Assembly: GCF_025685395.1 (NCBI RefSeq)
Contig: NZ_JAGSYA010000004.1
Location: forward strand, 124,001 to 188,000
DNA from: Terriglobus tenax
GTDB lineage: Bacteria; Acidobacteriota; Terriglobia; Terriglobales; Acidobacteriaceae
DNA: 64,000 nucleotides
Reading direction: 5' to 3'
The notes below the pieces were generated by a model. That model did not search any database and had not been told where the DNA came from. It saw only the letters and a list, made by a program, of their open reading frames with translations. Within the stretch, counting starts at the first letter, position 1. Each line of letters opens with the position of its first letter. Positions 1 through 64,000 of the stretch are shown here, piece by piece. The translations under genes and the position numbers were made by a program.

Positions 1-2
1 CC

Positions 3-2744
3 ATCGCTCTTTCGTTAGCGGCCCTGTTTCTTGCACAAAGCGCGGCGTTATTTGCAGCCCAGCCAACGCGCCGCATCGCCTCCATCAACGATGGTCAGCG
101 CGTTTCTCTGTCGGGAAACGTCTCGCCGCGGGTACGCAGCGCGGCCGACCTTGGCGAGATGGCCGGCAATCAGCAGCTTGAGCAGGTGACACTGCGGTTC
201 AGCATGACCGCGGCGCAGGAGACTGCGCTGACGCAGCTTCTGCAGGACCAGCAGAACCCGAACTCGCCGCGATATCACCAGTGGCTTACGCCGGAGCAGT
301 ATGGTGCACAGTTTGGCATGTCGCAGAGCGACCTTGACCAGGCAACAACCTGGCTCACGTCGAAGGGGTTGACCGTCACCGAGGTTGCGCGAGGGAAAAA
401 CTTCATTACGGTCAGCGGCTCCGTAACTGCCATGGAGAGCGCCTTTCAGACCTCCATTCATACGATGAAGGTTGGTACCGAGACCCGGTTTGCGAATGTG
501 ACCGAGCCCGCGCTTCCGGCCAGCCTGCAGGCGGTCGTTTCGGGGATTACCGGTTTGGATAACTTTCGGTTGAAGCCACATGCACGGCCCCGCTATACCT
601 CGTCTATTTCCGGGAGCCACTTCATCGCTCCCGGTGACCTGTACACCATCTACAACATGAATTCACTGGTGACGGGCGGGACGAATGGCTCCGGTGTCAC
701 CGTGGCCGTGATGGGCCAGACCGCGATTGATACCACTCAGGTAGCGACCTTCCGCAGCCTTGCTGGGCTGTCGACCAACGCGCCCACACTGCGGTTATAC
801 GGCACCTCCCCCGGCACCGTGACCGACGATCTGGGAGAAGCCATGCTCGACGTGGAGTGGTCCGGAGCAGCGGCGCCTTCGGCGAGCATCCTGTATGTCT
901 ACTCGCAGGATGTCGTGGGCACTTCGCTGACGCAGACCATCAATAACAACCTGGCTCCGATCATCAGCATCAGTTACGGCCTGTGCGAGTCGGGATGGGG
1001 CCAGAGCGCACTGAACACCTACAACGCACTCTTCCGCCAGGCGAATGCGCAGGGTCAGACCATCGTTGGACCGACAGGGGATTCCGGTGCAACGGACTGC
1101 GATTACAACGGCGGTTCAACCGTTGTGACCCAGGCGCAATACGGCCTTGCAGTGGACTTTCCGGCCTCGTCGCCCTACGTGACTGCGATGGGCGGAACGA
1201 TGTTCAACGAAGGCAGCACGACCGGCGCCACCACCTACTGGAGCGCATCGAACGGCACCAACCAGGGTTCCGCCCTGAGCTACATTCCTGAGGCGGTGTG
1301 GAACGAATACACCACGACGTATGGCCTGTCAGGCGGAGGCGGAGGCAAGAGCGACTACTTTGCCAAACCAACATGGCAAACCGGCACGGGCGTGCCCGCA
1401 GATTACGTACGCGACATTCCGGATCTCTCGTTGAATGCAGCCGCCAGCCATGACGGATATCTGGTGTGCCTCACAACCTACTGCGTCAACGGATATCGGG
1501 ATGCGAACAGCAACCTGGCCTCATATGGAGGAACCTCGGTTTCCACACCGATCTTTGCCGGCATTCTTGCTCTCATCGAGCAGAAGACAGGTTCACGAAT
1601 CGGTAATGCCAACCCGACGATCTATGCGCTGGCCAATAGCGCTTATTCCAGCGCGACCTTCCACGACATTACGACCGGCGATAACAAAATGCCGTGCCAG
1701 AGCGGTACGACGGATTGCCCAGCCGGTACGACCAGCATCGGCTACAGCGCAACCACGGGCTACGATCTGGCAACAGGCTGGGGATCGGTGGATGTCTCAA
1801 GCCTTGTCACAAACTGGAGTGCGGTATCCCCACTCTCCTCGGGCGGTTCCAGCACCTCCACAACGACGGTGAGTACCACGCCCACCAATGTGACGGCCGG
1901 AAACACGGTGACGGTCACGGTTTCGGTTGCCTCTGGCACGTCGGGCGTTACAACAACTCCCACCGGCACGGTGCAGATCCTGGTGGATGGCACGGCGACC
2001 GGCTCGGCGCTGACACTTAGCTCAGGAACGGCTTCGACAACTGTCGCGACTGCTTCCTTGTCCTCTGGCAATCACACGATCACGGCTTCCTACACCGGAG
2101 ACACGACGTATACCGGATCGCTCGGTTCGGCCACAATCGATGTGGTTTCCACGAGCACGGCAGACTTTACTCTGACGCCTGCCAGCACAACGGTCACGGT
2201 CGCCTCCGGCAGCACGGCCAGCCCGGTGACCTTTACGGTAGCGTCCGTGAATGGGTTTGCGGGTTCTATCAGCTTTAGTGCTTCAACTACTTCCAGCAAC
2301 CTGGCGGCACAGTACACCTTCTCCGCCTCTCCGGTTACTCTGACCAGCGGGGGAAGCGCGACAACCTCGCTGACTCTTTACGCCTATTCGTCGAGCGCCA
2401 GATCTACCAACGGTCTGACGCGCATCGCAAGCCAGCAGGCGAAGTTGACACGGGGTGGGGAACTGGCCGCCGGAGGTGCTGTGATGGTGGCGGGTCTGCT
2501 TTGCTTCCTGCTGCCGCGCAAGCGCCGTCTGCCTGTACTGCTGATGATCGGCTTCAGCGCTGTGCTGACGATGGGGATGTCGGGATGCACGAACAATACC
2601 GCCAGCTCAAGCTCCAGTTCCGGCTCCTCTGGAACGACGAATACCACCAAGGGCACCTACACCATTACAGTGACGGCAACCAGCAGTTCAACCAGCTCCA
2701 CGGTGACTTCCCACAGTTCGCAGGTCACGTTTGTTGTGAATTAG
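3..2744 (+). CDS. Exported sedolisin-family (S53) serine-carboxyl peptidase, 5' end cut by window edge
   Basis: The reading frame is open from base 3, so the start codon lies left of the window; 913 residues are visible. The first ~20 visible residues are hydrophobic and end in Ala-Ala-Gln, the tail of a Sec signal peptide. A pro-kumamolisin activation domain follows (about residues 30-190), then the S53 domain (about 205-600). The S53 triad is present: Glu279 and Asp283 in a GEAMLD context before the WSGAAAP motif, Ser512 in GGTSVSTP, and oxyanion Asp360 in GDSG. Two Ig-like domains follow. A hydrophobic hairpin with an Arg/Lys loop and a Gly-Cys sits near residues 820-863, inside the last Ig-like domain. 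S53 enzymes are acidic endopeptidases that process themselves; secretion is inferred. A second sedolisin lies 188 bp downstream. Confidence 0.9.
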   Translation: MALSLAALFLAQSAALFAAQPTRRIASINDGQRVSLSGNVSPRVRSAADLGEMAGNQQLEQVTLRFSMTAAQETALTQLLQDQQNPNSPRYHQWLTPEQYGAQFGMSQSDLDQATTWLTSKGLTVTEVARGKNFITVSGSVTAMESAFQTSIHTMKVGTETRFANVTEPALPASLQAVVSGITGLDNFRLKPHARPRYTSSISGSHFIAPGDLYTIYNMNSLVTGGTNGSGVTVAVMGQTAIDTTQVATFRSLAGLSTNAPTLRLYGTSPGTVTDDLGEAMLDVEWSGAAAPSASILYVYSQDVVGTSLTQTINNNLAPIISISYGLCESGWGQSALNTYNALFRQANAQGQTIVGPTGDSGATDCDYNGGSTVVTQAQYGLAVDFPASSPYVTAMGGTMFNEGSTTGATTYWSASNGTNQGSALSYIPEAVWNEYTTTYGLSGGGGGKSDYFAKPTWQTGTGVPADYVRDIPDLSLNAAASHDGYLVCLTTYCVNGYRDANSNLASYGGTSVSTPIFAGILALIEQKTGSRIGNANPTIYALANSAYSSATFHDITTGDNKMPCQSGTTDCPAGTTSIGYSATTGYDLATGWGSVDVSSLVTNWSAVSPLSSGGSSTSTTTVSTTPTNVTAGNTVTVTVSVASGTSGVTTTPTGTVQILVDGTATGSALTLSSGTASTTVATASLSSGNHTITASYTGDTTYTGSLGSATIDVVSTSTADFTLTPASTTVTVASGSTASPVTFTVASVNGFAGSISFSASTTSSNLAAQYTFSASPVTLTSGGSATTSLTLYAYSSSARSTNGLTRIASQQAKLTRGGELAAGGAVMVAGLLCFLLPRKRRLPVLLMIGFSAVLTMGMSGCTNNTASSSSSSGSSGTTNTTKGTYTITVTATSSSTSSTVTSHSSQVTFVVN

Positions 2745-2838
2745 GCAAGCAGGCAAGACGCGTGCTGGCGACGAGGGTGGCTTCGGCTGCCCTTGTTCCA
2801 TTTCAAGACTGCAATTGGGCACTGGCGATTTGCGGCGA

Positions 2839-2867
2839 TTGACAGAGTCTTTGGGTAGCCGGAAAAT
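2839..2867 (+). promoter_or_regulatory. Candidate sigma-70 promoter for the second sedolisin
   Basis: A perfect TTGACA (-35) at 2839-2844 is followed after 17 bp by GAAAAT (4 of 6 matches to TATAAT) at 2862-2867. It lies in the 188-bp gap between the two sedolisin genes and would give a leader of roughly 60 nt before the ATG at 2933, which has an AAGG about 10 nt upstream. This suggests the second gene can be transcribed independently. Confidence 0.5.
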
Positions 2868-2932
2868 CATGGCATTCGCAGTTATCCCCCCGGTGCGCGT
2901 CCGTCGCTGTATCCGTCTCTAAAGGCCTTTTT

Positions 2933-5900
2933 ATGTTGAACTTTCGCTGCTTTGCAGCTTCTTTTCTGGCCCTTGTTTCCATCTCCGCATCCGCACAGAT
3001 CCCCAACCGTGCCAAGCCTCTGATCACCCAGCCGGTCAACGATGCGCGCCGTGTTGCGCTGCGTGGCACCATTCATCCGCTGGTGCACTCCGCCAGTGAC
3101 CAGGGTTCCGTAGGGGATGCTGTGTCCCTGGACAGGATGCTGATGACGCTGCGCCGCAGCGAAGACCAGGAAACCGAACTGAAGCAGTTGATCGATCAGC
3201 AGCAGGACAAGACCTCGGCCAACTACCACCGCTGGCTGACGCCAGACGAGTTTGGAGCGCGCTTCGGGGCATCAGATTCCGACATCTCAACGCTGACAAG
3301 CTGGCTTACCTCACACGGCTTCAGCAATGTTTCCGTCAGCAAGGGACGTACGACGGTGGAGTTTTCCGGATCTGCCGGAACAGCACGGCAGGCTTTTGGT
3401 CTCTCCATGCACCGCTTCTCGTACCTGGGCAAGCAGCGCACGGCAAACGTGACCGATCCGCTGATTCCAGCGGCGCTGGCTCCACTGGTGGCTGGCTTCA
3501 GCTCGTTGAATAACTTTCCGAGACACACCTTCAGCCAGAACTACGGAGCGTATCGCCGCGATGCGAAGACCGGGAAACTGCAGCCTACCGGGAACGGGCC
3601 TTCCTCGCAGTATGTGTTTACCTCGGGTGGGTCCCGGTATCTGGGACTGACTCCGTATGATTTCGCAACGCTTTACAACCTGAAGCCACTATGGAATACC
3701 TCGGTGGACGGAACCGGGCAGACGATCGCCATCGTGGGGCAATCTGACCTTGATCCGCAGGATTTTGTGAACTTCCGCACCCTGTTTGGTCTGCCGCTGG
3801 GCAATACCTCCGGGCCAACAGGAACGCAATATCTGAATATCCTTCACAACGGCCCGAATCCAGGCTTCCTGGACGACGAAATTGAGGGCGACATCGATGT
3901 GCAATGGTCGGGCGCGGCAGCTCCTGGTGCAACCATCGATTATGTTTCTTCGCTGGGCACAGAAACAACGGCGGGCATCGATCTCTCGGCGCTCTACATC
4001 ATCGACAATAACCTTGCGCCGATCATCAGCGAAAGCTGGGGTATCTGCGAGTTCTTTGCCGGTACAGACGGCAATAGCTTTTACAGCAGCCTGTGGCAGC
4101 AGGCGGCGGCACAGGGGATTACCATCATGGTGGCCGCAGGCGACGCAGGCTCCGGCACCTGCGACCAGAACAAGAGCTATGCCAGCTACGGCCTGACCGT
4201 CAATGCGATTGCATCCACCCCCTACAGCACAGCCGTGGGCGGTACGGACTTCCAGACCTTCTTCGATGACAACGGCCAGTTCGGTTCGGGGAACAACACT
4301 ACAACCAAGCAGTCCATCTCCGCCTACATCCCGGAGACGACCTGGAACAATACCTGCACGAATGAGCAACTTGGGCTGAGCAGCCTGTTTCCCGGAAGTT
4401 CGGCGGAGACCATCTGCAACAACTCTCTGGCGCAGACACGATACGGACTGTTGACCACAACCGGTGGCGGTGGTGGACGCAGCAACTGCATTAGCCTGAC
4501 CGGCAATACGCTTTCCACCTGCACGGGTGGTTATGCCAAGCCATCGTGGCAGACCGGCAGTGGCGTTCCTTCGGACAACGTCCGGGATCTCCCGGATGTC
4601 TCTCTCTTTGCCTCGAACGGGTTTTCAGGAGCGTTCTACATCATCTGCCAGGCGGACGCGATTTCCAGCGGCGCCGGATGCAATATCGCGGCGCCCTACA
4701 GCGACCTGCTAGGCGTAGGCGGAACCTCCGTGGGATCACCGGCCATGGCAGGCATTATGGCCTTGGTGGCGCAGAAGAATGGTGGAGGACGACTGGGCAA
4801 CGCGAACTACAACCTGTATGCGTTGTTCAACAGGCAGGTCACGGCGGGTACGGGCTGTAACTCCAGCTTGACACCAAATGCGGCCTGTAACTTTAACGAT
4901 GTGACGACAGGTACCAACAGCGTTCCCTGCGTCAAGGGATCGGCGAACTGCTCGCTAACAAATAGCGCGGATACCTATGGCATTCTCTCCGGCTTCAGTT
5001 CAACCTCCGGCTTCGATCTGACCACGGGACTTGGCACAGTAAACGCCGCAAACCTGGCGAATAACTGGTCAACGGTCACATACGCAGCCACGGCCACGAC
5101 GCTGTCGCTTTCGCCGACTACGATCACCCATGGAACACCGGTGGCAGCAACGGTGACGGTCACCTCCGGCTCCGGCACGCCAACCGGCGATGTGTCGATC
5201 AATGGCAATACAACCAATGGTTCTGTCGGCCAGGGGACGCTGACGGCAGGGAACTATTCGCACAACTTCAATAACTTCCCCGGTGGCACGTACCTGGTAA
5301 CGGCGCACTATGGAGGCGATCAGACGCGTGGCGCCTCGGACTCAAATGCTGTCAGCCTCACCGTAACTCCGGAAAACAGCAAAACAGCACTGCAACCGCT
5401 GTTTTATAACGTCACTACAGGTGCCGTCAGTACGGCGAGCAGCATGTCCTATGGGCAGTATCTCGCACTGATTAAATTCACCGTTGCCGCTGCAAGCTGT
5501 TCAGGGATCACACCGTGCAACGGCACGCCGACCGGAACGATTGCAGTGCAGAACAATGGCGCTGCGTATGGCACGGGCAACTACAAACTGAATAGCGAAG
5601 GTGTTGCAGAGATCCAGACCATCGACCTGACGCCAGGAAGCTACAGCTTTGCCGGAGCGTACAGCGGCGATGCCAGCTTCAACGCAAGCACCTCGAACAG
5701 CGGCGGATTTACCGTCTCCAAGTCCCCCACAAATACCAGCTTTACGGCTGGCGCCAGCACGCTGTCAGCGGGGCAAACGGCAGTTCTTAATATCACCGTG
5801 CCAAGTTCCAGTTATGGAAATATTCTGCAGACAGGCACGGTATCGATCCTGAATGGAAGTACCGTGCTGGGCACAGTGGCTGTCACCGGAACTTATTCCA

Positions 5901-6841
5901 CAGCAACTGGACTGAACTACGCGACTGCAACCTACACGTTGAATGCCAGCCAGTTGACGACCGGGCCGAACAGCATCACGGTGCAGTACAGCGGCGACAA
6001 TAACTATCTGGGATCAACATCCGGGGCAACGACGATCTACCTGCCTGCTGTAAGCACCACCACGCTGAGCCTTTCTCCGTCGTCGATTGCAATCGGCACA
6101 ACCAACGTTACCGCCACCTACGGTGTAACCAGCACGACGCCGGGAACCATAGCGGGCACGGTGAACTTCACCGTGGATGGGGTAAATGCTGGAAGCACGA
6201 CAACCCTGAGCGGAACGTATGCCTTACCAACCTCTTCGCTGAGCGCGGCCGCGCATACGGTCTATGCCGTCTTCACGTCCTCCAATAGTTCGTATCAGAA
6301 TTCGGTCTCAGCACCCGCAACGCTGACCGTAACTCCTGCACCGACCTTTACGTTAGGTGCCTCTCCTGCGTCGCTCACGGTAACGCGTGGAGTTCCTGGC
6401 ACAGCGAATATCTCAGTCACTGCGGTGAACGGTTTCAGCTCTTCCGTGGCCCTGGCTTGCAGCATTTCCGGATCTCCTACGGGAGCGGTCTGCGGCTTGT
6501 CTCCGTCCACCGTGACACCGGGAGTCGTCTCCGTGTTGAATATCACTACGGTTCGTGGCTCATCCCGCACGGGCAGCTTTGCACACTGGAAGCCCGCAGC
6601 TTTCGGAGGCGTAGCCTTTGCCGGGCTGTTATTCCTTCTGCGGCCTCGCCGCCGTCGGATGATGCCTCTGCTGGGCTTGTTGCTGCTACTTGGCGCGGCC
6701 GGAGCCATGAACGGCTGCGGTGGTGGCGGTACGGCTTCAACCGGAACTCCCGGGACGCCTGTGGGCACCTACACCGTGACCATAACGGGCACCAGCGGAG
6801 CCATTACGCAGACAGCAACGCTCTCGCTCACAGTGAACTAG
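2933..6841 (+). CDS. Exported sedolisin-family (S53) peptidase with Ig-like repeats
   Basis: 1302 residues. A Sec signal peptide (1-22) ends in SASAQ. The propeptide covers about 25-200 and the S53 domain about 240-715. Catalytic residues are visible: Glu318 and Asp322 (E-G-D-I-D before VQWSGAAAP) and Ser599 in GGTSVGSP, with oxyanion Asp in AAGDAGSG. Several Ig-like repeats follow (about 720-1130), then a final Ig-like domain containing a double hydrophobic segment split by RPRRRR and ending in NGCGGGG (about 1220-1268). The last residues, from GTYTVTITG, look like the closing strands of that Ig fold. It is a paralogue of the preceding gene in the same orientation. The stop codon overlaps the stop of convergent ppk1 by 4 bp (CTAG). 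Role inferred: an acid-active protease displayed at or released from the cell envelope. Confidence 0.9.
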   Translation: MLNFRCFAASFLALVSISASAQIPNRAKPLITQPVNDARRVALRGTIHPLVHSASDQGSVGDAVSLDRMLMTLRRSEDQETELKQLIDQQQDKTSANYHRWLTPDEFGARFGASDSDISTLTSWLTSHGFSNVSVSKGRTTVEFSGSAGTARQAFGLSMHRFSYLGKQRTANVTDPLIPAALAPLVAGFSSLNNFPRHTFSQNYGAYRRDAKTGKLQPTGNGPSSQYVFTSGGSRYLGLTPYDFATLYNLKPLWNTSVDGTGQTIAIVGQSDLDPQDFVNFRTLFGLPLGNTSGPTGTQYLNILHNGPNPGFLDDEIEGDIDVQWSGAAAPGATIDYVSSLGTETTAGIDLSALYIIDNNLAPIISESWGICEFFAGTDGNSFYSSLWQQAAAQGITIMVAAGDAGSGTCDQNKSYASYGLTVNAIASTPYSTAVGGTDFQTFFDDNGQFGSGNNTTTKQSISAYIPETTWNNTCTNEQLGLSSLFPGSSAETICNNSLAQTRYGLLTTTGGGGGRSNCISLTGNTLSTCTGGYAKPSWQTGSGVPSDNVRDLPDVSLFASNGFSGAFYIICQADAISSGAGCNIAAPYSDLLGVGGTSVGSPAMAGIMALVAQKNGGGRLGNANYNLYALFNRQVTAGTGCNSSLTPNAACNFNDVTTGTNSVPCVKGSANCSLTNSADTYGILSGFSSTSGFDLTTGLGTVNAANLANNWSTVTYAATATTLSLSPTTITHGTPVAATVTVTSGSGTPTGDVSINGNTTNGSVGQGTLTAGNYSHNFNNFPGGTYLVTAHYGGDQTRGASDSNAVSLTVTPENSKTALQPLFYNVTTGAVSTASSMSYGQYLALIKFTVAAASCSGITPCNGTPTGTIAVQNNGAAYGTGNYKLNSEGVAEIQTIDLTPGSYSFAGAYSGDASFNASTSNSGGFTVSKSPTNTSFTAGASTLSAGQTAVLNITVPSSSYGNILQTGTVSILNGSTVLGTVAVTGTYSTATGLNYATATYTLNASQLTTGPNSITVQYSGDNNYLGSTSGATTIYLPAVSTTTLSLSPSSIAIGTTNVTATYGVTSTTPGTIAGTVNFTVDGVNAGSTTTLSGTYALPTSSLSAAAHTVYAVFTSSNSSYQNSVSAPATLTVTPAPTFTLGASPASLTVTRGVPGTANISVTAVNGFSSSVALACSISGSPTGAVCGLSPSTVTPGVVSVLNITTVRGSSRTGSFAHWKPAAFGGVAFAGLLFLLRPRRRRMMPLLGLLLLLGAAGAMNGCGGGGTASTGTPGTPVGTYTVTITGTSGAITQTATLSLTVN

Positions 6842-8994
6842 CTCTTCTTCATACTGCGGACCGGCCTTGCAGGCTGGGGCGCAGGCGCCTCAGCCTGCGG
6901 TATCTGGGGGCTCGCACCTTCTGAGAGCTGCATCAGGTAATCCTGGGCGCTGAAGGGTTTGCTGACCTGCGACGGGCGCACGTAGTGGCCGTCAGGCGTC
7001 AGCAGGCGGGCCTTGGCATCGTCACGTAGATAGCTGCCGAGAATATCGTCGCGCAGACGGCGCAGCATCTCCGGAGCGTAGATCGGGAAAACGGCCTCGC
7101 AACGTTCGTACAGGTTGCGTGGCATCCAGTCGGCACTGCCACAGTAGACCTCGTCCTTCCCATCGTTCAGGAACCAGAAGATGCGGCTGTGCTCGAGAAA
7201 ACGGCCGACGATGGAGCGCACGCGGATCCGATCGCTGAGGCCGGGAACTCCGGGACGCAGGGCGCACATGCCGCGAATAATGAGATCAATCTCCACACCG
7301 GCCTGGCTGGCACGATACATGGCCTCGATCAGCCGGCGGTCCAGCAGGCCGTTCATCTTGGCGATCATGTGTGCGGGTCTGCCTGCCTTTGCGTGCTCAA
7401 TCTCACGCTCGATCAGCCGTTCCATGTCGTCCGCCAGCGTCAGCGGGGCAACCATCAACGGACGGTAGAGTTCGCCCTCGGCCTCGGCTGTCAGGTAGTT
7501 GAAGACGGCCTGAACACCGTGCGTGATCTCAGGATTTGCCGTAAGAAGGCTGATGTCAGAGTAGAAACGCGCTGTAACGGGGTTGTAATTGCCAGTGCCA
7601 AGGTGCGCGTAACGGCGCACGACACCATCTGGATCGCGGCGAACCATGAGCGCCAATTTGCAGTGTGTCTTCAGGCCGAAGATTCCGTGAAAGACCTGCA
7701 CGCCGGCGTCCTCCAGCGTGCGCGCCCAGCGGATATTCGAGGCCTCGTCAAAGCGGGCCATCAGCTCAACAACGACCGTAACATCCTTCAACTGCGCGGC
7801 GTCGACGAGGGCAGCAAACATGGGCGAGTCGGCGCTGGTGCGGTACAGCGTCTGCTTCATGCTGACCACGGCCGGGTCTTCGGCAGCGGCTTCAATGAAC
7901 TCTTCCACCAGGCTGTAGGTGTCAAAGGGGTGATGCAGCAGAATGTCGTTCGAGCGCAGCTCTTCCCACAGGTCGGCGGACTTGCGGTCAAGGCGGTACT
8001 CGCGGCCGTGGAAGGGCGGGAACTTCAGTCCATCGTTATCGACGCCGGAGTACAGGTTCATCAGGCGCGAGAGGTTCACGGGGCCGTCTGTCATGAAGAC
8101 CTGGCGCTCGTCCAGTTCAAAGTTGGCGCGCAGCCGTTCGACGATCTCCGGATCTGCATCTTCGCTGACCTCCAGGCGGACAGCATCCCCCTTCCGGCGA
8201 TTGTGGAGTTCGCTTCGCACGCTCTCCAGCAGGGAGCGGGTCTCTTCTTCCTGCAGGTAGAGGTTCGAGTTGCGCGTCACGCGGAAGGCGGTCTTGGCCA
8301 GTACCTCGTAGCCGCGGTACAGGCGCTCCGCCTGTGCTTCGATCAGGTCATGCAGGAAGATGAACTCGGTGCATCCGCTGCTGCAGGGCAGTTTGACCAG
8401 CCGGGGCAAGGAGCGGGGCACGGTGATGACGCCAAGGACAGGCTGCGCCGGAGCGGAGCCCTTCCGCTTGCGGCGGAGCAGCAGGGCAATGCATAGCGCC
8501 TTGTTCAGAACGCGAGGAAAGGGATGCGCGGGGTCGATGGTGACCGGTGTCAGCAGGGGGTCAACTTCGTCGTTGTAGTACTGCTCGGCGTGCTCGCGTG
8601 CGGTATCGTCCAGTTGTGACCATTCCAGAACGCGGATGCCCGCCTTTTCAAGAGCCGGCAGAAGCTGCTCGTTCCAGCACCGGTATTGGTCATGCACGAA
8701 GGCGTGCATCAGGCGGTTCAGCTCTTCCAGGCGGTTCTGTTCGCTCATGCCGTCGTCGGCTTCGGTGGCGGGCGTTACGTAACCGTCTTCCAGACGCTGC
8801 AGAATGCCAGCGACGCGAATCTCGACAAACTCGTCCAGATTGCTGGCGGTGATGGCCAGGAACTTGACGCGTTCGAGCAGGGGGTTGCGAGCATCCTGGG
8901 CCTCTTCCAGCACTCGCCAGTTGAAGCGCAGCCAGCTTTCGTCGCGATTGAAAAAACGGTGAGGAACCCGCGCGGGGGACGATCTACGAGGCAT
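6838..8994 (-). CDS. ppk1: Polyphosphate kinase 1
   Basis: 718 residues, the normal length for PPK1, which makes inorganic polyphosphate reversibly from ATP. The N-terminal domain shows FFNRDESWLRFNWRVL and the family segment KFLAITASNLDEF. The C-terminal catalytic half contains KTHCKL, whose His444 corresponds to the autophosphorylated histidine of the family, followed by HLGTGNYNP. A GSADWMPRNL segment typical of the C2 domain is present near the end. The gene stands alone: no ppx or phoU is adjacent. Its stop codon interlocks with that of the convergent sedolisin. The ATG at 8994 fits the family N terminus. Confidence 0.97.
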   Translation of the reverse strand: MPRRSSPARVPHRFFNRDESWLRFNWRVLEEAQDARNPLLERVKFLAITASNLDEFVEIRVAGILQRLEDGYVTPATEADDGMSEQNRLEELNRLMHAFVHDQYRCWNEQLLPALEKAGIRVLEWSQLDDTAREHAEQYYNDEVDPLLTPVTIDPAHPFPRVLNKALCIALLLRRKRKGSAPAQPVLGVITVPRSLPRLVKLPCSSGCTEFIFLHDLIEAQAERLYRGYEVLAKTAFRVTRNSNLYLQEEETRSLLESVRSELHNRRKGDAVRLEVSEDADPEIVERLRANFELDERQVFMTDGPVNLSRLMNLYSGVDNDGLKFPPFHGREYRLDRKSADLWEELRSNDILLHHPFDTYSLVEEFIEAAAEDPAVVSMKQTLYRTSADSPMFAALVDAAQLKDVTVVVELMARFDEASNIRWARTLEDAGVQVFHGIFGLKTHCKLALMVRRDPDGVVRRYAHLGTGNYNPVTARFYSDISLLTANPEITHGVQAVFNYLTAEAEGELYRPLMVAPLTLADDMERLIEREIEHAKAGRPAHMIAKMNGLLDRRLIEAMYRASQAGVEIDLIIRGMCALRPGVPGLSDRIRVRSIVGRFLEHSRIFWFLNDGKDEVYCGSADWMPRNLYERCEAVFPIYAPEMLRRLRDDILGSYLRDDAKARLLTPDGHYVRPSQVSKPFSAQDYLMQLSEGASPQIPQAEAPAPQPARPVRSMKKS

Positions 8995-9117
8995 ACGAAT
9001 TATCAGCCTACCAGCAGGTTAGATGCGCGATGATGAATCTTGAGTAGACGACCTGAAAAGATATTGGCTAACCAAAGCAACCGTTGGAACATCTGTTTCT
9101 ATACAGGAGATTTTCCC

Positions 9118-9513
9118 ATGAACCGTACGACTCGTTTTCTGGCAACCTGTGTACTCGCGGGGCTGCCAGTCATGCTTACCGCCCAAACCGCCTCGCAGGA
9201 CATGAAGGATGCCGGCCACGAAACCAAGCAGGCTGCCAAGAGCACCGGCAGCGGCGTGAAGAAGGGCACCGTGAAGGCCTACGACAAAACCAAGGCCGGA
9301 ACCAAGAAGGCCGGCAGCGAGGTCGCCGACAAGACCGAGGAGGGCTGGAATGCCACCCAAAAAGGAACCAAGAAAGCCGGAAGCGAAGTAGCTGATAAGA
9401 CCGAAGACGGCTGGGACGCGACCAAGAAGGGCACCGTGAAGGCTTACGACAAGACCAAGGCCGGAACGAAGAAAGCCGTCAACAAAGTTGACGGCGATCC
9501 GAAGACGAAGTAG
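9118..9513 (+). CDS. Exported Lys-rich repeat protein (LEA/apolipophorin-like helix repeats)
   Basis: 131 residues from the ATG at 9118, chosen because an AGGAGA Shine-Dalgarno lies 7 nt upstream and the product then begins with a clean signal peptide (1-23, ending in MLTAQ). An upstream in-frame start would hide the signal peptide. The mature part is almost entirely Lys, Ala, Gly, Thr and Asp in two interleaved repeats: GTVKAYDKTKAGTKKA occurs twice, and GTKKAGSEVADKTE followed by a GW..AT..K segment occurs twice. This resembles the amphipathic 11-mer repeats of LEA proteins and YtxH-like envelope proteins. Function is unknown; a desiccation or envelope-stress role would be inference from composition only. 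Confidence 0.8.
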   Translation: MNRTTRFLATCVLAGLPVMLTAQTASQDMKDAGHETKQAAKSTGSGVKKGTVKAYDKTKAGTKKAGSEVADKTEEGWNATQKGTKKAGSEVADKTEDGWDATKKGTVKAYDKTKAGTKKAVNKVDGDPKTK

Positions 9514-9524
9514 CTGGTTGCGAA

Positions 9525-10307
9525 CTACATTGCCCGCTCGCGGAACTCCACGATATTCCCATCCGGGTCTGTCGTGGAGAGCGAGCCCTTTGCGGACTTG
9601 AACGCGACACCACGCTTCTTCAGGCTGGCAGCCGCCTGTTTCAGGCTCTTCACCTGGAAGGCGACGTGCATGCGTGCGCCGATCTGGTCATCCTCGATCA
9701 TGACGGTTTCGCCCGATGTACCGGGGATGGCAAAGCTTTGCGTCTTCGTTACCGGGAAGCGGAGCTTCTCCGTGTAGAAAGCGCGCGCCGCGGGCACATC
9801 CTTCATGGCCAGCGAGACACTGACCAGCTTGCCGGAGACCGGCGTTCCAAGGTGCTTGCCATGATCGTTGGAGTGCAGCGAGCCGGGCATGTACTGCGTG
9901 TACTCAATGTTCTGCTTCTCCGGCCCTTCCATGGTGAACAACAGGTTGCCGGCGCCGGCCTTGCGTAGTTCGTTCGGCTTCAGTTCATCCTTCACATACT
10001 GCTTGTGCAGGGAATCGAGATCGCTGCCATAAAAGCACAGGTGGAGGAAGCCAACTTCGGGCTGCTTCTCCGTTACCGGGTAAAGCTCAATGAACTGGTC
10101 ATCGTTGATCTTCATGAACGAACGATCCAGAACACCTTTATTTTCCAGCGTGAAGGCCTGGATGTAACCAATCTTCTCGTAGAAAGCGCGCGCCGCAGGC
10201 ACATCCTTGACGCGGATCGCAACGTGGGCAAAGCCGTCCATGGGGACAGACTGGGCGGAGAGCGCCGTGGTGGCACTGATCAGCAGGGCGAACAGCAGCT
10301 TACGCAT
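9525..10307 (-). CDS. Exported two-domain VOC/glyoxalase-fold protein
   Basis: 260 residues with a short Sec signal peptide (1-18, ending in LSAQ). Two vicinal-oxygen-chelate modules follow (about 22-135 and 155-258), each opening with an FAHVAIRVKDVPAARAFYEK-like or VSLAMKDVPAARAFYTEK-like segment and closing with a Glu-containing strand (FIELYPV; NIVEFRER). VOC proteins include glyoxalases, dioxygenases and resistance proteins; the substrate cannot be read from the sequence. The start overlaps the end of the heme A synthase gene by 8 bp (ATGCGTAA), so translation is probably coupled and both share a transcript. A periplasmic location is inferred. Confidence 0.8.
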   Translation of the reverse strand: MRKLLFALLISATTALSAQSVPMDGFAHVAIRVKDVPAARAFYEKIGYIQAFTLENKGVLDRSFMKINDDQFIELYPVTEKQPEVGFLHLCFYGSDLDSLHKQYVKDELKPNELRKAGAGNLLFTMEGPEKQNIEYTQYMPGSLHSNDHGKHLGTPVSGKLVSVSLAMKDVPAARAFYTEKLRFPVTKTQSFAIPGTSGETVMIEDDQIGARMHVAFQVKSLKQAAASLKKRGVAFKSAKGSLSTTDPDGNIVEFRERAM

Positions 10308-11235
10308 TCAGTTCCTTCGCAAGTGGGAATGTCTGCCTGGCGGAAAGCCAGAGCAACGCAGACCAGTATAGGTCAGCGCCCAGCAGATGAACGACCTGCA
10401 TCCACGTTGGAGCCAGCAGCAGCAGGTCCGCCAGGCCCAGCGCAATCTGAAATGCAAGCAGAGCGAGCACCAGGTTCGCGAGCGGCGATCCCCAGGCGCG
10501 CTTCAGCAGCCATACGACAAAGATGGTTGCAAGAATGGCGCTCAGCGGATGCACGCTGCGCAGGCGAAGGATCATGGGGGCGGAGCTGGAGAAATCCTGG
10601 ACGAAGGCCGCACGCAGAGAAGTCGAGGGGAAGAGCGTATCGCCGAGCGCCGCCAGCGAGCCGCTCACGCCAACAACAAGCGTGCTGACTATTCCAACAA
10701 TGCTGAACCAGAGATTGCGTCGCGAAACGGTGAACCGCCACGGCCGCTCCAGGAAGTACACCGACAAGGTGTACGCACCCAGCAACAGGAGCGTATTCGA
10801 CAGATGGATCGAGAGCAGGATCACGCGGCCCACTGACCGGTTGCCGGTCACATAGCCGAGCTTGACCAGTACCGCTCCGAGAATTGCCTCATTTACCAGC
10901 AAAATGGTTGCTGCGACAATCGCTTTGCGCGCCGGATGGTACTTTGCCGTTGCAGCGAAGACTGCGATAAGCAAGGCAACGGTCAACAGTGTTGCGCCGC
11001 CCGTCATCATGCGATGGGTGAACTCGACAATCGTGTCGACACGGGGGGAATGGGGAATGACCTGGCCGTTGCACAAAGGCCAGTGGTTGCCGCAGCCCGC
11101 ACCGGAGCCGGTTGCGCGGACGACCGCGCCCCACAGCACCACGAGGATGTTCCATCCAAGCGTCAACCATGCCAGACGCCGCACGTTTGGGGTGAGGGCT
11201 TGCGAGGGAGCGAACTGTACCGCTGCTGTAGCCAC
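10300..11235 (-). CDS. ctaA: Heme A synthase (COX15/CtaA family)
   Basis: 311 residues from a GTG start at 11235. It hydroxylates heme O to heme A for aa3-type oxidases and is an integral membrane protein. About eight hydrophobic segments are visible. Family hallmarks are GAVVRATGSGAGCGNHWPLC near the N terminus, with a Cys pair, and the heme-ligand region EFTHRMMTG. A second His-containing helix (IHLSNTLLLL) and RSVHPLSAI match the duplicated half. No Shine-Dalgarno precedes the GTG, but TAGAAT lies 7 nt upstream, suggesting a leaderless message. It overlaps the VOC gene downstream. No ctaB or oxidase operon is adjacent; an oxidase subunit III is encoded 39 kb away. Confidence 0.92.
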   Translation of the reverse strand: MATAAVQFAPSQALTPNVRRLAWLTLGWNILVVLWGAVVRATGSGAGCGNHWPLCNGQVIPHSPRVDTIVEFTHRMMTGGATLLTVALLIAVFAATAKYHPARKAIVAATILLVNEAILGAVLVKLGYVTGNRSVGRVILLSIHLSNTLLLLGAYTLSVYFLERPWRFTVSRRNLWFSIVGIVSTLVVGVSGSLAALGDTLFPSTSLRAAFVQDFSSSAPMILRLRSVHPLSAILATIFVVWLLKRAWGSPLANLVLALLAFQIALGLADLLLLAPTWMQVVHLLGADLYWSALLWLSARQTFPLAKELNA

Positions 11236-11241
11236 GGCTCT

Positions 11242-11247
11242 ATTCTA
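11242..11247 (-). promoter_or_regulatory. -10 element predicted to give a leaderless ctaA mRNA
   Basis: On the minus strand TAGAAT (5 of 6 to consensus) ends exactly 7 nt before the first base of the GTG start of ctaA. Transcription would then begin at or beside the start codon. No recognisable -35 was found at 16-18 bp. Confidence 0.4.
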
Positions 11248-11281
11248 GCTCCGGCGCGACAGCATTATGCAGTGAGCGGCA

Positions 11282-12241
11282 TCACATGCCAAGCGCTTTG
11301 CGGGTCGGCGCGTAATCTTTGGCAAGGGAAAGCGATGTGCGGTATTCCGCCTGAGCACCATCCTTGTCTCCCTGGCGCTCCAGAATCTTGCCAAGCATCA
11401 GGTGAGCACGGAAGGCAGGGCCGGAATCAGATTTCGCGGGCGAGGCGAGATACTCCTTCAGGACCTTCTCGGCCAGCGCAGATTCACGGTTCTGCTCGAC
11501 CAGAAAGGTCGCTGCATCAAAACTGGCGCTGGTACGCTGGCGGTCCGTGGCAAATACTTCTTTCACCACTCCAACCGCGTCGTCGACACGCTTCCGGCGA
11601 TCGTAAAACGCAACCAGGTCCATCAGGTTCTCTGCGTTACGCCTGCTTTCAAGCTCGCGTTTCAGTTCGCTCTCTGCGGCGACGTAGTTCTTTTCCTTCT
11701 CGGCAACGATGGAGAGGATGCGGTGGTACTTGACGGCAGAGAGGGGCTGAATCTTCTCCGCCAGCTGGCGAGCCTTGTCCGTCCCGCCACCCACGATGGA
11801 AGGGGCGCGGGCATAGAACTCACCGAGGTCGTTGATCGCTTCCAGGTCTTTCGGAGCAAGCTGGTAGGCGCGCTCAAACGAAGCCACACTGCGCTTGGCC
11901 ATGCTGAAGCCGGTAAACGGTCCGGATTTATCAGCCTTCTGGCCGTAGGCTCGGCCCAGCCAGAGCAGGTAGACCGCGTTGTCGGAATCATTGGCGACAG
12001 CTGCCTCGCAGTGGGGAACGGCGCGATCCGGAAGCTCCTGGGCGTAGTAGGCGCGGCAAAGCAGATGGTGCGAAACCGCGTCGTGCGGATTTGCCTTAAC
12101 CGCCGGCTCCAGAGCAGAGGAAAGCTCGTCGACGCGGCCAGCCATCAGGGCAGCACGCGCCTCGGAGACGTCCATAGCCCGCAGTGAGAGCGGGATCGTC
12201 AGCAGCAACAGCAGGAAAACCGGGTTCAGGCGATGCATCAT
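11282..12241 (-). CDS. Exported tetratricopeptide-repeat protein
   Basis: About 319 residues. The start at 12241 (tandem ATG ATG, 8 nt after the upstream stop and behind AAGG) places a clean signal peptide (HRLNPVFLLLLLTIPLSLRA) at the N terminus; a start at 12262, overlapping the upstream gene by 14 bp, is the alternative. The mature part is helical, with TPR-like units such as AVSHHLLCRAYYAQELPDRA and AVYLLWLGRAYGQKADK, and a final AHLMLGKILERQGDKDGAQAEY unit. TPR proteins act as protein-interaction scaffolds. It follows a membrane-fusion protein in the same operon, so it may assist an efflux or envelope complex; this is inference from context. Confidence 0.8.
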   Translation of the reverse strand: MMHRLNPVFLLLLLTIPLSLRAMDVSEARAALMAGRVDELSSALEPAVKANPHDAVSHHLLCRAYYAQELPDRAVPHCEAAVANDSDNAVYLLWLGRAYGQKADKSGPFTGFSMAKRSVASFERAYQLAPKDLEAINDLGEFYARAPSIVGGGTDKARQLAEKIQPLSAVKYHRILSIVAEKEKNYVAAESELKRELESRRNAENLMDLVAFYDRRKRVDDAVGVVKEVFATDRQRTSASFDAATFLVEQNRESALAEKVLKEYLASPAKSDSGPAFRAHLMLGKILERQGDKDGAQAEYRTSLSLAKDYAPTRKALGM

Positions 12242-12248
12242 CGACGCC

Positions 12249-13499
12249 TTATTCGACAACATTCACCAGCAAACCGTCAGTCAGTTCGCTGTTGTCCGTC
12301 GAGTTAACCGCGACTTTGTCGGTAATAGACAGGCCGCTGGCGATCTCAATCCGGGTCGGCGTCAAAGCAGCGCCTACCTTCACGGGAGTGCGCACCAGTT
12401 TGCCATCCACAATGCGCAGAACATAGCTGTCAGCACCCTGCGTGTGCAGCGCCTCACGCGGAATAGACATGGCGTGCGGATGCTGCAGGGTGGTCACGGT
12501 CACCGTGACGTTGGTATTCGGCAACAGGTCGCCATGGGCGTCATCCACGCTGATGATGCACTCGCCGACGTTTCGCGTGCCGTAGTTGATGATGGTGGTA
12601 GGCACCTGTACAACGTGCCCGTGCCATACCTTGCCGGGCTTGGCATCCCACACAATCGTGACAGCCTGGTTGACGGCCAGCTTGCCGACCTCGGGCTCGT
12701 CAAAGTACGCCGTAACCTGGATACGATCAAGGTTGGCCAGGGAGAACAGGGTCTCTCCTGCGGGAACAAAGTCAGACTCCTGGACCGGAATCGAATAGAC
12801 CGTTCCCTCGAAGGGAGCACGGACATTCAGCTCGCCATACAGCTTGCGGGCGGAAGCGACAGCGGCCGAAGCGTCACTCTCCTGCGCCTTGACGCGGGTT
12901 CGATCCTGCGTGCTGTAACGCGTCGCGGAAGAGAAGCGCTGCTCGATGGCGATACGGGAGGAGCGGGCGTTCTCAAGCCGCTGCTGCGCGGCCAGTACTT
13001 CGCTGCCGGAAGCGGCACCCTTCTGCTGTAAAAGCTGCAGGGCGGTCACGTCGCGCTGGGCCTGCTGCTCCTGAAGCCGTGCCTTGGACAGGTCTGAGCT
13101 CATGCCGATGCGTTCGTCGGTGGTGCCGCCTGCCTCCAGGTCATGCATAGAAGCCTGTGCTCCAGCCAGCGCGGATTGCGCCGTCGCAAGACGGCTTCGG
13201 GCCTCGGAATCATTCAGGTGGATCAGCAACTGACCGGCCTTCACCTTGTCGCCGGCATTGACATAAATCTCCTCGACGGTTCCGGCCATGGGAGCATGGG
13301 CGTCAAACGGCTCCACCGGCTGTACCTTGCCGTTGGTGGAAACCGTGCTGGTCAGATTTTCAAAGCCAACCTGCGCGGCATGAATGCTGACCTTGCTGCG
13401 CAAAACGGAGCGCAGACCGAACCCAACGGCAACCAAAACCGCCAGGACAAGCAGAGCGACGACGAGTGTGCGAGTGGAACTAGATTCTTTCTGGGCCAT
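12249..13499 (-). CDS. Membrane-fusion protein (HlyD/RND periplasmic adaptor, MacA-like)
   Basis: 416 residues. One N-terminal membrane anchor (about 12-30) is followed by a half lipoyl domain (PFDAHAPMAGTVEEIYVNAGDKVKAGQLL), a coiled-coil hairpin (about 95-210), the second lipoyl half (LNVRAPFEGTVYSIPV) and beta-barrel segments (VTAYFDEPEVGKLAVNQ). Such adaptors bridge an inner-membrane ABC or RND pump to an outer-membrane channel. No pump or channel gene is adjacent; only the TPR gene follows. The promoter region upstream carries a perfect dyad over a TATACT, so repression by a dimeric regulator encoded elsewhere is likely. Confidence 0.9.
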   Translation of the reverse strand: MAQKESSSTRTLVVALLVLAVLVAVGFGLRSVLRSKVSIHAAQVGFENLTSTVSTNGKVQPVEPFDAHAPMAGTVEEIYVNAGDKVKAGQLLIHLNDSEARSRLATAQSALAGAQASMHDLEAGGTTDERIGMSSDLSKARLQEQQAQRDVTALQLLQQKGAASGSEVLAAQQRLENARSSRIAIEQRFSSATRYSTQDRTRVKAQESDASAAVASARKLYGELNVRAPFEGTVYSIPVQESDFVPAGETLFSLANLDRIQVTAYFDEPEVGKLAVNQAVTIVWDAKPGKVWHGHVVQVPTTIINYGTRNVGECIISVDDAHGDLLPNTNVTVTVTTLQHPHAMSIPREALHTQGADSYVLRIVDGKLVRTPVKVGAALTPTRIEIASGLSITDKVAVNSTDNSELTDGLLVNVVE

Positions 13500-13511
13500 A
13501 GGGCAAACGAA

Positions 13512-13530
13512 GCGTCAGTATATCTGACGC
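13512..13530. promoter_or_regulatory. Perfect dyad overlapping the -10 of the membrane-fusion operon (candidate operator)
   Basis: GCGTCAG and CTGACGC form a perfect 7-bp inverted repeat around TATAT. On the minus strand the same bases include TATACT at 13522-13517, 17 nt upstream of the ATG at 13499. A dimeric regulator bound here would block the promoter. No regulator gene is next to it. Confidence 0.55.
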
Positions 13531-13557
13531 AGATGGAACGAGTTGCGGCACAAAAAG

Positions 13558-15339
13558 TTATTGTGCCGGGTCAAAAGGCCGTAGATCGCACAGCTCCAGC
13601 TCAATTGCCGTGCCGAAATTAGGGTTCGAGTTTTCCCGGATGCGGAACGCCAGCTCCACCAGGGAATCAACGGCCAGACCCAGTTCCTGAAGGCGGGTAG
13701 GCCAGTGCATGCGGCGCGACCAGGCAAGGCAGGCAATGGAGGCGTTGCCTTGTTCCAGCCTCAGACGCAGGTGTTTGTCCTTGAGGACACGGATGTCGAG
13801 GATGCGCACCGGACCAGTACAGAAGACCGGCTCCGGATTGGAATGACCGAAGGGCTCAAAGCGGCGAAGCTGGTCCAGCAGGGCGGGCGTAATGCGTTCC
13901 AGCGGCAGGGAAGCATCGCAATGCAGGGCAGGGAGCATGGCCTCGGCCGGCATGGCCGAACGGGCATAGATACCGAGACTCTGGCGCAGTTCCGGCACAC
14001 GGTCCGAGGGAAGCGAGAACCCTACTGCGTGGGCGTGTCCGCCGAAACGCGTGAAGAGTGGGGCAATCGAGTGGATGGCGGTAAGAGCGTCCAGCAGGTG
14101 GAAACCGGGGATCGAGCGGCCGGAGCCGTAGGCTTCGCCATCTTCATGCGCCAGAACCAGCGCCGGACGGTGTGTACGGTCCACGACCCGGGATGCCAGG
14201 ATGCCGATGACGCCCCGATGCCAGCCATGGCCGTCCATCACGATGGCGCCTTCCTCGGACCGCGATGGGTCAGCAGCCAGAAGAGCTTCAATCTCGTCCA
14301 GGGCCGCCTGTTCGGTGGCTCGGCGTTCATCGTTCAGCCGGTGCAGCTTCTCGGCGATCTCCCGGCCGCGTTCGGGCGAACGCGTGAGAAACATCTCCAC
14401 CACGTCGGAGGCGATATCCATACGCCCAGCGGCATTGATGCGCGGTGCAAGCCGGAAAGCGACCGAGGTGGCCGTCAATGGCTGGTCGCCGGTCAGTTTG
14501 GCCAGTTCCATCAGGCAGCGCAGGCCGGGCTGTACGGGCTTTGCCAGCTCCCGCAGGCCAATGGAGACGATGACGCGGTTCTCGCCCGTTAGAGCGACAG
14601 CGTCGGCCACGGTGGCCACGGCCAGCAGCTTCAGAAAGCTGGGCAGCAGCTTGGTCTGGACGGTCTCCGGGGCGATGGTCGAGCCTTCGAGCAGCGCCTG
14701 TGCCAGCTTGAAGGCGACCCCCGCTCCGCAGAGGTCTTTGTTCGGGTAAGGACAACCCGTCTGGTTGGGGTTGATGACTGCCTGCGCCGGTGGCAGACCG
14801 CCGATCTCGTCCGGCAGGTGATGATCGGTGACCACAAGATCAAGCCCCAGCTTTTCGGCCTCTTCTGCGGCGGCGAAGGCTCGAATCCCCGTATCGACCG
14901 AAATCACCAGCTTGACGCCAAGCCCGGCAGCGTCCGCCAGTACCCCTGCCTGCATGCCGTAGCCTTCGCGGATGCGATGCGGAATATGGTAGCGGACGAT
15001 CGATTCGCCCCCTGCAATGCGGTCGATGGCCGTCTTGAGCAGTACCGTGGCAACAGTTCCATCCACGTCGTAATCGCCGTAGATCAGGATGGGTTCGCGC
15101 CGTGCGATGGCCTGCTGGATGCGCTCAACCGCCGTTGCCATGCCCAGCATCTCGAAAGGGGAGTGCAGTTGCTCAATCGCCGGGTTCAGAAACAGGTCGA
15201 CCGTCTCCGGGGTATCAAAACCGCGGCTCAGCAGCAACTCCGCGATGACCTGCGGCAGGCGCAGTTCGCGCGCAAAGGCCTCGGCCTCCTCAAAGGAGAC
15301 TTCCGGATGCGTCCAGCGATAAAGCGGGTCAGCGGGCAC
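13558..15339 (-). CDS. recJ: Single-stranded-DNA-specific 5'-3' exonuclease RecJ
   Basis: 593 residues, DHH/DHHA1 superfamily. The catalytic DHH motifs are visible: ILIYGDYDVDGT (motif I), VVTDHHLPD (motif III) and SVDTG, with the DHHA1 GGHAHAVGFSL segment and C-terminal OB-like domain after about residue 460. RecJ acts in recombinational and mismatch repair. The start is GTG at 15339, whose G is shared with the TAG stop of the preceding gene, so translation is coupled. The length is typical of RecJ. Confidence 0.95.
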   Translation of the reverse strand: MPADPLYRWTHPEVSFEEAEAFARELRLPQVIAELLLSRGFDTPETVDLFLNPAIEQLHSPFEMLGMATAVERIQQAIARREPILIYGDYDVDGTVATVLLKTAIDRIAGGESIVRYHIPHRIREGYGMQAGVLADAAGLGVKLVISVDTGIRAFAAAEEAEKLGLDLVVTDHHLPDEIGGLPPAQAVINPNQTGCPYPNKDLCGAGVAFKLAQALLEGSTIAPETVQTKLLPSFLKLLAVATVADAVALTGENRVIVSIGLRELAKPVQPGLRCLMELAKLTGDQPLTATSVAFRLAPRINAAGRMDIASDVVEMFLTRSPERGREIAEKLHRLNDERRATEQAALDEIEALLAADPSRSEEGAIVMDGHGWHRGVIGILASRVVDRTHRPALVLAHEDGEAYGSGRSIPGFHLLDALTAIHSIAPLFTRFGGHAHAVGFSLPSDRVPELRQSLGIYARSAMPAEAMLPALHCDASLPLERITPALLDQLRRFEPFGHSNPEPVFCTGPVRILDIRVLKDKHLRLRLEQGNASIACLAWSRRMHWPTRLQELGLAVDSLVELAFRIRENSNPNFGTAIELELCDLRPFDPAQ

Positions 15340-15806
15340 TAGTCGTCGTTGTCGGAGTCGTCCACGATGATTGAGTCGAAGTCCGAGACGCTTTCCATCA
15401 ACTGCTGGAAGCGCTCATACCACTCGGTCGAGGTCTCGTAGATGAACATGATGCCGTTGTAGGCAAAGCCAAGCTGCAAATAGCCGGTCTTTCCGACATA
15501 GTTCACCAGGTATTGGGCTTCGTCGATGTCCGGCGTGTCGTCGGAATCGGGAAAAGCGTGCGCGCGCAACTGTTCGATGAGGATCTCAATGTCACGCTTC
15601 TCCAGCGTGACCTCGCTCATCGTCAGAAACGAAGCGCCGGCGGCCTTTCCGTGTTCGACAAAGTCTTTCCAGGAGTCGGAGTTTTCTTCTTCGAAGACGA
15701 CGGTCGGGATGTCTTCGTGCACGTAAGCGTTCATCCGGTGCATACCGTGGCCCGCGATGAAGGCAATCATGTCGTCTTTAAGCGAAATCAGGTTATCTGT
15801 CTGCAT
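15339..15806 (-). CDS. Conserved-looking acidic protein of unknown function upstream of recJ
   Basis: 155 residues from the ATG at 15806. A longer reading to 15887 would run into the divergent ferredoxin gene and adds a poor N terminus. The protein is acidic, ends in a run of Asp/Ser (VDDSDNDD) and mixes helices with strands (QYLVNYVGKTGYLQLGFAYN). No signal peptide or membrane segment is seen and I do not recognise a family. Its stop shares a base with the recJ start (TAGTG), so the two are cotranslated. A role with RecJ is only an inference from that coupling. Confidence 0.7.
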   Translation of the reverse strand: MQTDNLISLKDDMIAFIAGHGMHRMNAYVHEDIPTVVFEEENSDSWKDFVEHGKAAGASFLTMSEVTLEKRDIEILIEQLRAHAFPDSDDTPDIDEAQYLVNYVGKTGYLQLGFAYNGIMFIYETSTEWYERFQQLMESVSDFDSIIVDDSDNDD

Positions 15807-15866
15807 TGCAACGAAACGTATTGTCTCAAAAAAGCAGTAGCGGACGCACGGTAATACTCTGGAAGC

Positions 15867-16217
15867 ATGGCAAAGTTTGATCGTCACGTATTTGTATGCA
15901 GCAATGAGCGCCTGGAGAGCGCTGCACGTCCCAGCTGCCGCCCCCGCGGCGGAAAGCAGCTAAAAGACGCCATGAAGGAGGCCGCCCGGGCCGCGGGTCT
16001 GAAGAACTCTGTGCGCGTGAATGACGCCGGCTGCCTGGACCAGTGCGAGCACGGCCCGGTGATGGTGGTCTACCCGGAGGCCGTCTGGTACGGCTTTGTG
16101 AATCTGGAGGACGTCCAGGAGATCGTCACCGAGCACCTGGTGAACGGTCGCCCGGTGGAGCGTCTGCGACTGGCCGATAGCTGCCTGAACACCGCGCAGT
16201 GCCCTCACAGGACATAA
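15867..16217 (+). CDS. Thioredoxin-like [2Fe-2S] ferredoxin
   Basis: 116 residues. Cysteines are Cys11, Cys24, Cys56 and Cys60, the C-x12-C ... C-x3-C pattern of thioredoxin-fold 2Fe-2S ferredoxins, in the contexts FVCSNER and DAGCLDQCEHGP. YPEAVWYGFV and a C-terminal VEI/VTEHL helix also match the family. It would carry electrons in the cytoplasm; the partner is unknown. A TAATAC lies 9 nt upstream of the ATG with only a weak GGAAG. It is divergent from the recJ operon, with 60 bp between starts. Confidence 0.88.
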   Translation: MAKFDRHVFVCSNERLESAARPSCRPRGGKQLKDAMKEAARAAGLKNSVRVNDAGCLDQCEHGPVMVVYPEAVWYGFVNLEDVQEIVTEHLVNGRPVERLRLADSCLNTAQCPHRT

Positions 16218-16280
16218 TTTCGAGATTTACACCGAACTTTTCCAAACTTCTTCCCGTAAGAAGGCGAGGGAGCTTGTTCG

Positions 16281-17702
16281 ATGCGTTCGTCTGTACGTCT
16301 TTTTTCCGCCGCATTTGCCGCGGCATTTTCCTTTATCTCAATTGGATGCGGTGGGGGCGGTTCTTCCGCTCCTTCGAAACCGCAAGTCTCTGTGGCCATA
16401 GCGCCGCTCTCCGCGACGCTGTTTTTGCTGGGCAAGCAGAGCTTTAGGGCAACGGTCACGGGGACGACCGATACGCGGGTTGAGTTCGAAGTCACCGGCG
16501 GCGGCAGTACCACCACGGATGGCGTATATACCGCGCCGCAACGCAGCGGAGACTACTGGATCCGCGCCTGGAGCGTAGCCGATCCCTCGAAATACGCGAC
16601 CGCCCTGATCCGGGTGAATGGCTACCAGGAAAGGGTAAGCGACGCTGGCAGGACGGTGGACGGATACTACGAGCACACTGCCAACCTGCTGACGGATGGC
16701 AGCGTACTGATTGCGGGTGGCTATGGTAGCTCGGGGTTGCATACGTATGCAGATCGATATATTCCGGGGCAGAGTGGAGTACGAACGGCGGCCCGGTTGA
16801 TTCTCCCGCGGCAGCAGCACGCCTCGGTGGTTTTGCCGAACGGACGCGTCCTGCTTTCGGGAGGATTTGCGTCCCTGACCCCGACGAACTTCTTTGATCC
16901 TGTCTTCGCGAGTACGGAGATTTACGATCCTGCGACGAACACCTTTCTTGCAGGCCCACAAATGAACTTCGCACGGCGAAAGCACACCATGACGCCGCTG
17001 GCGGATGGCCGCGTCCTGGTGGTGGGTGGTATCTCCTTGCATGGGCATGGCTTTTCCGCCAATCCGCAGACGGAGATCTATTCTCCTGCCGACAACCGGT
17101 TTGTGACGACAGGAAGGATGAACGACCCGCGCTGGCTGCACAGTGCGACACGCCTTAAGGACGGCCGCGTGCTGGTGACAGGAGGCCGGCCAAACAACTG
17201 CCAGGTAGGCTGCCCGCAGGATGGCCTGCGCACGGCTGAGATCTACAATCCGGCGACAGGCACATGGAGCGCTACCGGCTCGATGCACATCAGCCGCTAC
17301 GGCCATTCCGCACACTTGCTGCAGGACGGCCGGGTGCTGATCATCGGAGGGGAATCCACCGAAGACCTTGGTGAAACCGACCAGGTTCGCGAGGTCGAGA
17401 TCTATGATCCCGCGACAGGGAACTTCTCCACCTTCGCGCATCTACAGGAAGGACGCGGCTTCCACGCACTGGCGGAGCTGCATGACGGCCGGTTGCTGAT
17501 AGCCGGCGGATATAAGAACAGTGGACAACCCATGTACACGACAGAAATCCTCGATCCTCAGACAAAGACGGTGAAAACAGGGCCAGAGATGCGTGAGTTC
17601 CGTTCCGGAGCCCTGGCAGTGAAGCTGGAGAGTGGAGAAGTGCTGATCGTTGGCGGTCATAACTCAGGCTCGGCGGTTCCTTTACTGGATCTCTTCCTTT
17701 AG
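16281..17702 (+). CDS. Exported kelch-repeat protein, probable lipoprotein
   Basis: 473 residues. The N terminus is a signal peptide followed by IGCGGGGSS, a plausible lipobox Cys. An Ig-like or spacer region of about 90 residues precedes at least five kelch-type blades, each with a DGRVL(V/I)xGG strand and TxEIYDPAT(G/N)xF turn (for example near residues 140, 190, 245, 300, 355 and 410). The fold is a galactose-oxidase-like beta-propeller. No Cys-Tyr cofactor motif of true galactose oxidase was noted, so binding or scaffold function is as likely as catalysis. A GGGAG lies 9 nt before the ATG. Confidence 0.85.
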   Translation: MRSSVRLFSAAFAAAFSFISIGCGGGGSSAPSKPQVSVAIAPLSATLFLLGKQSFRATVTGTTDTRVEFEVTGGGSTTTDGVYTAPQRSGDYWIRAWSVADPSKYATALIRVNGYQERVSDAGRTVDGYYEHTANLLTDGSVLIAGGYGSSGLHTYADRYIPGQSGVRTAARLILPRQQHASVVLPNGRVLLSGGFASLTPTNFFDPVFASTEIYDPATNTFLAGPQMNFARRKHTMTPLADGRVLVVGGISLHGHGFSANPQTEIYSPADNRFVTTGRMNDPRWLHSATRLKDGRVLVTGGRPNNCQVGCPQDGLRTAEIYNPATGTWSATGSMHISRYGHSAHLLQDGRVLIIGGESTEDLGETDQVREVEIYDPATGNFSTFAHLQEGRGFHALAELHDGRLLIAGGYKNSGQPMYTTEILDPQTKTVKTGPEMREFRSGALAVKLESGEVLIVGGHNSGSAVPLLDLFL

Positions 17703-17750
17703 TCAGCAAGAGTGGTGCTAACTGCGTGATATAAATGACTTCGAAGAGAC

Positions 17751-18029
17751 ATGATTTTTTCCAAGGACTACGTCACCTATCTGGCGAAGCAGACCGTGCA
17801 GCAGCTGATCGACGCGAAGATGATTCGCTCGGACAAGCCGGCGGCTCTGAATGAGCGTGTCAATAACGGCCTGCTCGACGAGCTTTCGCTCGAGGACCGG
17901 ATCAATGACGAGGTCCGCGTCATTCTGGAGGCCTTCCAGGATGACATGCGAAAGACCGGCGCAAGCTACCCCGAGATGTTCAAGAAGGTGAAGAACGAGC
18001 TTGTGCGCAAATACAAGGCGGTGCTGTGA
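17751..18029 (+). CDS. DUF507 family protein, first of a tandem pair
   Basis: 92 residues, soluble and mostly helical (IFSKDYVTYLAKQTVQQL; NDEVRVILEAFQDDMRKTG). It matches the small DUF507 family, which has no established function. A GAAGAG Shine-Dalgarno precedes the ATG. It overlaps the next DUF507 gene by 4 bp (GTGA), so the two products are probably made together and may form a complex. The pair ends shortly before a tRNA gene. Confidence 0.85.
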   Translation: MIFSKDYVTYLAKQTVQQLIDAKMIRSDKPAALNERVNNGLLDELSLEDRINDEVRVILEAFQDDMRKTGASYPEMFKKVKNELVRKYKAVL

Positions 18030-18301
18030 GAATCTCGCGCGACAAACTCAACAAGCTTGCCCACGTCGTCGCTGACACCCTGGCGGATATCGACGAGGCG
18101 GAGTTCCTGGAGGATCGCAATACGATTCGCCAGGAGGCACGCAAGATCCTGGAGAAGCTCCTGCTGGAGGAAACCAAGATCGACCTGGCGGCCCGTCACA
18201 AGATCACCTCGCAGCGGAAGATCATCCTCGAAGGCACTCAGGAATGGGACATTCTGTACCGCAAGTACTACAACGATGAAGTGAAGAAACTCGGCATCTA
18301 G
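18026..18301 (+). CDS. DUF507 family protein, second of a tandem pair
   Basis: 91 residues from a GTG start that overlaps the stop of the first DUF507 gene. It is soluble and helical (RISRDKLNKLAHVVADTL; RQEARKILEKLLLEETKID) with the family's C-terminal WDILYRKYYNDEVKKLGI pattern. It is similar in size and layout to its neighbour but diverged, which suggests an old duplication or a heteromer. Function unknown. Confidence 0.85.
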   Translation: MRISRDKLNKLAHVVADTLADIDEAEFLEDRNTIRQEARKILEKLLLEETKIDLAARHKITSQRKIILEGTQEWDILYRKYYNDEVKKLGI

Positions 18302-18326
18302 CCCGCCCAAAACCCTTCATCGCTGT

Positions 18327-18332
18327 TATACT
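18327..18332 (+). promoter_or_regulatory. Candidate -10 for the tRNA-Glu gene
   Basis: TATACT lies 44 nt upstream of the tRNA 5' end, after the second DUF507 stop. No convincing -35 was found, so this is a weak call. Confidence 0.35.
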
Positions 18333-18375
18333 TACAAAAGTGGTTGAGAGTTCTTTCCATCCACTCCTACGCTTC

Positions 18376-18452
18376 GGCGCCATGGTGTAATTGGTTAACA
18401 CGTCGCCCTCTCAAGGCGAAGAGTACGGGTTCGATCCCCGTTGGCGCTACCA
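18376..18452 (+). tRNA. tRNA-Glu (anticodon CTC)
   Basis: A full cloverleaf folds by eye: 7-bp acceptor stem (GGCGCCA with TGGCGCT, first pair G-U), D stem GTGT/ACAC, anticodon stem TCGCC/GGCGA enclosing the loop CTCTCAA, and T stem ACGGG/CCCGT with loop TTCGATC. The anticodon CTC reads GAG (Glu). The discriminator is A and CCA is encoded. A small hairpin follows. Confidence 0.96.
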
Positions 18453-18472
18453 AAGCAAATCCAGTGATTCTG

Positions 18473-18499
18473 ACCCGCTTCCGGCGGGTTGTTTGCTTT
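18473..18499 (+). terminator. Probable intrinsic terminator after tRNA-Glu
   Basis: ACCCGC and GCGGGT form a 6-bp stem with a 5-nt loop, followed by a T-rich stretch (TGTTTGCTTT). Short stem, so moderate confidence. Confidence 0.5.
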
Positions 18500-18937
18500 A
18501 AGAACCCTGCTCTTAATCGAGTTCGTTCACCGAATGTTTCTATTCTGGAATAGGTTCTCTTATGGATTGACTGGGCTTCCTCCTCTCGTCTTCACTTCTC
18601 CCACTTTTGAATGCGCGTCCTTGCGAGGTGTGGGATGGTGGAAGCCGGGGCAGTAGTCTGGGCGAAGTGAGGGACTCTTTTACCGCGCGGGTAAACGGGC
18701 ACGAGATTCCAGTCAACCAGATAAGCGGTGTGGCAGAGATCAGCTTCAGTACGCACGCGGGCAGCAACGACCTGAAAATCCGGGTCTGAACAACCAGGTC
18801 TCTGCACTCGCTCCAGACGTCAAGAAACGAAATTCCGTGCAACCGCATGGATTGATTGGGCCGGTGACGGTGAGCGCTCCGCGGTAAAGCAGGGGGGAAT
18901 GGTACCGTCGGACGGCGCAGGTCCGGCGGTATACTTG
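18500..18937. other. Gap between tRNA-Glu and miaB with no supported gene
   Basis: About 440 bases. Short open frames on both strands (60 and 102 codons) lack ribosome-binding sites and recognisable protein features. Only a TATACT just before miaB is noted separately. Confidence 0.5.
18930..18935 (+). promoter_or_regulatory. -10-like element immediately before miaB
   Basis: TATACT ends 3 nt before the ATG at 18938 and 9 nt before an in-frame GTG at 18944. The same CGGTATACTT string occurs just before ispH. If it is a -10, the message would start at the GTG and be leaderless. Confidence 0.35.
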
Positions 18938-20323
18938 ATGAACGTGGCTAAGACGTTCTATATCGAAACCTTCGGCTGCCAGATGAATGCCCATGACTCG
19001 GAAAAGGTCATTGGCACGCTGCAGCACGAGGGCTACACCCAGGTGACAGACGAGGAGTCCGCCGACCTGATTCTGTACAACACCTGTTCGATCCGCGATA
19101 AGGCGGAACAAAAGGTCTTTCATCGCCTGAACGAGTACAAGCGCATGCAGGGTGAAGGCAAGCGCTTTGGCGTGCTGGGCTGCGTCGCTCAACAGGAAGG
19201 CGAGAAGATCTTCGAGAAGGCTCCGTTTGTTTCCATGGTCAGCGGTTCAGCCTCATACCGCAACCTGCCGCAGATGATCCGCCGCCTTGAGGCGGGGGAG
19301 ACTCGCATCACCGGGTTGGATGACCGTCAGACCGACGAGACCTTCGACACCGAATTCACCGCGCGCTCTAACCCGCACCGCGGCTACATCACGATTACGG
19401 AAGGCTGCGACAAGTTCTGCAGCTACTGCGTCGTTCCGTACACGCGCGGCAAGGAGCGCAGCCGCACTTCGGAATCTGTGCTGACCGAAGCCCGCCGCAT
19501 GGCGGACGCCGGATTTACTGACATCCAGCTGCTCGGGCAGAACGTGAACTCCTACATTGACCCGGTCGGCAAGATGAACTTTGCCGAGGTTCTCGCTGCG
19601 GTTGGAGAGGTTCCGGGTATCCGCCGCGTGCGCTTTACCACCTCGCATCCGCGCCACTTTACCAAACAGATTGTCGAAGCAATCGACGCCATCCCCACGC
19701 TCTGCGACCACATCCATCTGCCTGTACAGAGTGGATCGAGCGCCGTGCTGAAAGCAATGCAACGCGAGTACACGCGCGATTGGTACCTGGAGCGGATTTC
19801 CTGGATTAAGGCCGCCAGGCGTGACATCTCGATGACGACCGACATCATCGTTGGCTTTCCGGGCGAGACCGATGCGGACTTTGAAGACACGGTGACGATG
19901 TGCGCCGAGGTGCAATACGACGGCGTCTTCGCCTTCAAGTACTCGCCGCGTCCGAACACACCTGCGATCTCGATGGATGAGACGGTTTCCGAAGAGGTGA
20001 AGAGCGAACGTCTGCGTATCCTGCTCGACCGTCAGCGCGAGATTCAGCGCAACAGTTACCAACGCCACGAGGGCACGGTGATTGAGGTGATGGTCGAGGG
20101 CTACAACCAGCAGCGCGCCCAGGTGATTGGCCGGACCTCACAGAACAAGACCCTGAACTTCACAACACCCGAACCCGTGTTGCCGCAGATTGGCAGCTAT
20201 GTGCCGGTGCTTGTCACCAAGTCGCTTCCAAACAGCCTTGTAGGGGAGCAGGCCGGCGTGGCAGAAGTGCCCGCGGCCGTTCTGAAGCAGGCTCAGCCCG
20301 TAGGTTTAGTGGTGTTGCAATGA
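18938..20323 (+). CDS. miaB: tRNA-2-methylthio-N6-isopentenyladenosine synthase MiaB
   Basis: About 461 residues. This radical-SAM methylthiotransferase modifies A37 of tRNAs that read UNN codons. The N-terminal UPF0004 domain begins IETFGCQMNAHDSE and holds three cluster cysteines (GCQMN, NTCSIRDKAEQK, LGCVAQQEG). The radical-SAM motif CDKFCSYCVVPYTRGKE and the segment DIQLLGQNVNSY follow, then a C-terminal TRAM domain. The ATG at 18938 fits the family N terminus better than an in-frame ATG at 18899; GTG 18944 is the alternative if the message is leaderless. It overlaps the next gene by 4 bp (ATGA). Confidence 0.95.
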   Translation: MNVAKTFYIETFGCQMNAHDSEKVIGTLQHEGYTQVTDEESADLILYNTCSIRDKAEQKVFHRLNEYKRMQGEGKRFGVLGCVAQQEGEKIFEKAPFVSMVSGSASYRNLPQMIRRLEAGETRITGLDDRQTDETFDTEFTARSNPHRGYITITEGCDKFCSYCVVPYTRGKERSRTSESVLTEARRMADAGFTDIQLLGQNVNSYIDPVGKMNFAEVLAAVGEVPGIRRVRFTTSHPRHFTKQIVEAIDAIPTLCDHIHLPVQSGSSAVLKAMQREYTRDWYLERISWIKAARRDISMTTDIIVGFPGETDADFEDTVTMCAEVQYDGVFAFKYSPRPNTPAISMDETVSEEVKSERLRILLDRQREIQRNSYQRHEGTVIEVMVEGYNQQRAQVIGRTSQNKTLNFTTPEPVLPQIGSYVPVLVTKSLPNSLVGEQAGVAEVPAAVLKQAQPVGLVVLQ

Positions 20324-20844
20324 ACTTTCCCGGACTTCAGCACGACGATGAAACACCGCAGGAAGTAGAAATGAAGATCCGCGGCCTGATGATGGACCCT
20401 GTTACGAACATGCCCATCGTCGTCCTGAAGGACGTTGCCAGCGACACGGTACTGCCGATCTGGGTTGGCATCTTCGAAGCGAACGCCATTGCGCTCGAGA
20501 TTGAGAAGACCGCGACTCCACGTCCGATGACCCATGACCTGCTGCGTGATCTCGTGCGCGGTCTCAATGCGCAGGTGGACAAGATCGTCGTACATGAACT
20601 GAAGGAAGATACCTTCTACGCCGTGATCTGGATGCAGCAGGAAGGCGAGACGGTTACCATCGATGCTCGTCCGTCAGACGCGTTGGCGCTGGCTCTGCGG
20701 GCCGATGCCCCCATCTTTGTTCATCGCGATGTCCTGAAAAATGCGCGGCTGACAACCGCGGACGCGCAGAACATCTCTGCTGACCAGATGCGCCAGTGGC
20801 TGGAAGGTCTGAACGACGACGAGATGGGTCGCTACAAGATGTAG
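20320..20844 (+). CDS. Bifunctional nuclease family (BFN/DUF151) protein
   Basis: 174 residues. The BFN domain covers most of the protein: MKIRGLMMDPVTNMPIVVLKD, LPIWVGIFEANAIALE, RPMTHDLLRDLV and the signature IDARPSDALALALRADAPIFV. Members have been described with nuclease activity, but the bacterial role is poorly defined. Translation is coupled to miaB through an ATGA overlap, placing it in an RNA-related transcript. Confidence 0.88.
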   Translation: MNFPGLQHDDETPQEVEMKIRGLMMDPVTNMPIVVLKDVASDTVLPIWVGIFEANAIALEIEKTATPRPMTHDLLRDLVRGLNAQVDKIVVHELKEDTFYAVIWMQQEGETVTIDARPSDALALALRADAPIFVHRDVLKNARLTTADAQNISADQMRQWLEGLNDDEMGRYKM

Positions 20845-20848
20845 ATGG

Positions 20849-22033
20849 CTATCGCTTCCCGGCGATCAGCTCTTCAAGAACCTTTTCCCACTTCGCTCCA
20901 TACTCTGACCATCCGCCAAGATGACGTACACGGTTCAGCGATGCTTCGCGCATGCGCTCCTGTAGTGCAGGGTCATCAGCTACCTGCTGCATGCGTGTGG
21001 CAAGAGCGTCAGCGTCACGAATGGGGACGATGAAACCTTCGACACCATCCGTATAGAGGTCTTCGCTACCCGTATTGAGCGATGCGATGACAGGGCATCC
21101 GCAGGCCATTGCCTGTGCCTGTACCAGCGCCAGGCCTTCCTCGATACTGGGAAGCACCAGGACATGGCTCTTCGACATCAGGTTGACCAGTTCGCTCTGG
21201 GGTACGGAGCCCAGCCATTCGACGGATGCATTTGGCAGCCGATCAAAGACGTGTTTGACCGCTCGATCGATTGAACCGGCGATGCGAAGACGCTTATTGG
21301 GATGCTTCAGTTTGTCGAAGGCCTGCAGCAGATAGGGGATTCCTTTGCGCAGGCTGACCTGCCCTGCGAACAGAACATCAAAGGAGTCCTTTGACGGTTC
21401 GGCTACAGGATGGAAGCGTTCCAGGCGCACGCCGTAGGGAATCAGCCGGAGCTTCTCGCGCGGAACGCCCATCTCCACAAAGGAGCGCACGGCAAAGCTC
21501 GAGGGCACGCTGATGGCATCCGCGAGTTCGTACTGCTTTTCTTCAATTGCCGTGACGCGAGGGTCGGAGGTAGGCTCCCGTTCCACGCCCCAGATGCGGT
21601 CTTCCTCCGCAATGATGTTGCGCTGGTAGCGATGATGCGACGAACCGCGATCGCAGATGAAGACACCGCCCTGCTGTTGCAGAAGCCGGCCGGTGTTTGT
21701 CCCCGATCCGGAGATGGCGATCAGCGCATCCACCTTCGTGCCTTTACGCTCCAGGGCGCGCAGGCGGCCGCTGGTCCAGCTGTCGAACAGGGCAGTGTTG
21801 ATCAGTTGAAGCTGCTGCGCCACTGGTACGCGATACAGCTTGGAGCGACCGTAAAAATAAGCCGGGGTATGCACCCAGGGAAAGCTCTCGACGCGCTCTT
21901 TAGGCAGGCCTTCGCGCTTCAGGCGGGCCCATGGCCACGTGGAATACACGCGCTCCAGGTGACCGCGTTTTTGCAGCTCCGTGGCTAAATCAAAATGATG
22001 GAAGACGCCGAAGACCGTCTGGATAACTCGCAT
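20849..22033 (-). CDS. Glycosyltransferase family 4 protein
   Basis: 394 residues with two Rossmann-like halves and no membrane segment. The C-terminal GT-B half has VLFAGQVSLRKGIPYLLQAF (sugar-nucleotide loop) and the E-x7-E type motif in LPSIEEGLALVQAQAMACG, followed by GCPVIAS. The N-terminal half starts with VIQTVFGVFHHFDLATELQKRG. Such enzymes transfer sugars to polysaccharide or lipid acceptors; donor and acceptor cannot be read. It lies 24 bp downstream of aroA on the same strand, so the two are probably cotranscribed although functionally unrelated. Confidence 0.88.
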   Translation of the reverse strand: MRVIQTVFGVFHHFDLATELQKRGHLERVYSTWPWARLKREGLPKERVESFPWVHTPAYFYGRSKLYRVPVAQQLQLINTALFDSWTSGRLRALERKGTKVDALIAISGSGTNTGRLLQQQGGVFICDRGSSHHRYQRNIIAEEDRIWGVEREPTSDPRVTAIEEKQYELADAISVPSSFAVRSFVEMGVPREKLRLIPYGVRLERFHPVAEPSKDSFDVLFAGQVSLRKGIPYLLQAFDKLKHPNKRLRIAGSIDRAVKHVFDRLPNASVEWLGSVPQSELVNLMSKSHVLVLPSIEEGLALVQAQAMACGCPVIASLNTGSEDLYTDGVEGFIVPIRDADALATRMQQVADDPALQERMREASLNRVRHLGGWSEYGAKWEKVLEELIAGKR

Positions 22034-22057
22034 GCGTTCGTTCGGCGCCCTTTCCTT

Positions 22058-23359
22058 TTAGCGCTCGGACAGGCTGTCCAGCAGCGTGTAGAACTCCGGG
22101 AAGCTGATGCTGGCAACTTCGGCGTTCTGAATCGTCGTTTCACCCTCGGCTCGCAGGGCAGCGATGGAGAAGGCCATGGCGATCCGGTGATCGTGGCCGG
22201 TCTCAATGCGGGCACCGTGCAGCTTCTGGTTGCCGGGGATGTGGAGACCGTCTTCGAACTCCTCAAACTCGGCGCCCATCGCCTTCAGGTTCTTGGCGAC
22301 CAGCGCAATGCGGTCGCTCTCCTTCACACGCAGCTCCTGCGCATCGCGGATGCGGATGCCTTCGCTGGTATACGGAGCGATAGCTGCAATGACCGGCAGC
22401 TCGTCAATCAACTGCGCCGTCAGAGCGCCGCTGATGTCTGCGCCTTTCAGTCCGCCAGGAGCGCGGTTGACCTGGATGGTACCGACCATCTCGCCATGCT
22501 TCTCTTCCAGATTCAGGACCTTCACCTTCAGGCCGATACCCGAGAGCACATCCAGCAGCGCAGCGCGCGTGGGATTCATGCCCAGGCCGTCGAAGATGAG
22601 ATTCGAATCCGGGAAGAGCAGCGCGGCGCAGAGGAAGAAGGCGGCCGAAGAGATATCGCCGGGGACGGCAACATCAATCGCGGTCAGCTTTTGGCCACCG
22701 GCGATCGAAATGCTGTCAGCGGTCCGCGTGAGTTCAGCACCAAAGGCGCGCAGAGCGTGCTCAGAGTGGTCGCGTGTGCGCACCGTCTCGGAGATGGAGG
22801 TCACACCCTCTGCCTGCAGGCCCGCAAAAAGGATGGCTGTCTTAACCTGGGCACTGGGAATCGGTGTGGCAAAATCAATGGCTTTCAGCGGCGTGCCGAA
22901 GATGGTGACTGGCGCATGGCCTTCGGTCAGGTCAATGCGTGCGCCCATCTGGGTCAGCGGCTTGCGAATGCGCTCCATCGGACGCTTGGTCAGCGAGTCG
23001 TCGCCGATCAGCGTAAACACATGCGGATGCGACGCGATCAGACCGGAGAGCATGCGCATCGTCGAACCGGAGTTGCCGCAGTCCAGGTTGCCGACCGGGC
23101 GCTCAAATGCGCCGCCAACGCCGGTTACCTCAATGGTGCCGTCCTCCAGCTTGTTGACCTTGGCGCCAAGCGTGGCCATGCAGCCAAGGGTGGAGTGCGG
23201 GTCAGCGCCGGTCGAAAAGTTGTAGAGCTTCGAGGTGCCCTTGGCCAGGCCGGCCAACATGGCATAACGGTGCGAAATGGACTTGTCGCCTGGGACGCGG
23301 AAAGAACCGCTAAGGTTCTTCGCGGGACGGATAATCTGCGTCGTACTGATGGTCTGCAT
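22058..23359 (-). CDS. aroA: 3-phosphoshikimate 1-carboxyvinyltransferase (EPSP synthase)
   Basis: 433 residues. It condenses shikimate-3-phosphate with phosphoenolpyruvate in the shikimate pathway. Family motifs are present: GDKSISHRYAMLA near the N terminus, LDCGNSGSTMRMLSG, KRPMERIRKPL, the S3P/PEP-binding GDISSAAFF, and near the C terminus ELRVKESDRIALVA and HDHRIAMAF. A purine-rich GGAAGAAG precedes the ATG. A 162-bp leader region separates it from the phosphatase gene upstream. Confidence 0.96.
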   Translation of the reverse strand: MQTISTTQIIRPAKNLSGSFRVPGDKSISHRYAMLAGLAKGTSKLYNFSTGADPHSTLGCMATLGAKVNKLEDGTIEVTGVGGAFERPVGNLDCGNSGSTMRMLSGLIASHPHVFTLIGDDSLTKRPMERIRKPLTQMGARIDLTEGHAPVTIFGTPLKAIDFATPIPSAQVKTAILFAGLQAEGVTSISETVRTRDHSEHALRAFGAELTRTADSISIAGGQKLTAIDVAVPGDISSAAFFLCAALLFPDSNLIFDGLGMNPTRAALLDVLSGIGLKVKVLNLEEKHGEMVGTIQVNRAPGGLKGADISGALTAQLIDELPVIAAIAPYTSEGIRIRDAQELRVKESDRIALVAKNLKAMGAEFEEFEDGLHIPGNQKLHGARIETGHDHRIAMAFSIAALRAEGETTIQNAEVASISFPEFYTLLDSLSER

Positions 23360-23521
23360 CTTTGCTTCTTCCGGGTAGCCATGCGGCAGCGGTGTGCCGT
23401 AGAGGGGAATCCTGGAGGGAGATGCTCATAGACAGGCGTACACACAAACGGCACCTGGAATGAGCTTCTACTTCCGTTGAACTTTCTCCTGATTGTACCG
23501 TGACGGCGATAGTGGAAAGTT

Positions 23522-25339
23522 TCAGCGAACGTGCAGAATCACGACCGTCTCGTCGTCAAAGTGTTCTGTCTGGGACTGGAAGCGGCCGACCGACTTCAGA
23601 ATCGCATCGCCCGTAATCTGCGCAGTCGGGTCTTTCAACTTGCGCAATACCTCGACCAGCCGCTCGTTGCCAAACATCTCCTGCGCGGCATTCTCCGCAT
23701 CGGTAATGCCATCAGAAAAGAAGACGATCTGGTCTCCTGGCTGCGTCGCCAGCGTTAACTCTTCATAGACCGCATGAGGAAAGAGACCCAGCGGGAAGCC
23801 CTCCGCCTGGATGGTGCGCACTTCGCCGCCGGTGACAAACAACGGCTGCACAGACCCCGCATTCGCGATGCGGAGCGTCTGCTCGGTGTCATCCCACAGA
23901 GCAATCAGCATGGTGACGTACTGCGCGTCCAGCTTACGTTCCTGTAGCTGGTCATTCAGGGCCGCCAGCATCTGCGCAGGGGAGAGTTGCTGGGCTCCCA
24001 GCGAACGCAGAATACCGGAGACCAGGGCGGCATACAGCGCAGCCGGCGCGGCCTTACCGGAGACATCGCCCATCACGATCAGCGTGCGTCCCTGTCCATA
24101 GTCCAAAAAGTCGTAGACATCTCCACCGATCGAGCGCGCCGGCAGAAATTTCGCAAAGAAATCCGCATGCGGGTGCGAGGGCGGCGTGGAGGGCAGCAGG
24201 CGAAGCTGCACCTGGCGCGCCATGGCCAGATCGCGCTCCATGCGCTGTTCTTCTTCAAGAATGCGCTCGTACAACCGCGCGTTTTCAATGGCAATGGCCA
24301 CCTGGCCGGCCAGCGTGGTGAAGGTGCGCTGGTGGTCCTCGTTGTAGTAGTTGGAGCGCGTGTGCTCCACGTCAAGAACTCCGATGATCTGGTCCTTGTA
24401 AACCAGCGGCACGGCCAGTTCCGAACGGGTTTCCGGATGGTAGGCGATGTAGCGCGGATCCTTGCGGACATCCGGCACCAGGATGGGCATACGTTCCTGC
24501 GCAGCGGTTCCAATAATGCCCTGGCCAGGCTCCACAACATGCTGGCGCTGTACACGCTCCCCGAACTTTGTAGAAAAGCGATGCTCAAACTGCTTGGACT
24601 TCGGGTTCCAGAGCAGGATGCTGAACATCTGAAAATCGACGACCCGTTTGAGGAGTTGTCCCACACGCTCCAGCAGGTCGTCCAGATCCAGAATGCTGGT
24701 CAATTCCTTCGAGATTTCACTCAGAACGGTCAGCGTCTGCGCCTGGCGCGAAACACGCGTGTAGAGGCGTGCGTTCTCAATGGCGATTGCAATACGGGAG
24801 GCGACCAACTCCAGCAGCCGTTGGTGCTCCTGCGTGAAGTAGCCAATCTGCGTGGATTCAATATCGAGTACGCCAATCACCTTATTCTTAGTGATCAGCG
24901 GGATGGCTAGTTCGGACTGTACATCCGGGTTTGCCGGGATGTAGTACTCCTTCTTGGTCACATCCTCCACCAGGACGGGACGCCGCAGTTCTGCCGCGCG
25001 GCCGATCACACCTTTGCCGCTCTTGACCCGCATACGCTCTGACTCCGGCGTGTGACCGATCTGGAATCGCATCCAGAAATCCTGCGTACGGTCGTTGATC
25101 AGCAGAATGGCGAAAATTTTGTAGTCGATGACGGCCCGGACCAGGTCCGCCACGCGCTGCATGGTCGTCTGCAGATCCAAAGTATTGTTCAGCGCGTCGG
25201 CCAACTGGGTCAGAAAGTCGATCTGCAGCGGCTCGATATGCACCCGTGGAGGGGGGGCAGACGCGCTATCGGACGGACGGTAGTCACCCTCGAACTCGTG
25301 GGTGTGTTCCGCAGCGCGCGTTGTCTCGGACGAGGCCAT
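23522..25339 (-). CDS. GAF-GAF-PP2C (SpoIIE/RsbU-type) serine phosphatase
   Basis: 605 residues, soluble. Two GAF domains (about 45-190 and 215-360) contain the repeated segments LAIPLITKNKVIGVLDIES and LAVPLVYKDQIIGVLDVEH. A short coiled linker (LEEEQRMERDLAMARQVQLRLLP) leads into the PP2C/SpoIIE domain (about 390-603) with GGDVYDF, LIVMGDVSGKAAPAALYAA and FFSDGITDAENAAQEMFG, which hold the metal-binding aspartates. Such proteins usually dephosphorylate an anti-sigma-factor antagonist in response to a GAF ligand. No antagonist or anti-sigma gene is adjacent. It is divergent from the next gene, with 73 bp between starts. Confidence 0.92.
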   Translation of the reverse strand: MASSETTRAAEHTHEFEGDYRPSDSASAPPPRVHIEPLQIDFLTQLADALNNTLDLQTTMQRVADLVRAVIDYKIFAILLINDRTQDFWMRFQIGHTPESERMRVKSGKGVIGRAAELRRPVLVEDVTKKEYYIPANPDVQSELAIPLITKNKVIGVLDIESTQIGYFTQEHQRLLELVASRIAIAIENARLYTRVSRQAQTLTVLSEISKELTSILDLDDLLERVGQLLKRVVDFQMFSILLWNPKSKQFEHRFSTKFGERVQRQHVVEPGQGIIGTAAQERMPILVPDVRKDPRYIAYHPETRSELAVPLVYKDQIIGVLDVEHTRSNYYNEDHQRTFTTLAGQVAIAIENARLYERILEEEQRMERDLAMARQVQLRLLPSTPPSHPHADFFAKFLPARSIGGDVYDFLDYGQGRTLIVMGDVSGKAAPAALYAALVSGILRSLGAQQLSPAQMLAALNDQLQERKLDAQYVTMLIALWDDTEQTLRIANAGSVQPLFVTGGEVRTIQAEGFPLGLFPHAVYEELTLATQPGDQIVFFSDGITDAENAAQEMFGNERLVEVLRKLKDPTAQITGDAILKSVGRFQSQTEHFDDETVVILHVR

Positions 25340-25412
25340 AGTTAGAGGCGATGATATCGCAGTAAGCTATGGGAAAGGCGAGTCTTCCGTCAGCTTCACA
25401 GGAGCAGTGGCG

Positions 25413-25826
25413 TTGTTTCCCATCTCAATGAGCTCTTTGTCCGATTTGCTGTGTATTCTTGGCTTCTTTCTTGGCCTGCCCACCATCGTGGCCACCTACC
25501 TGCAGGCGGTGAAGGCCCGGCGCATCGCTGAGGCAACGCGCCGCGACCTGATCTTCAGCCAGGATTGCCTGGAGTTTGTCTCCGACACCGGCGACTTCGT
25601 CAACCTGGTTCTGCTGGAGCAGCTTCACACCGTGCCCAAGCCAGGAGATGTTGTCCTGCTGCCGGGCGATGGGCTGGAGGCCGGGGCCGGCCCCTACCGC
25701 GTGGAACGCATCGAGTACATCTTTGCCACCGAGGACAACCCGGAGATGGCCCGGCAGCCTCGCCAGGCCAAGCTCACCAAGGCCGTCGCTCACGTCTCCA
25801 ACCTTCTGGACGAAGGCTGGAATTAG
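25413..25826 (+). CDS. Small membrane-anchored protein of unknown function
   Basis: About 137 residues. The start is uncertain: a TTG at 25413 sits 8 nt after AGGAG, while the ATG at 25428 begins MSSLSDLLCILGFF. One N-terminal hydrophobic segment (LCILGFFLGLPTIVATYLQ) is followed by a soluble domain with VNLVLLEQLHTVPKPGDVVLLPG and a basic C terminus. No family recognised. The stop abuts the stop of the convergent DUF1330 gene with no spacer. It is likely a real gene because the membrane segment and codon pattern are coherent. Confidence 0.65.
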   Translation: MFPISMSSLSDLLCILGFFLGLPTIVATYLQAVKARRIAEATRRDLIFSQDCLEFVSDTGDFVNLVLLEQLHTVPKPGDVVLLPGDGLEAGAGPYRVERIEYIFATEDNPEMARQPRQAKLTKAVAHVSNLLDEGWN

Positions 25827-26117
25827 TTACACGCCTTCCAGAACGCGGAAGTCGCGGTCAACCGCATTGCCAAGAGCTTCCAGAGCCTTCTTGTACGCGT
25901 CGCTGTTGTACGTGTCCAGAGCCGCCTGCAGGCTGGGAAACTCGCAAACTACCGTCCGCTCCTTGATTCCCAGGTCTTTGACCTCAACGGGAATACCGCG
26001 AACCAGGGCTGTACCACCGCCTGCCGCAATCGCCGCCACGGCCAGCTGACCATAGGCCGCCAGGGCCTCCGGATGATGAATTGCGCGGTAGGTAACTACC
26101 CAATATGCCTTCTTCAT
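25827..26117 (-). CDS. DUF1330 family protein (dimeric alpha-beta barrel)
   Basis: 96 residues matching DUF1330: KKAYWVVTYRAIHHPEALAAY at the start, RGIPVEVKDLGIKERTVVCEFPS in the middle, and a C-terminal YKKALEALGNAVDRDFRVLEGV helix-strand. These proteins adopt a ferredoxin-like fold and have no settled function. AGGAGAG lies about 9 nt upstream of the ATG. It is divergent from the MBL-fold gene. Confidence 0.88.
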   Translation of the reverse strand: MKKAYWVVTYRAIHHPEALAAYGQLAVAAIAAGGGTALVRGIPVEVKDLGIKERTVVCEFPSLQAALDTYNSDAYKKALEALGNAVDRDFRVLEGV

Positions 26118-26152
26118 GACCTGTCTCTCCTTTTTTCTGCGCCGGGGTTCGA

Positions 26153-27235
26153 TTGCCAGGCATCGTATTCTGTGTGAGTTACCTGAAAGCGGCCCAACGC
26201 CAGAACGGCAAATTTCTTAACCCCGTCCCGACCCACTTTACCAGCGGACGCGACATGCTCCGTCTTCTCCCGGAGTTCCTCTTTGGCCGCCGCAAGCGAG
26301 AACCGCAGCCGCCGCTGCCTCACTTCCGCACGGAGAAGCATTGGTATAACCAGCCTCCCGAATCTGGCATGCGCATCACCTGGTTCGGCCATTCTTCACT
26401 GCTGATGGAGATTGATGGCTTCCGTCTGCTGCTCGACCCGGTCTGGTCGCACCGTGCTTCTCCGATTCAGTTCGCCGGCCCTGAGCGATTTTTTCCGCCA
26501 ACCATTGCGCTGAGTGATCTGCCTCCGCTGGATGCCGTTCTTGTCTCCCATGACCACTATGACCACCTGGATGAAACCGCCGTACGCGGCCTCGCTGACC
26601 GGAACGTCCGCTGGGTAACATCACTGGGCGTAGGGAAGTATCTTCGCCGTTTCGGCGTCCCGGCAGAACGCATCCAGGAGATGGACTGGTGTGATCGCCT
26701 GAAGTTGACCAGCACGCGCACCGGGGCGGAGCTGGAACTCATCTCGCTCCCATCGCGGCACTTTTCAGGACGCAGCCTGTTCAATCGCTTTGGAACACTG
26801 TGGGCGTCGTTTGTACTGCGGAATGCCCAGCGAAACCTCTATTTCGGTGCCGACTCCGGCTATTGGCCCGGATTTGCCGAGATTGGCGCCGAGTACGGCC
26901 CGTTTGACCTGACCATGCTGGAGATTGGTGCCTCGAATCCGATGTGGGAGTCCATTCATCTTGGGCCGGATCGCGCCGCGGAAGCGCACCGGGCGCTGCG
27001 AGGCAAAGTTTTGTTTCCCATCCACTGGGGGCTATTCGACCTCGCGTTGCATGAGTGGCGTGAGCCCTCCGAGAGGCTACTTCAGCTCGCGCCCCAGATG
27101 GGGATTGAGCTGTGGATGCCGAGGCCTGGCTCCCCGACAGAGTTCCAGGGCATGCCGATGCAGAGCGACTGGTGGCGCCAACCATCGGCTGCGGCACAAC
27201 GCACGGTGACGGAACTACTGACAGCAGGAGGTTGA
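26153..27235 (+). CDS. MBL-fold metallohydrolase (NAPE-PLD/UlaG-like)
   Basis: 360 residues if the TTG at 26153 is used; a GTG at 26174 is an alternative. The metal-binding motif SHDHYDHLDETAV is intact, with later ligands in LPSRHFSGRSL, YFGADSGYWPGF and FPIHWGLFDLALHEW. The early segment KFLNPVPTHF and the ITWFGHSSLLMEIDGFRLLLDPVWS strand pair resemble the N-acyl-phosphatidylethanolamine phospholipase D subgroup, so a phospholipid or cyclic-ester substrate is possible. No signal peptide is evident. Function beyond a metal-dependent hydrolase is inference. Confidence 0.85.
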   Translation: MPGIVFCVSYLKAAQRQNGKFLNPVPTHFTSGRDMLRLLPEFLFGRRKREPQPPLPHFRTEKHWYNQPPESGMRITWFGHSSLLMEIDGFRLLLDPVWSHRASPIQFAGPERFFPPTIALSDLPPLDAVLVSHDHYDHLDETAVRGLADRNVRWVTSLGVGKYLRRFGVPAERIQEMDWCDRLKLTSTRTGAELELISLPSRHFSGRSLFNRFGTLWASFVLRNAQRNLYFGADSGYWPGFAEIGAEYGPFDLTMLEIGASNPMWESIHLGPDRAAEAHRALRGKVLFPIHWGLFDLALHEWREPSERLLQLAPQMGIELWMPRPGSPTEFQGMPMQSDWWRQPSAAAQRTVTELLTAGG

Positions 27236-27339
27236 CCAGACGGTTGATAACCCCTCCGTAAACCCCAGAATCTTCTTGTACTTCAGGAGAAATCGGGGTA
27301 AAAACAGAGAGCCGGGGAACTCCACCTGCAAACCTGCTT

Positions 27340-27600
27340 ATGCCGTCCGCTGCCCAGATCGCGCTTCGAGAGGTCATGGATATCCGCCAGGCCGCCGACT
27401 ATCTCGGCATCAGCGGAGATACCCTCTACCGTTACGCTTCCGAAGGTTTTGTGCCCGCATTCAAGCTCGGCAACCGCTGGCGCTTCAAGCGCTCTTTGCT
27501 GGATGCCTGGATGGATGAACAGTCCGGTGTACGGAAGCCCGCAGCAACGACCGTCAAGGTCAAAGCCACCCAGAAGAAACCCGTTCGCCGCGCTCGCTAA
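27340..27600 (+). CDS. Excisionase-like helix-turn-helix DNA-binding protein
   Basis: 86 residues. The winged HTH of the MerR/excisionase type occupies about 13-60: MDIRQAADYLGISGDTLYRYASEG followed by VPAFKLGNRWRFKRSLLDAWMDE. A basic tail (KVKATQKKPVRRAR) follows. Despite the family name, no integrase, attachment site or repeat is nearby, so a chromosomal regulator is more likely. The ATG at 27340 is used; an ATG at 27376 with AGAGG close by is possible. The stop overlaps the convergent phosphoesterase stop by 4 bp (CTAA). Confidence 0.82.
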   Translation: MPSAAQIALREVMDIRQAADYLGISGDTLYRYASEGFVPAFKLGNRWRFKRSLLDAWMDEQSGVRKPAATTVKVKATQKKPVRRAR

Positions 27601-28472
27601 GCCCGTTCCAGCTTCAGCAACGTGATCTCCGGCGGACAGTTCAGACGGAAGGGGACTCCCGTCGTTCCGATCCCTCGATTGACATAGAGTTGCAGGTTGT
27701 TCAGCTGGAACAGCCCCTCCACGTATTTTCGACCTTCCGGCGGCAGAAGTGACTTGATCGGTGGTACGAACGGCATCCTCACCTGCCCTCCGTGCGAATG
27801 CCCGGAAAGCATCAGGCTGACATACTGGCTGGCCGGTGTTCTCAAGAGCCTGTCCGCATAATCCGGCTGATGCATCATCAGGATGACCGGCTCTTTCGCG
27901 CTGCGAATCTTCTGCGGAATGGCAGCTTCCGGATCGGTTCTACCATCGGCCATATCACGTAGTCCCGCTATCCAGATGCGGCTGTTCCCACGCTCGATGG
28001 GCACATTTTCATTCAGCAGAATAGGCAGTCCCTGCGAAGACATTGCTCGCGTCACCTGCTCTTCGCCGGCGTTGCTGTCGTGGTTTCCCAAAACTCCGTA
28101 TTTCAGAGGGCATTCAACCATGCGCAGGATGTCGCCGCAGATATAGGCCTGTTCAATGGGATAAACATGATTCGTGTGACTGGTGCTGATATAGTCGCCG
28201 GTCATCAGAACCGCATCCGGGCGCAGCTTGTTCACACGGCGAAGCACGCGGCGCAGGAAAAACTCTTCCGTGAACTCATGAAAATGCAGATCGCTGATCT
28301 GCACGATGCGGAAACCGTGGAATGCTTCAGGAAGGTTCTGCAGCTTGATGGTCACATTGAGCACCTCCAACTCGTGCCGTGCGATTTCACCGGAATACAG
28401 AGCCAATCCAGCCGTCGTGGCCAATCCCATCTTGAGAAAATTACGCCGTGTGAGCCACGAGCCATCCGCCAT
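27597..28472 (-). CDS. Tat-exported metallophosphoesterase
   Basis: 291 residues. The N terminus carries a twin-arginine signal (LTRRNFLKMGLATTAGLALYS). The calcineurin-like motifs are complete: QISDLHFH, MTGDYI, VLGNHDSN, LMMHQPD and SGHSHGGQ. This matches the YkuE/YaeI-type family of envelope phosphoesterases that can act on lipid A intermediates or other phosphoesters; the substrate is not evident. It converges on the HTH gene and is divergent from the M24 peptidase. Confidence 0.9.
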   Translation of the reverse strand: MADGSWLTRRNFLKMGLATTAGLALYSGEIARHELEVLNVTIKLQNLPEAFHGFRIVQISDLHFHEFTEEFFLRRVLRRVNKLRPDAVLMTGDYISTSHTNHVYPIEQAYICGDILRMVECPLKYGVLGNHDSNAGEEQVTRAMSSQGLPILLNENVPIERGNSRIWIAGLRDMADGRTDPEAAIPQKIRSAKEPVILMMHQPDYADRLLRTPASQYVSLMLSGHSHGGQVRMPFVPPIKSLLPPEGRKYVEGLFQLNNLQLYVNRGIGTTGVPFRLNCPPEITLLKLERA

Positions 28473-28533
28473 ATTTCCTGATGATACCCGGCGCTATGGC
28501 CTTGATCCGTGCAGGGAACATAAAATAGAAGGG

Positions 28534-29619
28534 ATGCAGTCAAGAATCAAAAAGACACGCGAGATCATGGCGGAACAGAAGCTGGAAGCTCTGCTCGTGA
28601 CCAATCTGCCGGATGTCCGCTACCTTACCGGCTTCACCGGCTCAAACGCCGCGCTTTCCATCACAGGGCGCAGCGCGGTGCTGTTTACCGATGGCCGCTA
28701 CACGGTGCAGGCCAAAGATGAGGTCGACGGCGCCCGCGTCGTCATTCCGAAGAAGAAGTCGGCACAGACCGGAGCCGCCGAGTGGCTGGAGCAGCAGGGA
28801 ATCAAACGCTGCGGCATTGACGGAGCACACACGACGATCTCCCTGCTTGAGCATCTTCGCAAAGCTGTCAGCGGCAAACTGCGGCGTGGATTTTTTCAGC
28901 CCATCGAAACTCCAATTGCTTCCGCGCAAAGAGAAATAAAAGATGCCGCCGAGATCCGCCGCATGCGACAGGCCGCAGAACTTGGCTCGAAGCTGTTTGA
29001 TCACATCCTCGGTTTCCTGGAACCCGGAATCACGGAATCCTCCGTTGCCGCTGAACTCGAGCACCGGGCCCGGCTGCTGGGCGCGGAGGGCATGTCCTTT
29101 GAGACCATCGTCGCCTCCGGCTCCCGCTCGGCACTTCCGCATGGCCGCGCCAGCGGCTCCAGGATTCCCCGCAAAGGGTTCATCACGTTGGACTTCGGTG
29201 TTATCCTCAACGGGTATTGCTCGGACATGACGCGTACCGTGCACATGGGACGCGCCTCCGCCGGCGAAGAACAGGCCTATGCCGCAGTCCTGGAAGCGCA
29301 GGAGTCGGCCGTGGCAGCCGCAAAGCATGGCGTTACCTGCGGCGAAGTGGATGAAGCAGCCCGTAGCGTGCTGAAGCGCGCAGGGCTGGCAAAGTATTTC
29401 ACGCACTCCACCGGCCACGGTGTTGGCCTGGAGATCCATGAGGGACCACGAATTGCCGCCAATCAGAAGCAGCCGCTCGCCGCAGGCATGGTCGTTACCA
29501 TTGAGCCCGGCATCTACCTTCCTGGCCGCTTCGGAATCCGCATTGAAGACACTGTCGTCATTAACCGCAGCGGGTGCGAGATCATAACGACGTCGCCCAA
29601 AGCCTGGATCGAGTTATAA
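28534..29619 (+). CDS. M24 family metallopeptidase (Xaa-Pro aminopeptidase/dipeptidase)
   Basis: 361 residues from the ATG at 28534, which has AGAAGGG directly upstream; a longer frame to 28306 lies within the divergent gene and is rejected. An N-terminal creatinase-like domain (TNLPDVRYLTGFTGSNAAL) precedes the pita-bread catalytic domain with metal ligands in TLDFGVILNGYCSDMTR, HSTGHGVGLEIHEGPR, TIEPGIYLPG and IRIEDTVVI. It removes N-terminal residues before proline in the cytoplasm. Position before accB-accC is a frequent bacterial arrangement (pepP/pepQ-efp-accBC), here without efp. Confidence 0.9.
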   Translation: MQSRIKKTREIMAEQKLEALLVTNLPDVRYLTGFTGSNAALSITGRSAVLFTDGRYTVQAKDEVDGARVVIPKKKSAQTGAAEWLEQQGIKRCGIDGAHTTISLLEHLRKAVSGKLRRGFFQPIETPIASAQREIKDAAEIRRMRQAAELGSKLFDHILGFLEPGITESSVAAELEHRARLLGAEGMSFETIVASGSRSALPHGRASGSRIPRKGFITLDFGVILNGYCSDMTRTVHMGRASAGEEQAYAAVLEAQESAVAAAKHGVTCGEVDEAARSVLKRAGLAKYFTHSTGHGVGLEIHEGPRIAANQKQPLAAGMVVTIEPGIYLPGRFGIRIEDTVVINRSGCEIITTSPKAWIEL

Positions 29620-29679
29620 CAAGGACTGGGCTTGCGGTCAGCGATCGCATCCCAGCGAACTCCGGAAGAAGAGATAACT

Positions 29680-30168
29680 ATGGAAGCAAATGAACTGAAG
29701 GACCTTCGCGAACTCGTTGAGTTTCTGAAAGACAACAAGATTGCCGAGTTCGATCTGGAGCGCGGCGACCTCAAGGTCCGCATTAAATTTACTGGCGCTC
29801 CCGCACCCGCAGCCATTGACTACAGCCAGCTTGCCTCGCTGCTTCCGCAGCAGGCTGCCGCCACAACACCTGTTGCCTCGGCTCCTTCCGCAGCGGCCGC
29901 GCCTGCAGCGGAAGCTCCGGCAGAGAACGTGCACGAGGTCAAGTCGCCGATCGTCGGGACGTTCTATGAGTCCTCGGCTCCCGGCGCCGCGCCGTTCGTC
30001 AAGCCCGGCGACCAGGTTGAGGTCGGCCAGGTGATCTGCATCGTGGAAGCGATGAAGCTGATGAACGAAATCGAGTCCGACGTTGCCGGCGAAGTCGTTC
30101 GCCGCATCGCTGCCAACGGACAGCCGGTAGAGTACGGCCAGCCGCTGTTTGCCATCAAGCCACGCTAA
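29680..30168 (+). CDS. accB: Biotin carboxyl carrier protein of acetyl-CoA carboxylase
   Basis: 162 residues from the ATG at 29680, behind a GGAAGAAGAG ribosome site. The N-terminal helix region (LKDLRELVEFLKDNKIAEFDLERG) is followed by an Ala/Pro-rich linker (about 55-82) and the biotinyl domain with EVKSPIVGTFYES and the biotinylation motif VEAMKLMNEI (Lys126). It carries CO2 between AccC and the carboxyltransferase for fatty-acid synthesis. accC follows after an unusual 145-bp gap with two hairpins. Confidence 0.96.
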   Translation: MEANELKDLRELVEFLKDNKIAEFDLERGDLKVRIKFTGAPAPAAIDYSQLASLLPQQAAATTPVASAPSAAAAPAAEAPAENVHEVKSPIVGTFYESSAPGAAPFVKPGDQVEVGQVICIVEAMKLMNEIESDVAGEVVRRIAANGQPVEYGQPLFAIKPR

Positions 30169-30246
30169 AAGCAGTTGCGAGTTGCCAGTTCTCGTTCAGG
30201 TCATTTTGCAGCCTCTACGAAGAAAGGCAACAGTCGAATCCGAAGG

Positions 30247-30300
30247 GGCAGGGCTTTAGCCCTGCCGTTTCACCATAAGAAGTAAGGGGCTTCAGCCCCT
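30247..30300 (+). repeat. Twin palindromic hairpins between accB and accC
   Basis: Two perfect stem-loops lie 18 nt apart. GGCAGGGC and GCCCTGCC pair around TTTA (30247-30266), and AGGGGC and GCCCCT pair around TTCA (30285-30300). Neither is followed by a U tract, so they are unlikely to be terminators. They look like short dispersed palindromic (REP-type) elements; the genome copy number cannot be seen here. They may stabilise or attenuate the accB-accC message. Confidence 0.7.
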
Positions 30301-30313
30301 GAGGTTTTCAAGG

Positions 30314-31675
30314 ATGTTTCGTAAAGTCCTCATCGCCAACCGTGGCGAAATCGCGCTCCGCGTCATCAATGCCTGCAAGGAAATGGGCATTCGCACCGTC
30401 GCGGTCTATTCCACGGCAGACCGTAACTCTCTGCATGTCCGCTTTGCCGACGAAGCCATCTGCATCGGGCCACCCCGCTCAGCTGAGAGCTATCTGAACG
30501 TGCCGGCCGTCATCTCCGCCGCAGAGATCGCTGACGTCGACGCGATCCATCCCGGCTATGGCCTGCTCTCGGAAAACGCCAACTTCGCCGAAGTCTGTCG
30601 TGCCAGCAACATCAAGTTTATTGGGCCTCCGCCCGAGGTCACGCGCATGATGGGCGAGAAGTCCACCGCGCGCCAGACCATGAAAAAAGCCAAGGTGCCG
30701 ATTCTTCCCGGCTCGGACGGCGTGATCGGCTCTGTCGACGAGGCGCTTGAGTGGGCAAAGTCCGTTGGCTATCCAGTCATTCTGAAGGCTGTTGCCGGTG
30801 GCGGCGGACGCGGTATGCGTATCTGCCGCAGCCCGCAGGAACTGCCCGACCTCTACAACCAGGCATCCACCGAAGCCCTGAACGCCTTCGGTAACGGCGA
30901 TCTGTACATGGAGAAGTTCATTGAGCGCCCGCGCCACATCGAGTTCCAGGTGCTGGCCGACGAGCACGGCAACGTCATGTCGCTCAACGAACGCGAGTGC
31001 TCCATCCAGCGCCGTCATCAGAAGCTGATTGAAGAAGCTCCGTCACTGCAGGTCACGCAGAAGCAGCGTGAAGACCTGGGGAAGGTCATCCGCAACTCGC
31101 TTAAGGACATCGGCTACTGGAACGCCGGCACCATCGAGTTCCTGATGGACGAGGACGGCAAGATCTACTTCATCGAGATGAACACGCGCATCCAGGTGGA
31201 GCATCCGGTCACCGAGATGATCACTGGAGTCGACCTGGTGAAGGCGCAGCTGCGCATCGCAGCGGGCGAGAAGCTGTCCGAGATCGTACCCGGTCCTATC
31301 GTCATCAACGGCCATGCCATCGAGTGCCGCATCAACGCCGAGCATCCTGAAAAGTTCACGCCCTCCGCCGGCAAGATCACGGCCTTCAACCTGCCCGGAG
31401 GCAACGGTGTCCGTGTCGATACGGCGCAGTACGCTGAAGGCGTTGTACCGCCCTACTACGACTCACTGATCGGCAAGCTCATCGTTCACGGCAAGAACCG
31501 CGAAGAGGCCATGAACAAGATGCAGCGCGCTCTGGATCAGTTCATCGTGCAGGGCATTCACACCACAATTCCGCTGCACAAGAAGATCTTCGCGGATGAG
31601 GAGTTCCGCTCCGGCAACTTCGACACCAAGTTCATGGAACGCTTCTTCGAACGCGAAAAGGCAAAGGCAGAGTAA
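30314..31675 (+). CDS. accC: Biotin carboxylase of acetyl-CoA carboxylase
   Basis: 453 residues, the usual size. An N-terminal domain ([24 protein letters not shown]) precedes an ATP-grasp core with [17 protein letters not shown] (glycine-rich ATP loop), [29 protein letters not shown] and [17 protein letters not shown] (metal and catalytic residues), then a biotin-carboxylase C domain ([16 protein letters not shown]). It carboxylates biotin on AccB using ATP and bicarbonate. It starts 14 nt after the second hairpin. Confidence 0.97.
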
Positions 31676-31680
31676 CCGCC

Positions 31681-32232
31681 ATGGAAGACGCTCTCAGGCC
31701 CGCAGACCACCGCAAGTGGACCCTGCGCGGCCTGATGAGTTCTACCGCGGTCTGGCTGATTCCTTTTCCCCTCATCTACTTCGGCATCCTGGGCTGGGGA
31801 ACCATCGGCGACCCTGTCAAAGCTCTGTTATGGCATGCGCGGCATGGCAACCATGTCCGGTTTGCGGGGCACAGCTTCCGCGTTCCACTGCTGTGGCGCA
31901 GCATTGACCCAAATCGCGGCGAGATCCTTCGGCTCTCCAGCCGCGTGCAATTGAACCTCGACCACGCCATCGGCGGTGTGCGCAACCAGCAACAGGCTGA
32001 GGCCTTCCAGAAGCAGATGCTTGCCACCTACCGCCAGGGCGTGGAAGAGAGCCGCTTCGTCACAGAAAATATCCGCGCACACGGCATCAGCTTTCTCTGC
32101 GTTCGCGAAGAATCACGGGAGCCCTGGGCACTCTATGAATGCGTGGCTCCAGGAACAGATTGGCAGGTTGGCCTTACGGGCGGTCCTGCCGGACTGAATG
32201 ACGCACGGCAGATTCTGGCTTCCGTACAGTAA
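31681..32232 (+). CDS. Membrane-anchored protein of unknown function in the accC-thiE transcript
   Basis: 183 residues, 5 bp after accC. One hydrophobic segment near residues 20-42 (STAVWLIPFPLIYFGILGWG) suggests an N-in anchor with a periplasmic domain rich in Arg and Gln (EILRLSSRVQLNLDHAIGG). A conserved-looking end reads WALYECVAPGTDWQVGLTGG. No family recognised. It is followed by thiE after 3 bp. Confidence 0.7.
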   Translation: MEDALRPADHRKWTLRGLMSSTAVWLIPFPLIYFGILGWGTIGDPVKALLWHARHGNHVRFAGHSFRVPLLWRSIDPNRGEILRLSSRVQLNLDHAIGGVRNQQQAEAFQKQMLATYRQGVEESRFVTENIRAHGISFLCVREESREPWALYECVAPGTDWQVGLTGGPAGLNDARQILASVQ

Positions 32233-32235
32233 GGG

Positions 32236-32871
32236 ATGATGATGCTGATTCCTCGCCTCTACCCCATTCTCGACGCTGGACTGCTGTCCGCGCGTCATAT
32301 TCCGATCGAACAGTTTGTGCGCGATCTTGCCGCTGCCGGAGTCACACTGCTGCAGTACCGCGACAAGTCTGCACCCCCACAAACCATCCTCGCCAACCTG
32401 AAACTCATCCGCGAGGTCGCCCCCGGCGTAACGCTCCTGCTCAATGACCGCCCCGACCTGGCGCGGTTGGGTGGATGCGACGGCGTACACGTCGGGCAGA
32501 CAGACCTGCACCCCAACGACGCCCGCACCATCCTTGGGCCCGGGAAGATCATCGGTGTCTCCACGCACAATCTGTCGCAGTTTGAAGCAGCGATGGAGAC
32601 GGAGGCCGACTACCTTGCGATTGGCCCGATATATGCCACCACCACCAAGCAGAACCCTGACCCCGTAACCGGGCTGGAGCTGCTGCGGCAGACTCGAAGG
32701 CTGACCAGCAAGCCCATTGTCGCGATTGGCGGCATCACGCCGCAGAGGGCCAGGGAAGTGCTGGACGCGGGCGCGGACTCCATTGCCATGATCTCTGCGC
32801 TGGTGCCGGCCGGCCCGGAGTCTTCCGCTATGCCGCTGGTGGAGTCTCTGCTGGGCCTTCTTGGAGCGTAA
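32236..32871 (+). CDS. thiE: Thiamine-phosphate synthase
   Basis: 211 residues. This TIM-barrel enzyme joins hydroxymethylpyrimidine diphosphate and thiazole phosphate. Visible motifs are LLQYRDKSA, LLLNDRPDLARLGGCDGVHVGQTDL, IIGVSTHNLSQ, ADYLAIGPIYATTTKQNPDP and KPIVAIGGITPQRAREVLDAGADSIAMISAL. A regulatory TenI-like homologue is the alternative, but phosphate- and substrate-binding motifs look intact. It is linked to accC only by position. Confidence 0.92.
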   Translation: MMMLIPRLYPILDAGLLSARHIPIEQFVRDLAAAGVTLLQYRDKSAPPQTILANLKLIREVAPGVTLLLNDRPDLARLGGCDGVHVGQTDLHPNDARTILGPGKIIGVSTHNLSQFEAAMETEADYLAIGPIYATTTKQNPDPVTGLELLRQTRRLTSKPIVAIGGITPQRAREVLDAGADSIAMISALVPAGPESSAMPLVESLLGLLGA

Positions 32872-32966
32872 CCCATTTCAAATCATGGTTCCACCTCTTG
32901 CCCGGGCGGTGTCTTGGTATGCACTCTTCAGGGTTCATTTGTGCATGACTTGAAGGGTGTTAACGG

Positions 32967-32972
32967 TATACT
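32967..32972 (+). promoter_or_regulatory. -10 element predicted to give a leaderless ispH mRNA
   Basis: TATACT (5 of 6) ends 8 nt before the GTG at 32980, and no Shine-Dalgarno lies in between. No clear -35 at 16-18 bp. Confidence 0.4.
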
Positions 32973-32979
32973 TACTACT

Positions 32980-34002
32980 GTGACCACCACCGCATTTGAA
33001 CCCCGAGTGAACGACCTCTCCACCACGGATGAGGCCACCAAGCGTGTCCTGTTGCTCAAGCCCCGCGGCTTCTGTGCCGGCGTTGTCCGTGCCGTTGACA
33101 TTGTGAAGATCGCGCTGGACACCTTCGGCGCTCCCATCTACGTCCGCAAAGAGATCGTCCACAACAGCTATGTCGTCAATGACCTGGCCAAGAAGGGCGC
33201 CATCTTCGTCAATGAACTGGATGAAGTGCCCGAGGGCGCTCGCGTGATTTACTCGGCCCACGGCGTTTCGCCGGCGGTCCGCGCCGATGCCAAGGCCCGC
33301 GGCCTGAAGGTGATTGACGCGACCTGCCCGCTGGTCACCAAGGTTCACGTTGAGGCCATCAAGTTCGCCAAGCAGGGCTACTCGCTCGTTCTCGTCGGTC
33401 ACCGTGAGCACGAGGAAGTGGAAGGCACGCAGGGCGAGGCCCCGGATGTGACGCAGGTTGTCTCGACCGTCGAGGAAGTGCAGAACCTGGTGGTTCCTGA
33501 TCCCGATAAGGTCGCGTACCTGACGCAGACCACGCTCTCGCTGGACGAAGCGCGTGACATGATCCAGGCGCTGAAGATCAAGTTCCCGAACATCGTCGGA
33601 CCGCATGCGCAGGACATCTGCTATGCGACCGAGAACCGCCAGACGGCCGTAAAGAACGTGGCCAGCGGTGCCGATCTTGTGCTGGTTGTTGGGTCGAAGA
33701 ACAGTTCGAACTCCAACCGCCTGGTCGAGGTGTCGCAGAATCTGGGCACGAAGAGCTACCTGATCGACAAGGCCGACGACATCCAGCCCGAGTGGCTGGA
33801 CGGCGTCTCGAATGTTGCCATCACCGCCGGCGCCTCCGCACCTGAAGTGCTGGTGCAGGAAGTTGTTGGCTACCTGCAGACCAAGGGCTACGGTTCGGTG
33901 GATGAAGTGGAAGTAATGCCGGAGAATGTTCGTTTCGGTCTTCCGCCGGAGATTGTGCAGGCCATCAAGCCGGCTCCTGGCGCCGCGACCGTTGGCGCTT
34001 AG
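32980..34002 (+). CDS. ispH: 4-hydroxy-3-methylbut-2-enyl diphosphate reductase
   Basis: 340 residues from the GTG at 32980; a longer frame to 32914 is possible but adds an unlikely tail. IspH makes IPP and DMAPP in the last step of the MEP pathway using a 4Fe-4S cluster. The three cluster cysteines are visible in KPRGFCAGVVRAV (Cys32), IDATCPLV and AQDICYATENRQ. Substrate histidines occur in EIVHNSYVVN, SAHGVSPAV and GHREHEEVEG. It lies 32 bp upstream of shc, so isoprenoid supply and hopanoid cyclisation share a transcript. Confidence 0.95.
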   Translation: MTTTAFEPRVNDLSTTDEATKRVLLLKPRGFCAGVVRAVDIVKIALDTFGAPIYVRKEIVHNSYVVNDLAKKGAIFVNELDEVPEGARVIYSAHGVSPAVRADAKARGLKVIDATCPLVTKVHVEAIKFAKQGYSLVLVGHREHEEVEGTQGEAPDVTQVVSTVEEVQNLVVPDPDKVAYLTQTTLSLDEARDMIQALKIKFPNIVGPHAQDICYATENRQTAVKNVASGADLVLVVGSKNSSNSNRLVEVSQNLGTKSYLIDKADDIQPEWLDGVSNVAITAGASAPEVLVQEVVGYLQTKGYGSVDEVEVMPENVRFGLPPEIVQAIKPAPGAATVGA

Positions 34003-34034
34003 TCGTCGCGTTTCAACAGAGGGTTTTCGAACGC

Positions 34035-36071
34035 ATGGCAATGGACGCAGGTAAATCGACGGCATCGTCTCAGGCAGGCTCACAGCCTCGCTTTGGACGC
34101 ATGGACCTCGAACTGGAGAAGGTCTCTTCCGGAATCAGGCGTGCGACCGAGTGGCTTTTCGGTCAGCAGCATGAGGACGGTTACTGGTGTGGCGAACTGG
34201 AAGCAGATGTCATGCTCGAAGCGGATTACGTCTTCGTTCATACTCTGCTGGGGACGGGCGAGCGCGGCCGGATGGAGCGCGCGGTCAACGAGATTCTCCG
34301 CCACCAGAATGAGGACGGCGGATGGAGCCTCTATCCCGGTGGCCCCTCGAATGTGAACTACGGCGTGAAAGCCTACCTGGCGCTGAAGCTGATGGGTTGG
34401 AAGGCTGATCATCCGTTGATGGTCAAGGCGCGTGAGAACGTGCTTTCGCTGGGCGGCGTGGTGGAGTGCAATACCTTCACCAAGCTCTATCTCTGCGCTC
34501 TGGGTGCCTACGATTACGATGCCGTACCGGCTATTCCGCCGGAGATCATCCTCTTTCCCAACTGGTTCTACTTCAACATCTACGAGATTTCTTCGTGGTC
34601 GCGCGGCATTCTGGTGCCACTGTCGATCATCTACGCGAAGAAGCCTTTCAAGAAGCTGGCTCCGGAAGAGGAGATCGACGAGCTCTTCGTGGGTGGCCGC
34701 GCCAACGCGAACCTTCATCTCCGCTGGGACAAGAAGCGCCCCGTCAGCTGGCGCAACTTCTTTCTTCTGTGTGACCGCGTGGCCCATTGGGCGGAGCGCG
34801 TGCATATCCGCCCGCTTCGCTCCATGGCTTTGAAGAAGGCCGAGAAGTGGATGCTGGAGCGCTTTGAGAAGTCCGACGGCCTGGGCGCAATTTATCCGGC
34901 CATGCTGAACGCCATCGTCGCTCTGCGCTGCCTCGGCTTCTCCATGGACGACCCCGTCCTGATTCGCGCCATGGACGAGTTTGAAAAGCTGGGCATCGAT
35001 TGCCCGGAAGGCACACCGGACTACCCGACGCCGACCTTCCGTATGCAGCCCTGCCTGCCCCCGGTATGGGATACGGCACAGGCCATCTATGCGCTGGGCG
35101 AAGCCGGAGTCTCCAAGGAAGATCCGCGCCTGCTGAAGGCCGCAGACTGGATTCTGAGCAAGGAAGTCCGCTTCAAGGGCGACTGGGCCGAAAAGGTCAA
35201 AAATGTCGAACCAGGTGGATGGTACTTCGAGTTCAACAATGAATTTTACCCGGATGTCGATGATACCGGACAGGTTCTGCTTGCACTGAAGAGTGTGGAG
35301 AATCCCCGCGAGCGCTACCAGGACGAGGTTTGCCAGCGTGCCCTGAACTGGATCTGGGCCATGCAGTGCAAGAACGGCGGATGGGCGGCCTTCGACAAAG
35401 ACAACACGAAGACCATCTTCGAGCAGATTCCGTTTGCCGATCACAATGCCATGCTGGACCCGCCGACGGTCGACATTACCGGCCGCATGCTGGAGATGCT
35501 CGCGCTTTATGGCTATGACCGCTCCGACAAGCGTGTCGAGAAGGCGGTGCAGTTCATCCTCTCCGAACAGGAGAGCGATGGCAGCTGGTTTGGCCGCTGG
35601 GGCGTGAACTATCTCTACGGCACCTTCCTGGTTCTGCGTGGTCTGCAGTCCATGGGCATGTGGAGCCACGAGCCATGCGTTCTACAGGCAACCGAATGGG
35701 TGCGCATGGTGCAGAACTCCGATGGCGGATGGGGCGAAAGCTGTGGCACATACGACGATCCGCTGAAGAAGGGCATTGGCCCCAGCACACCGTCCCAGAC
35801 AGCCTGGGCATTGCTGGCGCTACTGGCCGGTGGAGATGTCCGTTCGGATTCCGTAGCGAAGGGCGTTCGCTGGCTGATTGACCATCAGCATGAAGACGGC
35901 AGTTGGGATGAGCTGGTGCCGGGACGTAATGGGGAAAGCTATTACACCGGAACGGGCTTCCCGCGCGTCTTTTACCTTGGCTACCACCTGTACAAGCAGT
36001 ATTTCCCGCTGCTGGCATTGACGACTTATATCAAGGCGCGCGAGACAGAAGTCTCCGGCGCATTGCAATAA
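34035..36071 (+). CDS. shc: Squalene-hopene cyclase
   Basis: 678 residues, typical for the family. The enzyme cyclises squalene to hopene and diplopterol. The protonating DXDD motif is DVDD at 407-410. Several QW-type repeats are visible (QHEDGYWCGELEAD, NEDGGWSLYPGG, CKNGGWAAFDKDN, ESDGSWFGRWGVN, NSDGGWGESC, HEDGSWDE). The protein is a monotopic membrane enzyme of double alpha-barrel fold. It sits between ispH and hpnH. No squalene-synthesis genes (hpnC, hpnD, hpnE) are in the window, so squalene must come from another locus. Confidence 0.96.
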   Translation: MAMDAGKSTASSQAGSQPRFGRMDLELEKVSSGIRRATEWLFGQQHEDGYWCGELEADVMLEADYVFVHTLLGTGERGRMERAVNEILRHQNEDGGWSLYPGGPSNVNYGVKAYLALKLMGWKADHPLMVKARENVLSLGGVVECNTFTKLYLCALGAYDYDAVPAIPPEIILFPNWFYFNIYEISSWSRGILVPLSIIYAKKPFKKLAPEEEIDELFVGGRANANLHLRWDKKRPVSWRNFFLLCDRVAHWAERVHIRPLRSMALKKAEKWMLERFEKSDGLGAIYPAMLNAIVALRCLGFSMDDPVLIRAMDEFEKLGIDCPEGTPDYPTPTFRMQPCLPPVWDTAQAIYALGEAGVSKEDPRLLKAADWILSKEVRFKGDWAEKVKNVEPGGWYFEFNNEFYPDVDDTGQVLLALKSVENPRERYQDEVCQRALNWIWAMQCKNGGWAAFDKDNTKTIFEQIPFADHNAMLDPPTVDITGRMLEMLALYGYDRSDKRVEKAVQFILSEQESDGSWFGRWGVNYLYGTFLVLRGLQSMGMWSHEPCVLQATEWVRMVQNSDGGWGESCGTYDDPLKKGIGPSTPSQTAWALLALLAGGDVRSDSVAKGVRWLIDHQHEDGSWDELVPGRNGESYYTGTGFPRVFYLGYHLYKQYFPLLALTTYIKARETEVSGALQ

Positions 36072-36101
36072 CCAAGTTTTTACCCCAAGGAGCGTGAGTC
36101 G

Positions 36102-37229
36102 ATGGCAGTGCCAATCTCACAGATGTTCACTGTTGCGAGCTATGTTCTGAAGCAGAAGATCAAGGGCCGCAAGCGGTATCCGCTGGTGCTGATGCTGGAG
36201 CCGTTGTTCCGCTGCAACCTGGCGTGTGCCGGCTGCGGCAAGATCCAGTACCCGGCTCATATTCTGAAGACCGATCTGACGCCCGAGCAGTGCTTTGCCG
36301 CGGTGGAAGAGTGCGGCACGCCGATGGTCTCCATCCCCGGCGGAGAGCCCCTGCTGCATCCGCAGATGCCGGAGATCGTCGCCGGCCTGGTGGCTCGCAA
36401 GAAGTACGTCTACATGTGCACCAACGCTCTCCTGCTGAAGGAGAAGCTGCACCTGTTTACGCCGAGCAAGTACCTCTCCTTCTCCGTCCACGTCGACGGC
36501 CAGAAGGAACACCATGACTTCTCCGTATGCCGCGAGGGTGGCCACGACCAGGCGATGGAGGGTGTCCGCGAGGCCGTGAAGCGCGGCTTCCGCGTCACGA
36601 CCAACACCACGCTCTTCGATGGTGCCGATCCGAACTCTGTGCGTGCGCACTTTGATGAGCTGATGGCTGCCGGTGTTGAGAGCATGATGGTGTCTCCGGG
36701 TTACACCTATGACAAGGCGCCGGACCAGAACCACTTCCTTGGCAAGGCCAAGTCGCGCCGCCTGTTCCGCGCCATCCTGTCGAACCGCAAGAAGAACTGG
36801 CAGTTCAACACGCATCCGCTCTTCGCCGAGTTCCTGATGGGCAAGCGCAACTTCGAGTGCACGCCCTGGGGCATGCCGACCTACAACATCTTCGGCTGGC
36901 AGAAACCCTGCTACCTGCTGCAGGACGGCTACGCCGACACCTTCCAGGAGCTGATGGAAGCCACCGAGTGGGCCAACTACGGCGCCAAGAGCGGCAACCC
37001 GCGCTGCGCTAACTGCATGGTCCACTCCGGCCACGAGGCCTCCGCCGTTGACTACGGCTTCGGCTCCCTGAAGGGTTTCATCGATACGGCCAAGGCATTC
37101 CTCTCCGGTTCCTACCAGGACGCTGGCGCACAGAAGATTCTCAACGAGTGGCAGCCGGAGCACCGTGGCCAGCTGGTACAGATTGCCGCCCCCGCGGCAC
37201 AGCAGACCGAGCTGGTCTCAGGAGACTAA
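36102..37229 (+). CDS. hpnH: Adenosyl-hopane transferase HpnH (radical SAM)
   Basis: 375 residues behind an AAGGAG site. The radical-SAM cluster motif is Cys38-x3-Cys42-x2-Cys45 in FRCNLACAGCGKIQYP. Other family segments are VSIPGGEPLLHPQMPEIV and SFSVHVDGQKEHHDFSVCREGG, and cysteines in KRNFECTPWGMPTYNIFGWQKPCYLL and NPRCANCMVHSGHEASAV. It adds a 5'-deoxyadenosyl group to diploptene, the first step in making C35 hopanoids. It is 30 bp after shc and 3 bp before a small unknown gene. Confidence 0.96.
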   Translation: MAVPISQMFTVASYVLKQKIKGRKRYPLVLMLEPLFRCNLACAGCGKIQYPAHILKTDLTPEQCFAAVEECGTPMVSIPGGEPLLHPQMPEIVAGLVARKKYVYMCTNALLLKEKLHLFTPSKYLSFSVHVDGQKEHHDFSVCREGGHDQAMEGVREAVKRGFRVTTNTTLFDGADPNSVRAHFDELMAAGVESMMVSPGYTYDKAPDQNHFLGKAKSRRLFRAILSNRKKNWQFNTHPLFAEFLMGKRNFECTPWGMPTYNIFGWQKPCYLLQDGYADTFQELMEATEWANYGAKSGNPRCANCMVHSGHEASAVDYGFGSLKGFIDTAKAFLSGSYQDAGAQKILNEWQPEHRGQLVQIAAPAAQQTELVSGD

Positions 37230-37232
37230 TCC

Positions 37233-37682
37233 ATGTCGACACTGCAGCAGGAATCCGCAAAGATCGAGCAGTTGAAGCACCAGTCGTTTGACGAACTGGA
37301 GCACGTGGCTGGTCGCGAACGCGAAAACCTTGAGGGCTGGATCCCGGAGCTCGCCACCGCAGACGAAGTTCGCGAAGCTCTGGAAAAAGCTTTTGACTAC
37401 CGTGGTGATGTAACCGTCACCCTGAAGGACGGAACTGTGGTGGAAGGCTATGTCTTCGACCGCCGTTCCGGCACCTCGCTCACCGATTCCTTTATCCGCA
37501 TTCTTCCTTCCAAGGGCGACCGCGGCAAGGTGAATGTCGCTTATGGCGACATCGCCGCTCTGGCCTTTACGGGCCGCGACACCGCAGCTGGAAAGACCTT
37601 TGAAGCCTGGGTAAAGAAGTACTGGGAGAAGAAGGCAGCGGGCGAAAAGAATATTGGCATCGAAGCCGAAAAGCTGGACTAA
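37233..37682 (+). CDS. Unknown small protein in the hopanoid operon
   Basis: 149 residues, 3 bp after hpnH, with GGAG 8 nt upstream. The N-terminal 60 residues are helical and acidic. A compact beta region follows (GDVTVTLKDGTVVEGYVFDRR ... FIRILPSKGDRGKVNVAYGDIAALAF) that looks like a small Sm/SH3-type barrel, then a basic helix (WVKKYWEKKAAGEKN). There is no signal peptide or membrane segment and I do not recognise a named hopanoid gene. Cotranscription with hpnH suggests a hopanoid-related accessory role. A strong terminator follows directly. Confidence 0.75.
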   Translation: MSTLQQESAKIEQLKHQSFDELEHVAGRERENLEGWIPELATADEVREALEKAFDYRGDVTVTLKDGTVVEGYVFDRRSGTSLTDSFIRILPSKGDRGKVNVAYGDIAALAFTGRDTAAGKTFEAWVKKYWEKKAAGEKNIGIEAEKLD

Positions 37683-37693
37683 ACTTTCTACCG

Positions 37694-37727
37694 GATGCCG
37701 GCACGATTCGCCGGCATCGTCATTTTT
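37694..37727 (+). terminator. Intrinsic terminator inside the hopanoid cluster
   Basis: GATGCCGGC and GCCGGCATC form a perfect 9-bp stem with a 7-nt loop, followed by GTCATTTTT. It separates the ispH-shc-hpnH-unknown transcript from hpnA-hpnG-dehydrogenase, only 11 nt before the hpnA ATG, so read-through or a separate downstream promoter is required. Confidence 0.8.
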
Positions 37728-37738
37728 AGTGTGAGGGC

Positions 37739-38746
37739 ATGAACGTCTTTCTCACCGGAGCGACCGGGTTCGTCGGGAACCATGTCGCGCGCTGTTATGC
37801 GGGCCAGGGCGCAAATCTGCGCCTGCTGACGCGCGGCACCAACAATGTACAACTGGAAGGCATTCCGGCGGAGATCATCACCGGCGATCTGCTGCGCCCG
37901 GAAGACCTGCGCACCGCGATCCGCGGTTGCGATGCTGTCGTCCACGTTGCCGCTGACTACCGCCTCTGGGTCCGCAATCCGGACGAAATGTATGCGTCCA
38001 ATGTGACCGGCACTCGTGAGCTTCTGCGTATCGCACGTGAAGAGAAGGTGCCGCACTTCATCTATACCTCCAGCGTCGCGACCATGGGCTTTAAGACCGA
38101 TGGCACCATTGTGGATGAGACCACGCCTGTGTCGATTGCCGACATGATGGGCCATTACAAGCGCTCCAAGTTTCTTGCCGAGCAGGAAGCCATCAGCGCA
38201 GCCCAGCTCGGCCAGCGTGTGATGATTCTTAATCCGACCACGCCCATCGGCTCACGTGATGTGAAGCCGACACCCACCGGCCGCATTGTGGTGGACTTCC
38301 TGAATCGCAAGTTTCCGGCGTATGTCGATACCGGTCTGAACCTGGTGGACGTCGTCGAGGTCGCACGCATGCACCTTGCAGCACTTGATGCGGGAAGGCC
38401 GGGCGAACGGTATATCCTCGGAGGTGAAAACCTGACACTGAAGCAGATTCTCGACCGCATGTCTGCAATTACCGGGCTGCCGTCCCCCACCATGAAAGTT
38501 CCTCATTCGGTAGCCATGGTCTTTGCGTTTTTCGACGAAACGTTTACAGGCAAGCTGCGCGGCAAAGAACCGCGTGCAACCGTGGAGGCTGTGCGCATGG
38601 GCAGGAAGAAGATGTTTGCATCTTCAGCAAAGGCGGAGCGGGAACTGGGCTTCAAGGTGCTCCCGGTTTACAAGGCGCTTCGTTCAGCCATCGACTGGTT
38701 CGTTGACAACAGCTATGCACCGTCGTACGAAGGGAAGCGCGCCTGA
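37739..38746 (+). CDS. hpnA: Hopanoid-associated NAD-dependent sugar epimerase HpnA
   Basis: 335 residues, extended short-chain dehydrogenase fold. The nucleotide-binding motif is TGATGFVGNHVAR and the catalytic YxxxK is GHYKRSK. The motif NPTTPIGSRDVKPTPTGRIVVDFL is characteristic of the HpnA subgroup, as is YVDTGLNLVDVVEVARMH. The exact reaction of HpnA in hopanoid side-chain formation is not settled. GAGGG precedes the ATG. The TGA stop shares its A with the ATG of hpnG (TGATG), so translation is coupled. Confidence 0.93.
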   Translation: MNVFLTGATGFVGNHVARCYAGQGANLRLLTRGTNNVQLEGIPAEIITGDLLRPEDLRTAIRGCDAVVHVAADYRLWVRNPDEMYASNVTGTRELLRIAREEKVPHFIYTSSVATMGFKTDGTIVDETTPVSIADMMGHYKRSKFLAEQEAISAAQLGQRVMILNPTTPIGSRDVKPTPTGRIVVDFLNRKFPAYVDTGLNLVDVVEVARMHLAALDAGRPGERYILGGENLTLKQILDRMSAITGLPSPTMKVPHSVAMVFAFFDETFTGKLRGKEPRATVEAVRMGRKKMFASSAKAERELGFKVLPVYKALRSAIDWFVDNSYAPSYEGKRA

Positions 38747-39423
38747 TGGAGGAATGCTTCGGAATCATTGCAGCTCTTCCTGGAGAGCTGAAGCCTCTTG
38801 TCAGTGGTTGGCAGCAGTTGGAAACAGTCAACGGGGTGAATGCCTGGAAGCATCCATCGCGCCCGGTCTACGCCGTATGCGCAGGCATGGGTGCTGAGCG
38901 TGCCAGGCAGGCCTTCGCACAGCTGACCAACCTCTGCGAACCCACAACAGTGCTCTCTATCGGCTGGGCAGGGTCGATCGATCCGCGTCTGCCTGTAGGC
39001 TCGGTGCACTATCCCTCGCAGATCGTCGACAGTGAAGCGGAAGAACATTACCCGCTGCATCTGGACAGCAGCATGCTGCTGATCTCCGCCGATAAGGTGG
39101 CTGATCGTGGCGAGAAGTATCGCCTCGCCCTGGCATATTCGAACGCTGCGCTTGTCGACATGGAAGCCGCAACGGTTGCCGGTCTCTCCTTTGCGCGAGG
39201 CTGCAAGTTCCGTTGCATCAAGGCGGTCTCTGACGGCGCCAATGAAGAGCTGCCGGACATGAACCCCTACATCACCAAGGACGGCAAGTTCGCAACAGCT
39301 CCGTTCGTTGCCAGCGTGATGGTACGTCCCTGGTACTGGGCCGCGCTCGCACGCTTCGGCAAGAATGCAAAGATCGCTGCGGAGAACCTCGCTGTCGCTG
39401 TAAAGAAGGACCTGAATCTATGA
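38746..39423 (+). CDS. hpnG: Hopanoid nucleosidase/phosphorylase HpnG
   Basis: 225 residues of the MTA/SAH nucleosidase-like fold: GIIAALPGELKPLVSG at the start, VYAVCAGMGAERARQAF, LSIGWAGSIDPRLPVGSV, and the purine/ribose-binding region ALVDMEAATVAGLS and CIKAVSDGANEELPDM. HpnG releases adenine from adenosylhopane to give ribosylhopane. It overlaps hpnA by 1 bp and the dehydrogenase by 4 bp (ATGA), an unusually tight coupling that suggests consecutive steps. Confidence 0.92.
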   Translation: MEECFGIIAALPGELKPLVSGWQQLETVNGVNAWKHPSRPVYAVCAGMGAERARQAFAQLTNLCEPTTVLSIGWAGSIDPRLPVGSVHYPSQIVDSEAEEHYPLHLDSSMLLISADKVADRGEKYRLALAYSNAALVDMEAATVAGLSFARGCKFRCIKAVSDGANEELPDMNPYITKDGKFATAPFVASVMVRPWYWAALARFGKNAKIAAENLAVAVKKDLNL

Positions 39424-40493
39424 GTCAATTGGAAGTCCCCGCGACGATGCGGGCAGCCGTGTATCGCGGCGTGGAAGATGTGCGTATTGAAACCGTACCT
39501 GTACCGGAGATCGGCGCGGGAGAGGTCCTGGTCAAGATTCACACCTGCGGCATCTGCGGTACAGACCTGAAGAAGATCCACACCGGTTCGCACTCGGCTC
39601 CGCGCGTCTTCGGTCACGAAATGAGTGGTACGGTCGTCAAGGTCGGAGAGGGTATTGAAGACTTCTCCGTAGGCGATCGCGTGATGGCCTTCCATCACAT
39701 TCCCTGCGGCGAGTGCTACTACTGCCGCAAGCACACCTTCGCCCAGTGCGAGACATATAAGAAGGTTGGCACCACAGCTGGCTTTGCGCCTTCAGGTGGA
39801 GGCTTCGCCGAGTACATCCGCGTGATGGACTGGATCGTGAAGCGCGGTCTGGTGAAGATCCCCGACGGCGTTCCATTTGAACAGGCTGCATTCATTGAGC
39901 CAGTGAACACCTGCTTCAAGGCCATCAAGATGCTTGATCTGAAGCCTGATGAGACAGTGCTTGTCATAGGCCAGGGCTCCATTGGCGTTCTTCTGGCGGC
40001 TCTCGCCGCGCGCACCGGGGCCACCGTTCTCACAAGCGATATGTTTGCGGAGCGCCATGCCGTTGCAGCAAAGTTTGGCCTGAAGCATCCCATCGATGCA
40101 AAAGGAGATGTCGTAGCCGCCGCGCGTTCCGCCACCGAAGGCCGGGGTGCGGATGTAACCCTGGTTGCCGTTGGCAGCGACAAGCTGATTCCGCTGGCTA
40201 TGGATGCAACACGCCCCGGTGGCCGCGTCATGCTCTTCGCGTCCACGCAGCATGGCGAGGCCGTCTTTGATCCCGCCGCGGTCTGCATGGATGAGAAAAC
40301 ACTGATGGGCAGCTACTCCGCCTCGGTCGCCATTCAGGATGAAGGCGCTCAGCTTGTTCTCAATGGCTACAACGATGGCTTTGACCTGACACAGCTTATC
40401 TCGCATCGCTTCACGCTGGAAGAAGCCGTGCAGGGAATTCACCTGGCATCGAATCCGCAGCCGGACTCGATGAAAATCGTGATCCAGCCGTAG
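39420..40493 (+). CDS. Zinc-dependent alcohol dehydrogenase (MDR), candidate ribosylhopane reductase
   Basis: 357 residues, medium-chain dehydrogenase/reductase. Catalytic zinc ligands fit Cys43 (HTCGICGTD) and His66-Glu67 (GHEMSG). The structural zinc site is complete: Cys96, Cys99, Cys102 and Cys110 in CGECYYCRKHTFAQC. The dinucleotide loop is GQGSIGVLLAALAARTGA, and the acidic residue in LTSDMF after the second strand favours NAD over NADP. It overlaps hpnG by 4 bp and is followed by a strong terminator, so it belongs to the hpnA-hpnG unit. Reduction of the ribosylhopane aldehyde to bacteriohopanetetrol is the obvious missing step; this assignment is inference from context. A general sugar-alcohol dehydrogenase is the alternative. 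Confidence 0.88.
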   Translation: MSQLEVPATMRAAVYRGVEDVRIETVPVPEIGAGEVLVKIHTCGICGTDLKKIHTGSHSAPRVFGHEMSGTVVKVGEGIEDFSVGDRVMAFHHIPCGECYYCRKHTFAQCETYKKVGTTAGFAPSGGGFAEYIRVMDWIVKRGLVKIPDGVPFEQAAFIEPVNTCFKAIKMLDLKPDETVLVIGQGSIGVLLAALAARTGATVLTSDMFAERHAVAAKFGLKHPIDAKGDVVAAARSATEGRGADVTLVAVGSDKLIPLAMDATRPGGRVMLFASTQHGEAVFDPAAVCMDEKTLMGSYSASVAIQDEGAQLVLNGYNDGFDLTQLISHRFTLEEAVQGIHLASNPQPDSMKIVIQP

Positions 40494-40510
40494 TCCGACA
40501 ACAGATGTAA

Positions 40511-40545
40511 GAATGGGCACGGCTTACACCGTGCCCATTCTTTTT
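40511..40545 (+). terminator. Strong intrinsic terminator ending the hopanoid cluster
   Basis: GAATGGGCACGG and CCGTGCCCATTC form a perfect 12-bp stem with a CTTACA loop, followed by TTTTTATTT. It lies between convergent genes and ends the hpnA-hpnG-dehydrogenase transcript. Confidence 0.9.
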
Positions 40546-41476
40546 ATTTATGCAGCGCAGGCTTCTGCGAGCGGAGCCATGTGAGCAGCCCCGCAGGATC
40601 GTCGGTAATGATGCCGTCGACTTTCGCCTCAGTCAGCTTCTTCCAGCCTTCCGCTGTATTCGAAGTGTAGGGAACCACCTGCAGTCCTGCCTTGTGCGCC
40701 GCGGCAACTTCTTCCAAAGTGACAAGGCTTTCATCCGGGCTCAGGATCGTCGCACCCGAAACCTCTGCGATATGCGCAAAGCTCTTGTCCTTGTCCGTAA
40801 TCCCCATAAAGATGTCGTATTTCGCCTGCCCAAACAGGGCCGACAGACGGATCTTCGGATCAATCTTCTTCATGGCGAGCAGGGTGCGGAAGTCAAAGCT
40901 CTGCAGGATAACGCGCGACTCAAGATGATGTTTCCGCACGGCGTCATCAATCATCTGCACAAAGATTTCGGGCGAAGGTGTCAGCTCCGGGTGAGCGGCC
41001 GAGATCTTCGTCTCCACGTTGAACTCGAACTTTCCCTGCGGTGCCAGCGCCAGCACTTCGTCAAAGGTGGGAATAGGCGTTCCCGGCACAGCCTTCTGCT
41101 GCGGAAAAGCGGCAAGCGTGGTCGCGCCACAGTCATACGCCTTCACCTCGGCCAGCGTCAGCGAATGAATCAGGGTTCCCGCCGGCCGCTCGGGTCCTTT
41201 ACAGTGACGTTCATTCGCGAGCACGGCCTTCATAAAAGCATCCGTCCCTTCGGGCTGTACCAGGTAAGGCGAGTGCGAGACGACCAGGACGTTATCCTTC
41301 GTCACGGCAAGATCAAGTTCCAGAACATCCGCACCTGTATCGATGGCGTACTGGAAGGCCGGGATCGTATTCTCCGGCCGCGCGGAGCGGCCTCCGCGAT
41401 GGGCGTGTACAAGAACCGTCTGGGCAGTGGCAGGCAAAGCTGCCGCAAGAAGCAGGAGAGCAAATCGCATACGCAT
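40544..41476 (-). CDS. Exported glycerophosphodiester phosphodiesterase
   Basis: 310 residues from the ATG at 41476 (or 41470), which gives a signal peptide RMRFALLLLAAALPATAQ; an upstream start would bury it. The GDPD TIM barrel shows VHAHRGGRSARPENTIPAF, the metal-binding LELDLAVTKDNVLVVSHSP, and later VETKI, ILQSF and VDGIITDDP. It hydrolyses glycerophosphodiesters to glycerol-3-phosphate in the periplasm. It converges on the hopanoid cluster. Confidence 0.92.
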   Translation of the reverse strand: MRMRFALLLLAAALPATAQTVLVHAHRGGRSARPENTIPAFQYAIDTGADVLELDLAVTKDNVLVVSHSPYLVQPEGTDAFMKAVLANERHCKGPERPAGTLIHSLTLAEVKAYDCGATTLAAFPQQKAVPGTPIPTFDEVLALAPQGKFEFNVETKISAAHPELTPSPEIFVQMIDDAVRKHHLESRVILQSFDFRTLLAMKKIDPKIRLSALFGQAKYDIFMGITDKDKSFAHIAEVSGATILSPDESLVTLEEVAAAHKAGLQVVPYTSNTAEGWKKLTEAKVDGIITDDPAGLLTWLRSQKPALHK

Positions 41477-41583
41477 GCAGAAAGCATCCGGGAGCGCCGT
41501 TACAGGGGCATGAAGCGTGTACAAGAATTTCTGCTGTCTGCCGCGAAAGCTGCTTGTAACATGGTGCTGCAAGAAGGAGCCGC

Positions 41584-42564
41584 ATGCGCACCATAGCCAT
41601 AGCCGTCCTGGCGTTCACATTGTCCTGCGAGGCTCAACAGCCGTCGGACGCGCTGCAGGTTGCTCCGGAGGTGATGGCAGCTCAGTCCATCAGCAAAACC
41701 CCGCCACTCTATCCTCCCATTGCACGCGCTGCGCATGTGCAGGGCGACGTTGTCGTCAGGGCTCTTATCGGGACCGATGGCAGCGTCGTCGATGCAGAGG
41801 CTATCAGCGGCCCTGCGATGCTGCGCCGTTCCGCTGTCGATGCCGTGTTGCAATGGACGTATCAACCCTTCCTGAAAAATGGAAAGCCGATGGTGGTGCA
41901 GACCACCGTCACCGTACATTACGAGATCGCCAAAGAGGCTCCGCCTTCCGTGACGGGTAGCCCGGTACGCATCGCTGCCGGCATGATGGCGGGTCACATC
42001 GTTCAGAAAGCCAATCCTGTCTATCCGCCCGAGGCCCGTGCAGCGCATGTGGAAGGCACCGTCGTGATGCACGCCATCATTGGCAAAGACGGCACAATTC
42101 GAAACCTGACGGTAGAGAGCGGGCCGGAGATGCTGCGCGACTCAGCCGTCGAAGCCGTGCGTCAGTGGACGTACCAGCCCTACCTGCTGAACGGGGAACC
42201 CGTCGAAGTGAACACGGTCATCGCAGTTAATTACAAGATGGAAGCCACCTCACCGCCCCCGCCTCCAGCACGCGTGCGCGTCTCCGCCGGTGTCATGGCA
42301 GCACTGCTTGAGAAGAAGGTGATGCCGGTGTGGCCACCAGATGCGACCCGGCAGAACGTGAACGGAACCGTCGTCCTGCATGTTGTGATCGGAAAGGATG
42401 GCTCCGTGATCGAGGCCGACGTTATCTCAGGCCCGGAGGTCCTGCGTCCGTCCTACCTGGAGGCCGTACAGCAATGGCAGTATCGCCCCTACCTTCTCAA
42501 TGGAGAGCCTGTAGAGGTCGATACGACCATTGCGATGAATGTCCTGATGGCAGCGGAGCGCTAA
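41584..42564 (+). CDS. Exported protein with three tandem TonB C-terminal domains
   Basis: 326 residues behind an AAGGAG site. A short N-terminal signal peptide (AIAVLAFTLSCEAQ) is followed by three TonB-C-like units (about 40-115, 130-215, 230-322). Each has the same layout: PPLYPPIARAAHVQGDVVVRALIG..DG, then SGPAMLRRSAVDAVLQWTYQP, then a (K/N)NG(K/E)PV strand. A normal TonB anchor and Pro-rich span are absent, so it probably does not couple to ExbB/ExbD itself. It may be a periplasmic binder or decoy. No ExbBD or receptor gene is adjacent. The stop overlaps the convergent M20 gene by 4 bp. Confidence 0.85.
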   Translation: MRTIAIAVLAFTLSCEAQQPSDALQVAPEVMAAQSISKTPPLYPPIARAAHVQGDVVVRALIGTDGSVVDAEAISGPAMLRRSAVDAVLQWTYQPFLKNGKPMVVQTTVTVHYEIAKEAPPSVTGSPVRIAAGMMAGHIVQKANPVYPPEARAAHVEGTVVMHAIIGKDGTIRNLTVESGPEMLRDSAVEAVRQWTYQPYLLNGEPVEVNTVIAVNYKMEATSPPPPPARVRVSAGVMAALLEKKVMPVWPPDATRQNVNGTVVLHVVIGKDGSVIEADVISGPEVLRPSYLEAVQQWQYRPYLLNGEPVEVDTTIAMNVLMAAER

Positions 42565-43595
42565 GCCAGCAACTGCTTCGTCAGCTTCACATAAAGCTGC
42601 ACGCACTCCAGCAGCTCCTTCTTGTTGATCTTCTCGTTCGGCGTATGGGCCACGTGAATCGATCCCGGCCCCAGCAGGAAGGGCTCGCCCCAGTGAGTGA
42701 GCTGCGGAATATCGGTCGCGTACTTGACCACCTTCATCGGCAGATCGCATTCCAGCTTGCGCATCTTCACAAAGGGAAGGTGCAGCGTGTACTTCACGTC
42801 GCAGCGATCGCCAACGGCTGCGTTGACCAGGCTCTCAACCTCTTCCGCCGGACCGACAAGACGGACAAGAATATGCGCTTCCGCTGCGTCCGGAATCACA
42901 TTCGGCGCACGGCCGCCGGTGATCAGACCGATGTTCAAGGTAGCAGGACCAATCTCCGGCTCTACCGGCAGCTCTAGTGCGCGAACGTCAGCCAGCACAT
43001 CGAGAAGTTTTTCAATGGCCGAATCACCCAGCTCCGGATACGCCGAGTGCGCCATCTTCCCCTTCGCACGCAGCTCAATGCGCAGGGCACCCTTGGTGGC
43101 CGTAGCCAGATAGTTGTCCGTCGGCTCGCCGTTGATCAGGAAGCGCGATCCCTTGGGGCTCTTGTTTGCCAGCTTCGCGCCGGCCGAGTCACGCTCTTCG
43201 CCAACGACGAACAGCAGACCCACGTTTACCCCCTCGGCACGCAGCAGCTCCGCCGCCGCAACCTGGCAGGCAATAATGCCTTTGGCATCGCACGCTCCGC
43301 GACCGTAGACATTCTCCTCATCCTCCGTGGAGGGGAAGAAGGGCGGAACGGTGTCCATATGCGTTGAGAAGACAATCTCCGGCGTCACACCGGGCAGGCA
43401 GGCATAGACATTGAAGCGCTCGGACTCGCCTGCGGGCGTGCCGGCCAACTCGGTCTGTTCGACCCTGGTCTTTTCAATCTCGTAGCCCAGTTTGCCCAGG
43501 TAGTCGGCAAGGAAATGGCCCGCTGGGCCTTCAAAATAGGTCGTCGATTCGATGTCGACAAGCTGCCGTGTCAGTTGGATAGGATCGATGGCCAT
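42561..43595 (-). CDS. M20 family metallopeptidase (ArgE/DapE/carboxypeptidase type)
   Basis: 344 residues from the ATG at 43595; a start 30 nt upstream is possible. Metal ligands are seen in FSTHMDTVPPF, YGRGACDAKGIIACQ, and VGEERDSAGA, and a dimerisation domain occupies about 165-280. A late HVAHTPNEKINKKEL matches the final His ligand. It could deacylate amino acids or cleave dipeptides; ArgE, DapE or LysK identity is not decided by the sequence or neighbours. Confidence 0.88.
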   Translation of the reverse strand: MAIDPIQLTRQLVDIESTTYFEGPAGHFLADYLGKLGYEIEKTRVEQTELAGTPAGESERFNVYACLPGVTPEIVFSTHMDTVPPFFPSTEDEENVYGRGACDAKGIIACQVAAAELLRAEGVNVGLLFVVGEERDSAGAKLANKSPKGSRFLINGEPTDNYLATATKGALRIELRAKGKMAHSAYPELGDSAIEKLLDVLADVRALELPVEPEIGPATLNIGLITGGRAPNVIPDAAEAHILVRLVGPAEEVESLVNAAVGDRCDVKYTLHLPFVKMRKLECDLPMKVVKYATDIPQLTHWGEPFLLGPGSIHVAHTPNEKINKKELLECVQLYVKLTKQLLA

Positions 43596-43632
43596 GCTGC
43601 TCAAGGATAACTGAACCTCGCGCATCGGCCTT

Positions 43633-43638
43633 TATGAT
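43633..43638 (+). promoter_or_regulatory. -10 element predicted to give a leaderless hydrolase mRNA
   Basis: TATGAT (5 of 6) ends 7 nt before the GTG start at 43645 with no Shine-Dalgarno. A CTGAAC 16 bp upstream is a poor -35. Confidence 0.4.
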
Positions 43639-43644
43639 GAGTGT

Positions 43645-44334
43645 GTGAGCTTTGCCTCGAAGATTGAAGCCGTTGACGACCTCTCCTGTTCCGCTGGGAA
43701 ACTGGAGGCCATTCTGAACACCGGGCGTGATGACGCCCCTTACACGGCGCTGGTTGCACACCCGCATCCGCTGGGCGGCGGCACCATGCACAACAAGGTG
43801 GTCTACCACGCCATGAAGGCCTTCAATCACTTCGGCCTTCCTGTACTGCGCTTCAACTTCCGCGGCACCGGGCTGAGCGAAGGCTCGCATGACCACGGCA
43901 TCGGAGAGCAGGAGGATGTCCGCTGCGGTCTTGACTGGCTAACAGCGCGCTTCGGCAAACCAGTCCTGTTCGCGGGCTTCTCCTTCGGATCGAATGTCGG
44001 CATGCGCGTCTGCTGCAACGATGATCGTGTCCCGGCGCTGGTGGCGCTTGGCCTGCCGATCGAAGCCGAAGGACGTGTCTATCAGTACGACTTTCTGAGT
44101 GCCTGCGTGAAACCTCGCCTGTTTCTCTCGGGCGATCATGACCCCTTTGGCCCCGTAGCCGAGGTCGAAAAAGTGATTGCGCCTTTGCCGGAACCGAAGC
44201 AGATGATCTGGATTCCCGGGGGAGACCACTTTTTTGCCGCAACGCCGGACTCTCCCGGCTCCAAGCTGGAACAGATGCGCGAAGCCATGATTCACTGGCT
44301 CGCCGGCAACGTGCCCGGCCTTGAACCGGCTTAG
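43645..44334 (+). CDS. Alpha/beta hydrolase (dienelactone-hydrolase-like, COG2945 type)
   Basis: 229 residues from a GTG. The motif AHPHPLGGGTMHNKVVYH is typical of the small COG2945-type hydrolases, followed by LRFNFRGTGLSEG, the nucleophile elbow GFSFGSNVG, an acid in LFLSGDHDPFGP and the His in IPGGDHFFA. The catalytic triad is therefore complete. It is cytoplasmic; the substrate is unknown. No ribosome-binding site precedes the GTG, but a TATGAT lies 7 nt upstream. The stop overlaps the convergent hydrolase gene by 4 bp. Confidence 0.88.
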   Translation: MSFASKIEAVDDLSCSAGKLEAILNTGRDDAPYTALVAHPHPLGGGTMHNKVVYHAMKAFNHFGLPVLRFNFRGTGLSEGSHDHGIGEQEDVRCGLDWLTARFGKPVLFAGFSFGSNVGMRVCCNDDRVPALVALGLPIEAEGRVYQYDFLSACVKPRLFLSGDHDPFGPVAEVEKVIAPLPEPKQMIWIPGGDHFFAATPDSPGSKLEQMREAMIHWLAGNVPGLEPA

Positions 44335-45254
44335 GCAACCTCGCTGGAACGGGTCTCCTCGACCTCGCCGATCGCATTGCGCCGCAACCAGTCCGTCAGC
44401 AGAAGGTTCGTCTCTTCCGGCATTTCGTCAAAAAGCAGATGACCCGCACCAGGAATGACCTCCAGCTCCGCCTGCGGCAGTATGGCATGCAACTGTTCTG
44501 CCAGCTCCAGTGGTGCCGTACGGTCCCTGTCTCCCCATAGCAGCAGAACCTTCTGTTGCCGCAGGGCAGGCATCGCCATGTTCACCGCCTGCATATTCTG
44601 CCGCCAGCGACGCACAATGGAAAGCGTGTGTGCAATGGCTCCTGGCCTGCGCAACGCGCGCAGGTAAAGATCCAGCGTCTCCTCACTGGCCAGCTCGCCA
44701 TTGCCATACATGCGCGTGAGCGCCAGCGCCTGCAGCCGCCGAGGAAGCTCCGGAACACGATGCGCAAACCAGCCGCCGAGGGGGCTGCTCCAGAACCGGA
44801 CAATCGGCCACAGGCTACGCGACGCCAAAGTCGGCGGAGCTATCAGGACCAGGGAAGCGACACGCTCCGGATACCGGGCCGCAAAAACCATGGCCAGCGA
44901 CCCTCCATAGGAATGGCCTATCAGGTGAGTCCGCTCCACACCCCTTTTTTCTAACAAGGCTAGCAGGCGTTCGGCGGTAGCAGCCATCTCTGCCGGCTGT
45001 TCCGGAATCCATCCATGCTGCTCGCAGAGCACCTGGTCAATGGCAAGCACCCGATGGGTCCGGGCAAGAACAGGGATATTCCACCGCCAGACCTCAGCCG
45101 CACCCAGCAGGCCGTGCAGCAGCACCACGGGAGTTCCAGTTCCGGCCTCCAGCAAACGCATGTTGCAACCAGGTGACACCGTAACCTGTACCGGCTCGAT
45201 CGCCAGCTCATCAGGCACTCCGCTCGTCATCCAGTCCAACAGGTTCCTCTTCAT
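44331..45254 (-). CDS. Alpha/beta hydrolase
   Basis: 307 residues from the ATG at 45254; a longer frame to 45362 lacks support. The lid-type alpha/beta fold shows VVLLHGLLGAAEVW, the elbow LIGHSYGGSLAMVFAARYPERV with Ser nucleophile, the acid in LLLWGDRDRTAP and the His in IPGAGHLLFDEMPE. This is close to the general hydrolase/MhpC-type group; ester, lactone or C-C substrates are all possible. The 254-bp gap to the divergent kinase gene holds no further gene I can support. Confidence 0.85.
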   Translation of the reverse strand: MKRNLLDWMTSGVPDELAIEPVQVTVSPGCNMRLLEAGTGTPVVLLHGLLGAAEVWRWNIPVLARTHRVLAIDQVLCEQHGWIPEQPAEMAATAERLLALLEKRGVERTHLIGHSYGGSLAMVFAARYPERVASLVLIAPPTLASRSLWPIVRFWSSPLGGWFAHRVPELPRRLQALALTRMYGNGELASEETLDLYLRALRRPGAIAHTLSIVRRWRQNMQAVNMAMPALRQQKVLLLWGDRDRTAPLELAEQLHAILPQAELEVIPGAGHLLFDEMPEETNLLLTDWLRRNAIGEVEETRSSEVA

Positions 45255-45508
45255 CCGCGCATCGCCTCTACAGCTTTGGGATGCACCCGCGCCATAGCCT
45301 GGATGTCCGGCGAACGAATGCCATCTCGGGCAATCCAAACATGTGAAAGCACACGCTCGCACGCTTCAACTTCCCGTATTCTGGATACACCTACGTAATT
45401 TGGAAACACAACCTGTATCCTTTTCAAAGACTTAGCCCGGCAGCCAGTGGAAAAACTTTGGTCTGTGACGTGCTGCTTACTCAGGCAGAATAAGAGTTAG
45501 GAATCTTG

Positions 45509-48388
45509 ATGCCGAAGGCCTTCCAAGTCCGCGTCACGGCGATTGTGCTCGCCCTCTTGACCGCGGCTGCCTGCGTGCTCGGCATCATGAATTTCCTCCG
45601 CGAGGCACGGTTTGAGCTGCCGACCGACGGCGTCTGGTGGGTCGAGTCACAGGGAGGTCTTCGCGCCGAACGCGTGCCGCTGAACTCTCCCGCACAACGC
45701 GCCGGCATCCGCCCGGGAGACCTGCTGGTCTCCGTCGATGAACATCCTACCCCGCGTGTCGCCTCTCTAAACCGCCAGATCTTCCGTCACGGTGTCTGGT
45801 CGCGTGGCACCTATTCCGTACGCCGGGATGGCGGCAAGTCGCGCTTCGATGTACAGGTCATCTTCGAGCCTGCCGACCGCTCCATCAACCAGGGCATGCG
45901 GCTGATTGGTCTGGTCTATCTCGGCATCGGTCTCTATGTATTGTTCCGGCGCTGGACCGCGCCCGGTTCCTTGCATTTCTATCTCTTCTGCCTGGCCAGC
46001 TTTGTCCTGTACGCCTTCAAGTACACCGGCGAACTGGATGCTCTGGATCAGACCGTCTTCTACGGCAATCTGTTGGCCGGGGCGCTGCAGCCTGCGCTCT
46101 TCCTTCACTTCGCCGTCAGCTTCGGACGCAGTTCCAACAGCCTGCCGCGCCGTATCCTGTCGGGCGCCCTGTACCTTCCCGGCTTCATCGTCGGAACCCT
46201 GCAGATCCTAGCCATCACCGTCTGGTCGGCAACGGAGCAGTTGCATCACCGGCTTGACCAGATCTCCATCGGCTACCTGTCGGCTTTCTACGTCACGGCC
46301 GCCATCGTCTTCTATACCCGCTATCGCCGCGCCCGCTCCGGCCTGGAACGCCAGCAGCTCAAATGGCTCTCACGCGGCGCTCTGATCGCGGTGGTTCCGT
46401 TCACGCTGCTCTACACCATTCCGTACATGGCGGACTGGGACATCTGGCCGATCGTCGCCAAGCTCTCCGGCCTGTCCCTGGTCTTTCTGCCGCTGACCTT
46501 CTCCTGGGCCATCGTGCGTTACCGCCTGATGGACGTGGACCTGATCTTCAAGCGCGGCGTCACCTATACCTTGGCCACAGCCGGCCTCGTGGGCCTGTAC
46601 TTTGCCGTCATCGCCGTCTCCGCCGAGCTGGTGCATACCCGGCTGCCCAACCTGCGCGCCTGGGGACTGGTCGCGGCCATTGTCGTCACCTCGCTGATCT
46701 TCGATCCACTGAAGAATGTCATCCAGGAGCGTGTTGACAAGCTCTTTGACCGGCGGCGGTTTGACTATCGCAGCACGCTGATTGACTTCGGCCGCAGTCT
46801 TTCTTCGCAGACCGACATCAACCTGCTGACCCGTTCCATTGTGGAGCGTCTGCAGCAGACGTTGCTGGTCACACGTCTCGCGTTGTTCACCTCGGACGAG
46901 CAGGGAGCCCCGCTGCATCTCGCTGCCTCGCATGGTCTCAGCGAGGTCGTTCTCGGCGATCTCAGCTTCCTGGACTTCTCCAGCGGAGCCCGGCACCTGT
47001 TTCTGGAGACGCCGCAGCACGCACTCCATCTTCCGGAGTCGCAACAGTCCACCGCCGCCGCGCTGGACCTGAACTATTACCTTGCCTGTACTGTCGGCGA
47101 CCCGGCCACGCATTCGCAACGCACCATCGCCGTCATCGGCCTGGGACGTACCTCGCGCGGAGACTTTCTCTCGTCGGAAGATATCGAAGTTCTCGAATCC
47201 CTGGCAGGCTATATCGGCATTGCTATCCAGAACGCACAGCTCTACACGCGCCTGCAGCGCCAGGTGAATGAGTTCGAGCGACTGAAGGAGTTCAACGAGA
47301 ACATCGTCGAGTCGATCCACATTGGCATCTTCGCTGTCGACCTGGAAGACCGCATCGAGAGCTGGAACGCCGAGATGGAGGTCATGTACGCGACCTCACG
47401 CGGCTCCGCTCTGCGCCGTCCGCTCAATGAAGTCTTCCCGGAAGAGTTCGTCACTGAATTTGGCCGGTTGAAGTCCGAAGCCACCACGCACACGCTGTAC
47501 AAGTTCCGTCTGCCTACGCCAACCGGAGAAATCCGCACCGCCAACATCGCCATTGCGCCCCTGTTGACGCGCGACTTTGTTCCCGTGGGACGCATCGTGC
47601 TGGTCGACGACATTACCGACCGTGTGAACATGGAAGGCCAGCTCGCACAGGCAGAAAAACTCTCGTCGATCGGCTTGCTCGCTGCTGGCATCGCGCACGA
47701 GGTGAACACCCCGCTGGCCGTTATTTCTTCGTACGCTCAGATGCTGACCAAACACGCCGGTGGCGATCCGCGGCTTTCGCCGATCCTCGAAAAGATCACG
47801 CAGCAGACCTTCCGCGCCTCAGAGATTGCGAACGGACTTCTGAACTTCTCGCGCACCAGCACAACCGAGTTCACCCAGTTAAACGTCAATACCGTCATGC
47901 GGGATACGATCGCTCTGCTGGAGCACCAGATGAAGACCTCGCGCGTAAAGCTGGACGTCGACATGGCCGAGGATCTGCCGTTCATTCGTGGCAACCAGGG
48001 CAAGCTGCAACAGGTGGCGCTGAATCTTCTGATGAATGCCAAGGACGCTCTCTTCGACCGCCCAGAAGGCCGCCTCAACGTTCAGACGCTGTCAGTCAAT
48101 GGCAATGTCATCGTGCGCATCAGCGATAACGGCAGTGGCATCGACCCCGCCAATCTGCATAAGATCTACGATCCATTCTTCACGACCAAGCTCCAGCCTG
48201 CTGCAGGGCAACGGAAGGGAACCGGCCTCGGCCTTTCCGTGACCTACGGCATCATGCAGGAGCACAACGGCAAGATCGATGTTGAGAGTGAACCAGGCGT
48301 TGGTACGGTCTTTACCCTTGAATTTCCTGCACTGCCTGGCAGCACGCGGCTAGGCACCGAGGCCAGCGGACGAACGATTCATGCCTGA
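45509..48388 (+). CDS. Membrane sensor histidine kinase with PDZ, GAF and PAS domains
   Basis: 959 residues from the ATG at 45509, with TTAGGAA upstream. One membrane helix (about 6-28) is followed by a PDZ domain (about 38-112: VPLNSPAQRAGIRPGDLLVSVD), then about seven membrane helices (125-345), a GAF domain (about 420-590), a PAS domain (about 600-715), the HisKA H-box GIAHEVNTPLAV (His730), and an HATPase domain with NLLMNAKDALF, ISDNGSGIDP and GTGLGLSVTYGI. The extracytoplasmic PDZ would sense peptide ends or protein tails. It overlaps the response regulator gene by 8 bp, so they form a two-component pair. Confidence 0.93.
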   Translation: MPKAFQVRVTAIVLALLTAAACVLGIMNFLREARFELPTDGVWWVESQGGLRAERVPLNSPAQRAGIRPGDLLVSVDEHPTPRVASLNRQIFRHGVWSRGTYSVRRDGGKSRFDVQVIFEPADRSINQGMRLIGLVYLGIGLYVLFRRWTAPGSLHFYLFCLASFVLYAFKYTGELDALDQTVFYGNLLAGALQPALFLHFAVSFGRSSNSLPRRILSGALYLPGFIVGTLQILAITVWSATEQLHHRLDQISIGYLSAFYVTAAIVFYTRYRRARSGLERQQLKWLSRGALIAVVPFTLLYTIPYMADWDIWPIVAKLSGLSLVFLPLTFSWAIVRYRLMDVDLIFKRGVTYTLATAGLVGLYFAVIAVSAELVHTRLPNLRAWGLVAAIVVTSLIFDPLKNVIQERVDKLFDRRRFDYRSTLIDFGRSLSSQTDINLLTRSIVERLQQTLLVTRLALFTSDEQGAPLHLAASHGLSEVVLGDLSFLDFSSGARHLFLETPQHALHLPESQQSTAAALDLNYYLACTVGDPATHSQRTIAVIGLGRTSRGDFLSSEDIEVLESLAGYIGIAIQNAQLYTRLQRQVNEFERLKEFNENIVESIHIGIFAVDLEDRIESWNAEMEVMYATSRGSALRRPLNEVFPEEFVTEFGRLKSEATTHTLYKFRLPTPTGEIRTANIAIAPLLTRDFVPVGRIVLVDDITDRVNMEGQLAQAEKLSSIGLLAAGIAHEVNTPLAVISSYAQMLTKHAGGDPRLSPILEKITQQTFRASEIANGLLNFSRTSTTEFTQLNVNTVMRDTIALLEHQMKTSRVKLDVDMAEDLPFIRGNQGKLQQVALNLLMNAKDALFDRPEGRLNVQTLSVNGNVIVRISDNGSGIDPANLHKIYDPFFTTKLQPAAGQRKGTGLGLSVTYGIMQEHNGKIDVESEPGVGTVFTLEFPALPGSTRLGTEASGRTIHA

Positions 48389-49817
48389 AAGTCTCACGAT
48401 GAACCCGCCTGTTGCGGGCCTCTCGCTGCCCACCGGCGGCGGACGCATCCTGATCATTGACGACGAAGCCGCCATCCGCGACTCGCTGGAAACACTCCTG
48501 ACCCTGGAAGGCTTCACCGTCACCATGGCGGAAGAGGGTGCCTCCGGAACAGATCTGCTCGCACGCGAAGAGTTTGACCTGCTGCTGCTTGACCTGTCGC
48601 TGCCCGGCGAAAGCGGAATGGACCTGCTGCCCAAGATCAAGGCGGCCCATCCACAGCTTCCGGTCATCATGATCACGGCCTATGGAGCCGTGGCCAACGT
48701 CGTCGAAGCCATCCGGCTCGGCGCGGAGAACTTCGTTCAGAAGCCGTGGGACAACGAGAAGCTGCTTGCCGACATCCGCTCGGCTATCGGCAAACGCCGC
48801 GCGGAGCAGGAGGTGCTGCAGCTTCGTCGCGCCATGAAGCAGCGCTACCAGTTCACCAACATCGTGGGCAAAAGCGACGTGATGCTGAAGCTGCTGGACC
48901 TGGTCGCGCAGGTGGCTGTCTCCCGTTCCACCGTTCTGATCTACGGCGAGAGCGGTACCGGCAAGGAGCTGATCGCAAAGGCGATTCACTCCCACTCGCC
49001 GCGTAAGGATAAGCCCTTTGTCCCCGTCAATGTCGGAGCCGTGCCGACGGACCTTCTCGAGTCCACGCTCTTCGGGCACATGAAGGGAGCCTTTACCTCG
49101 GCCGTTGCTTCCAAGAAAGGCCTCTTCGAGGCTGCTGACGGAGGTACGCTCTTCCTCGACGAGATCGGCACCATGCCGATGGAGACACAGGCCAAGGTGC
49201 TGCGCGCTCTGCAGGAGCGCCGGTTTATGCCGCTCGGCGGAACCCAGGAGATTGCGGTGGATGTTCGCATCCTGGCCGCCACCAACGTTGACCTGCACCA
49301 GGCCGTCAAGGAAGGCCGCTTCCGCGAGGATCTCTTCTACCGCCTGAATGTGATCTCCGTGGAATTGCCGCCGCTGCGCAACCGCCGCGAAGATATTCCA
49401 CTTCTGGCTCAGCACTTCCTCAAGCGCTTCTCTGAAGAGAACGGCCTGCCGGAACGTACACTCTCCTCCGACGCCATGCGCATGGTGCTGGATCACGGCT
49501 GGCCGGGCAACATCCGGGAGCTGGAGAATGCCATGGAGCGCGGCGTAGTGCTGTCCACCGGCCCGCAGATCATGCCGGAGCAGTTGCCCCCGCAGTTGAC
49601 CGGCAACACCTACTCCGCCGCGTTGATGGAACATGACCCCGCGTCCAGCCTCTCAGACATCATGGAAGAGATCGAGCGCCGCATCATCACCGACCGCCTG
49701 GAGCGCTGCAACTGGAACCAGACCGAGGCCGCGGCCTTCTTCAAGATTCCACTCAGCACGCTGAACCAGAAGATCAAGCGCCTGAACATCGAACTGCGGA
49801 AGCGCAGCCGCGATTAA
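48381..49817 (+). CDS. Sigma-54-dependent response regulator (NtrC family)
   Basis: 478 residues. A receiver domain (about 20-135) carries DDE and the phospho-acceptor Asp71 in [10 protein letters not shown]. The AAA+ domain has Walker A GESGTGKE (189-196), Walker [11 protein letters not shown] and the sigma-54 contact loop, which reads GAFTSA (236-241) instead of the common GAFTGA. A Fis-like helix-turn-helix ends the protein ([21 protein letters not shown]). It would activate sigma-54 promoters when phosphorylated by the kinase encoded just upstream. No -24/-12 target promoter is identified nearby. Confidence 0.94.
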
Positions 49818-49828
49818 TCGCTGGGCGT

Positions 49829-49866
49829 GTCATCCTGAGCGTAGCGAAGGACCTGCTTTTGCTTGT
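49829..49866. repeat. Dispersed intergenic repeat (RYAQDD type)
   Basis: The segment beginning TCATCCTGAGCGTAGCGAAG matches the core of a repeat seen in many Acidobacteria and some other genomes; its reverse translation reads as KQKQVLRYAQDDT, a common false-protein signature. It lies between the response regulator and the oxidase subunit III gene. Copy number in this genome is not visible. Confidence 0.7.
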
Positions 49867-49878
49867 GGAGAGAGTGTT

Positions 49879-50649
49879 TTACTGCGCGAAGACAAGCAGC
49901 CCGAAGAGGAAGATCCAGAAGACACCCATCGAGTGCCAGTACCACGCGGTACAGTCCACGATGATCTGGCGTGTCTCCAGCTTGCGTACGGCATACAGCC
50001 CTGCCAGTGCAGCGCCAAGGGCAGCAATGCCAACAACAAGGTGGGCCCCGTGAATGCCGGTAATCAGGTAGAAGAACTTGCTCGAAGGGTTCGAGTTGAA
50101 GCTGTGGTGAGTCTGGCTTAGCTGCTGCCAGGCAACAAGCTGTCCCACCACAAACACCATTCCGAAGAGTAGTGTGGCCACCAGCCATGGCATGGCTCGC
50201 TTCGTGCTTGGCTTGCCCAGCCCCAGCCATTCTTCCATGGCGTCAATCTCGCGGAACATGGGACGGCGCGCCAGTTCCATGGTGACAGAACTCAGTAACA
50301 GGGCAATGGTGTTATACCAGAGGATGCGCGGAATCGCGATGGGCACCCAGTCCACGACATAGTCGTTATGGGCGTCAATGTGGCCGCTGGTCTGCCGCAC
50401 AAAGAAGGCGCAGACAATGACGGCAAAGAACATCAGGTCGCCGGCCAGTGCAAAGAAGATACCCATGCGGAAACGGGTCAGAACCTCGCGTGGACCGCGG
50501 CTGCCTGCCGGGCGGTTATCCCAGTTGTCTCCATCACCACCGCCGCCTGTAGGCTTACGGTCAACGGGCGGACGCCGGCCAGAACCGCTGTCGCCGTCGT
50601 CTAGACGGCGCTTGCGTTCCGTTTCGTTCGGTGTCAGGATCGCCGGCAC
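49879..50649 (-). CDS. Heme-copper oxidase subunit III
   Basis: 256 residues. A hydrophilic Gly/Asp-rich N terminus of about 60 residues (ETERKRRLDDGDSG) precedes five hydrophobic segments. Family features are GIFFALAGDLMFFAVIVCAFF, WYNTIALLLSSVTMELARR, VGQLVAWQQLSQTHH, HGAHLVVGIAAL and the terminal CTAWYWHSMGVFWIFLF. It is the non-catalytic subunit III of an aa3- or bo3-type oxidase. Subunits I and II are not in the window, so the gene is separated from its partners here. It lies 59 bp downstream of pdxT on the same strand. Confidence 0.9.
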   Translation of the reverse strand: MPAILTPNETERKRRLDDGDSGSGRRPPVDRKPTGGGGDGDNWDNRPAGSRGPREVLTRFRMGIFFALAGDLMFFAVIVCAFFVRQTSGHIDAHNDYVVDWVPIAIPRILWYNTIALLLSSVTMELARRPMFREIDAMEEWLGLGKPSTKRAMPWLVATLLFGMVFVVGQLVAWQQLSQTHHSFNSNPSSKFFYLITGIHGAHLVVGIAALGAALAGLYAVRKLETRQIIVDCTAWYWHSMGVFWIFLFGLLVFAQ

Positions 50650-50708
50650 AGGAGCCTCTCGTTAACAACAAGATTACTCCCGTTTCTGTCTTTTCGCGTA
50701 GATGTTTG

Positions 50709-51326
50709 TTACAGTGCGTGAACTTCTGTAGATGCCTGCGCCAGTTTGTGCTCCCGTACCATGTCTACAAACAACGCGTGCACGCGCGTGTCAGACGAAA
50801 GTTCCGGGTGGAAGGTGGCAGCCAGCACACGCCCTTCGCGCACCAGTACCGGATCGCCATCGCGGCGCGCCAGCACCTCCACACCACTGCCCACGGCGGC
50901 AATGCGTGGAGCGCGGATATAGACCGTTTCCAGCGGCCCTCCGGGCAGCGTCGTCTCGGTCTCGATGATCGTCGAGTCGATCTGCCGCCCGTAGGCATTG
51001 CGCTCCACCGTGGCGTCCAGTACGGCCAGCGACTTCTGCGCTGGGTTACGGACATCCTTCGCCAGCAGAATGGTTCCGGCACAGGTGCCGAACGACGGCT
51101 TGTGCTGGACAAACTTGCTCAGCGCGTCAAAGAAACCGTTGCGCTCCAGGTGCTTCAGAAAGGTGGTCGACTCGCCGCCCGGCAGAATCAGACCGTCCAG
51201 AGAGGCAAGTTCCTCCGGCGTGCGGACAAGCGGGGCATTCACGCCAAGCGAGCGCAATACCTGAGCATGAGCGTCAAAGGCTCCCTGTACGGCAAGCACG
51301 CCAATGGTCAAATGTTCCTGGGTCAT
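50709..51326 (-). CDS. pdxT: Pyridoxal 5'-phosphate synthase glutaminase subunit
   Basis: 205 residues. The class-I glutaminase shows the nucleophile Cys82 in FGTCAGTILLAK, the upstream LPGGESTT loop and the His-Glu pair in FHPELSSD. GVLAVQGAFDAHAQ is characteristic of PdxT. It supplies ammonia to PdxS in the DXP-independent vitamin B6 pathway. pdxS lies 76 bp upstream on the same strand. Confidence 0.96.
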   Translation of the reverse strand: MTQEHLTIGVLAVQGAFDAHAQVLRSLGVNAPLVRTPEELASLDGLILPGGESTTFLKHLERNGFFDALSKFVQHKPSFGTCAGTILLAKDVRNPAQKSLAVLDATVERNAYGRQIDSTIIETETTLPGGPLETVYIRAPRIAAVGSGVEVLARRDGDPVLVREGRVLAATFHPELSSDTRVHALFVDMVREHKLAQASTEVHAL

Positions 51327-51402
51327 CTCTACCTATGAAAAAACAGCGAAGCGGATTGTGTCCACTTCGCTGTTCCGGAAGAACGGTTGTGCAGCAGGGA
51401 AG

Positions 51403-52362
51403 TTACCAGCCGCGGGTCTGCATGCGCTGCGACTCTTCAAGCCCTGCGGCAGCCAGGCCCTTCATGCTGCCGATCAGCATCTCGCTGGCCTCAGAGACAA
51501 TCTTCGGATCGTTGAAGTGCGTCGCCGCCAGCACAATCGCCTTGGCGCGCGAGATCGCTTCGTCACGCTGCTTGGAACCAGGGGTCAGGTCCAGAGGCGT
51601 CGCGCCGTCCTTCATGAAGATGCCGGATCCGACAAAGACCGTCTCTGCGCCAAGCTGCATCATCAGGGCAGCGTCAGCCGGGGTGGCAATGCCACCGGCG
51701 GAGAAGTTCGGTACCGGCAGCTTACCGGCGGCAGCGACCATCTTCACCAGCTCATACGGAGCTCCGTGCAGCTTTGCCTCATTGAACAACTCTTCTTCGC
51801 GAAGAGCGCTCAGGATACGGATCTCGCGGGTGATCTGGCGCATGTGTTGCACAGCATGCACTACGTCGCCGGTACCCGGCTCACCCTTGGTACGGATCAT
51901 CGCCGCGCCTTCCGCAATGCGGCGAAGAGCTTCGCCCAGGTTGCGTGCGCCGCAGACAAACGGCGTCGTGAAGGCGTGCTTGTCGATGTGGTAGGTTTCA
52001 TCGGCCGGGGTCAAAACCTCGGACTCGTCGATAAAATCGACACCGAGCGACTCCAGGACCTGCGCCTCGGCAAAGTGGCCGATGCGGGCCTTGGCCATCA
52101 CCGGAATGGACACCGTCGCCATGATCTCTTTGATTAGCTTCGGGTTCGCCATACGGGCCACGCCACCCTCAGCGCGGATCATCGCCGGTACGCGCTCCAG
52201 GGCCATTACGGAAACAGCGCCAGCCTCTTCGGCAATGCGTGCCTGCTCCACGTTCATGACGTCCATAATGACGCCACCCTTGAGCATCTCAGCCAGGCCG
52301 GTCTTCAGGCGCAGACCCGTGCCATTCGAGTTGCCGTTACTGTTGCCATTCAGGTGTGCCAT
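51403..52362 (-). CDS. pdxS: Pyridoxal 5'-phosphate synthase lyase subunit
   Basis: 319 residues behind an AAGGAG site. This TIM-barrel enzyme makes PLP from ribose-5-phosphate, glyceraldehyde-3-phosphate and ammonia. Motifs include [20 protein letters not shown], the Schiff-base region [50 protein letters not shown] and [21 protein letters not shown] short Asn/Gly-rich extension ([10 protein letters not shown]) lies at the N terminus. It is followed by pdxT. Confidence 0.97.
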
Positions 52363-52505
52363 CGCGTAGAGCTCCTTCTGAATTGGTCCGGTAATGCTTT
52401 GCCGCAGCCGGGAGAAAATTCCGGGTCCGCCCTGGGACTGGACGTGCAGATCAGGGTTGCTCGGGAAACTCTTATGTTAGCAGGTTTTGGGGTGCGGAAG
52501 TGTCT

Positions 52506-52932
52506 TCAGAAGGACTGAGTCTGTAACACCAGCGTGCCTGTATAAGAACCGGCTGGAAGCTGCGGCGTGCTGCTCAAATCAATCTTCAAATTCAGCGTAT
52601 CGGTGCGGACGGAAAGAATATCCAGCAGAACGCTCATAAAGTAAATTTGGAGCCCCGAACCTCCACCAAATGGCGTCGTCTGGCTAAACGCCGTGCAGGA
52701 AGCAGGAGAGCCGGTTGAGCTTGCCCATACACCTGCGGACTCGCAATATTGCCCGACGCGCCATCCGTCAACGCCGTACTAGCCGCAGCTCCGTGAAGTT
52801 GACACTTGTTGGTGTTGCCGCGATCGACAGCGTCGCGTTGAGCGTAACAGTTTGCGTATTGGAATTGACCTGCGCGAACGCGCCTTCAGCCAGCAGCCCA
52901 AGGGCTATCAGTTTTAAAAACAGGCGAAGCAT
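52506..52932 (-). pseudogene. Frameshifted remnant of an exported acidobacterial coat-like protein
   Basis: An ATG at 52932 behind GGAGG opens a good signal peptide (LRLFLKLIALGLLAEGAFAQ) and a mature start VNSNTQTVTLNATLSIAATP, but the frame stops at 52768 after 54 residues. A second frame then carries ASTALTDGASGNIASPQVYGQ, and a third frame carries SVRTDTLNLKIDLSSTPQLP followed by AGSYTGTLVLQTQSF, ending at 52506. Together they read as one damaged gene of a small exported family I recall from Acidobacteriaceae, with at least two frame disruptions and probably an internal deletion. Family assignment is from memory. Confidence 0.75.
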
Positions 52933-53065
52933 AGCCTATCCCTCCGGAAATCAGAGTGCGGAGCACAACCCCGCCTTTTCCATTCATCGGCCATGGAGCA
53001 GGCTGCAACAGGCTGGTTTCCGGGGGTAATGGGTCTAAGGTAATGAAATCAGGGGGTAATGAAAA

Positions 53066-55096
53066 TCAGGCCATGCACAACGCGCAAATCGCTTCACCGA
53101 AGCGTTGCGCCTTGCTGGGTCCAATGCCATCAACTTCCATCAGGTCTTCAAGCGTTCGTGGACGCTGCAGCACAATCGAACGCAGCGTCCGGTCCGCAAG
53201 AATCATGAACGGCGGCTGCTTCAGGCGGCGAGCCTCTTCCGTGCGCCAGTTGCGGATCTGCTGTTCCAGTTCGAGCTGCGCCGGGTTCAACGCCACCATC
53301 TCTTCAACCTCAGCAGACTTGCGCTTGCGCGAGATTGCGGCAGGGCGTGGAGCAGCCGGCACCTCGTTGCCAGTCATCAGCACACCCAGCGAATCGCCGT
53401 CTGACAGCATCTCTCCATCGCGTGTCACCGAAACGCGCTTGTAGGGAATCGTGCGCCCCTCGGCGTTCTCAAAGCTCGCGTTCTCCAGGCTCACCCAGCC
53501 GGAACGAGCCAGTCCTCCCAGCAGATCCTCCATCTCATTCCGCGAAGGGCTGCCACCTGGGAACAGCTCGCTGTGCAGCTTGCCCGTGGATTTTCCGCCA
53601 GACCGTTTCAGCGCACGCAGAATCGTCCACATCGCTTCCTCTTCGGCCATGCTGGCGCTGCGGTAGTTCACCGCAATCGCACTCTCAGGCGAGCAGAAGT
53701 CGCACTTGCCGCACATACGCCGCGCATCCACCGTATCGCCAAAGTGGGCAATCAACGCAGACATTCGGCACTGGTGCGCTCCGGCAAAACCGATCATGCG
53801 TTCAATCTGCCCCTTGCGCTGCGAAAGCTGGTGCTCATAGGTCTTGCGCCAGTCGGCAATGCGGCCACGGATGGCAAAACCTTCAAAGTCCACCAGGCAG
53901 GCGCCGTGCGCCACCAGCTTTTCGACGGCGGAGGAGAAGACCTCCGCGTCCATACGCAGTTCACTGCGCAGATAGTCCAGCTCCACGGGCTGATCGCTCA
54001 GCTTGCGGAAGATACGGTCCAGTTCTGTCGACGGCGGGTACGACTTCTCCAGCAGAAAATCCTGTGTCCGCTTGTCCGCATAGCTATGCAGCAGAACGCA
54101 CCGGCTCGGCTTCCAGTCACGCCCGGCACGGCCAATCTCCTGGTAATAGGCCTCAACCGATCCCGGAAGAGAGACATGGATGACAGTCCGGACATCAGCC
54201 TTGTCGACTCCCATGCCAAAGGCAACGGTTGCGACGACAATCTCAAGCTCTCCGGCAAGAAACTTCTTCTGAGTCTGCTCGCGGACCTCGGGAGCCAGCC
54301 CCGCATGGTACGGCGCGGCGGGGAACTCGGTCGCAAGCTCCTGAGCCAGGGCTTCGGCATCGCGCCGCGACGAAGCATAGACCACCGCCGGACGCCGTTC
54401 CGGAGCTTCCAGAAGCCGTTTTGCGGTGGCAAAACGCTCGTTTTTGGGGGTCTCAGCCACCTCAATGGCCAGGTTTTCGCGCCGGAAACCGTACACAAAC
54501 CGCGCTGGCTGGTGAAGGTCGAGCTGCGCAATGATGTCTTCCTGCACCTGCAGAGTCGCAGTGGCCGTCAAGGCAACGATGACCGCCGGGCGTAGAGCCT
54601 TCACATACTGGCCCAGCAGACGGTAATCCGGACGGAAGTCATGGCCCCACTGCGAGATGCAGTGGGCCTCGTCAATGGCCACCAGCGACGGCGGACGCTT
54701 GGCCAGCATCTCCATGAAGCCGGGCACGCGCAACCTCTCCGGCGCAACAAACAGGAATTGCAGGTTGCCATCCAGGTAGTCTCGGCAGGCCTGGCGCTGC
54801 GCCTCGCGGGGCAGGCCGGAATGAATGCGAGCCACGGCCAGCCCGGCAGCCTCAAGCTTCGAAGACTGGTCATCCATCAACGCGATCAACGGGCTGACAA
54901 CCAGCGCCGTCCCTCCGAGAGCAACGGCAGGCAACTGATAACAAAGGGACTTACCTGACCCCGTCGGCATAACCAGCAACAGGTCCCGGCCCTCGACCGC
55001 GGCACGGCATACCTCTTCCTGCCCCTCACGGAATGCGTCGAATCCGAAGGTCGTTTGCAGCAGCGCGCGCAGGTTGGTTGAGGAGCTCTGAGGCAT
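53066..55096 (-). CDS. recQ: ATP-dependent DNA helicase RecQ
   Basis: 676 residues from the ATG at 55096; the frame is open to 55144 but MPQSSSTNLRALLQTTFGFDAFREGQ fits the family start. Helicase motifs are clear: MPTGSGKSLCYQLPA (Walker A), AIDEAHCISQWGHDFRPDYR (DEAH and aromatic loop), LTATAT, and IVVATVAFGMGVDKADVR. The RecQ-Ct zinc site has Cys residues in AHQCRMSALIAHF and RRMCGKCDFC, and an HRDC domain (PPFMILADRTLRSI) ends the protein. It unwinds DNA in recombination and repair. Confidence 0.96.
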   Translation of the reverse strand: MPQSSSTNLRALLQTTFGFDAFREGQEEVCRAAVEGRDLLLVMPTGSGKSLCYQLPAVALGGTALVVSPLIALMDDQSSKLEAAGLAVARIHSGLPREAQRQACRDYLDGNLQFLFVAPERLRVPGFMEMLAKRPPSLVAIDEAHCISQWGHDFRPDYRLLGQYVKALRPAVIVALTATATLQVQEDIIAQLDLHQPARFVYGFRRENLAIEVAETPKNERFATAKRLLEAPERRPAVVYASSRRDAEALAQELATEFPAAPYHAGLAPEVREQTQKKFLAGELEIVVATVAFGMGVDKADVRTVIHVSLPGSVEAYYQEIGRAGRDWKPSRCVLLHSYADKRTQDFLLEKSYPPSTELDRIFRKLSDQPVELDYLRSELRMDAEVFSSAVEKLVAHGACLVDFEGFAIRGRIADWRKTYEHQLSQRKGQIERMIGFAGAHQCRMSALIAHFGDTVDARRMCGKCDFCSPESAIAVNYRSASMAEEEAMWTILRALKRSGGKSTGKLHSELFPGGSPSRNEMEDLLGGLARSGWVSLENASFENAEGRTIPYKRVSVTRDGEMLSDGDSLGVLMTGNEVPAAPRPAAISRKRKSAEVEEMVALNPAQLELEQQIRNWRTEEARRLKQPPFMILADRTLRSIVLQRPRTLEDLMEVDGIGPSKAQRFGEAICALCMA

Positions 55097-55237
55097 GGGC
55101 CGAAACCACCATCTTCGCACAAACTTCGCCGTGGAAGAATCCACACGCTCACCAGGAAACGCACATAAATGAAGTAAATAAATGACTTACATGCGTCCAC
55201 AAGCCTTCGGCGGAGCAGGTCTTCATCATGGAAACAC

Positions 55238-55266
55238 TTGATTTTGTGCGAAAATCGGCGTACTCT
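55238..55266 (+). promoter_or_regulatory. Sigma-70 promoter for the 75-residue gene
   Basis: TTGATT at 55238-55243 and TACTCT at 55261-55266 are separated by exactly 17 bp. It lies about 106 bp upstream of the ATG at 55372 and leaves a leader of roughly 100 nt. Confidence 0.6.
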
Positions 55267-55371
55267 AGTTTCTTGTGGCTTAGCTCCCCTTAGTTGGCTG
55301 GAAGCTCTCCGGGATGCTGGCCACATTGCACCAAAAGCACGAAACAACCTAACGAGGACACGAAAAACTGC

Positions 55372-55599
55372 ATGGCAAAGCGTCGTGGCAATCCGAACTG
55401 GGGTAAGCCGGAGCCGATTGGACCGGTAGTTCCTACAGTGACATCGTTCGAGCAAGTGGTGAAAGAGTTCAAGCTGACCCCGGACCAGTATGTCCGTTCG
55501 ACGCGCCTGCGTGAGTGGGCTCGCCGTAACAAGAATTCGAAGTACATCCCTGAGGCTCTGCTGGAAGCCTGGGGCTTCGAAATCGAATCGACTCTGTAA
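55372..55599 (+). CDS. Small basic protein of unknown function with its own promoter and terminator
   Basis: 75 residues from the ATG at 55372; GAGG lies about 17 nt upstream, further than ideal. The product starts AKRRGNPNWGKPEPIGPVVPTVTSF and continues with VKEFKLTPDQYVRSTRLREWARRNKNSKYIPEALLEAWG, a basic helix-rich pattern. There is no signal peptide. I do not recognise a named family. A good promoter and an immediate strong terminator make it a monocistronic unit, which suggests it is expressed and possibly abundant. Confidence 0.78.
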   Translation: MAKRRGNPNWGKPEPIGPVVPTVTSFEQVVKEFKLTPDQYVRSTRLREWARRNKNSKYIPEALLEAWGFEIESTL

Positions 55600-55622
55600 G
55601 AAATTCAGCAAGAAGTCACACC

Positions 55623-55657
55623 GAAGACGCCGCCCATGCGCGGCGTCTTCTTCGTTT
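55623..55657 (+). terminator. Intrinsic terminator after the 75-residue gene
   Basis: GAAGACGCCGC and GCGGCGTCTTC form a perfect 11-bp stem with a 6-nt loop, followed by TTCGTTT. Confidence 0.85.
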
Positions 55658-55738
55658 AATCCAGGTCCGCTTTCCCTCCCTGACACCGTTTCCGCCGTTC
55701 ATTTGCGACCGCTCTCCGCTATCCTGAATCAGAACGTT

Positions 55739-56908
55739 ATGCCCGAGAGCCCATTCACCGACGTCGCGACCGCCATTGAGGAGATCAAGGCAGGCCGCAT
55801 GGTTGTCGTCATCGACGACGAGGATCGCGAGAACGAAGGCGACCTTACACTGGCCGCCGAGCATGTCACGCCCGAAGCCATCAATTTCATGGCGATGTAC
55901 GGCCGTGGCCTCATCTGCCTGACGTTGACTGAGGACCGCGCCGACTACCTGCGCCTGCTGCCCATGACGCGGCAGAACACCTCGCGTTTCGGTACCGCGT
56001 TTACTGAGAGCATTGAAGCCCGCGAAGGTGTCACCACCGGCATCTCCGCGCACGACCGTGCCCACACCATCAAGGTGGCGATCGACCCCGCTTCTACCGC
56101 GCAGGATCTCGCTCGTCCCGGCCACGTCTTCCCGCTGCGCGCCCGCAAGGGCGGCGTCCTGGTTCGCGCCGGGCAGACCGAGGCCTCCGTCGACCTGGCC
56201 CGTATGGCCGGTTGTATTCCCGCCGGTGTCATCTGCGAGATCATGAAGGATGACGGCACCATGGCCCGCGTTCCGGACCTGGTGGAGTTCTGCCGCACGC
56301 ATGACATGAAAATGGTCACCGTGGCGGAGTTGATCCGCTACCGCCTGCGGCATGAACGCTCCATCCATCGCGTTGCCGAGACCGTACTTTCAACCAAACA
56401 TGGCGAGTTCCAGATGATCGCCTACGAGAGCGAGACGGACCCGACCGAGTCGCACGTTGCCCTGGTGCTGGGCGACGTCAAGAAGCTGGATGAGCCGGTA
56501 CTGGTGCGCGTTCACTCGCACAACCTGGTGGAAGATGTCTTTGGTGCGGTCATCCCGGACTGCTCGCACTCGGTTGAATACGCTCTGAAGCGCATTGCCG
56601 AAGCCGGTTCCGGCGCGCTGATCTACCTGCACAACGGCTCCCGCGGCTTTGGGATCGACGGCACCGTCAATCCTTCGCGCATTGTCACCCAGCGCGAACC
56701 GAATGCCGTACCCGGCCGTGACCCATTTGCAGAACGCCACCAGCGCACCCTGCGCCAGACCGGCCTTGGCGGACAGATCCTTTCCGACCTGGGCATCCAC
56801 AAGATTCGCCTTCTGACCAACCGACCGACCCATGCACCCGCATTGCAGGGCTTCGGTGTGGAGATCGTCGAGCAGGTCCCGTTACAACCCTCGGTGACGC
56901 AGCGCTAA
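55739..56908 (+). CDS. DHBP synthase fused to a degenerate GTP cyclohydrolase II domain (RibBX-like)
   Basis: 389 residues from the ATG at 55739. The N-terminal half is 3,4-dihydroxy-2-butanone-4-phosphate synthase: VVIDDEDRENEGDLTLAA, PMTRQNTSRFGTAFTESI and GHVFPLRARKGGVLVRAG. The usual GHTEA metal-ligand His is Gln146 here (GQTEA). The C-terminal half keeps the GTP-cyclohydrolase II shape (HVALVLGDVKK; RLLTNRPTHAPALQGFGVEIVEQVP), but two of the three zinc cysteines are replaced (Asn262, Pro273; Cys275 remains). It is therefore probably not a working RibA, and the state of the RibB site needs testing. A separate ribA would be needed for riboflavin synthesis. Confidence 0.85.
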   Translation: MPESPFTDVATAIEEIKAGRMVVVIDDEDRENEGDLTLAAEHVTPEAINFMAMYGRGLICLTLTEDRADYLRLLPMTRQNTSRFGTAFTESIEAREGVTTGISAHDRAHTIKVAIDPASTAQDLARPGHVFPLRARKGGVLVRAGQTEASVDLARMAGCIPAGVICEIMKDDGTMARVPDLVEFCRTHDMKMVTVAELIRYRLRHERSIHRVAETVLSTKHGEFQMIAYESETDPTESHVALVLGDVKKLDEPVLVRVHSHNLVEDVFGAVIPDCSHSVEYALKRIAEAGSGALIYLHNGSRGFGIDGTVNPSRIVTQREPNAVPGRDPFAERHQRTLRQTGLGGQILSDLGIHKIRLLTNRPTHAPALQGFGVEIVEQVPLQPSVTQR

Positions 56909-59900
56909 CGTTGCGTCACTGTCAGGTTCAGTGTGACTGTCTGGCTCAACTGCACTCCCGTAGTGGAGGTGGCGGTCACCTGGTAGGAGTAGCTTCCCGC
57001 CGGTGTGTAGCGCAGGCTCGTATCAACCTTGGAACTGCCGCAACCCAGCGGAAACATCCCAAGCAACAGGCAGAGTGACAGTCCCGCGATACGGCGCCGT
57101 CCGCAGAACAGCAATCCCACTGGAAGCGCAAAGGCAAACCAGACAAGCCTGGAGCTTCTCACCTGTGCCGATGTCACGGAAGTGATGGTGTTGATCGTCA
57201 CCATTGCAGTCTGTGCGGCTGTACCTGTGATGGAGACGCTGGAAGGTAGCAGCGAGCAACTGGCGTACTGTCCAGCCTGTACCGGCGTGCAGGTCAGGGC
57301 GACTCCGCCGGTGAATCCGTTCTGCGGTGTAACCGTTACCGTATAGCTGGCGGGCTTGCCGCTGACCACCGTCGCGGAGCCGCTGCTGACGCCACTGACC
57401 GAGAGCGTAAAGTTTCCCGCGACAACTCCCGTGCCACTCATCGGCAGGCTTAAGGGAAGACCAGGATCAGACCCCGTCAGCCGCAGGGAGGCCGTCTGTG
57501 TACCGATGGACGAAGGAGTGAACTGTACCGTCATCTGGCAGGTGTCGCCCGGGTACAGCGTGGACGCGCAGGGAGTAATCACCGCGAAGTCCGCGCTGCT
57601 GGAGGCCGCTACAAACGAGGTCACCGTACCTGTACCGGCGTTGGTCAGCACGATATTCTGGCGCGCGCTTGCTCCTACCGTGATCAGTCCAAAGGCAAGG
57701 CTGGATGGCGCAACCAGAAGACGCGACTGAATGCCGGTTCCAGTGAGGGATACCTGAAGTGGAAGCGTCGTTGCCGAGGTGGAAACATTGAGCGTCGCTG
57801 CACGTGTACCGGTCCGTGCCGGGGTGAAGCTGACCAGTGCCGTACAACTTGCACCCGCGGCTATTACGCTGCCCGGAGCCGGGCAACCGCCGCCAACGCT
57901 GTAGTCGGCCATGGTTGCGGTAATGCCATTCATCGTTACGGCTGCGCTGCCATTGTTCGTCACCTGCACCGGCAGGCTCGCGGTAGAACCGACATTCAAC
58001 TGGCCAAAGTCCAGCGCCGCAGGAGAGATGCCGATCGAGGCCGGTGTCCCCATGGCAAACAGCGTCACGAACTCAAGGCTCGCAGTGGCGTCGGACTGAA
58101 TCTCAAGCGCGGCAGGGATCGCTGCCGCGGTCTGCGGTGTGTAGGAGACATCGATGCGGCACCTGCCGCCGGGCAATAGAGCCGCCACGCAGCCATTGCT
58201 CACCGTGTACTCCTGCGGCGTGACCAATCCAGTGAAATGCACGATCTGCGTACCGGTGTTCGTCAGCGTAAGAGACTGCGCAGGAGAGATATCACCAACC
58301 TTCGTAGATGGAAAACTCAGCGATCCGGTGGAGAGTGCATAGGTCGCCAGAGGCGCTGCGTTCCCGGGAGAGGTAACCGCAACCGCCTGCGCCTGCCCTG
58401 AGAGATCGACCAGGTCCGGGCTGCTGAGCGCATCGCTCTCAATGGTCAGAGTGGCCTGGTCGAGCCGGTAGTTGATCGGCGACGTAAGAGAAACCTGATT
58501 CAACGGAGTATAGGTCACCGTAATGACGCAGGTGGCTGCGGGCGCAAGCGTCGCACCGCAAGTCGTGGTCGAGAGAAACGGCCAGTCGCTGCGGATGCGG
58601 CGGACATGCACCACAGATGTGCCGGTGTTGTTCACGGTCAACGTCTTTGCCAGCGATTGGCCTGAGGGAAGCTGTCCGAAGTCCAGCACACCTCCCGCTC
58701 CTGTGCCGGCGATCAACAAAGACCCTGAGCCGAGAGCATATCCCTCCACATAGCCCAGCGCATTGCGGGTCGCAGTGTTGTCCGAAGGCGTTGCCTCGAC
58801 GAAGACTGTTCCCGTAATGTCCCCATTCGTCTGCGGCAAAAACAGAAGATCGAAGCCGCAGCTTGCCGCCGGAGCCAGACCATTGCATCCATTGTTCGCC
58901 AGGGAGAACTGCCGTGGAGGATTCACCGTCACGGTGTACGGCCTGGCTGTCAGGTTGTTCAGAGTGAAGTGCCGCTGCACACCCAGCTGGCCGATGGTGG
59001 CCGGGGGATAAAGCATCTCTCCTGGAGCGATCTGCAGCGCAGCGTCGTCGCTTGTGTACGCGCCATTCAAAGCGATGGTCAACGTTGTGGAAGGCACCAG
59101 AGCGGAGGCAAAGTTGACAGGCAGGGACAGCGTTGCGGCAGTCGTCGCACTGGACGCCGTAAAGCTGACGGAAAGCGTGCAGGTTGCTCCGGGGAGAAGC
59201 GCGCTGCAGGTTGAGGTCACAGTGAACTGCGACGAGCTGACCGTTGGCGCTCCAAAGGTAGCGGTCGCGCCTGAAGTATTGCGCAGCGTCACCACCTGTT
59301 GGGTCGCGGTGGTTCCGGCAACGTTCTCAAAAACCAGCGCATCAGGAGTCAGGGCAATGCCGGTCGCCTGCGCTCCAAAGCCGGTGAGCGTAGAGCTGGC
59401 GCTCCCAGCGCTTGTCATGATGACGAGCGCGCCGCTGCGCAGTCCCTCAGATGCCGGGCTGAAGTTCACCGCCACCAGGCAGCTTTCGCCATACGCCAGC
59501 GCGCCATTGCAGACTGCGCCGCCGGTTGGCGTTGCCGCGTTCAGGGCGAAGTTTCCACTGACCGAAGGGCTGCTGACGCTGATCGCACCATTGGCGGCAC
59601 CGTCTCCCGCGTTCGTCAGGACAAAGGTCGCGGACTCACTGGTGCTGCCAACGCTCACCGGGCCGAAGTCCCGTGCGACCGGCGTCAGCACTGCGCCTGT
59701 CAGGGGAATTCCATTGCCAGCCAACGTGACGGTTTGGGTGCCTCCACCGGCCGTTGGGCTGGACAGAGACAGAGATCCGGAGCGGCTGCCCGTGGAGGCC
59801 GGCTGGAACTGTATGCCAACCCAGCAGTTCAAGCAGCTTCCACCGGTGTTCTGCTGAAACTGCGTCCGCGAGGGCGTTCCGTGACCGTAGCCGGTATCCT

Positions 59901-62745
59901 CCACCACGATAGCGGCAAAGTCACCAGTCGTAGCCGCCTGCAAGGTTGTGAGCGACTGCGCCATCTTGAACCACTGCACTGTTGGCTGGCCCACCGGCAC
60001 GGAGCCGAACTCCAGTACGCCATTGTTGGCCGGCAGGACCGCGGTCGCTGTCCCGCTCAGCGTCACATAGGAGGGCGCAAAGTTACCCGCGGTGACCGAG
60101 AGCAGACCTGTGCGCACACCCGGCTGGGTGGGAGCAAAGCTCAGGCTCACAGAACAGCTTGCACCCCCGGCAAGGCTCGCACCGCAATCGGTCGTTGAAC
60201 GGAAGTCGCCGCTCAGCGCCACCTGCAGCGCAAACGCGCTGGCACCCGTATTCGTCACGGTCACCTGTTGCGATCCTGAGGAGAGCGCCGTCACCACCAC
60301 CGGGTCCGGAAAAGTGACCGCCGATGGCGTGAGCTGCAGGTCGGGATTCGCTATGGCTCCCGTAACCGAGGGCTGCGGCCGCGTCGTGCCCGTCACCAGG
60401 ACCGAGAGAGCATTGTCGAGCGACAGGGTAACCGAGTCCGCCGAAGGTGAGACGGCAGCACTGTAGCGAATCTCCATCTGGCAAACGGTGCCCGGCAAAA
60501 GCTGCGTGGGACAGCGGTCCGTCAACTGGAACGGAGACCCCGAAGGGAGCGCTACTGGAAGATGCTGCTGCGTCGCCGTTGAACTGTTCGACAGGTACAG
60601 GTAGCGCGGCAACGTCAGTCCACCGACATACCGCATCCCGAAGTCGATCTGCGTCGAGGAGACCGCAAGCGCCGCCGCCTGCGAGTAGGCCGTCAGCAGG
60701 ATCTCATTGCCGCCGATGCTCCACGCGTTCTGCGTCGCTCCGTCATTGCCGGAGTTGGCCGATGCCGTGAAGCGCAGCGTGATGCTGCAGGAACTTCCCG
60801 CTGCCAGCACCTTCGTCGCAGCCGAACCCTGCACCGGGCAGGTGCTTGCCTGTTCCGCAAACTGGTAGGGAGAGCTGCTGCTCACAATCTGCAGGGCAGA
60901 ACTGGCCGTGATGGAACTGCCGCCGAGATTGCTAATCGTGAAGGTGCGGTCAACAGGGGACGCAGGCGTAACAATACCGAAGTCCAGTTCCCGCGTGGAG
61001 ACGGCGATCGGGTTTCCGCTCAATGTATTGGCTGGCAGGGAAACACTCGCTGTATTGGCTGGCAGGGAAACACTCGCTGTTCCTGCATTGTTTGAACTCG
61101 CCGTGGCGCTGCCTGGGCCAGGGCCACTTAGCCAGACCGCGCAGCTCTCTCCTGCGGACAGCGTCGTTCCGCAGTTGCTGGCCAGCGTAAAGCCGGAGGC
61201 TGTGAGCACCAGCGCATTCGCATCCGCCGAGCCCAGGTTGCGCAGCGTCAGGTTCGGCAGGTTGTCCGCCGACCAGGCAAGCTGGGGCTGCGTGGCGGTC
61301 GTAGCAGCCATCAACACACCCGCCGACCCTGTGCATGCACTGCCGCCACAACTGACCGAGGGAGCCGCATCACGCACTGCAGAAGGCAGTCCTGTCCCAG
61401 GTGCATGGACGAGCGGCAGATCATAGCGTTGCGTACCGACCAGGCTACCGCTGGTTGCAGGAGAAAACACTCCGGCCACAAGCGCATTGCTCCCGGCATC
61501 CTGCGCAATCGCCGCGACGGTAACCGGAGCCTTCGCCAGGGTCACCGCGGTCGCCGGGAGCCCTCCAAGACGGAAGGTGCGATCGACACTGCCGTTGTTT
61601 GCCAGGTGAAACAGAAAACTCTGCCCCATCTCTCCCAGCGGGGGGAAGGGAAACAGCGGCACACTCAGCGTTCCCGCAGCCCATAGGCCGCCTCCGCCTT
61701 GCGTGGCGAAGGAACGATCTCCGGGCGCAAGTAGGGTGGACTGGCTCACACTGCTGCCGTCCAGCGGCATCTGGAGGACCGCCTGATAGTTGAGGTTCGC
61801 CATCGGAGCATTCACGGTCATCACCGGAAAACGCCCCGCATCCACTCCACCCGCTACCAGCAACGTGCTGCCGTTGACCTCCAGCGAGGTAAGCCCCGCT
61901 CCGGGTATAAAGGTCGAAAAGACAAAGCCATCTCCGGCTGGTGTCAGCTTCGAAAGAAAGCCGGAAGTGTTGGTCGTAGAGGCCAGCAGGATCTGCGGAA
62001 CCAGGGCACTCACCGTGGGGTATCCAGTGGCCGAGGTACTGCCGCCGATGTATGCGTTGCCGGCACTGTCCGCGGCAATGGCAACCGGCACCGTGTTGCC
62101 GTTGGCTCCCGTCAGGTAGGTGGCATACACCAGTGTGCTGCCGTCGCTTGAAAGCCGTTCGGCAAACCCGTTCGTATTGCTGGCCGGGGCCGGCTGCTGC
62201 TGAATGCCATTGATGGTTACAGGCACGGTCTGCGCAAAGACGCTGCCCGTAACAAAGACCGCGTCCGGGGTCGCGGCAACGGCCGCCGCCGCCATGCGGC
62301 CTCCCCCCAGGAAGCTGACCCACTGCGTCACGAGTGAGCTGCTGAACTTTGCGACAAACGAGTTGGTCGAAGCATCCGCGCGTGTGGGGAAGGCGGCACC
62401 GGATGTGCCGCTCAGTGTCCCGGTACTGGTACCGGTCACATAAACATTGCCCGCCGGATCCAGCGCCATCCCCAGCCCGGCATCCCCCGCTCCGCCAATC
62501 TGCACCTGCGCCAGCACCTGCGAAGCCGCAGAGTCCAGCTTCAGCACACGCACGCCGTCTTTCTGATCCAGCAGCAGGTAGAGGTTGCCGGAGACATCCG
62601 TGCGAACGGCATTGAACTGCCCCTTGCCGGACTGCGTAAGCAGACCCGTCAACGTAAGCTGTTGCGCCGCCAGAAAGGCAGGCAGCGTCGCCAGAGAGAA
62701 AATCAGGAAGCCCCAGGCAAGCAGGGGGAAGAGCCGCTTCGTCAT
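56905..62745 (-). CDS. Giant exported repeat protein (SBBP propeller plus choice-of-anchor/ASH-type domains)
   Basis: 1946 residues with a Sec signal peptide (1-27). The N-terminal quarter contains beta-propeller SBBP-like repeats (DPAGNVYVTGTSTGT; ADSAGNAYIGGSTSATGYPT). From about 480 to 1800 there are about ten or more choice-of-anchor/ASH-type Ig repeats, each with an LDFG..VG strand, a (L/V)TNTG turn and a CxxxLxPGxxC(x)(I/V) disulfide-like pair. A final Ig-like domain holds a membrane hairpin: FAFALPVGLLFCGRRRIAGL then LLLGMFPLGCGSS, followed by GSYSYQVTATS. A 27-bp perfect tandem duplication lies near residues 557-574. The role is probably surface adhesion or scaffold; this is inference. 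Confidence 0.88.
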   Translation of the reverse strand: MTKRLFPLLAWGFLIFSLATLPAFLAAQQLTLTGLLTQSGKGQFNAVRTDVSGNLYLLLDQKDGVRVLKLDSAASQVLAQVQIGGAGDAGLGMALDPAGNVYVTGTSTGTLSGTSGAAFPTRADASTNSFVAKFSSSLVTQWVSFLGGGRMAAAAVAATPDAVFVTGSVFAQTVPVTINGIQQQPAPASNTNGFAERLSSDGSTLVYATYLTGANGNTVPVAIAADSAGNAYIGGSTSATGYPTVSALVPQILLASTTNTSGFLSKLTPAGDGFVFSTFIPGAGLTSLEVNGSTLLVAGGVDAGRFPVMTVNAPMANLNYQAVLQMPLDGSSVSQSTLLAPGDRSFATQGGGGLWAAGTLSVPLFPFPPLGEMGQSFLFHLANNGSVDRTFRLGGLPATAVTLAKAPVTVAAIAQDAGSNALVAGVFSPATSGSLVGTQRYDLPLVHAPGTGLPSAVRDAAPSVSCGGSACTGSAGVLMAATTATQPQLAWSADNLPNLTLRNLGSADANALVLTASGFTLASNCGTTLSAGESCAVWLSGPGPGSATASSNNAGTASVSLPANTASVSLPANTLSGNPIAVSTRELDFGIVTPASPVDRTFTISNLGGSSITASSALQIVSSSSPYQFAEQASTCPVQGSAATKVLAAGSSCSITLRFTASANSGNDGATQNAWSIGGNEILLTAYSQAAALAVSSTQIDFGMRYVGGLTLPRYLYLSNSSTATQQHLPVALPSGSPFQLTDRCPTQLLPGTVCQMEIRYSAAVSPSADSVTLSLDNALSVLVTGTTRPQPSVTGAIANPDLQLTPSAVTFPDPVVVTALSSGSQQVTVTNTGASAFALQVALSGDFRSTTDCGASLAGGASCSVSLSFAPTQPGVRTGLLSVTAGNFAPSYVTLSGTATAVLPANNGVLEFGSVPVGQPTVQWFKMAQSLTTLQAATTGDFAAIVVEDTGYGHGTPSRTQFQQNTGGSCLNCWVGIQFQPASTGSRSGSLSLSSPTAGGGTQTVTLAGNGIPLTGAVLTPVARDFGPVSVGSTSESATFVLTNAGDGAANGAISVSSPSVSGNFALNAATPTGGAVCNGALAYGESCLVAVNFSPASEGLRSGALVIMTSAGSASSTLTGFGAQATGIALTPDALVFENVAGTTATQQVVTLRNTSGATATFGAPTVSSSQFTVTSTCSALLPGATCTLSVSFTASSATTAATLSLPVNFASALVPSTTLTIALNGAYTSDDAALQIAPGEMLYPPATIGQLGVQRHFTLNNLTARPYTVTVNPPRQFSLANNGCNGLAPAASCGFDLLFLPQTNGDITGTVFVEATPSDNTATRNALGYVEGYALGSGSLLIAGTGAGGVLDFGQLPSGQSLAKTLTVNNTGTSVVHVRRIRSDWPFLSTTTCGATLAPAATCVITVTYTPLNQVSLTSPINYRLDQATLTIESDALSSPDLVDLSGQAQAVAVTSPGNAAPLATYALSTGSLSFPSTKVGDISPAQSLTLTNTGTQIVHFTGLVTPQEYTVSNGCVAALLPGGRCRIDVSYTPQTAAAIPAALEIQSDATASLEFVTLFAMGTPASIGISPAALDFGQLNVGSTASLPVQVTNNGSAAVTMNGITATMADYSVGGGCPAPGSVIAAGASCTALVSFTPARTGTRAATLNVSTSATTLPLQVSLTGTGIQSRLLVAPSSLAFGLITVGASARQNIVLTNAGTGTVTSFVAASSSADFAVITPCASTLYPGDTCQMTVQFTPSSIGTQTASLRLTGSDPGLPLSLPMSGTGVVAGNFTLSVSGVSSGSATVVSGKPASYTVTVTPQNGFTGGVALTCTPVQAGQYASCSLLPSSVSITGTAAQTAMVTINTITSVTSAQVRSSRLVWFAFALPVGLLFCGRRRIAGLSLCLLLGMFPLGCGSSKVDTSLRYTPAGSYSYQVTATSTTGVQLSQTVTLNLTVTQR

Positions 62746-62858
62746 GTTGGTCGTTGGCTGCGGTGAATCTCGTTGTGCAGCCTGCCCCTATTACCACATG
62801 CGCTCAATGCGAACCTGAGCCGTGAATTGTGTGCCGGTGGATCGAAAGGCACTATAGC

Positions 62859-62875
62859 ATTCCCGGAACGGGAAT
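62859..62875. promoter_or_regulatory. Perfect dyad upstream of the -10 of the giant gene (candidate operator)
   Basis: ATTCCCG and CGGGAAT pair around GAA. On the minus strand TATAGT (rc of 62851-62856, 5 of 6) lies just downstream, so the dyad occupies the -10 to -35 spacer of a promoter about 105 nt before the ATG at 62745. Confidence 0.45.
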
Positions 62876-62883
62876 CGGTACGG

Positions 62884-63537
62884 TTACTTCACCGCCCCTA
62901 CCGCCAGCAGATCGTCCAGACCTTCAGCCATCATCTGCTGTTCAAACGCCGCATGGTCTTTCAGGTCGTATTGGATTCCCCGCATGCCGACGGCTCGTGC
63001 AGCCTCAATGTTCTCCGCCTTATCGTCCAGGAAAAGAATAGCTTCCGGCGCACATCCCAGCCCCTCGGCCGCAATCCGGTAGATCGCGTGCTCGGGCTTG
63101 GCTAGGTTGTGCTCGTGTGAGTAGACGGCATAATCGAAACCGGCCATCCATTCAAACTTCGCGCGGAGTCCCTCCGCCATGGCATCGCCAATGTTGGAGA
63201 GGAGGCCGGTCTTCACGCCCGCCTCACGCAGTCGCAGAAGCCACTGCACCATGGGCTGATTCAATTGCGCCCACATGGCAACATCCGCATCGATCAACTG
63301 CTGGAGAGACGTCTCAGTCAGCGCGATCCTGTTGTCCGACGCGATCTGCCGCCAATACGGCACGGCATCCAGGTCGCCGCGATCATAGGCATGGCGGTAC
63401 TGCCAGTAGCCTTCCTGGAAATTGATCTCATCCAGTCCGAGCACCTGCTTCATGCGCTCCCACTGCTCAAGGTCGGGGGTGCGGGAGAGAACCTGTCCAT
63501 AGTCGAACAGCACGGCGCAAAGGGGTGTGTTAGCCAT
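62884..63537 (-). CDS. HAD-superfamily hydrolase (IA, YihX-like)
   Basis: 217 residues from the ATG at 63537; a longer frame to 63777 runs into the divergent gene and is rejected. Motif I reads LFDYGQVLS, with Gly at the usual second Asp position as in the YihX/epoxide-hydrolase N-domain group. A cap of about 70 residues (LGLDEINFQEGYWQYRHAYD) is followed by motif II (GLLSNIGDAMAEG), motif III Lys region and motif IV FLDDKAENIEAARAVGM. It is a small-molecule phosphatase or dehalogenase-type enzyme; the substrate is unknown. Confidence 0.87.
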   Translation of the reverse strand: MANTPLCAVLFDYGQVLSRTPDLEQWERMKQVLGLDEINFQEGYWQYRHAYDRGDLDAVPYWRQIASDNRIALTETSLQQLIDADVAMWAQLNQPMVQWLLRLREAGVKTGLLSNIGDAMAEGLRAKFEWMAGFDYAVYSHEHNLAKPEHAIYRIAAEGLGCAPEAILFLDDKAENIEAARAVGMRGIQYDLKDHAAFEQQMMAEGLDDLLAVGAVK

Positions 63538-63581
63538 CCGCCACAGGGTATCAGGCCAGCCGCCGGGTACGATGAAAGTGC

Positions 63582-64000
63582 ATGTTTTCCGAACGAACCT
63601 CGTGGGATCTGTCCGAGTCCGCCTATGCCGCAGCGCTGCGGCGAGCACGCGCTGAAGGCTCCATCGTGGCGGACCTGACACGCTCCAACCCCACTGAGTG
63701 CGGCTTTTCCTACGACGCGGAGACGATTCTGGGCGCGCTCTCCCAGCCCGGGGCCATGCGCTATGACCCGGATGCACGCGGTATTGCCTCAGCTCGGGCC
63801 GCTGCCTCTGGCTACTACGCCGGACATGGCATAACAGCAGACCCGGCAGACCTGATCCTGACCACCAGCACCAGCGAGGCCTACAGCTACCTGTTCCGCC
63901 TTCTCTGCGACCCCGGTGACGAGGTGCTGGTGCCGCAGCCCAGTTACCCGCTCTTTGACTTTCTTGCCGGCCTCGACAACGTACGCCTGCTGCCGTATCC
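63582..64000 (+). CDS. PLP-dependent aminotransferase (class I/II), 3' end beyond the window
   Basis: 139 complete codons are visible and the frame is open to the right edge. The start ATG at 63582 is 44 bp from the divergent HAD gene. Motifs match fold-type I aminotransferases: SNPTECGFSYDAETI, MRYDPDARGIASARAAASGYYAGHGI, LILTTSTSEAYSYLFRLLCDPGDEVLVPQPSYPLFDF. The lysine-bearing half is cut off, so the substrate class cannot be given. A TACGAT lies 9 nt upstream of the ATG. Confidence 0.88.
   Translation, partial: MFSERTSWDLSESAYAAALRRARAEGSIVADLTRSNPTECGFSYDAETILGALSQPGAMRYDPDARGIASARAAASGYYAGHGITADPADLILTTSTSEAYSYLFRLLCDPGDEVLVPQPSYPLFDFLAGLDNVRLLPY

Follow-up and report, generated by a model that had tools for sequence, protein, structure and literature searches.

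A zinc-dependent dehydrogenase closes a hopanoid operon

The stretch of Terriglobus tenax DNA analysed here (hereafter, the window) spans 64,000 nt and carries, in order on the plus strand, ispH, shc, hpnH, a 149-aa open reading frame, hpnA, hpnG and the gene for a zinc-dependent medium-chain dehydrogenase, MDR1, followed by a terminator (Table 1). The last three genes overlap: the hpnA stop with the hpnG start (TGATG), and the TGA stop of hpnG with the ATG start of MDR1 in the sequence ATGA, exactly as an initial reading of the DNA without database searches (the sequence-only reading) had described. The MDR1 start codon is preceded, about 10 bases 5', by AAGAAGGA. The hpnG product is divergent, with a TIGR03468 score of 86.7 bits against a cut-off of 187.1, and is named here by its place in the operon and by homology. 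The strong terminator that had been proposed directly after MDR1 holds up well, with a folding energy of -26.9 kcal/mol for the segment 40494-40560 (z -6.3), a value that none of 200 shuffles equalled. Over the whole region, terminator-like sites are not numerically notable (4 found vs 6.5 expected by chance), and this single hairpin alone stands out.

Table 1. Features of the hopanoid operon and of MDR1 in the window (window positions), with the location of MDR2 in the same genome
Feature	Position	Strand	Evidence or remark
shc, squalene-hopene cyclase	34035..36071	+	TIGR01507 718 bits
hpnH, adenosylhopane synthase	36102..37229	+	TIGR03470 528 bits
hpnA, SDR-type 'sugar epimerase'	37739..38746	+	TIGR03466 463 bits
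hpnG, adenosylhopane nucleosidase/phosphorylase (divergent)	38746..39423	+	TIGR03468 86.7 bits; PF01048 62 bits; conserved place
ATGA start/stop overlap hpnG/MDR1	39420..39423	+	read from sequence
MDR1, zinc-dependent medium-chain dehydrogenase, 357 aa	39420..40493	+	ORF, Pfam, AlphaFold, Foldseek
Cys46 codon, catalytic zinc ligand	39555..39557	+	117/117 rows
His66-Glu67 codons, GHE motif, catalytic zinc	39615..39620	+	117/117 rows
Cys96, Cys99, Cys102, Cys110, structural zinc lobe	39705..39749	+	117/117 rows
Glu160 codon, EP motif, third catalytic zinc ligand	39897..39899	+	117/117 rows
GQGSIG dinucleotide-binding glycine motif	39969..39986	+	G184, G186, G189 in 117/117 rows
Asp207 codon, end of second Rossmann strand, NAD-type	40038..40040	+	Asp in 116/117 MDR1 rows
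Intrinsic terminator 3' of MDR1	40509..40542	+	14-pair stem + T run
MDR2	G000:C4:47609-48664 (L078)		heads hpnC-hpnD-hpnE, away from MDR1

The missing hpnO aminotransferase had been cited in favour of a tetrol end product. The window indeed contains no class III aminotransferase, and the 5 PF00202 matches in the genome all lie elsewhere, with hpnO not assignable among them. As an argument for the tetrol, this absence says little, because the three published acidobacterial hopanoid clusters exclude hpnO (available text of PMC5462960) and PF00202 matches occur elsewhere in the genome. The same text reports hpnO in many, but not all, subdivision-1 genomes and warns of look-alike aminotransferases. 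The HpnO route to aminobacteriohopanetriol shares the ribosylhopane intermediate (PMC12583986, in the part available), but proceeds by transamination rather than reduction.

MDR1 belongs to the zinc-dependent MDR superfamily by its Pfam domains (ADH_N, 97.4 bits, and ADH_zinc_N, 69.8 bits, both above cut-off), its zinc ligands and its combination of a GroES-like and a Rossmann fold. The catalytic (C46, H66, E67, E160) and structural (C96, C99, C102, C110) zinc ligands are invariant among 117 distinct MDR1 rows, and residue 207 is Asp in 116 of these and Glu in one. Aspartate at the end of the second strand of MDR enzymes favours NAD(H). With the full ligand sets and this Asp, the earlier description of MDR1 as a zinc dehydrogenase with an NAD-type pocket was therefore right, the pocket being a residue reading. 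In the AlphaFold model (pLDDT 92), the best Foldseek match is 4ej6 (TM 0.86), and the top ten, at 24-32% identity, also include butanediol, threonine and alcohol dehydrogenases and a ketose reductase. Profile searches against solved structures place 4ej6, which has no known function, and the ketose reductase 1e3j on top for both MDR1 and the second dehydrogenase discussed below. MDR1 thus shares the fold and both zinc sites with the polyol/threonine dehydrogenase branch (sorbitol dehydrogenase, 1e3j, the butanediol dehydrogenase 6ie0, Tdh, GatD, IolM), along with a glutamate as third catalytic ligand, which we take to be of the polyol-dehydrogenase type. It is not assignable to any of the named families, as all listed NCBIfam scores fall far below the cut-offs, the best being Tdh (160 bits vs 380), followed by IolM (159 vs 450) and GatD (143 vs 550).

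MDR1 is linked to hpnG across Acidobacteriota

The sequence-only reading had staked its proposal on a conserved linkage of MDR1 to hpnG. We surveyed 247 Acidobacteriota genomes, in which the MDR1 group comprises 38 genomes scoring at least 357 bits, the next match being at 208 bits (three of 41 matches, at 205-208 bits, were dropped), and scanned the contigs of the best 80 of 563 relatives, all bearing acidobacterial labels except L121 and L143. Gene calls on the relatives' loci are simple open frames combined with profile hits, and families are given as coded labels (f1, f2, f28, f39, f47, f50). All 25 MDR1-carrying genomes of the window's own family have hpnG 5' of MDR1, no more than about 0.8 kb away on the same contig and in the same orientation. 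Likewise, 75 of the best 80 loci have an upstream hpnG in the same orientation at most 1.5 kb from MDR1, at two of them more than 200 bases away; of the five outside this rule, L122 and L124 have no HpnG match, and L101, L150 and L160 have a match that does not satisfy it. Within Acidobacteriota, then, the linkage is conserved, with the exception of families f28 and f39. What is general is the adjacency: the 4-base overlap that had been suggested as the object of the survey occurs at just 11 of these 80 loci (7 ATGA, 2 GTGA, 2 TTGA) and was discarded as a conserved sign. One of the overlapping loci is that of T. roseus DSM 18391 (L112; ATGA), presumably the same strain as Terriglobus roseus KBS63. 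Among the best 80 of 563 relatives is the MDR1 of Terriglobus albidus (94% identical), and a plasmid search for relatives yielded 2 records, which share 32-35% identity.

Linkage to hpnA and/or hpnG, with the genes close or overlapping, is kept in four families (f1, f2, f28, f50). In f2 and f50, represented by one genome each, the order is hpnA-hpnG-MDR1-MDR2, MDR2 being a second dehydrogenase, together with two squalene/phytoene-synthase genes (Pfam-tested in f50). In f28, hpnA directly precedes MDR1-MDR2 at 6 of 9 loci (one confirmed HpnA, 474 bits), and no clear hpnG was found in the clusters.

The hpnA-hpnG-ug1 gene order has been published for Acidobacteria (Sinninghe Damste et al. 2017; PMC5462960, available text). 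There, ug1 of cluster C is a gene of unknown function and HpnA is suggested for the conversion of ribosylhopane to bacteriohopanetetrol (BHT), whereas ug2, which precedes hpnC-hpnD-hpnE in cluster A, commonly carries the annotation of a Zn-binding alcohol dehydrogenase with a length of about 350 aa; one passage places ug2 in all SD1 and SD3 genomes and another has it missing from the SD3 cluster A. The conservation of both genes was already noted in that work. By position only, MDR1 corresponds to ug1 of cluster C and MDR2 to ug2 of cluster A. The two pairs occupy the same places, but in the available text, ug1 is not termed a dehydrogenase, and neither the relatedness of the two proteins nor a cofactor split is mentioned.

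A related dehydrogenase co-occurs with MDR1

The second MDR in this genome, MDR2, is 33% identical to MDR1. Here the clusters are split, with MDR2 linked to the squalene genes, not to hpnG. In the phylum sample of 247 genomes, the 38 that carry MDR2 (at least 344 bits) are exactly those that carry MDR1. The 344-bit cut-off drops 17 of 55 genomes and is thin, because G132 scores 338 and would make 39. Among the best 80 of 563 relatives, MDR2 adjoins MDR1 at 41 loci, and the two genes overlap by 4 bases at 25 of the 70 loci where both lie on one strand, some loci repeating one genome. All these co-occurrence counts come from related genomes and do not represent independent events.

A tree of 74 rows groups the MDR1 clade with the MDR2 clade to the exclusion of four other MDRs (97/89). 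The outside rows are these four, including E. coli Tdh and two from this genome; 10 of the 80 scan loci and none of L009-L037 were used, and ten further matches (duplicates, overlong frames, weak members) were omitted by hand. The tree is midpoint-rooted with long branches flagged, so MDR1 and MDR2 are 'sisters' relative to this small sample.

The residues at the cofactor pocket differ between the two clades. At the MDR2 position aligned to Asp207 of MDR1, 62 of 65 rows have Val, Gly or Ala, two have Asp and one has a gap; Lys, Arg or Asn comes next in 64. Residues of the MDR2 type favour NADP(H). Read from these few residues, the pattern suggests NAD(H) as the cofactor of MDR1 and NADP(H) as that of MDR2. 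Three looser MDR2-MDR1 pairs (L166, L171, L172) split alike, one partner having D where the other has G-R-R; no match to HpnA, HpnG, HpnH, Shc or IspH was found on their 16-17 kb loci. MDR1-like relatives adjoin an aldolase-like gene at L167-L169 (Pfam DeoC at L167).

Distribution of the pair relative to HpnH

HpnH was detected in 62 of the 247 Acidobacteriota genomes, and MDR1 in 35 of those 62. Conversely, 35 of the 38 MDR1 genomes in this sample carry HpnH. The association is strong by Fisher's test (p 4e-22), a value that ignores relatedness and is inflated by phylogeny. MDR1 is thus missing from 27 HpnH-positive genomes and is not present wherever HpnH is. Three of the 27 (G096, G123, G165) appear to be Chloracidobacterium-like, an identity that we inferred; they lack MDR1 but carry an MDR2-like gene, 44-45% identical, and in one of them (L173) the 16-kb locus of this gene yielded no HpnA, HpnG, HpnH, Shc or IspH match. 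Chloracidobacterium is reported to make BHT derivatives (PMC5462960, available text). A further genome from the family of the window, G007, has HpnH and shc without MDR1, MDR2, HpnG or HpnD. Its contig ends soon after the 149-aa open reading frame, so this may be an assembly gap, and we did not use it as a natural co-loss.

We searched for a replacement oxidoreductase in 20 of the 27 MDR1-free HpnH genomes, of which 14 loci had an HpnG match. At two f47 loci (L063, L065), an F420-type luciferase-like oxidoreductase follows about 73 bases behind hpnG (in L063, TIGR03560 262 bits against a cut-off of 231, and Bac_luciferase 164 bits). The two proteins are 98% identical over 300 aa, the genomes being near-identical, and the enzyme could be either a replacement for MDR1 or a chance neighbour. 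Elsewhere, the next same-strand genes encode a methyltransferase (L062), dxs (L069), a TonB_C protein (L067), FMN_dh-family, IPP isomerase-like proteins (L064, L070) and squalene/phytoene synthases (L068, L072), the profile-tested set excluding L061, L066, L071, L073 and L077. More generally, another enzyme could replace MDR1 in HpnH genomes that lack it.

The opposite pattern is seen in family f39. Among its 14 genomes (G066 and G221 belong to both this and the phylum sample), MDR1 is present in 10, MDR2 in 11, namely, all of those ten plus G247, and HpnH in one (G066). Hence, nine f39 genomes, of which seven reach a completeness of 92% or more, carry MDR1 and MDR2 without HpnH, that is, the pair is not confined to genomes equipped for C35 hopanoids. 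HpnD, too, is missing from three of these nine genomes (G256, G257, G258) and from G250, which is 68% complete. G221, at a stated completeness of 100%, contains none of shc, HpnH and HpnG. No HpnG match was found on the ten f39 pair loci, where the neighbours tested encode a WYL regulator (L197), proline dehydrogenase (L047) and QueF (L199). In the tree, the f39 sequences fall among the hopanoid-linked MDR1 sequences, a placement that is moderately supported (91/77). The presence of the pair without HpnH therefore indicates either a role of the module outside C35 hopanoids or a changed substrate.

Possible functions of MDR1 and MDR2

The sequence-only reading had proposed that MDR1 reduces ribosylhopane to BHT, a step for which it knew of no generally assigned gene. 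The gap is real: as of 2025, the enzyme has 'not yet been established', and alphaproteobacterial clusters offer no obvious candidate nearby beyond HpnA, HpnB, HpnL and HpnM (PMC12583986, in the part available). We found no assignment of this step in the titles and abstract openings of the open-licence literature, and a subscription paper could hold one. The linkage to hpnG speaks for the proposal. The strict co-occurrence of the NADP-type MDR2 and its own hopanoid linkage mean, however, that MDR1 is not the sole or clearly better candidate, and the 27 HpnH genomes without MDR1 and the nine f39 genomes without HpnH also run against this part of the claim.

Reduction of the aldehyde by a lone enzyme would leave the pairing of an NAD-type with an NADP-type dehydrogenase (38 of 38 MDR1 genomes in the phylum sample, 10 of 10 in f39) unexplained, and we therefore propose a two-enzyme module, which would account for the pairing, the cofactor split and the adjacency alike. 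Tentatively, and with somewhat less than even confidence, we favor MDR1 being the NAD half of such a module, recruited to the C35 side-chain pathway and acting with MDR2 on the ribose-derived chain. The linkage to hpnA and hpnG makes this hopanoid chain the likely substrate in the present genome. MDR1 and MDR2, as related polyol/ketose-type zinc dehydrogenases, would constitute a conserved module that entered the C35 side-chain operons of hopanoid-making Acidobacteriota in several families. The pair would act after HpnH and HpnG, with one dehydrogenase removing a hydride and the other donating a hydride at the same or a neighboring carbon of the chain; the outcome might be completed reduction of ribosylhopane to BHT, oxidation and re-reduction of a secondary hydroxyl, or both. 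The genes, their linkage and pairing, the zinc ligands and the cofactor-type residues are observed; the cofactor use, substrate, direction and sequential action of this putative module we infer.

Pairs of NAD and NADPH dehydrogenases are known to invert hydroxyl groups, for example, in the conversion of myo- to scyllo-inositol, by enzymes of another family. The likeness to MDR1 and MDR2 is that one NAD-type and one NADP-type dehydrogenase act on a polyol. By analogy, NAD+-dependent oxidation followed by NADPH-dependent reduction could let an MDR1-MDR2 relay invert or set a hydroxyl of the bacteriohopanepolyol, fixing the side-chain stereochemistry of BHT, the relay deriving from a polyol-epimerizing module that hopanoid-free relatives would still use on another substrate. 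This narrower version is a distinctly long shot.

That MDR1 alone is the ribosylhopane reductase, converting the open-chain C35 aldehyde to the primary alcohol of BHT with NADH, seems unlikely. The gene stands behind hpnG, whose product the enzyme would use, at 75 of the best 80 of 563 loci, the terminator closes the unit right after it, and the reaction is one that still has no enzyme (PMC12583986, in the part available). Moreover, the examined subdivision-1 strains make bacteriohopanepolyols, partly pentafunctionalised ones in Terriglobus roseus KBS63 (PMC5462960, available text), and T. roseus DSM 18391 is among the genomes with the ATGA overlap. Yet this explanation leaves MDR2 without a task and must accommodate an NAD-type pocket, nine f39 genomes with MDR1 but no HpnH, and 27 of 62 HpnH genomes without MDR1, three of them Chloracidobacterium-like and one (G007) possibly an assembly gap. 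A lesser point is that the fold relatives with named reactions include secondary-alcohol enzymes, whereas ribosylhopane would be reduced at an aldehyde; this lean is weak because the top fold match has no known function and a broader alcohol dehydrogenase is also listed.

We likewise consider it unlikely that the pair only happens to reside in the hpn operons and serves a metabolism apart from the side chain, such as that of a free sugar or polyol. The f39 genomes that carry the pair without HpnH, the looser pairs away from the searched hpn genes and the MDR1-like relatives beside an aldolase-like gene (L167-L169) would all fit, but a passenger would be expected to lose its linkage to hpnA and hpnG, which is kept in four families, and HpnH accompanies MDR1 in 35 of its 38 genomes in the phylum sample.

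Finally, it is quite improbable that MDR2 is the NADPH-dependent ribosylhopane reductase, with MDR1 performing another oxidation in the pathway. In favour of this reading, NADP-type residues would be apt for a reducing step in biosynthesis, the MDR2 gene shares its genomes with MDR1 and heads hpnC-hpnD-hpnE here, and the three Chloracidobacterium-like genomes without MDR1 have an MDR2-like gene. Against it, MDR2 is linked in this genome to the squalene genes rather than to hpnG, is also present in genomes without HpnH, and its Chloracidobacterium-like counterpart (L173) lacks the searched hpn matches on its 16-kb locus. A cell-free reduction has reportedly been published already.

Given the second dehydrogenase and the occurrence of the pair without the lipid pathway, MDR1 is a promising candidate for the hopanoid reductase that is still missing, but not yet the answer. 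The case also carries a warning: a choice guided solely by operon linkage would have singled out one of two paired enzymes that also occur without hopanoid synthesis. Bacteriohopanetetrol is the parent of a main class of geological biomarkers, and the search for the enzyme that completes it is now narrowed, for some of the Acidobacteriota, to the paired dehydrogenases and HpnA.

Features between hpnH and MDR1

Directly behind hpnH lies a 149-aa ORF that has no match among the Pfam and NCBIfam profiles searched and recurs on many of 80 loci, the best 80 of 563 relatives of MDR1, the zinc medium-chain dehydrogenase behind hpnG. By position, it corresponds to ug3 in PMC5462960. The hairpin that follows may act as a separator, or an attenuator, between the hpnH unit and the hpnA-hpnG-MDR1 unit. 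The window's hpnG is divergent and, across the other family members (near relative G241 excepted), this gene changes faster than MDR1, with identities of 34–52% versus 61–84%. Further downstream, ORF 41584-42564 appears, judged by eye, to encode a secreted protein with three tandem TonB-C-like repeats.

Coordinates of features in the window and in compared genomes (G000, T. tenax; C, contig; L, locus)
Feature	Position	Remark
149-aa ORF	37233-37682	directly behind hpnH
G+C-rich hairpin	37694-37718	9 pairs, T-rich tail; between 149-aa ORF and hpnA
hpnG	38746-39423	86.7 bits vs cut-off 187.1
F420-type luciferase-like oxidoreductase (TIGR03560)	L063:12475-13377; L065 about 6746-7648	
MDR2-hpnC-hpnD-hpnE cluster	G000:C4:47609-51847 (= L078:7610-11848)	outside window

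MDR1 and other enzymes in different settings

At six loci of family f28 (L038, L040, L041, L043, L045 and L046), MDR1 lies immediately downstream of hpnA, and the cluster yielded no clear hpnG. HpnG matches in f28 genomes are weak; the single one tested (L042) scores better as an MTA/SAH nucleosidase. In Bryocella elongata, MDR1 (L124:8908-10086) is isolated, with no match to hpnA, hpnG or MDR2, the second zinc dehydrogenase, in the 19-kb locus. MDR1-like genes 35–36% identical to MDR1 adjoin a DeoC/LacD-type aldolase gene, called by profile in L167 and by look in L168 and L169.

Two near-identical HpnH genomes without MDR1 (L063, L065) carry an F420-type oxidoreductase gene ~73 bases downstream of hpnG, possibly a different enzyme for the same step.

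Squalene genes and MDR2

Genome G221 has neither shc nor HpnH, yet encodes two HpnC/HpnD-like proteins (G221:C5:100290-103590), which may provide squalene for non-hopanoid use, or another isoprenoid. In T. tenax, MDR2 comes first in its cluster; next come two genes for SQS_PSY proteins (hpnC, hpnD), then one for a protein of the amine-oxidase type (hpnE), and the overlaps between the genes are short. The second dehydrogenase is carried by the squalene half of the pathway in this genome.
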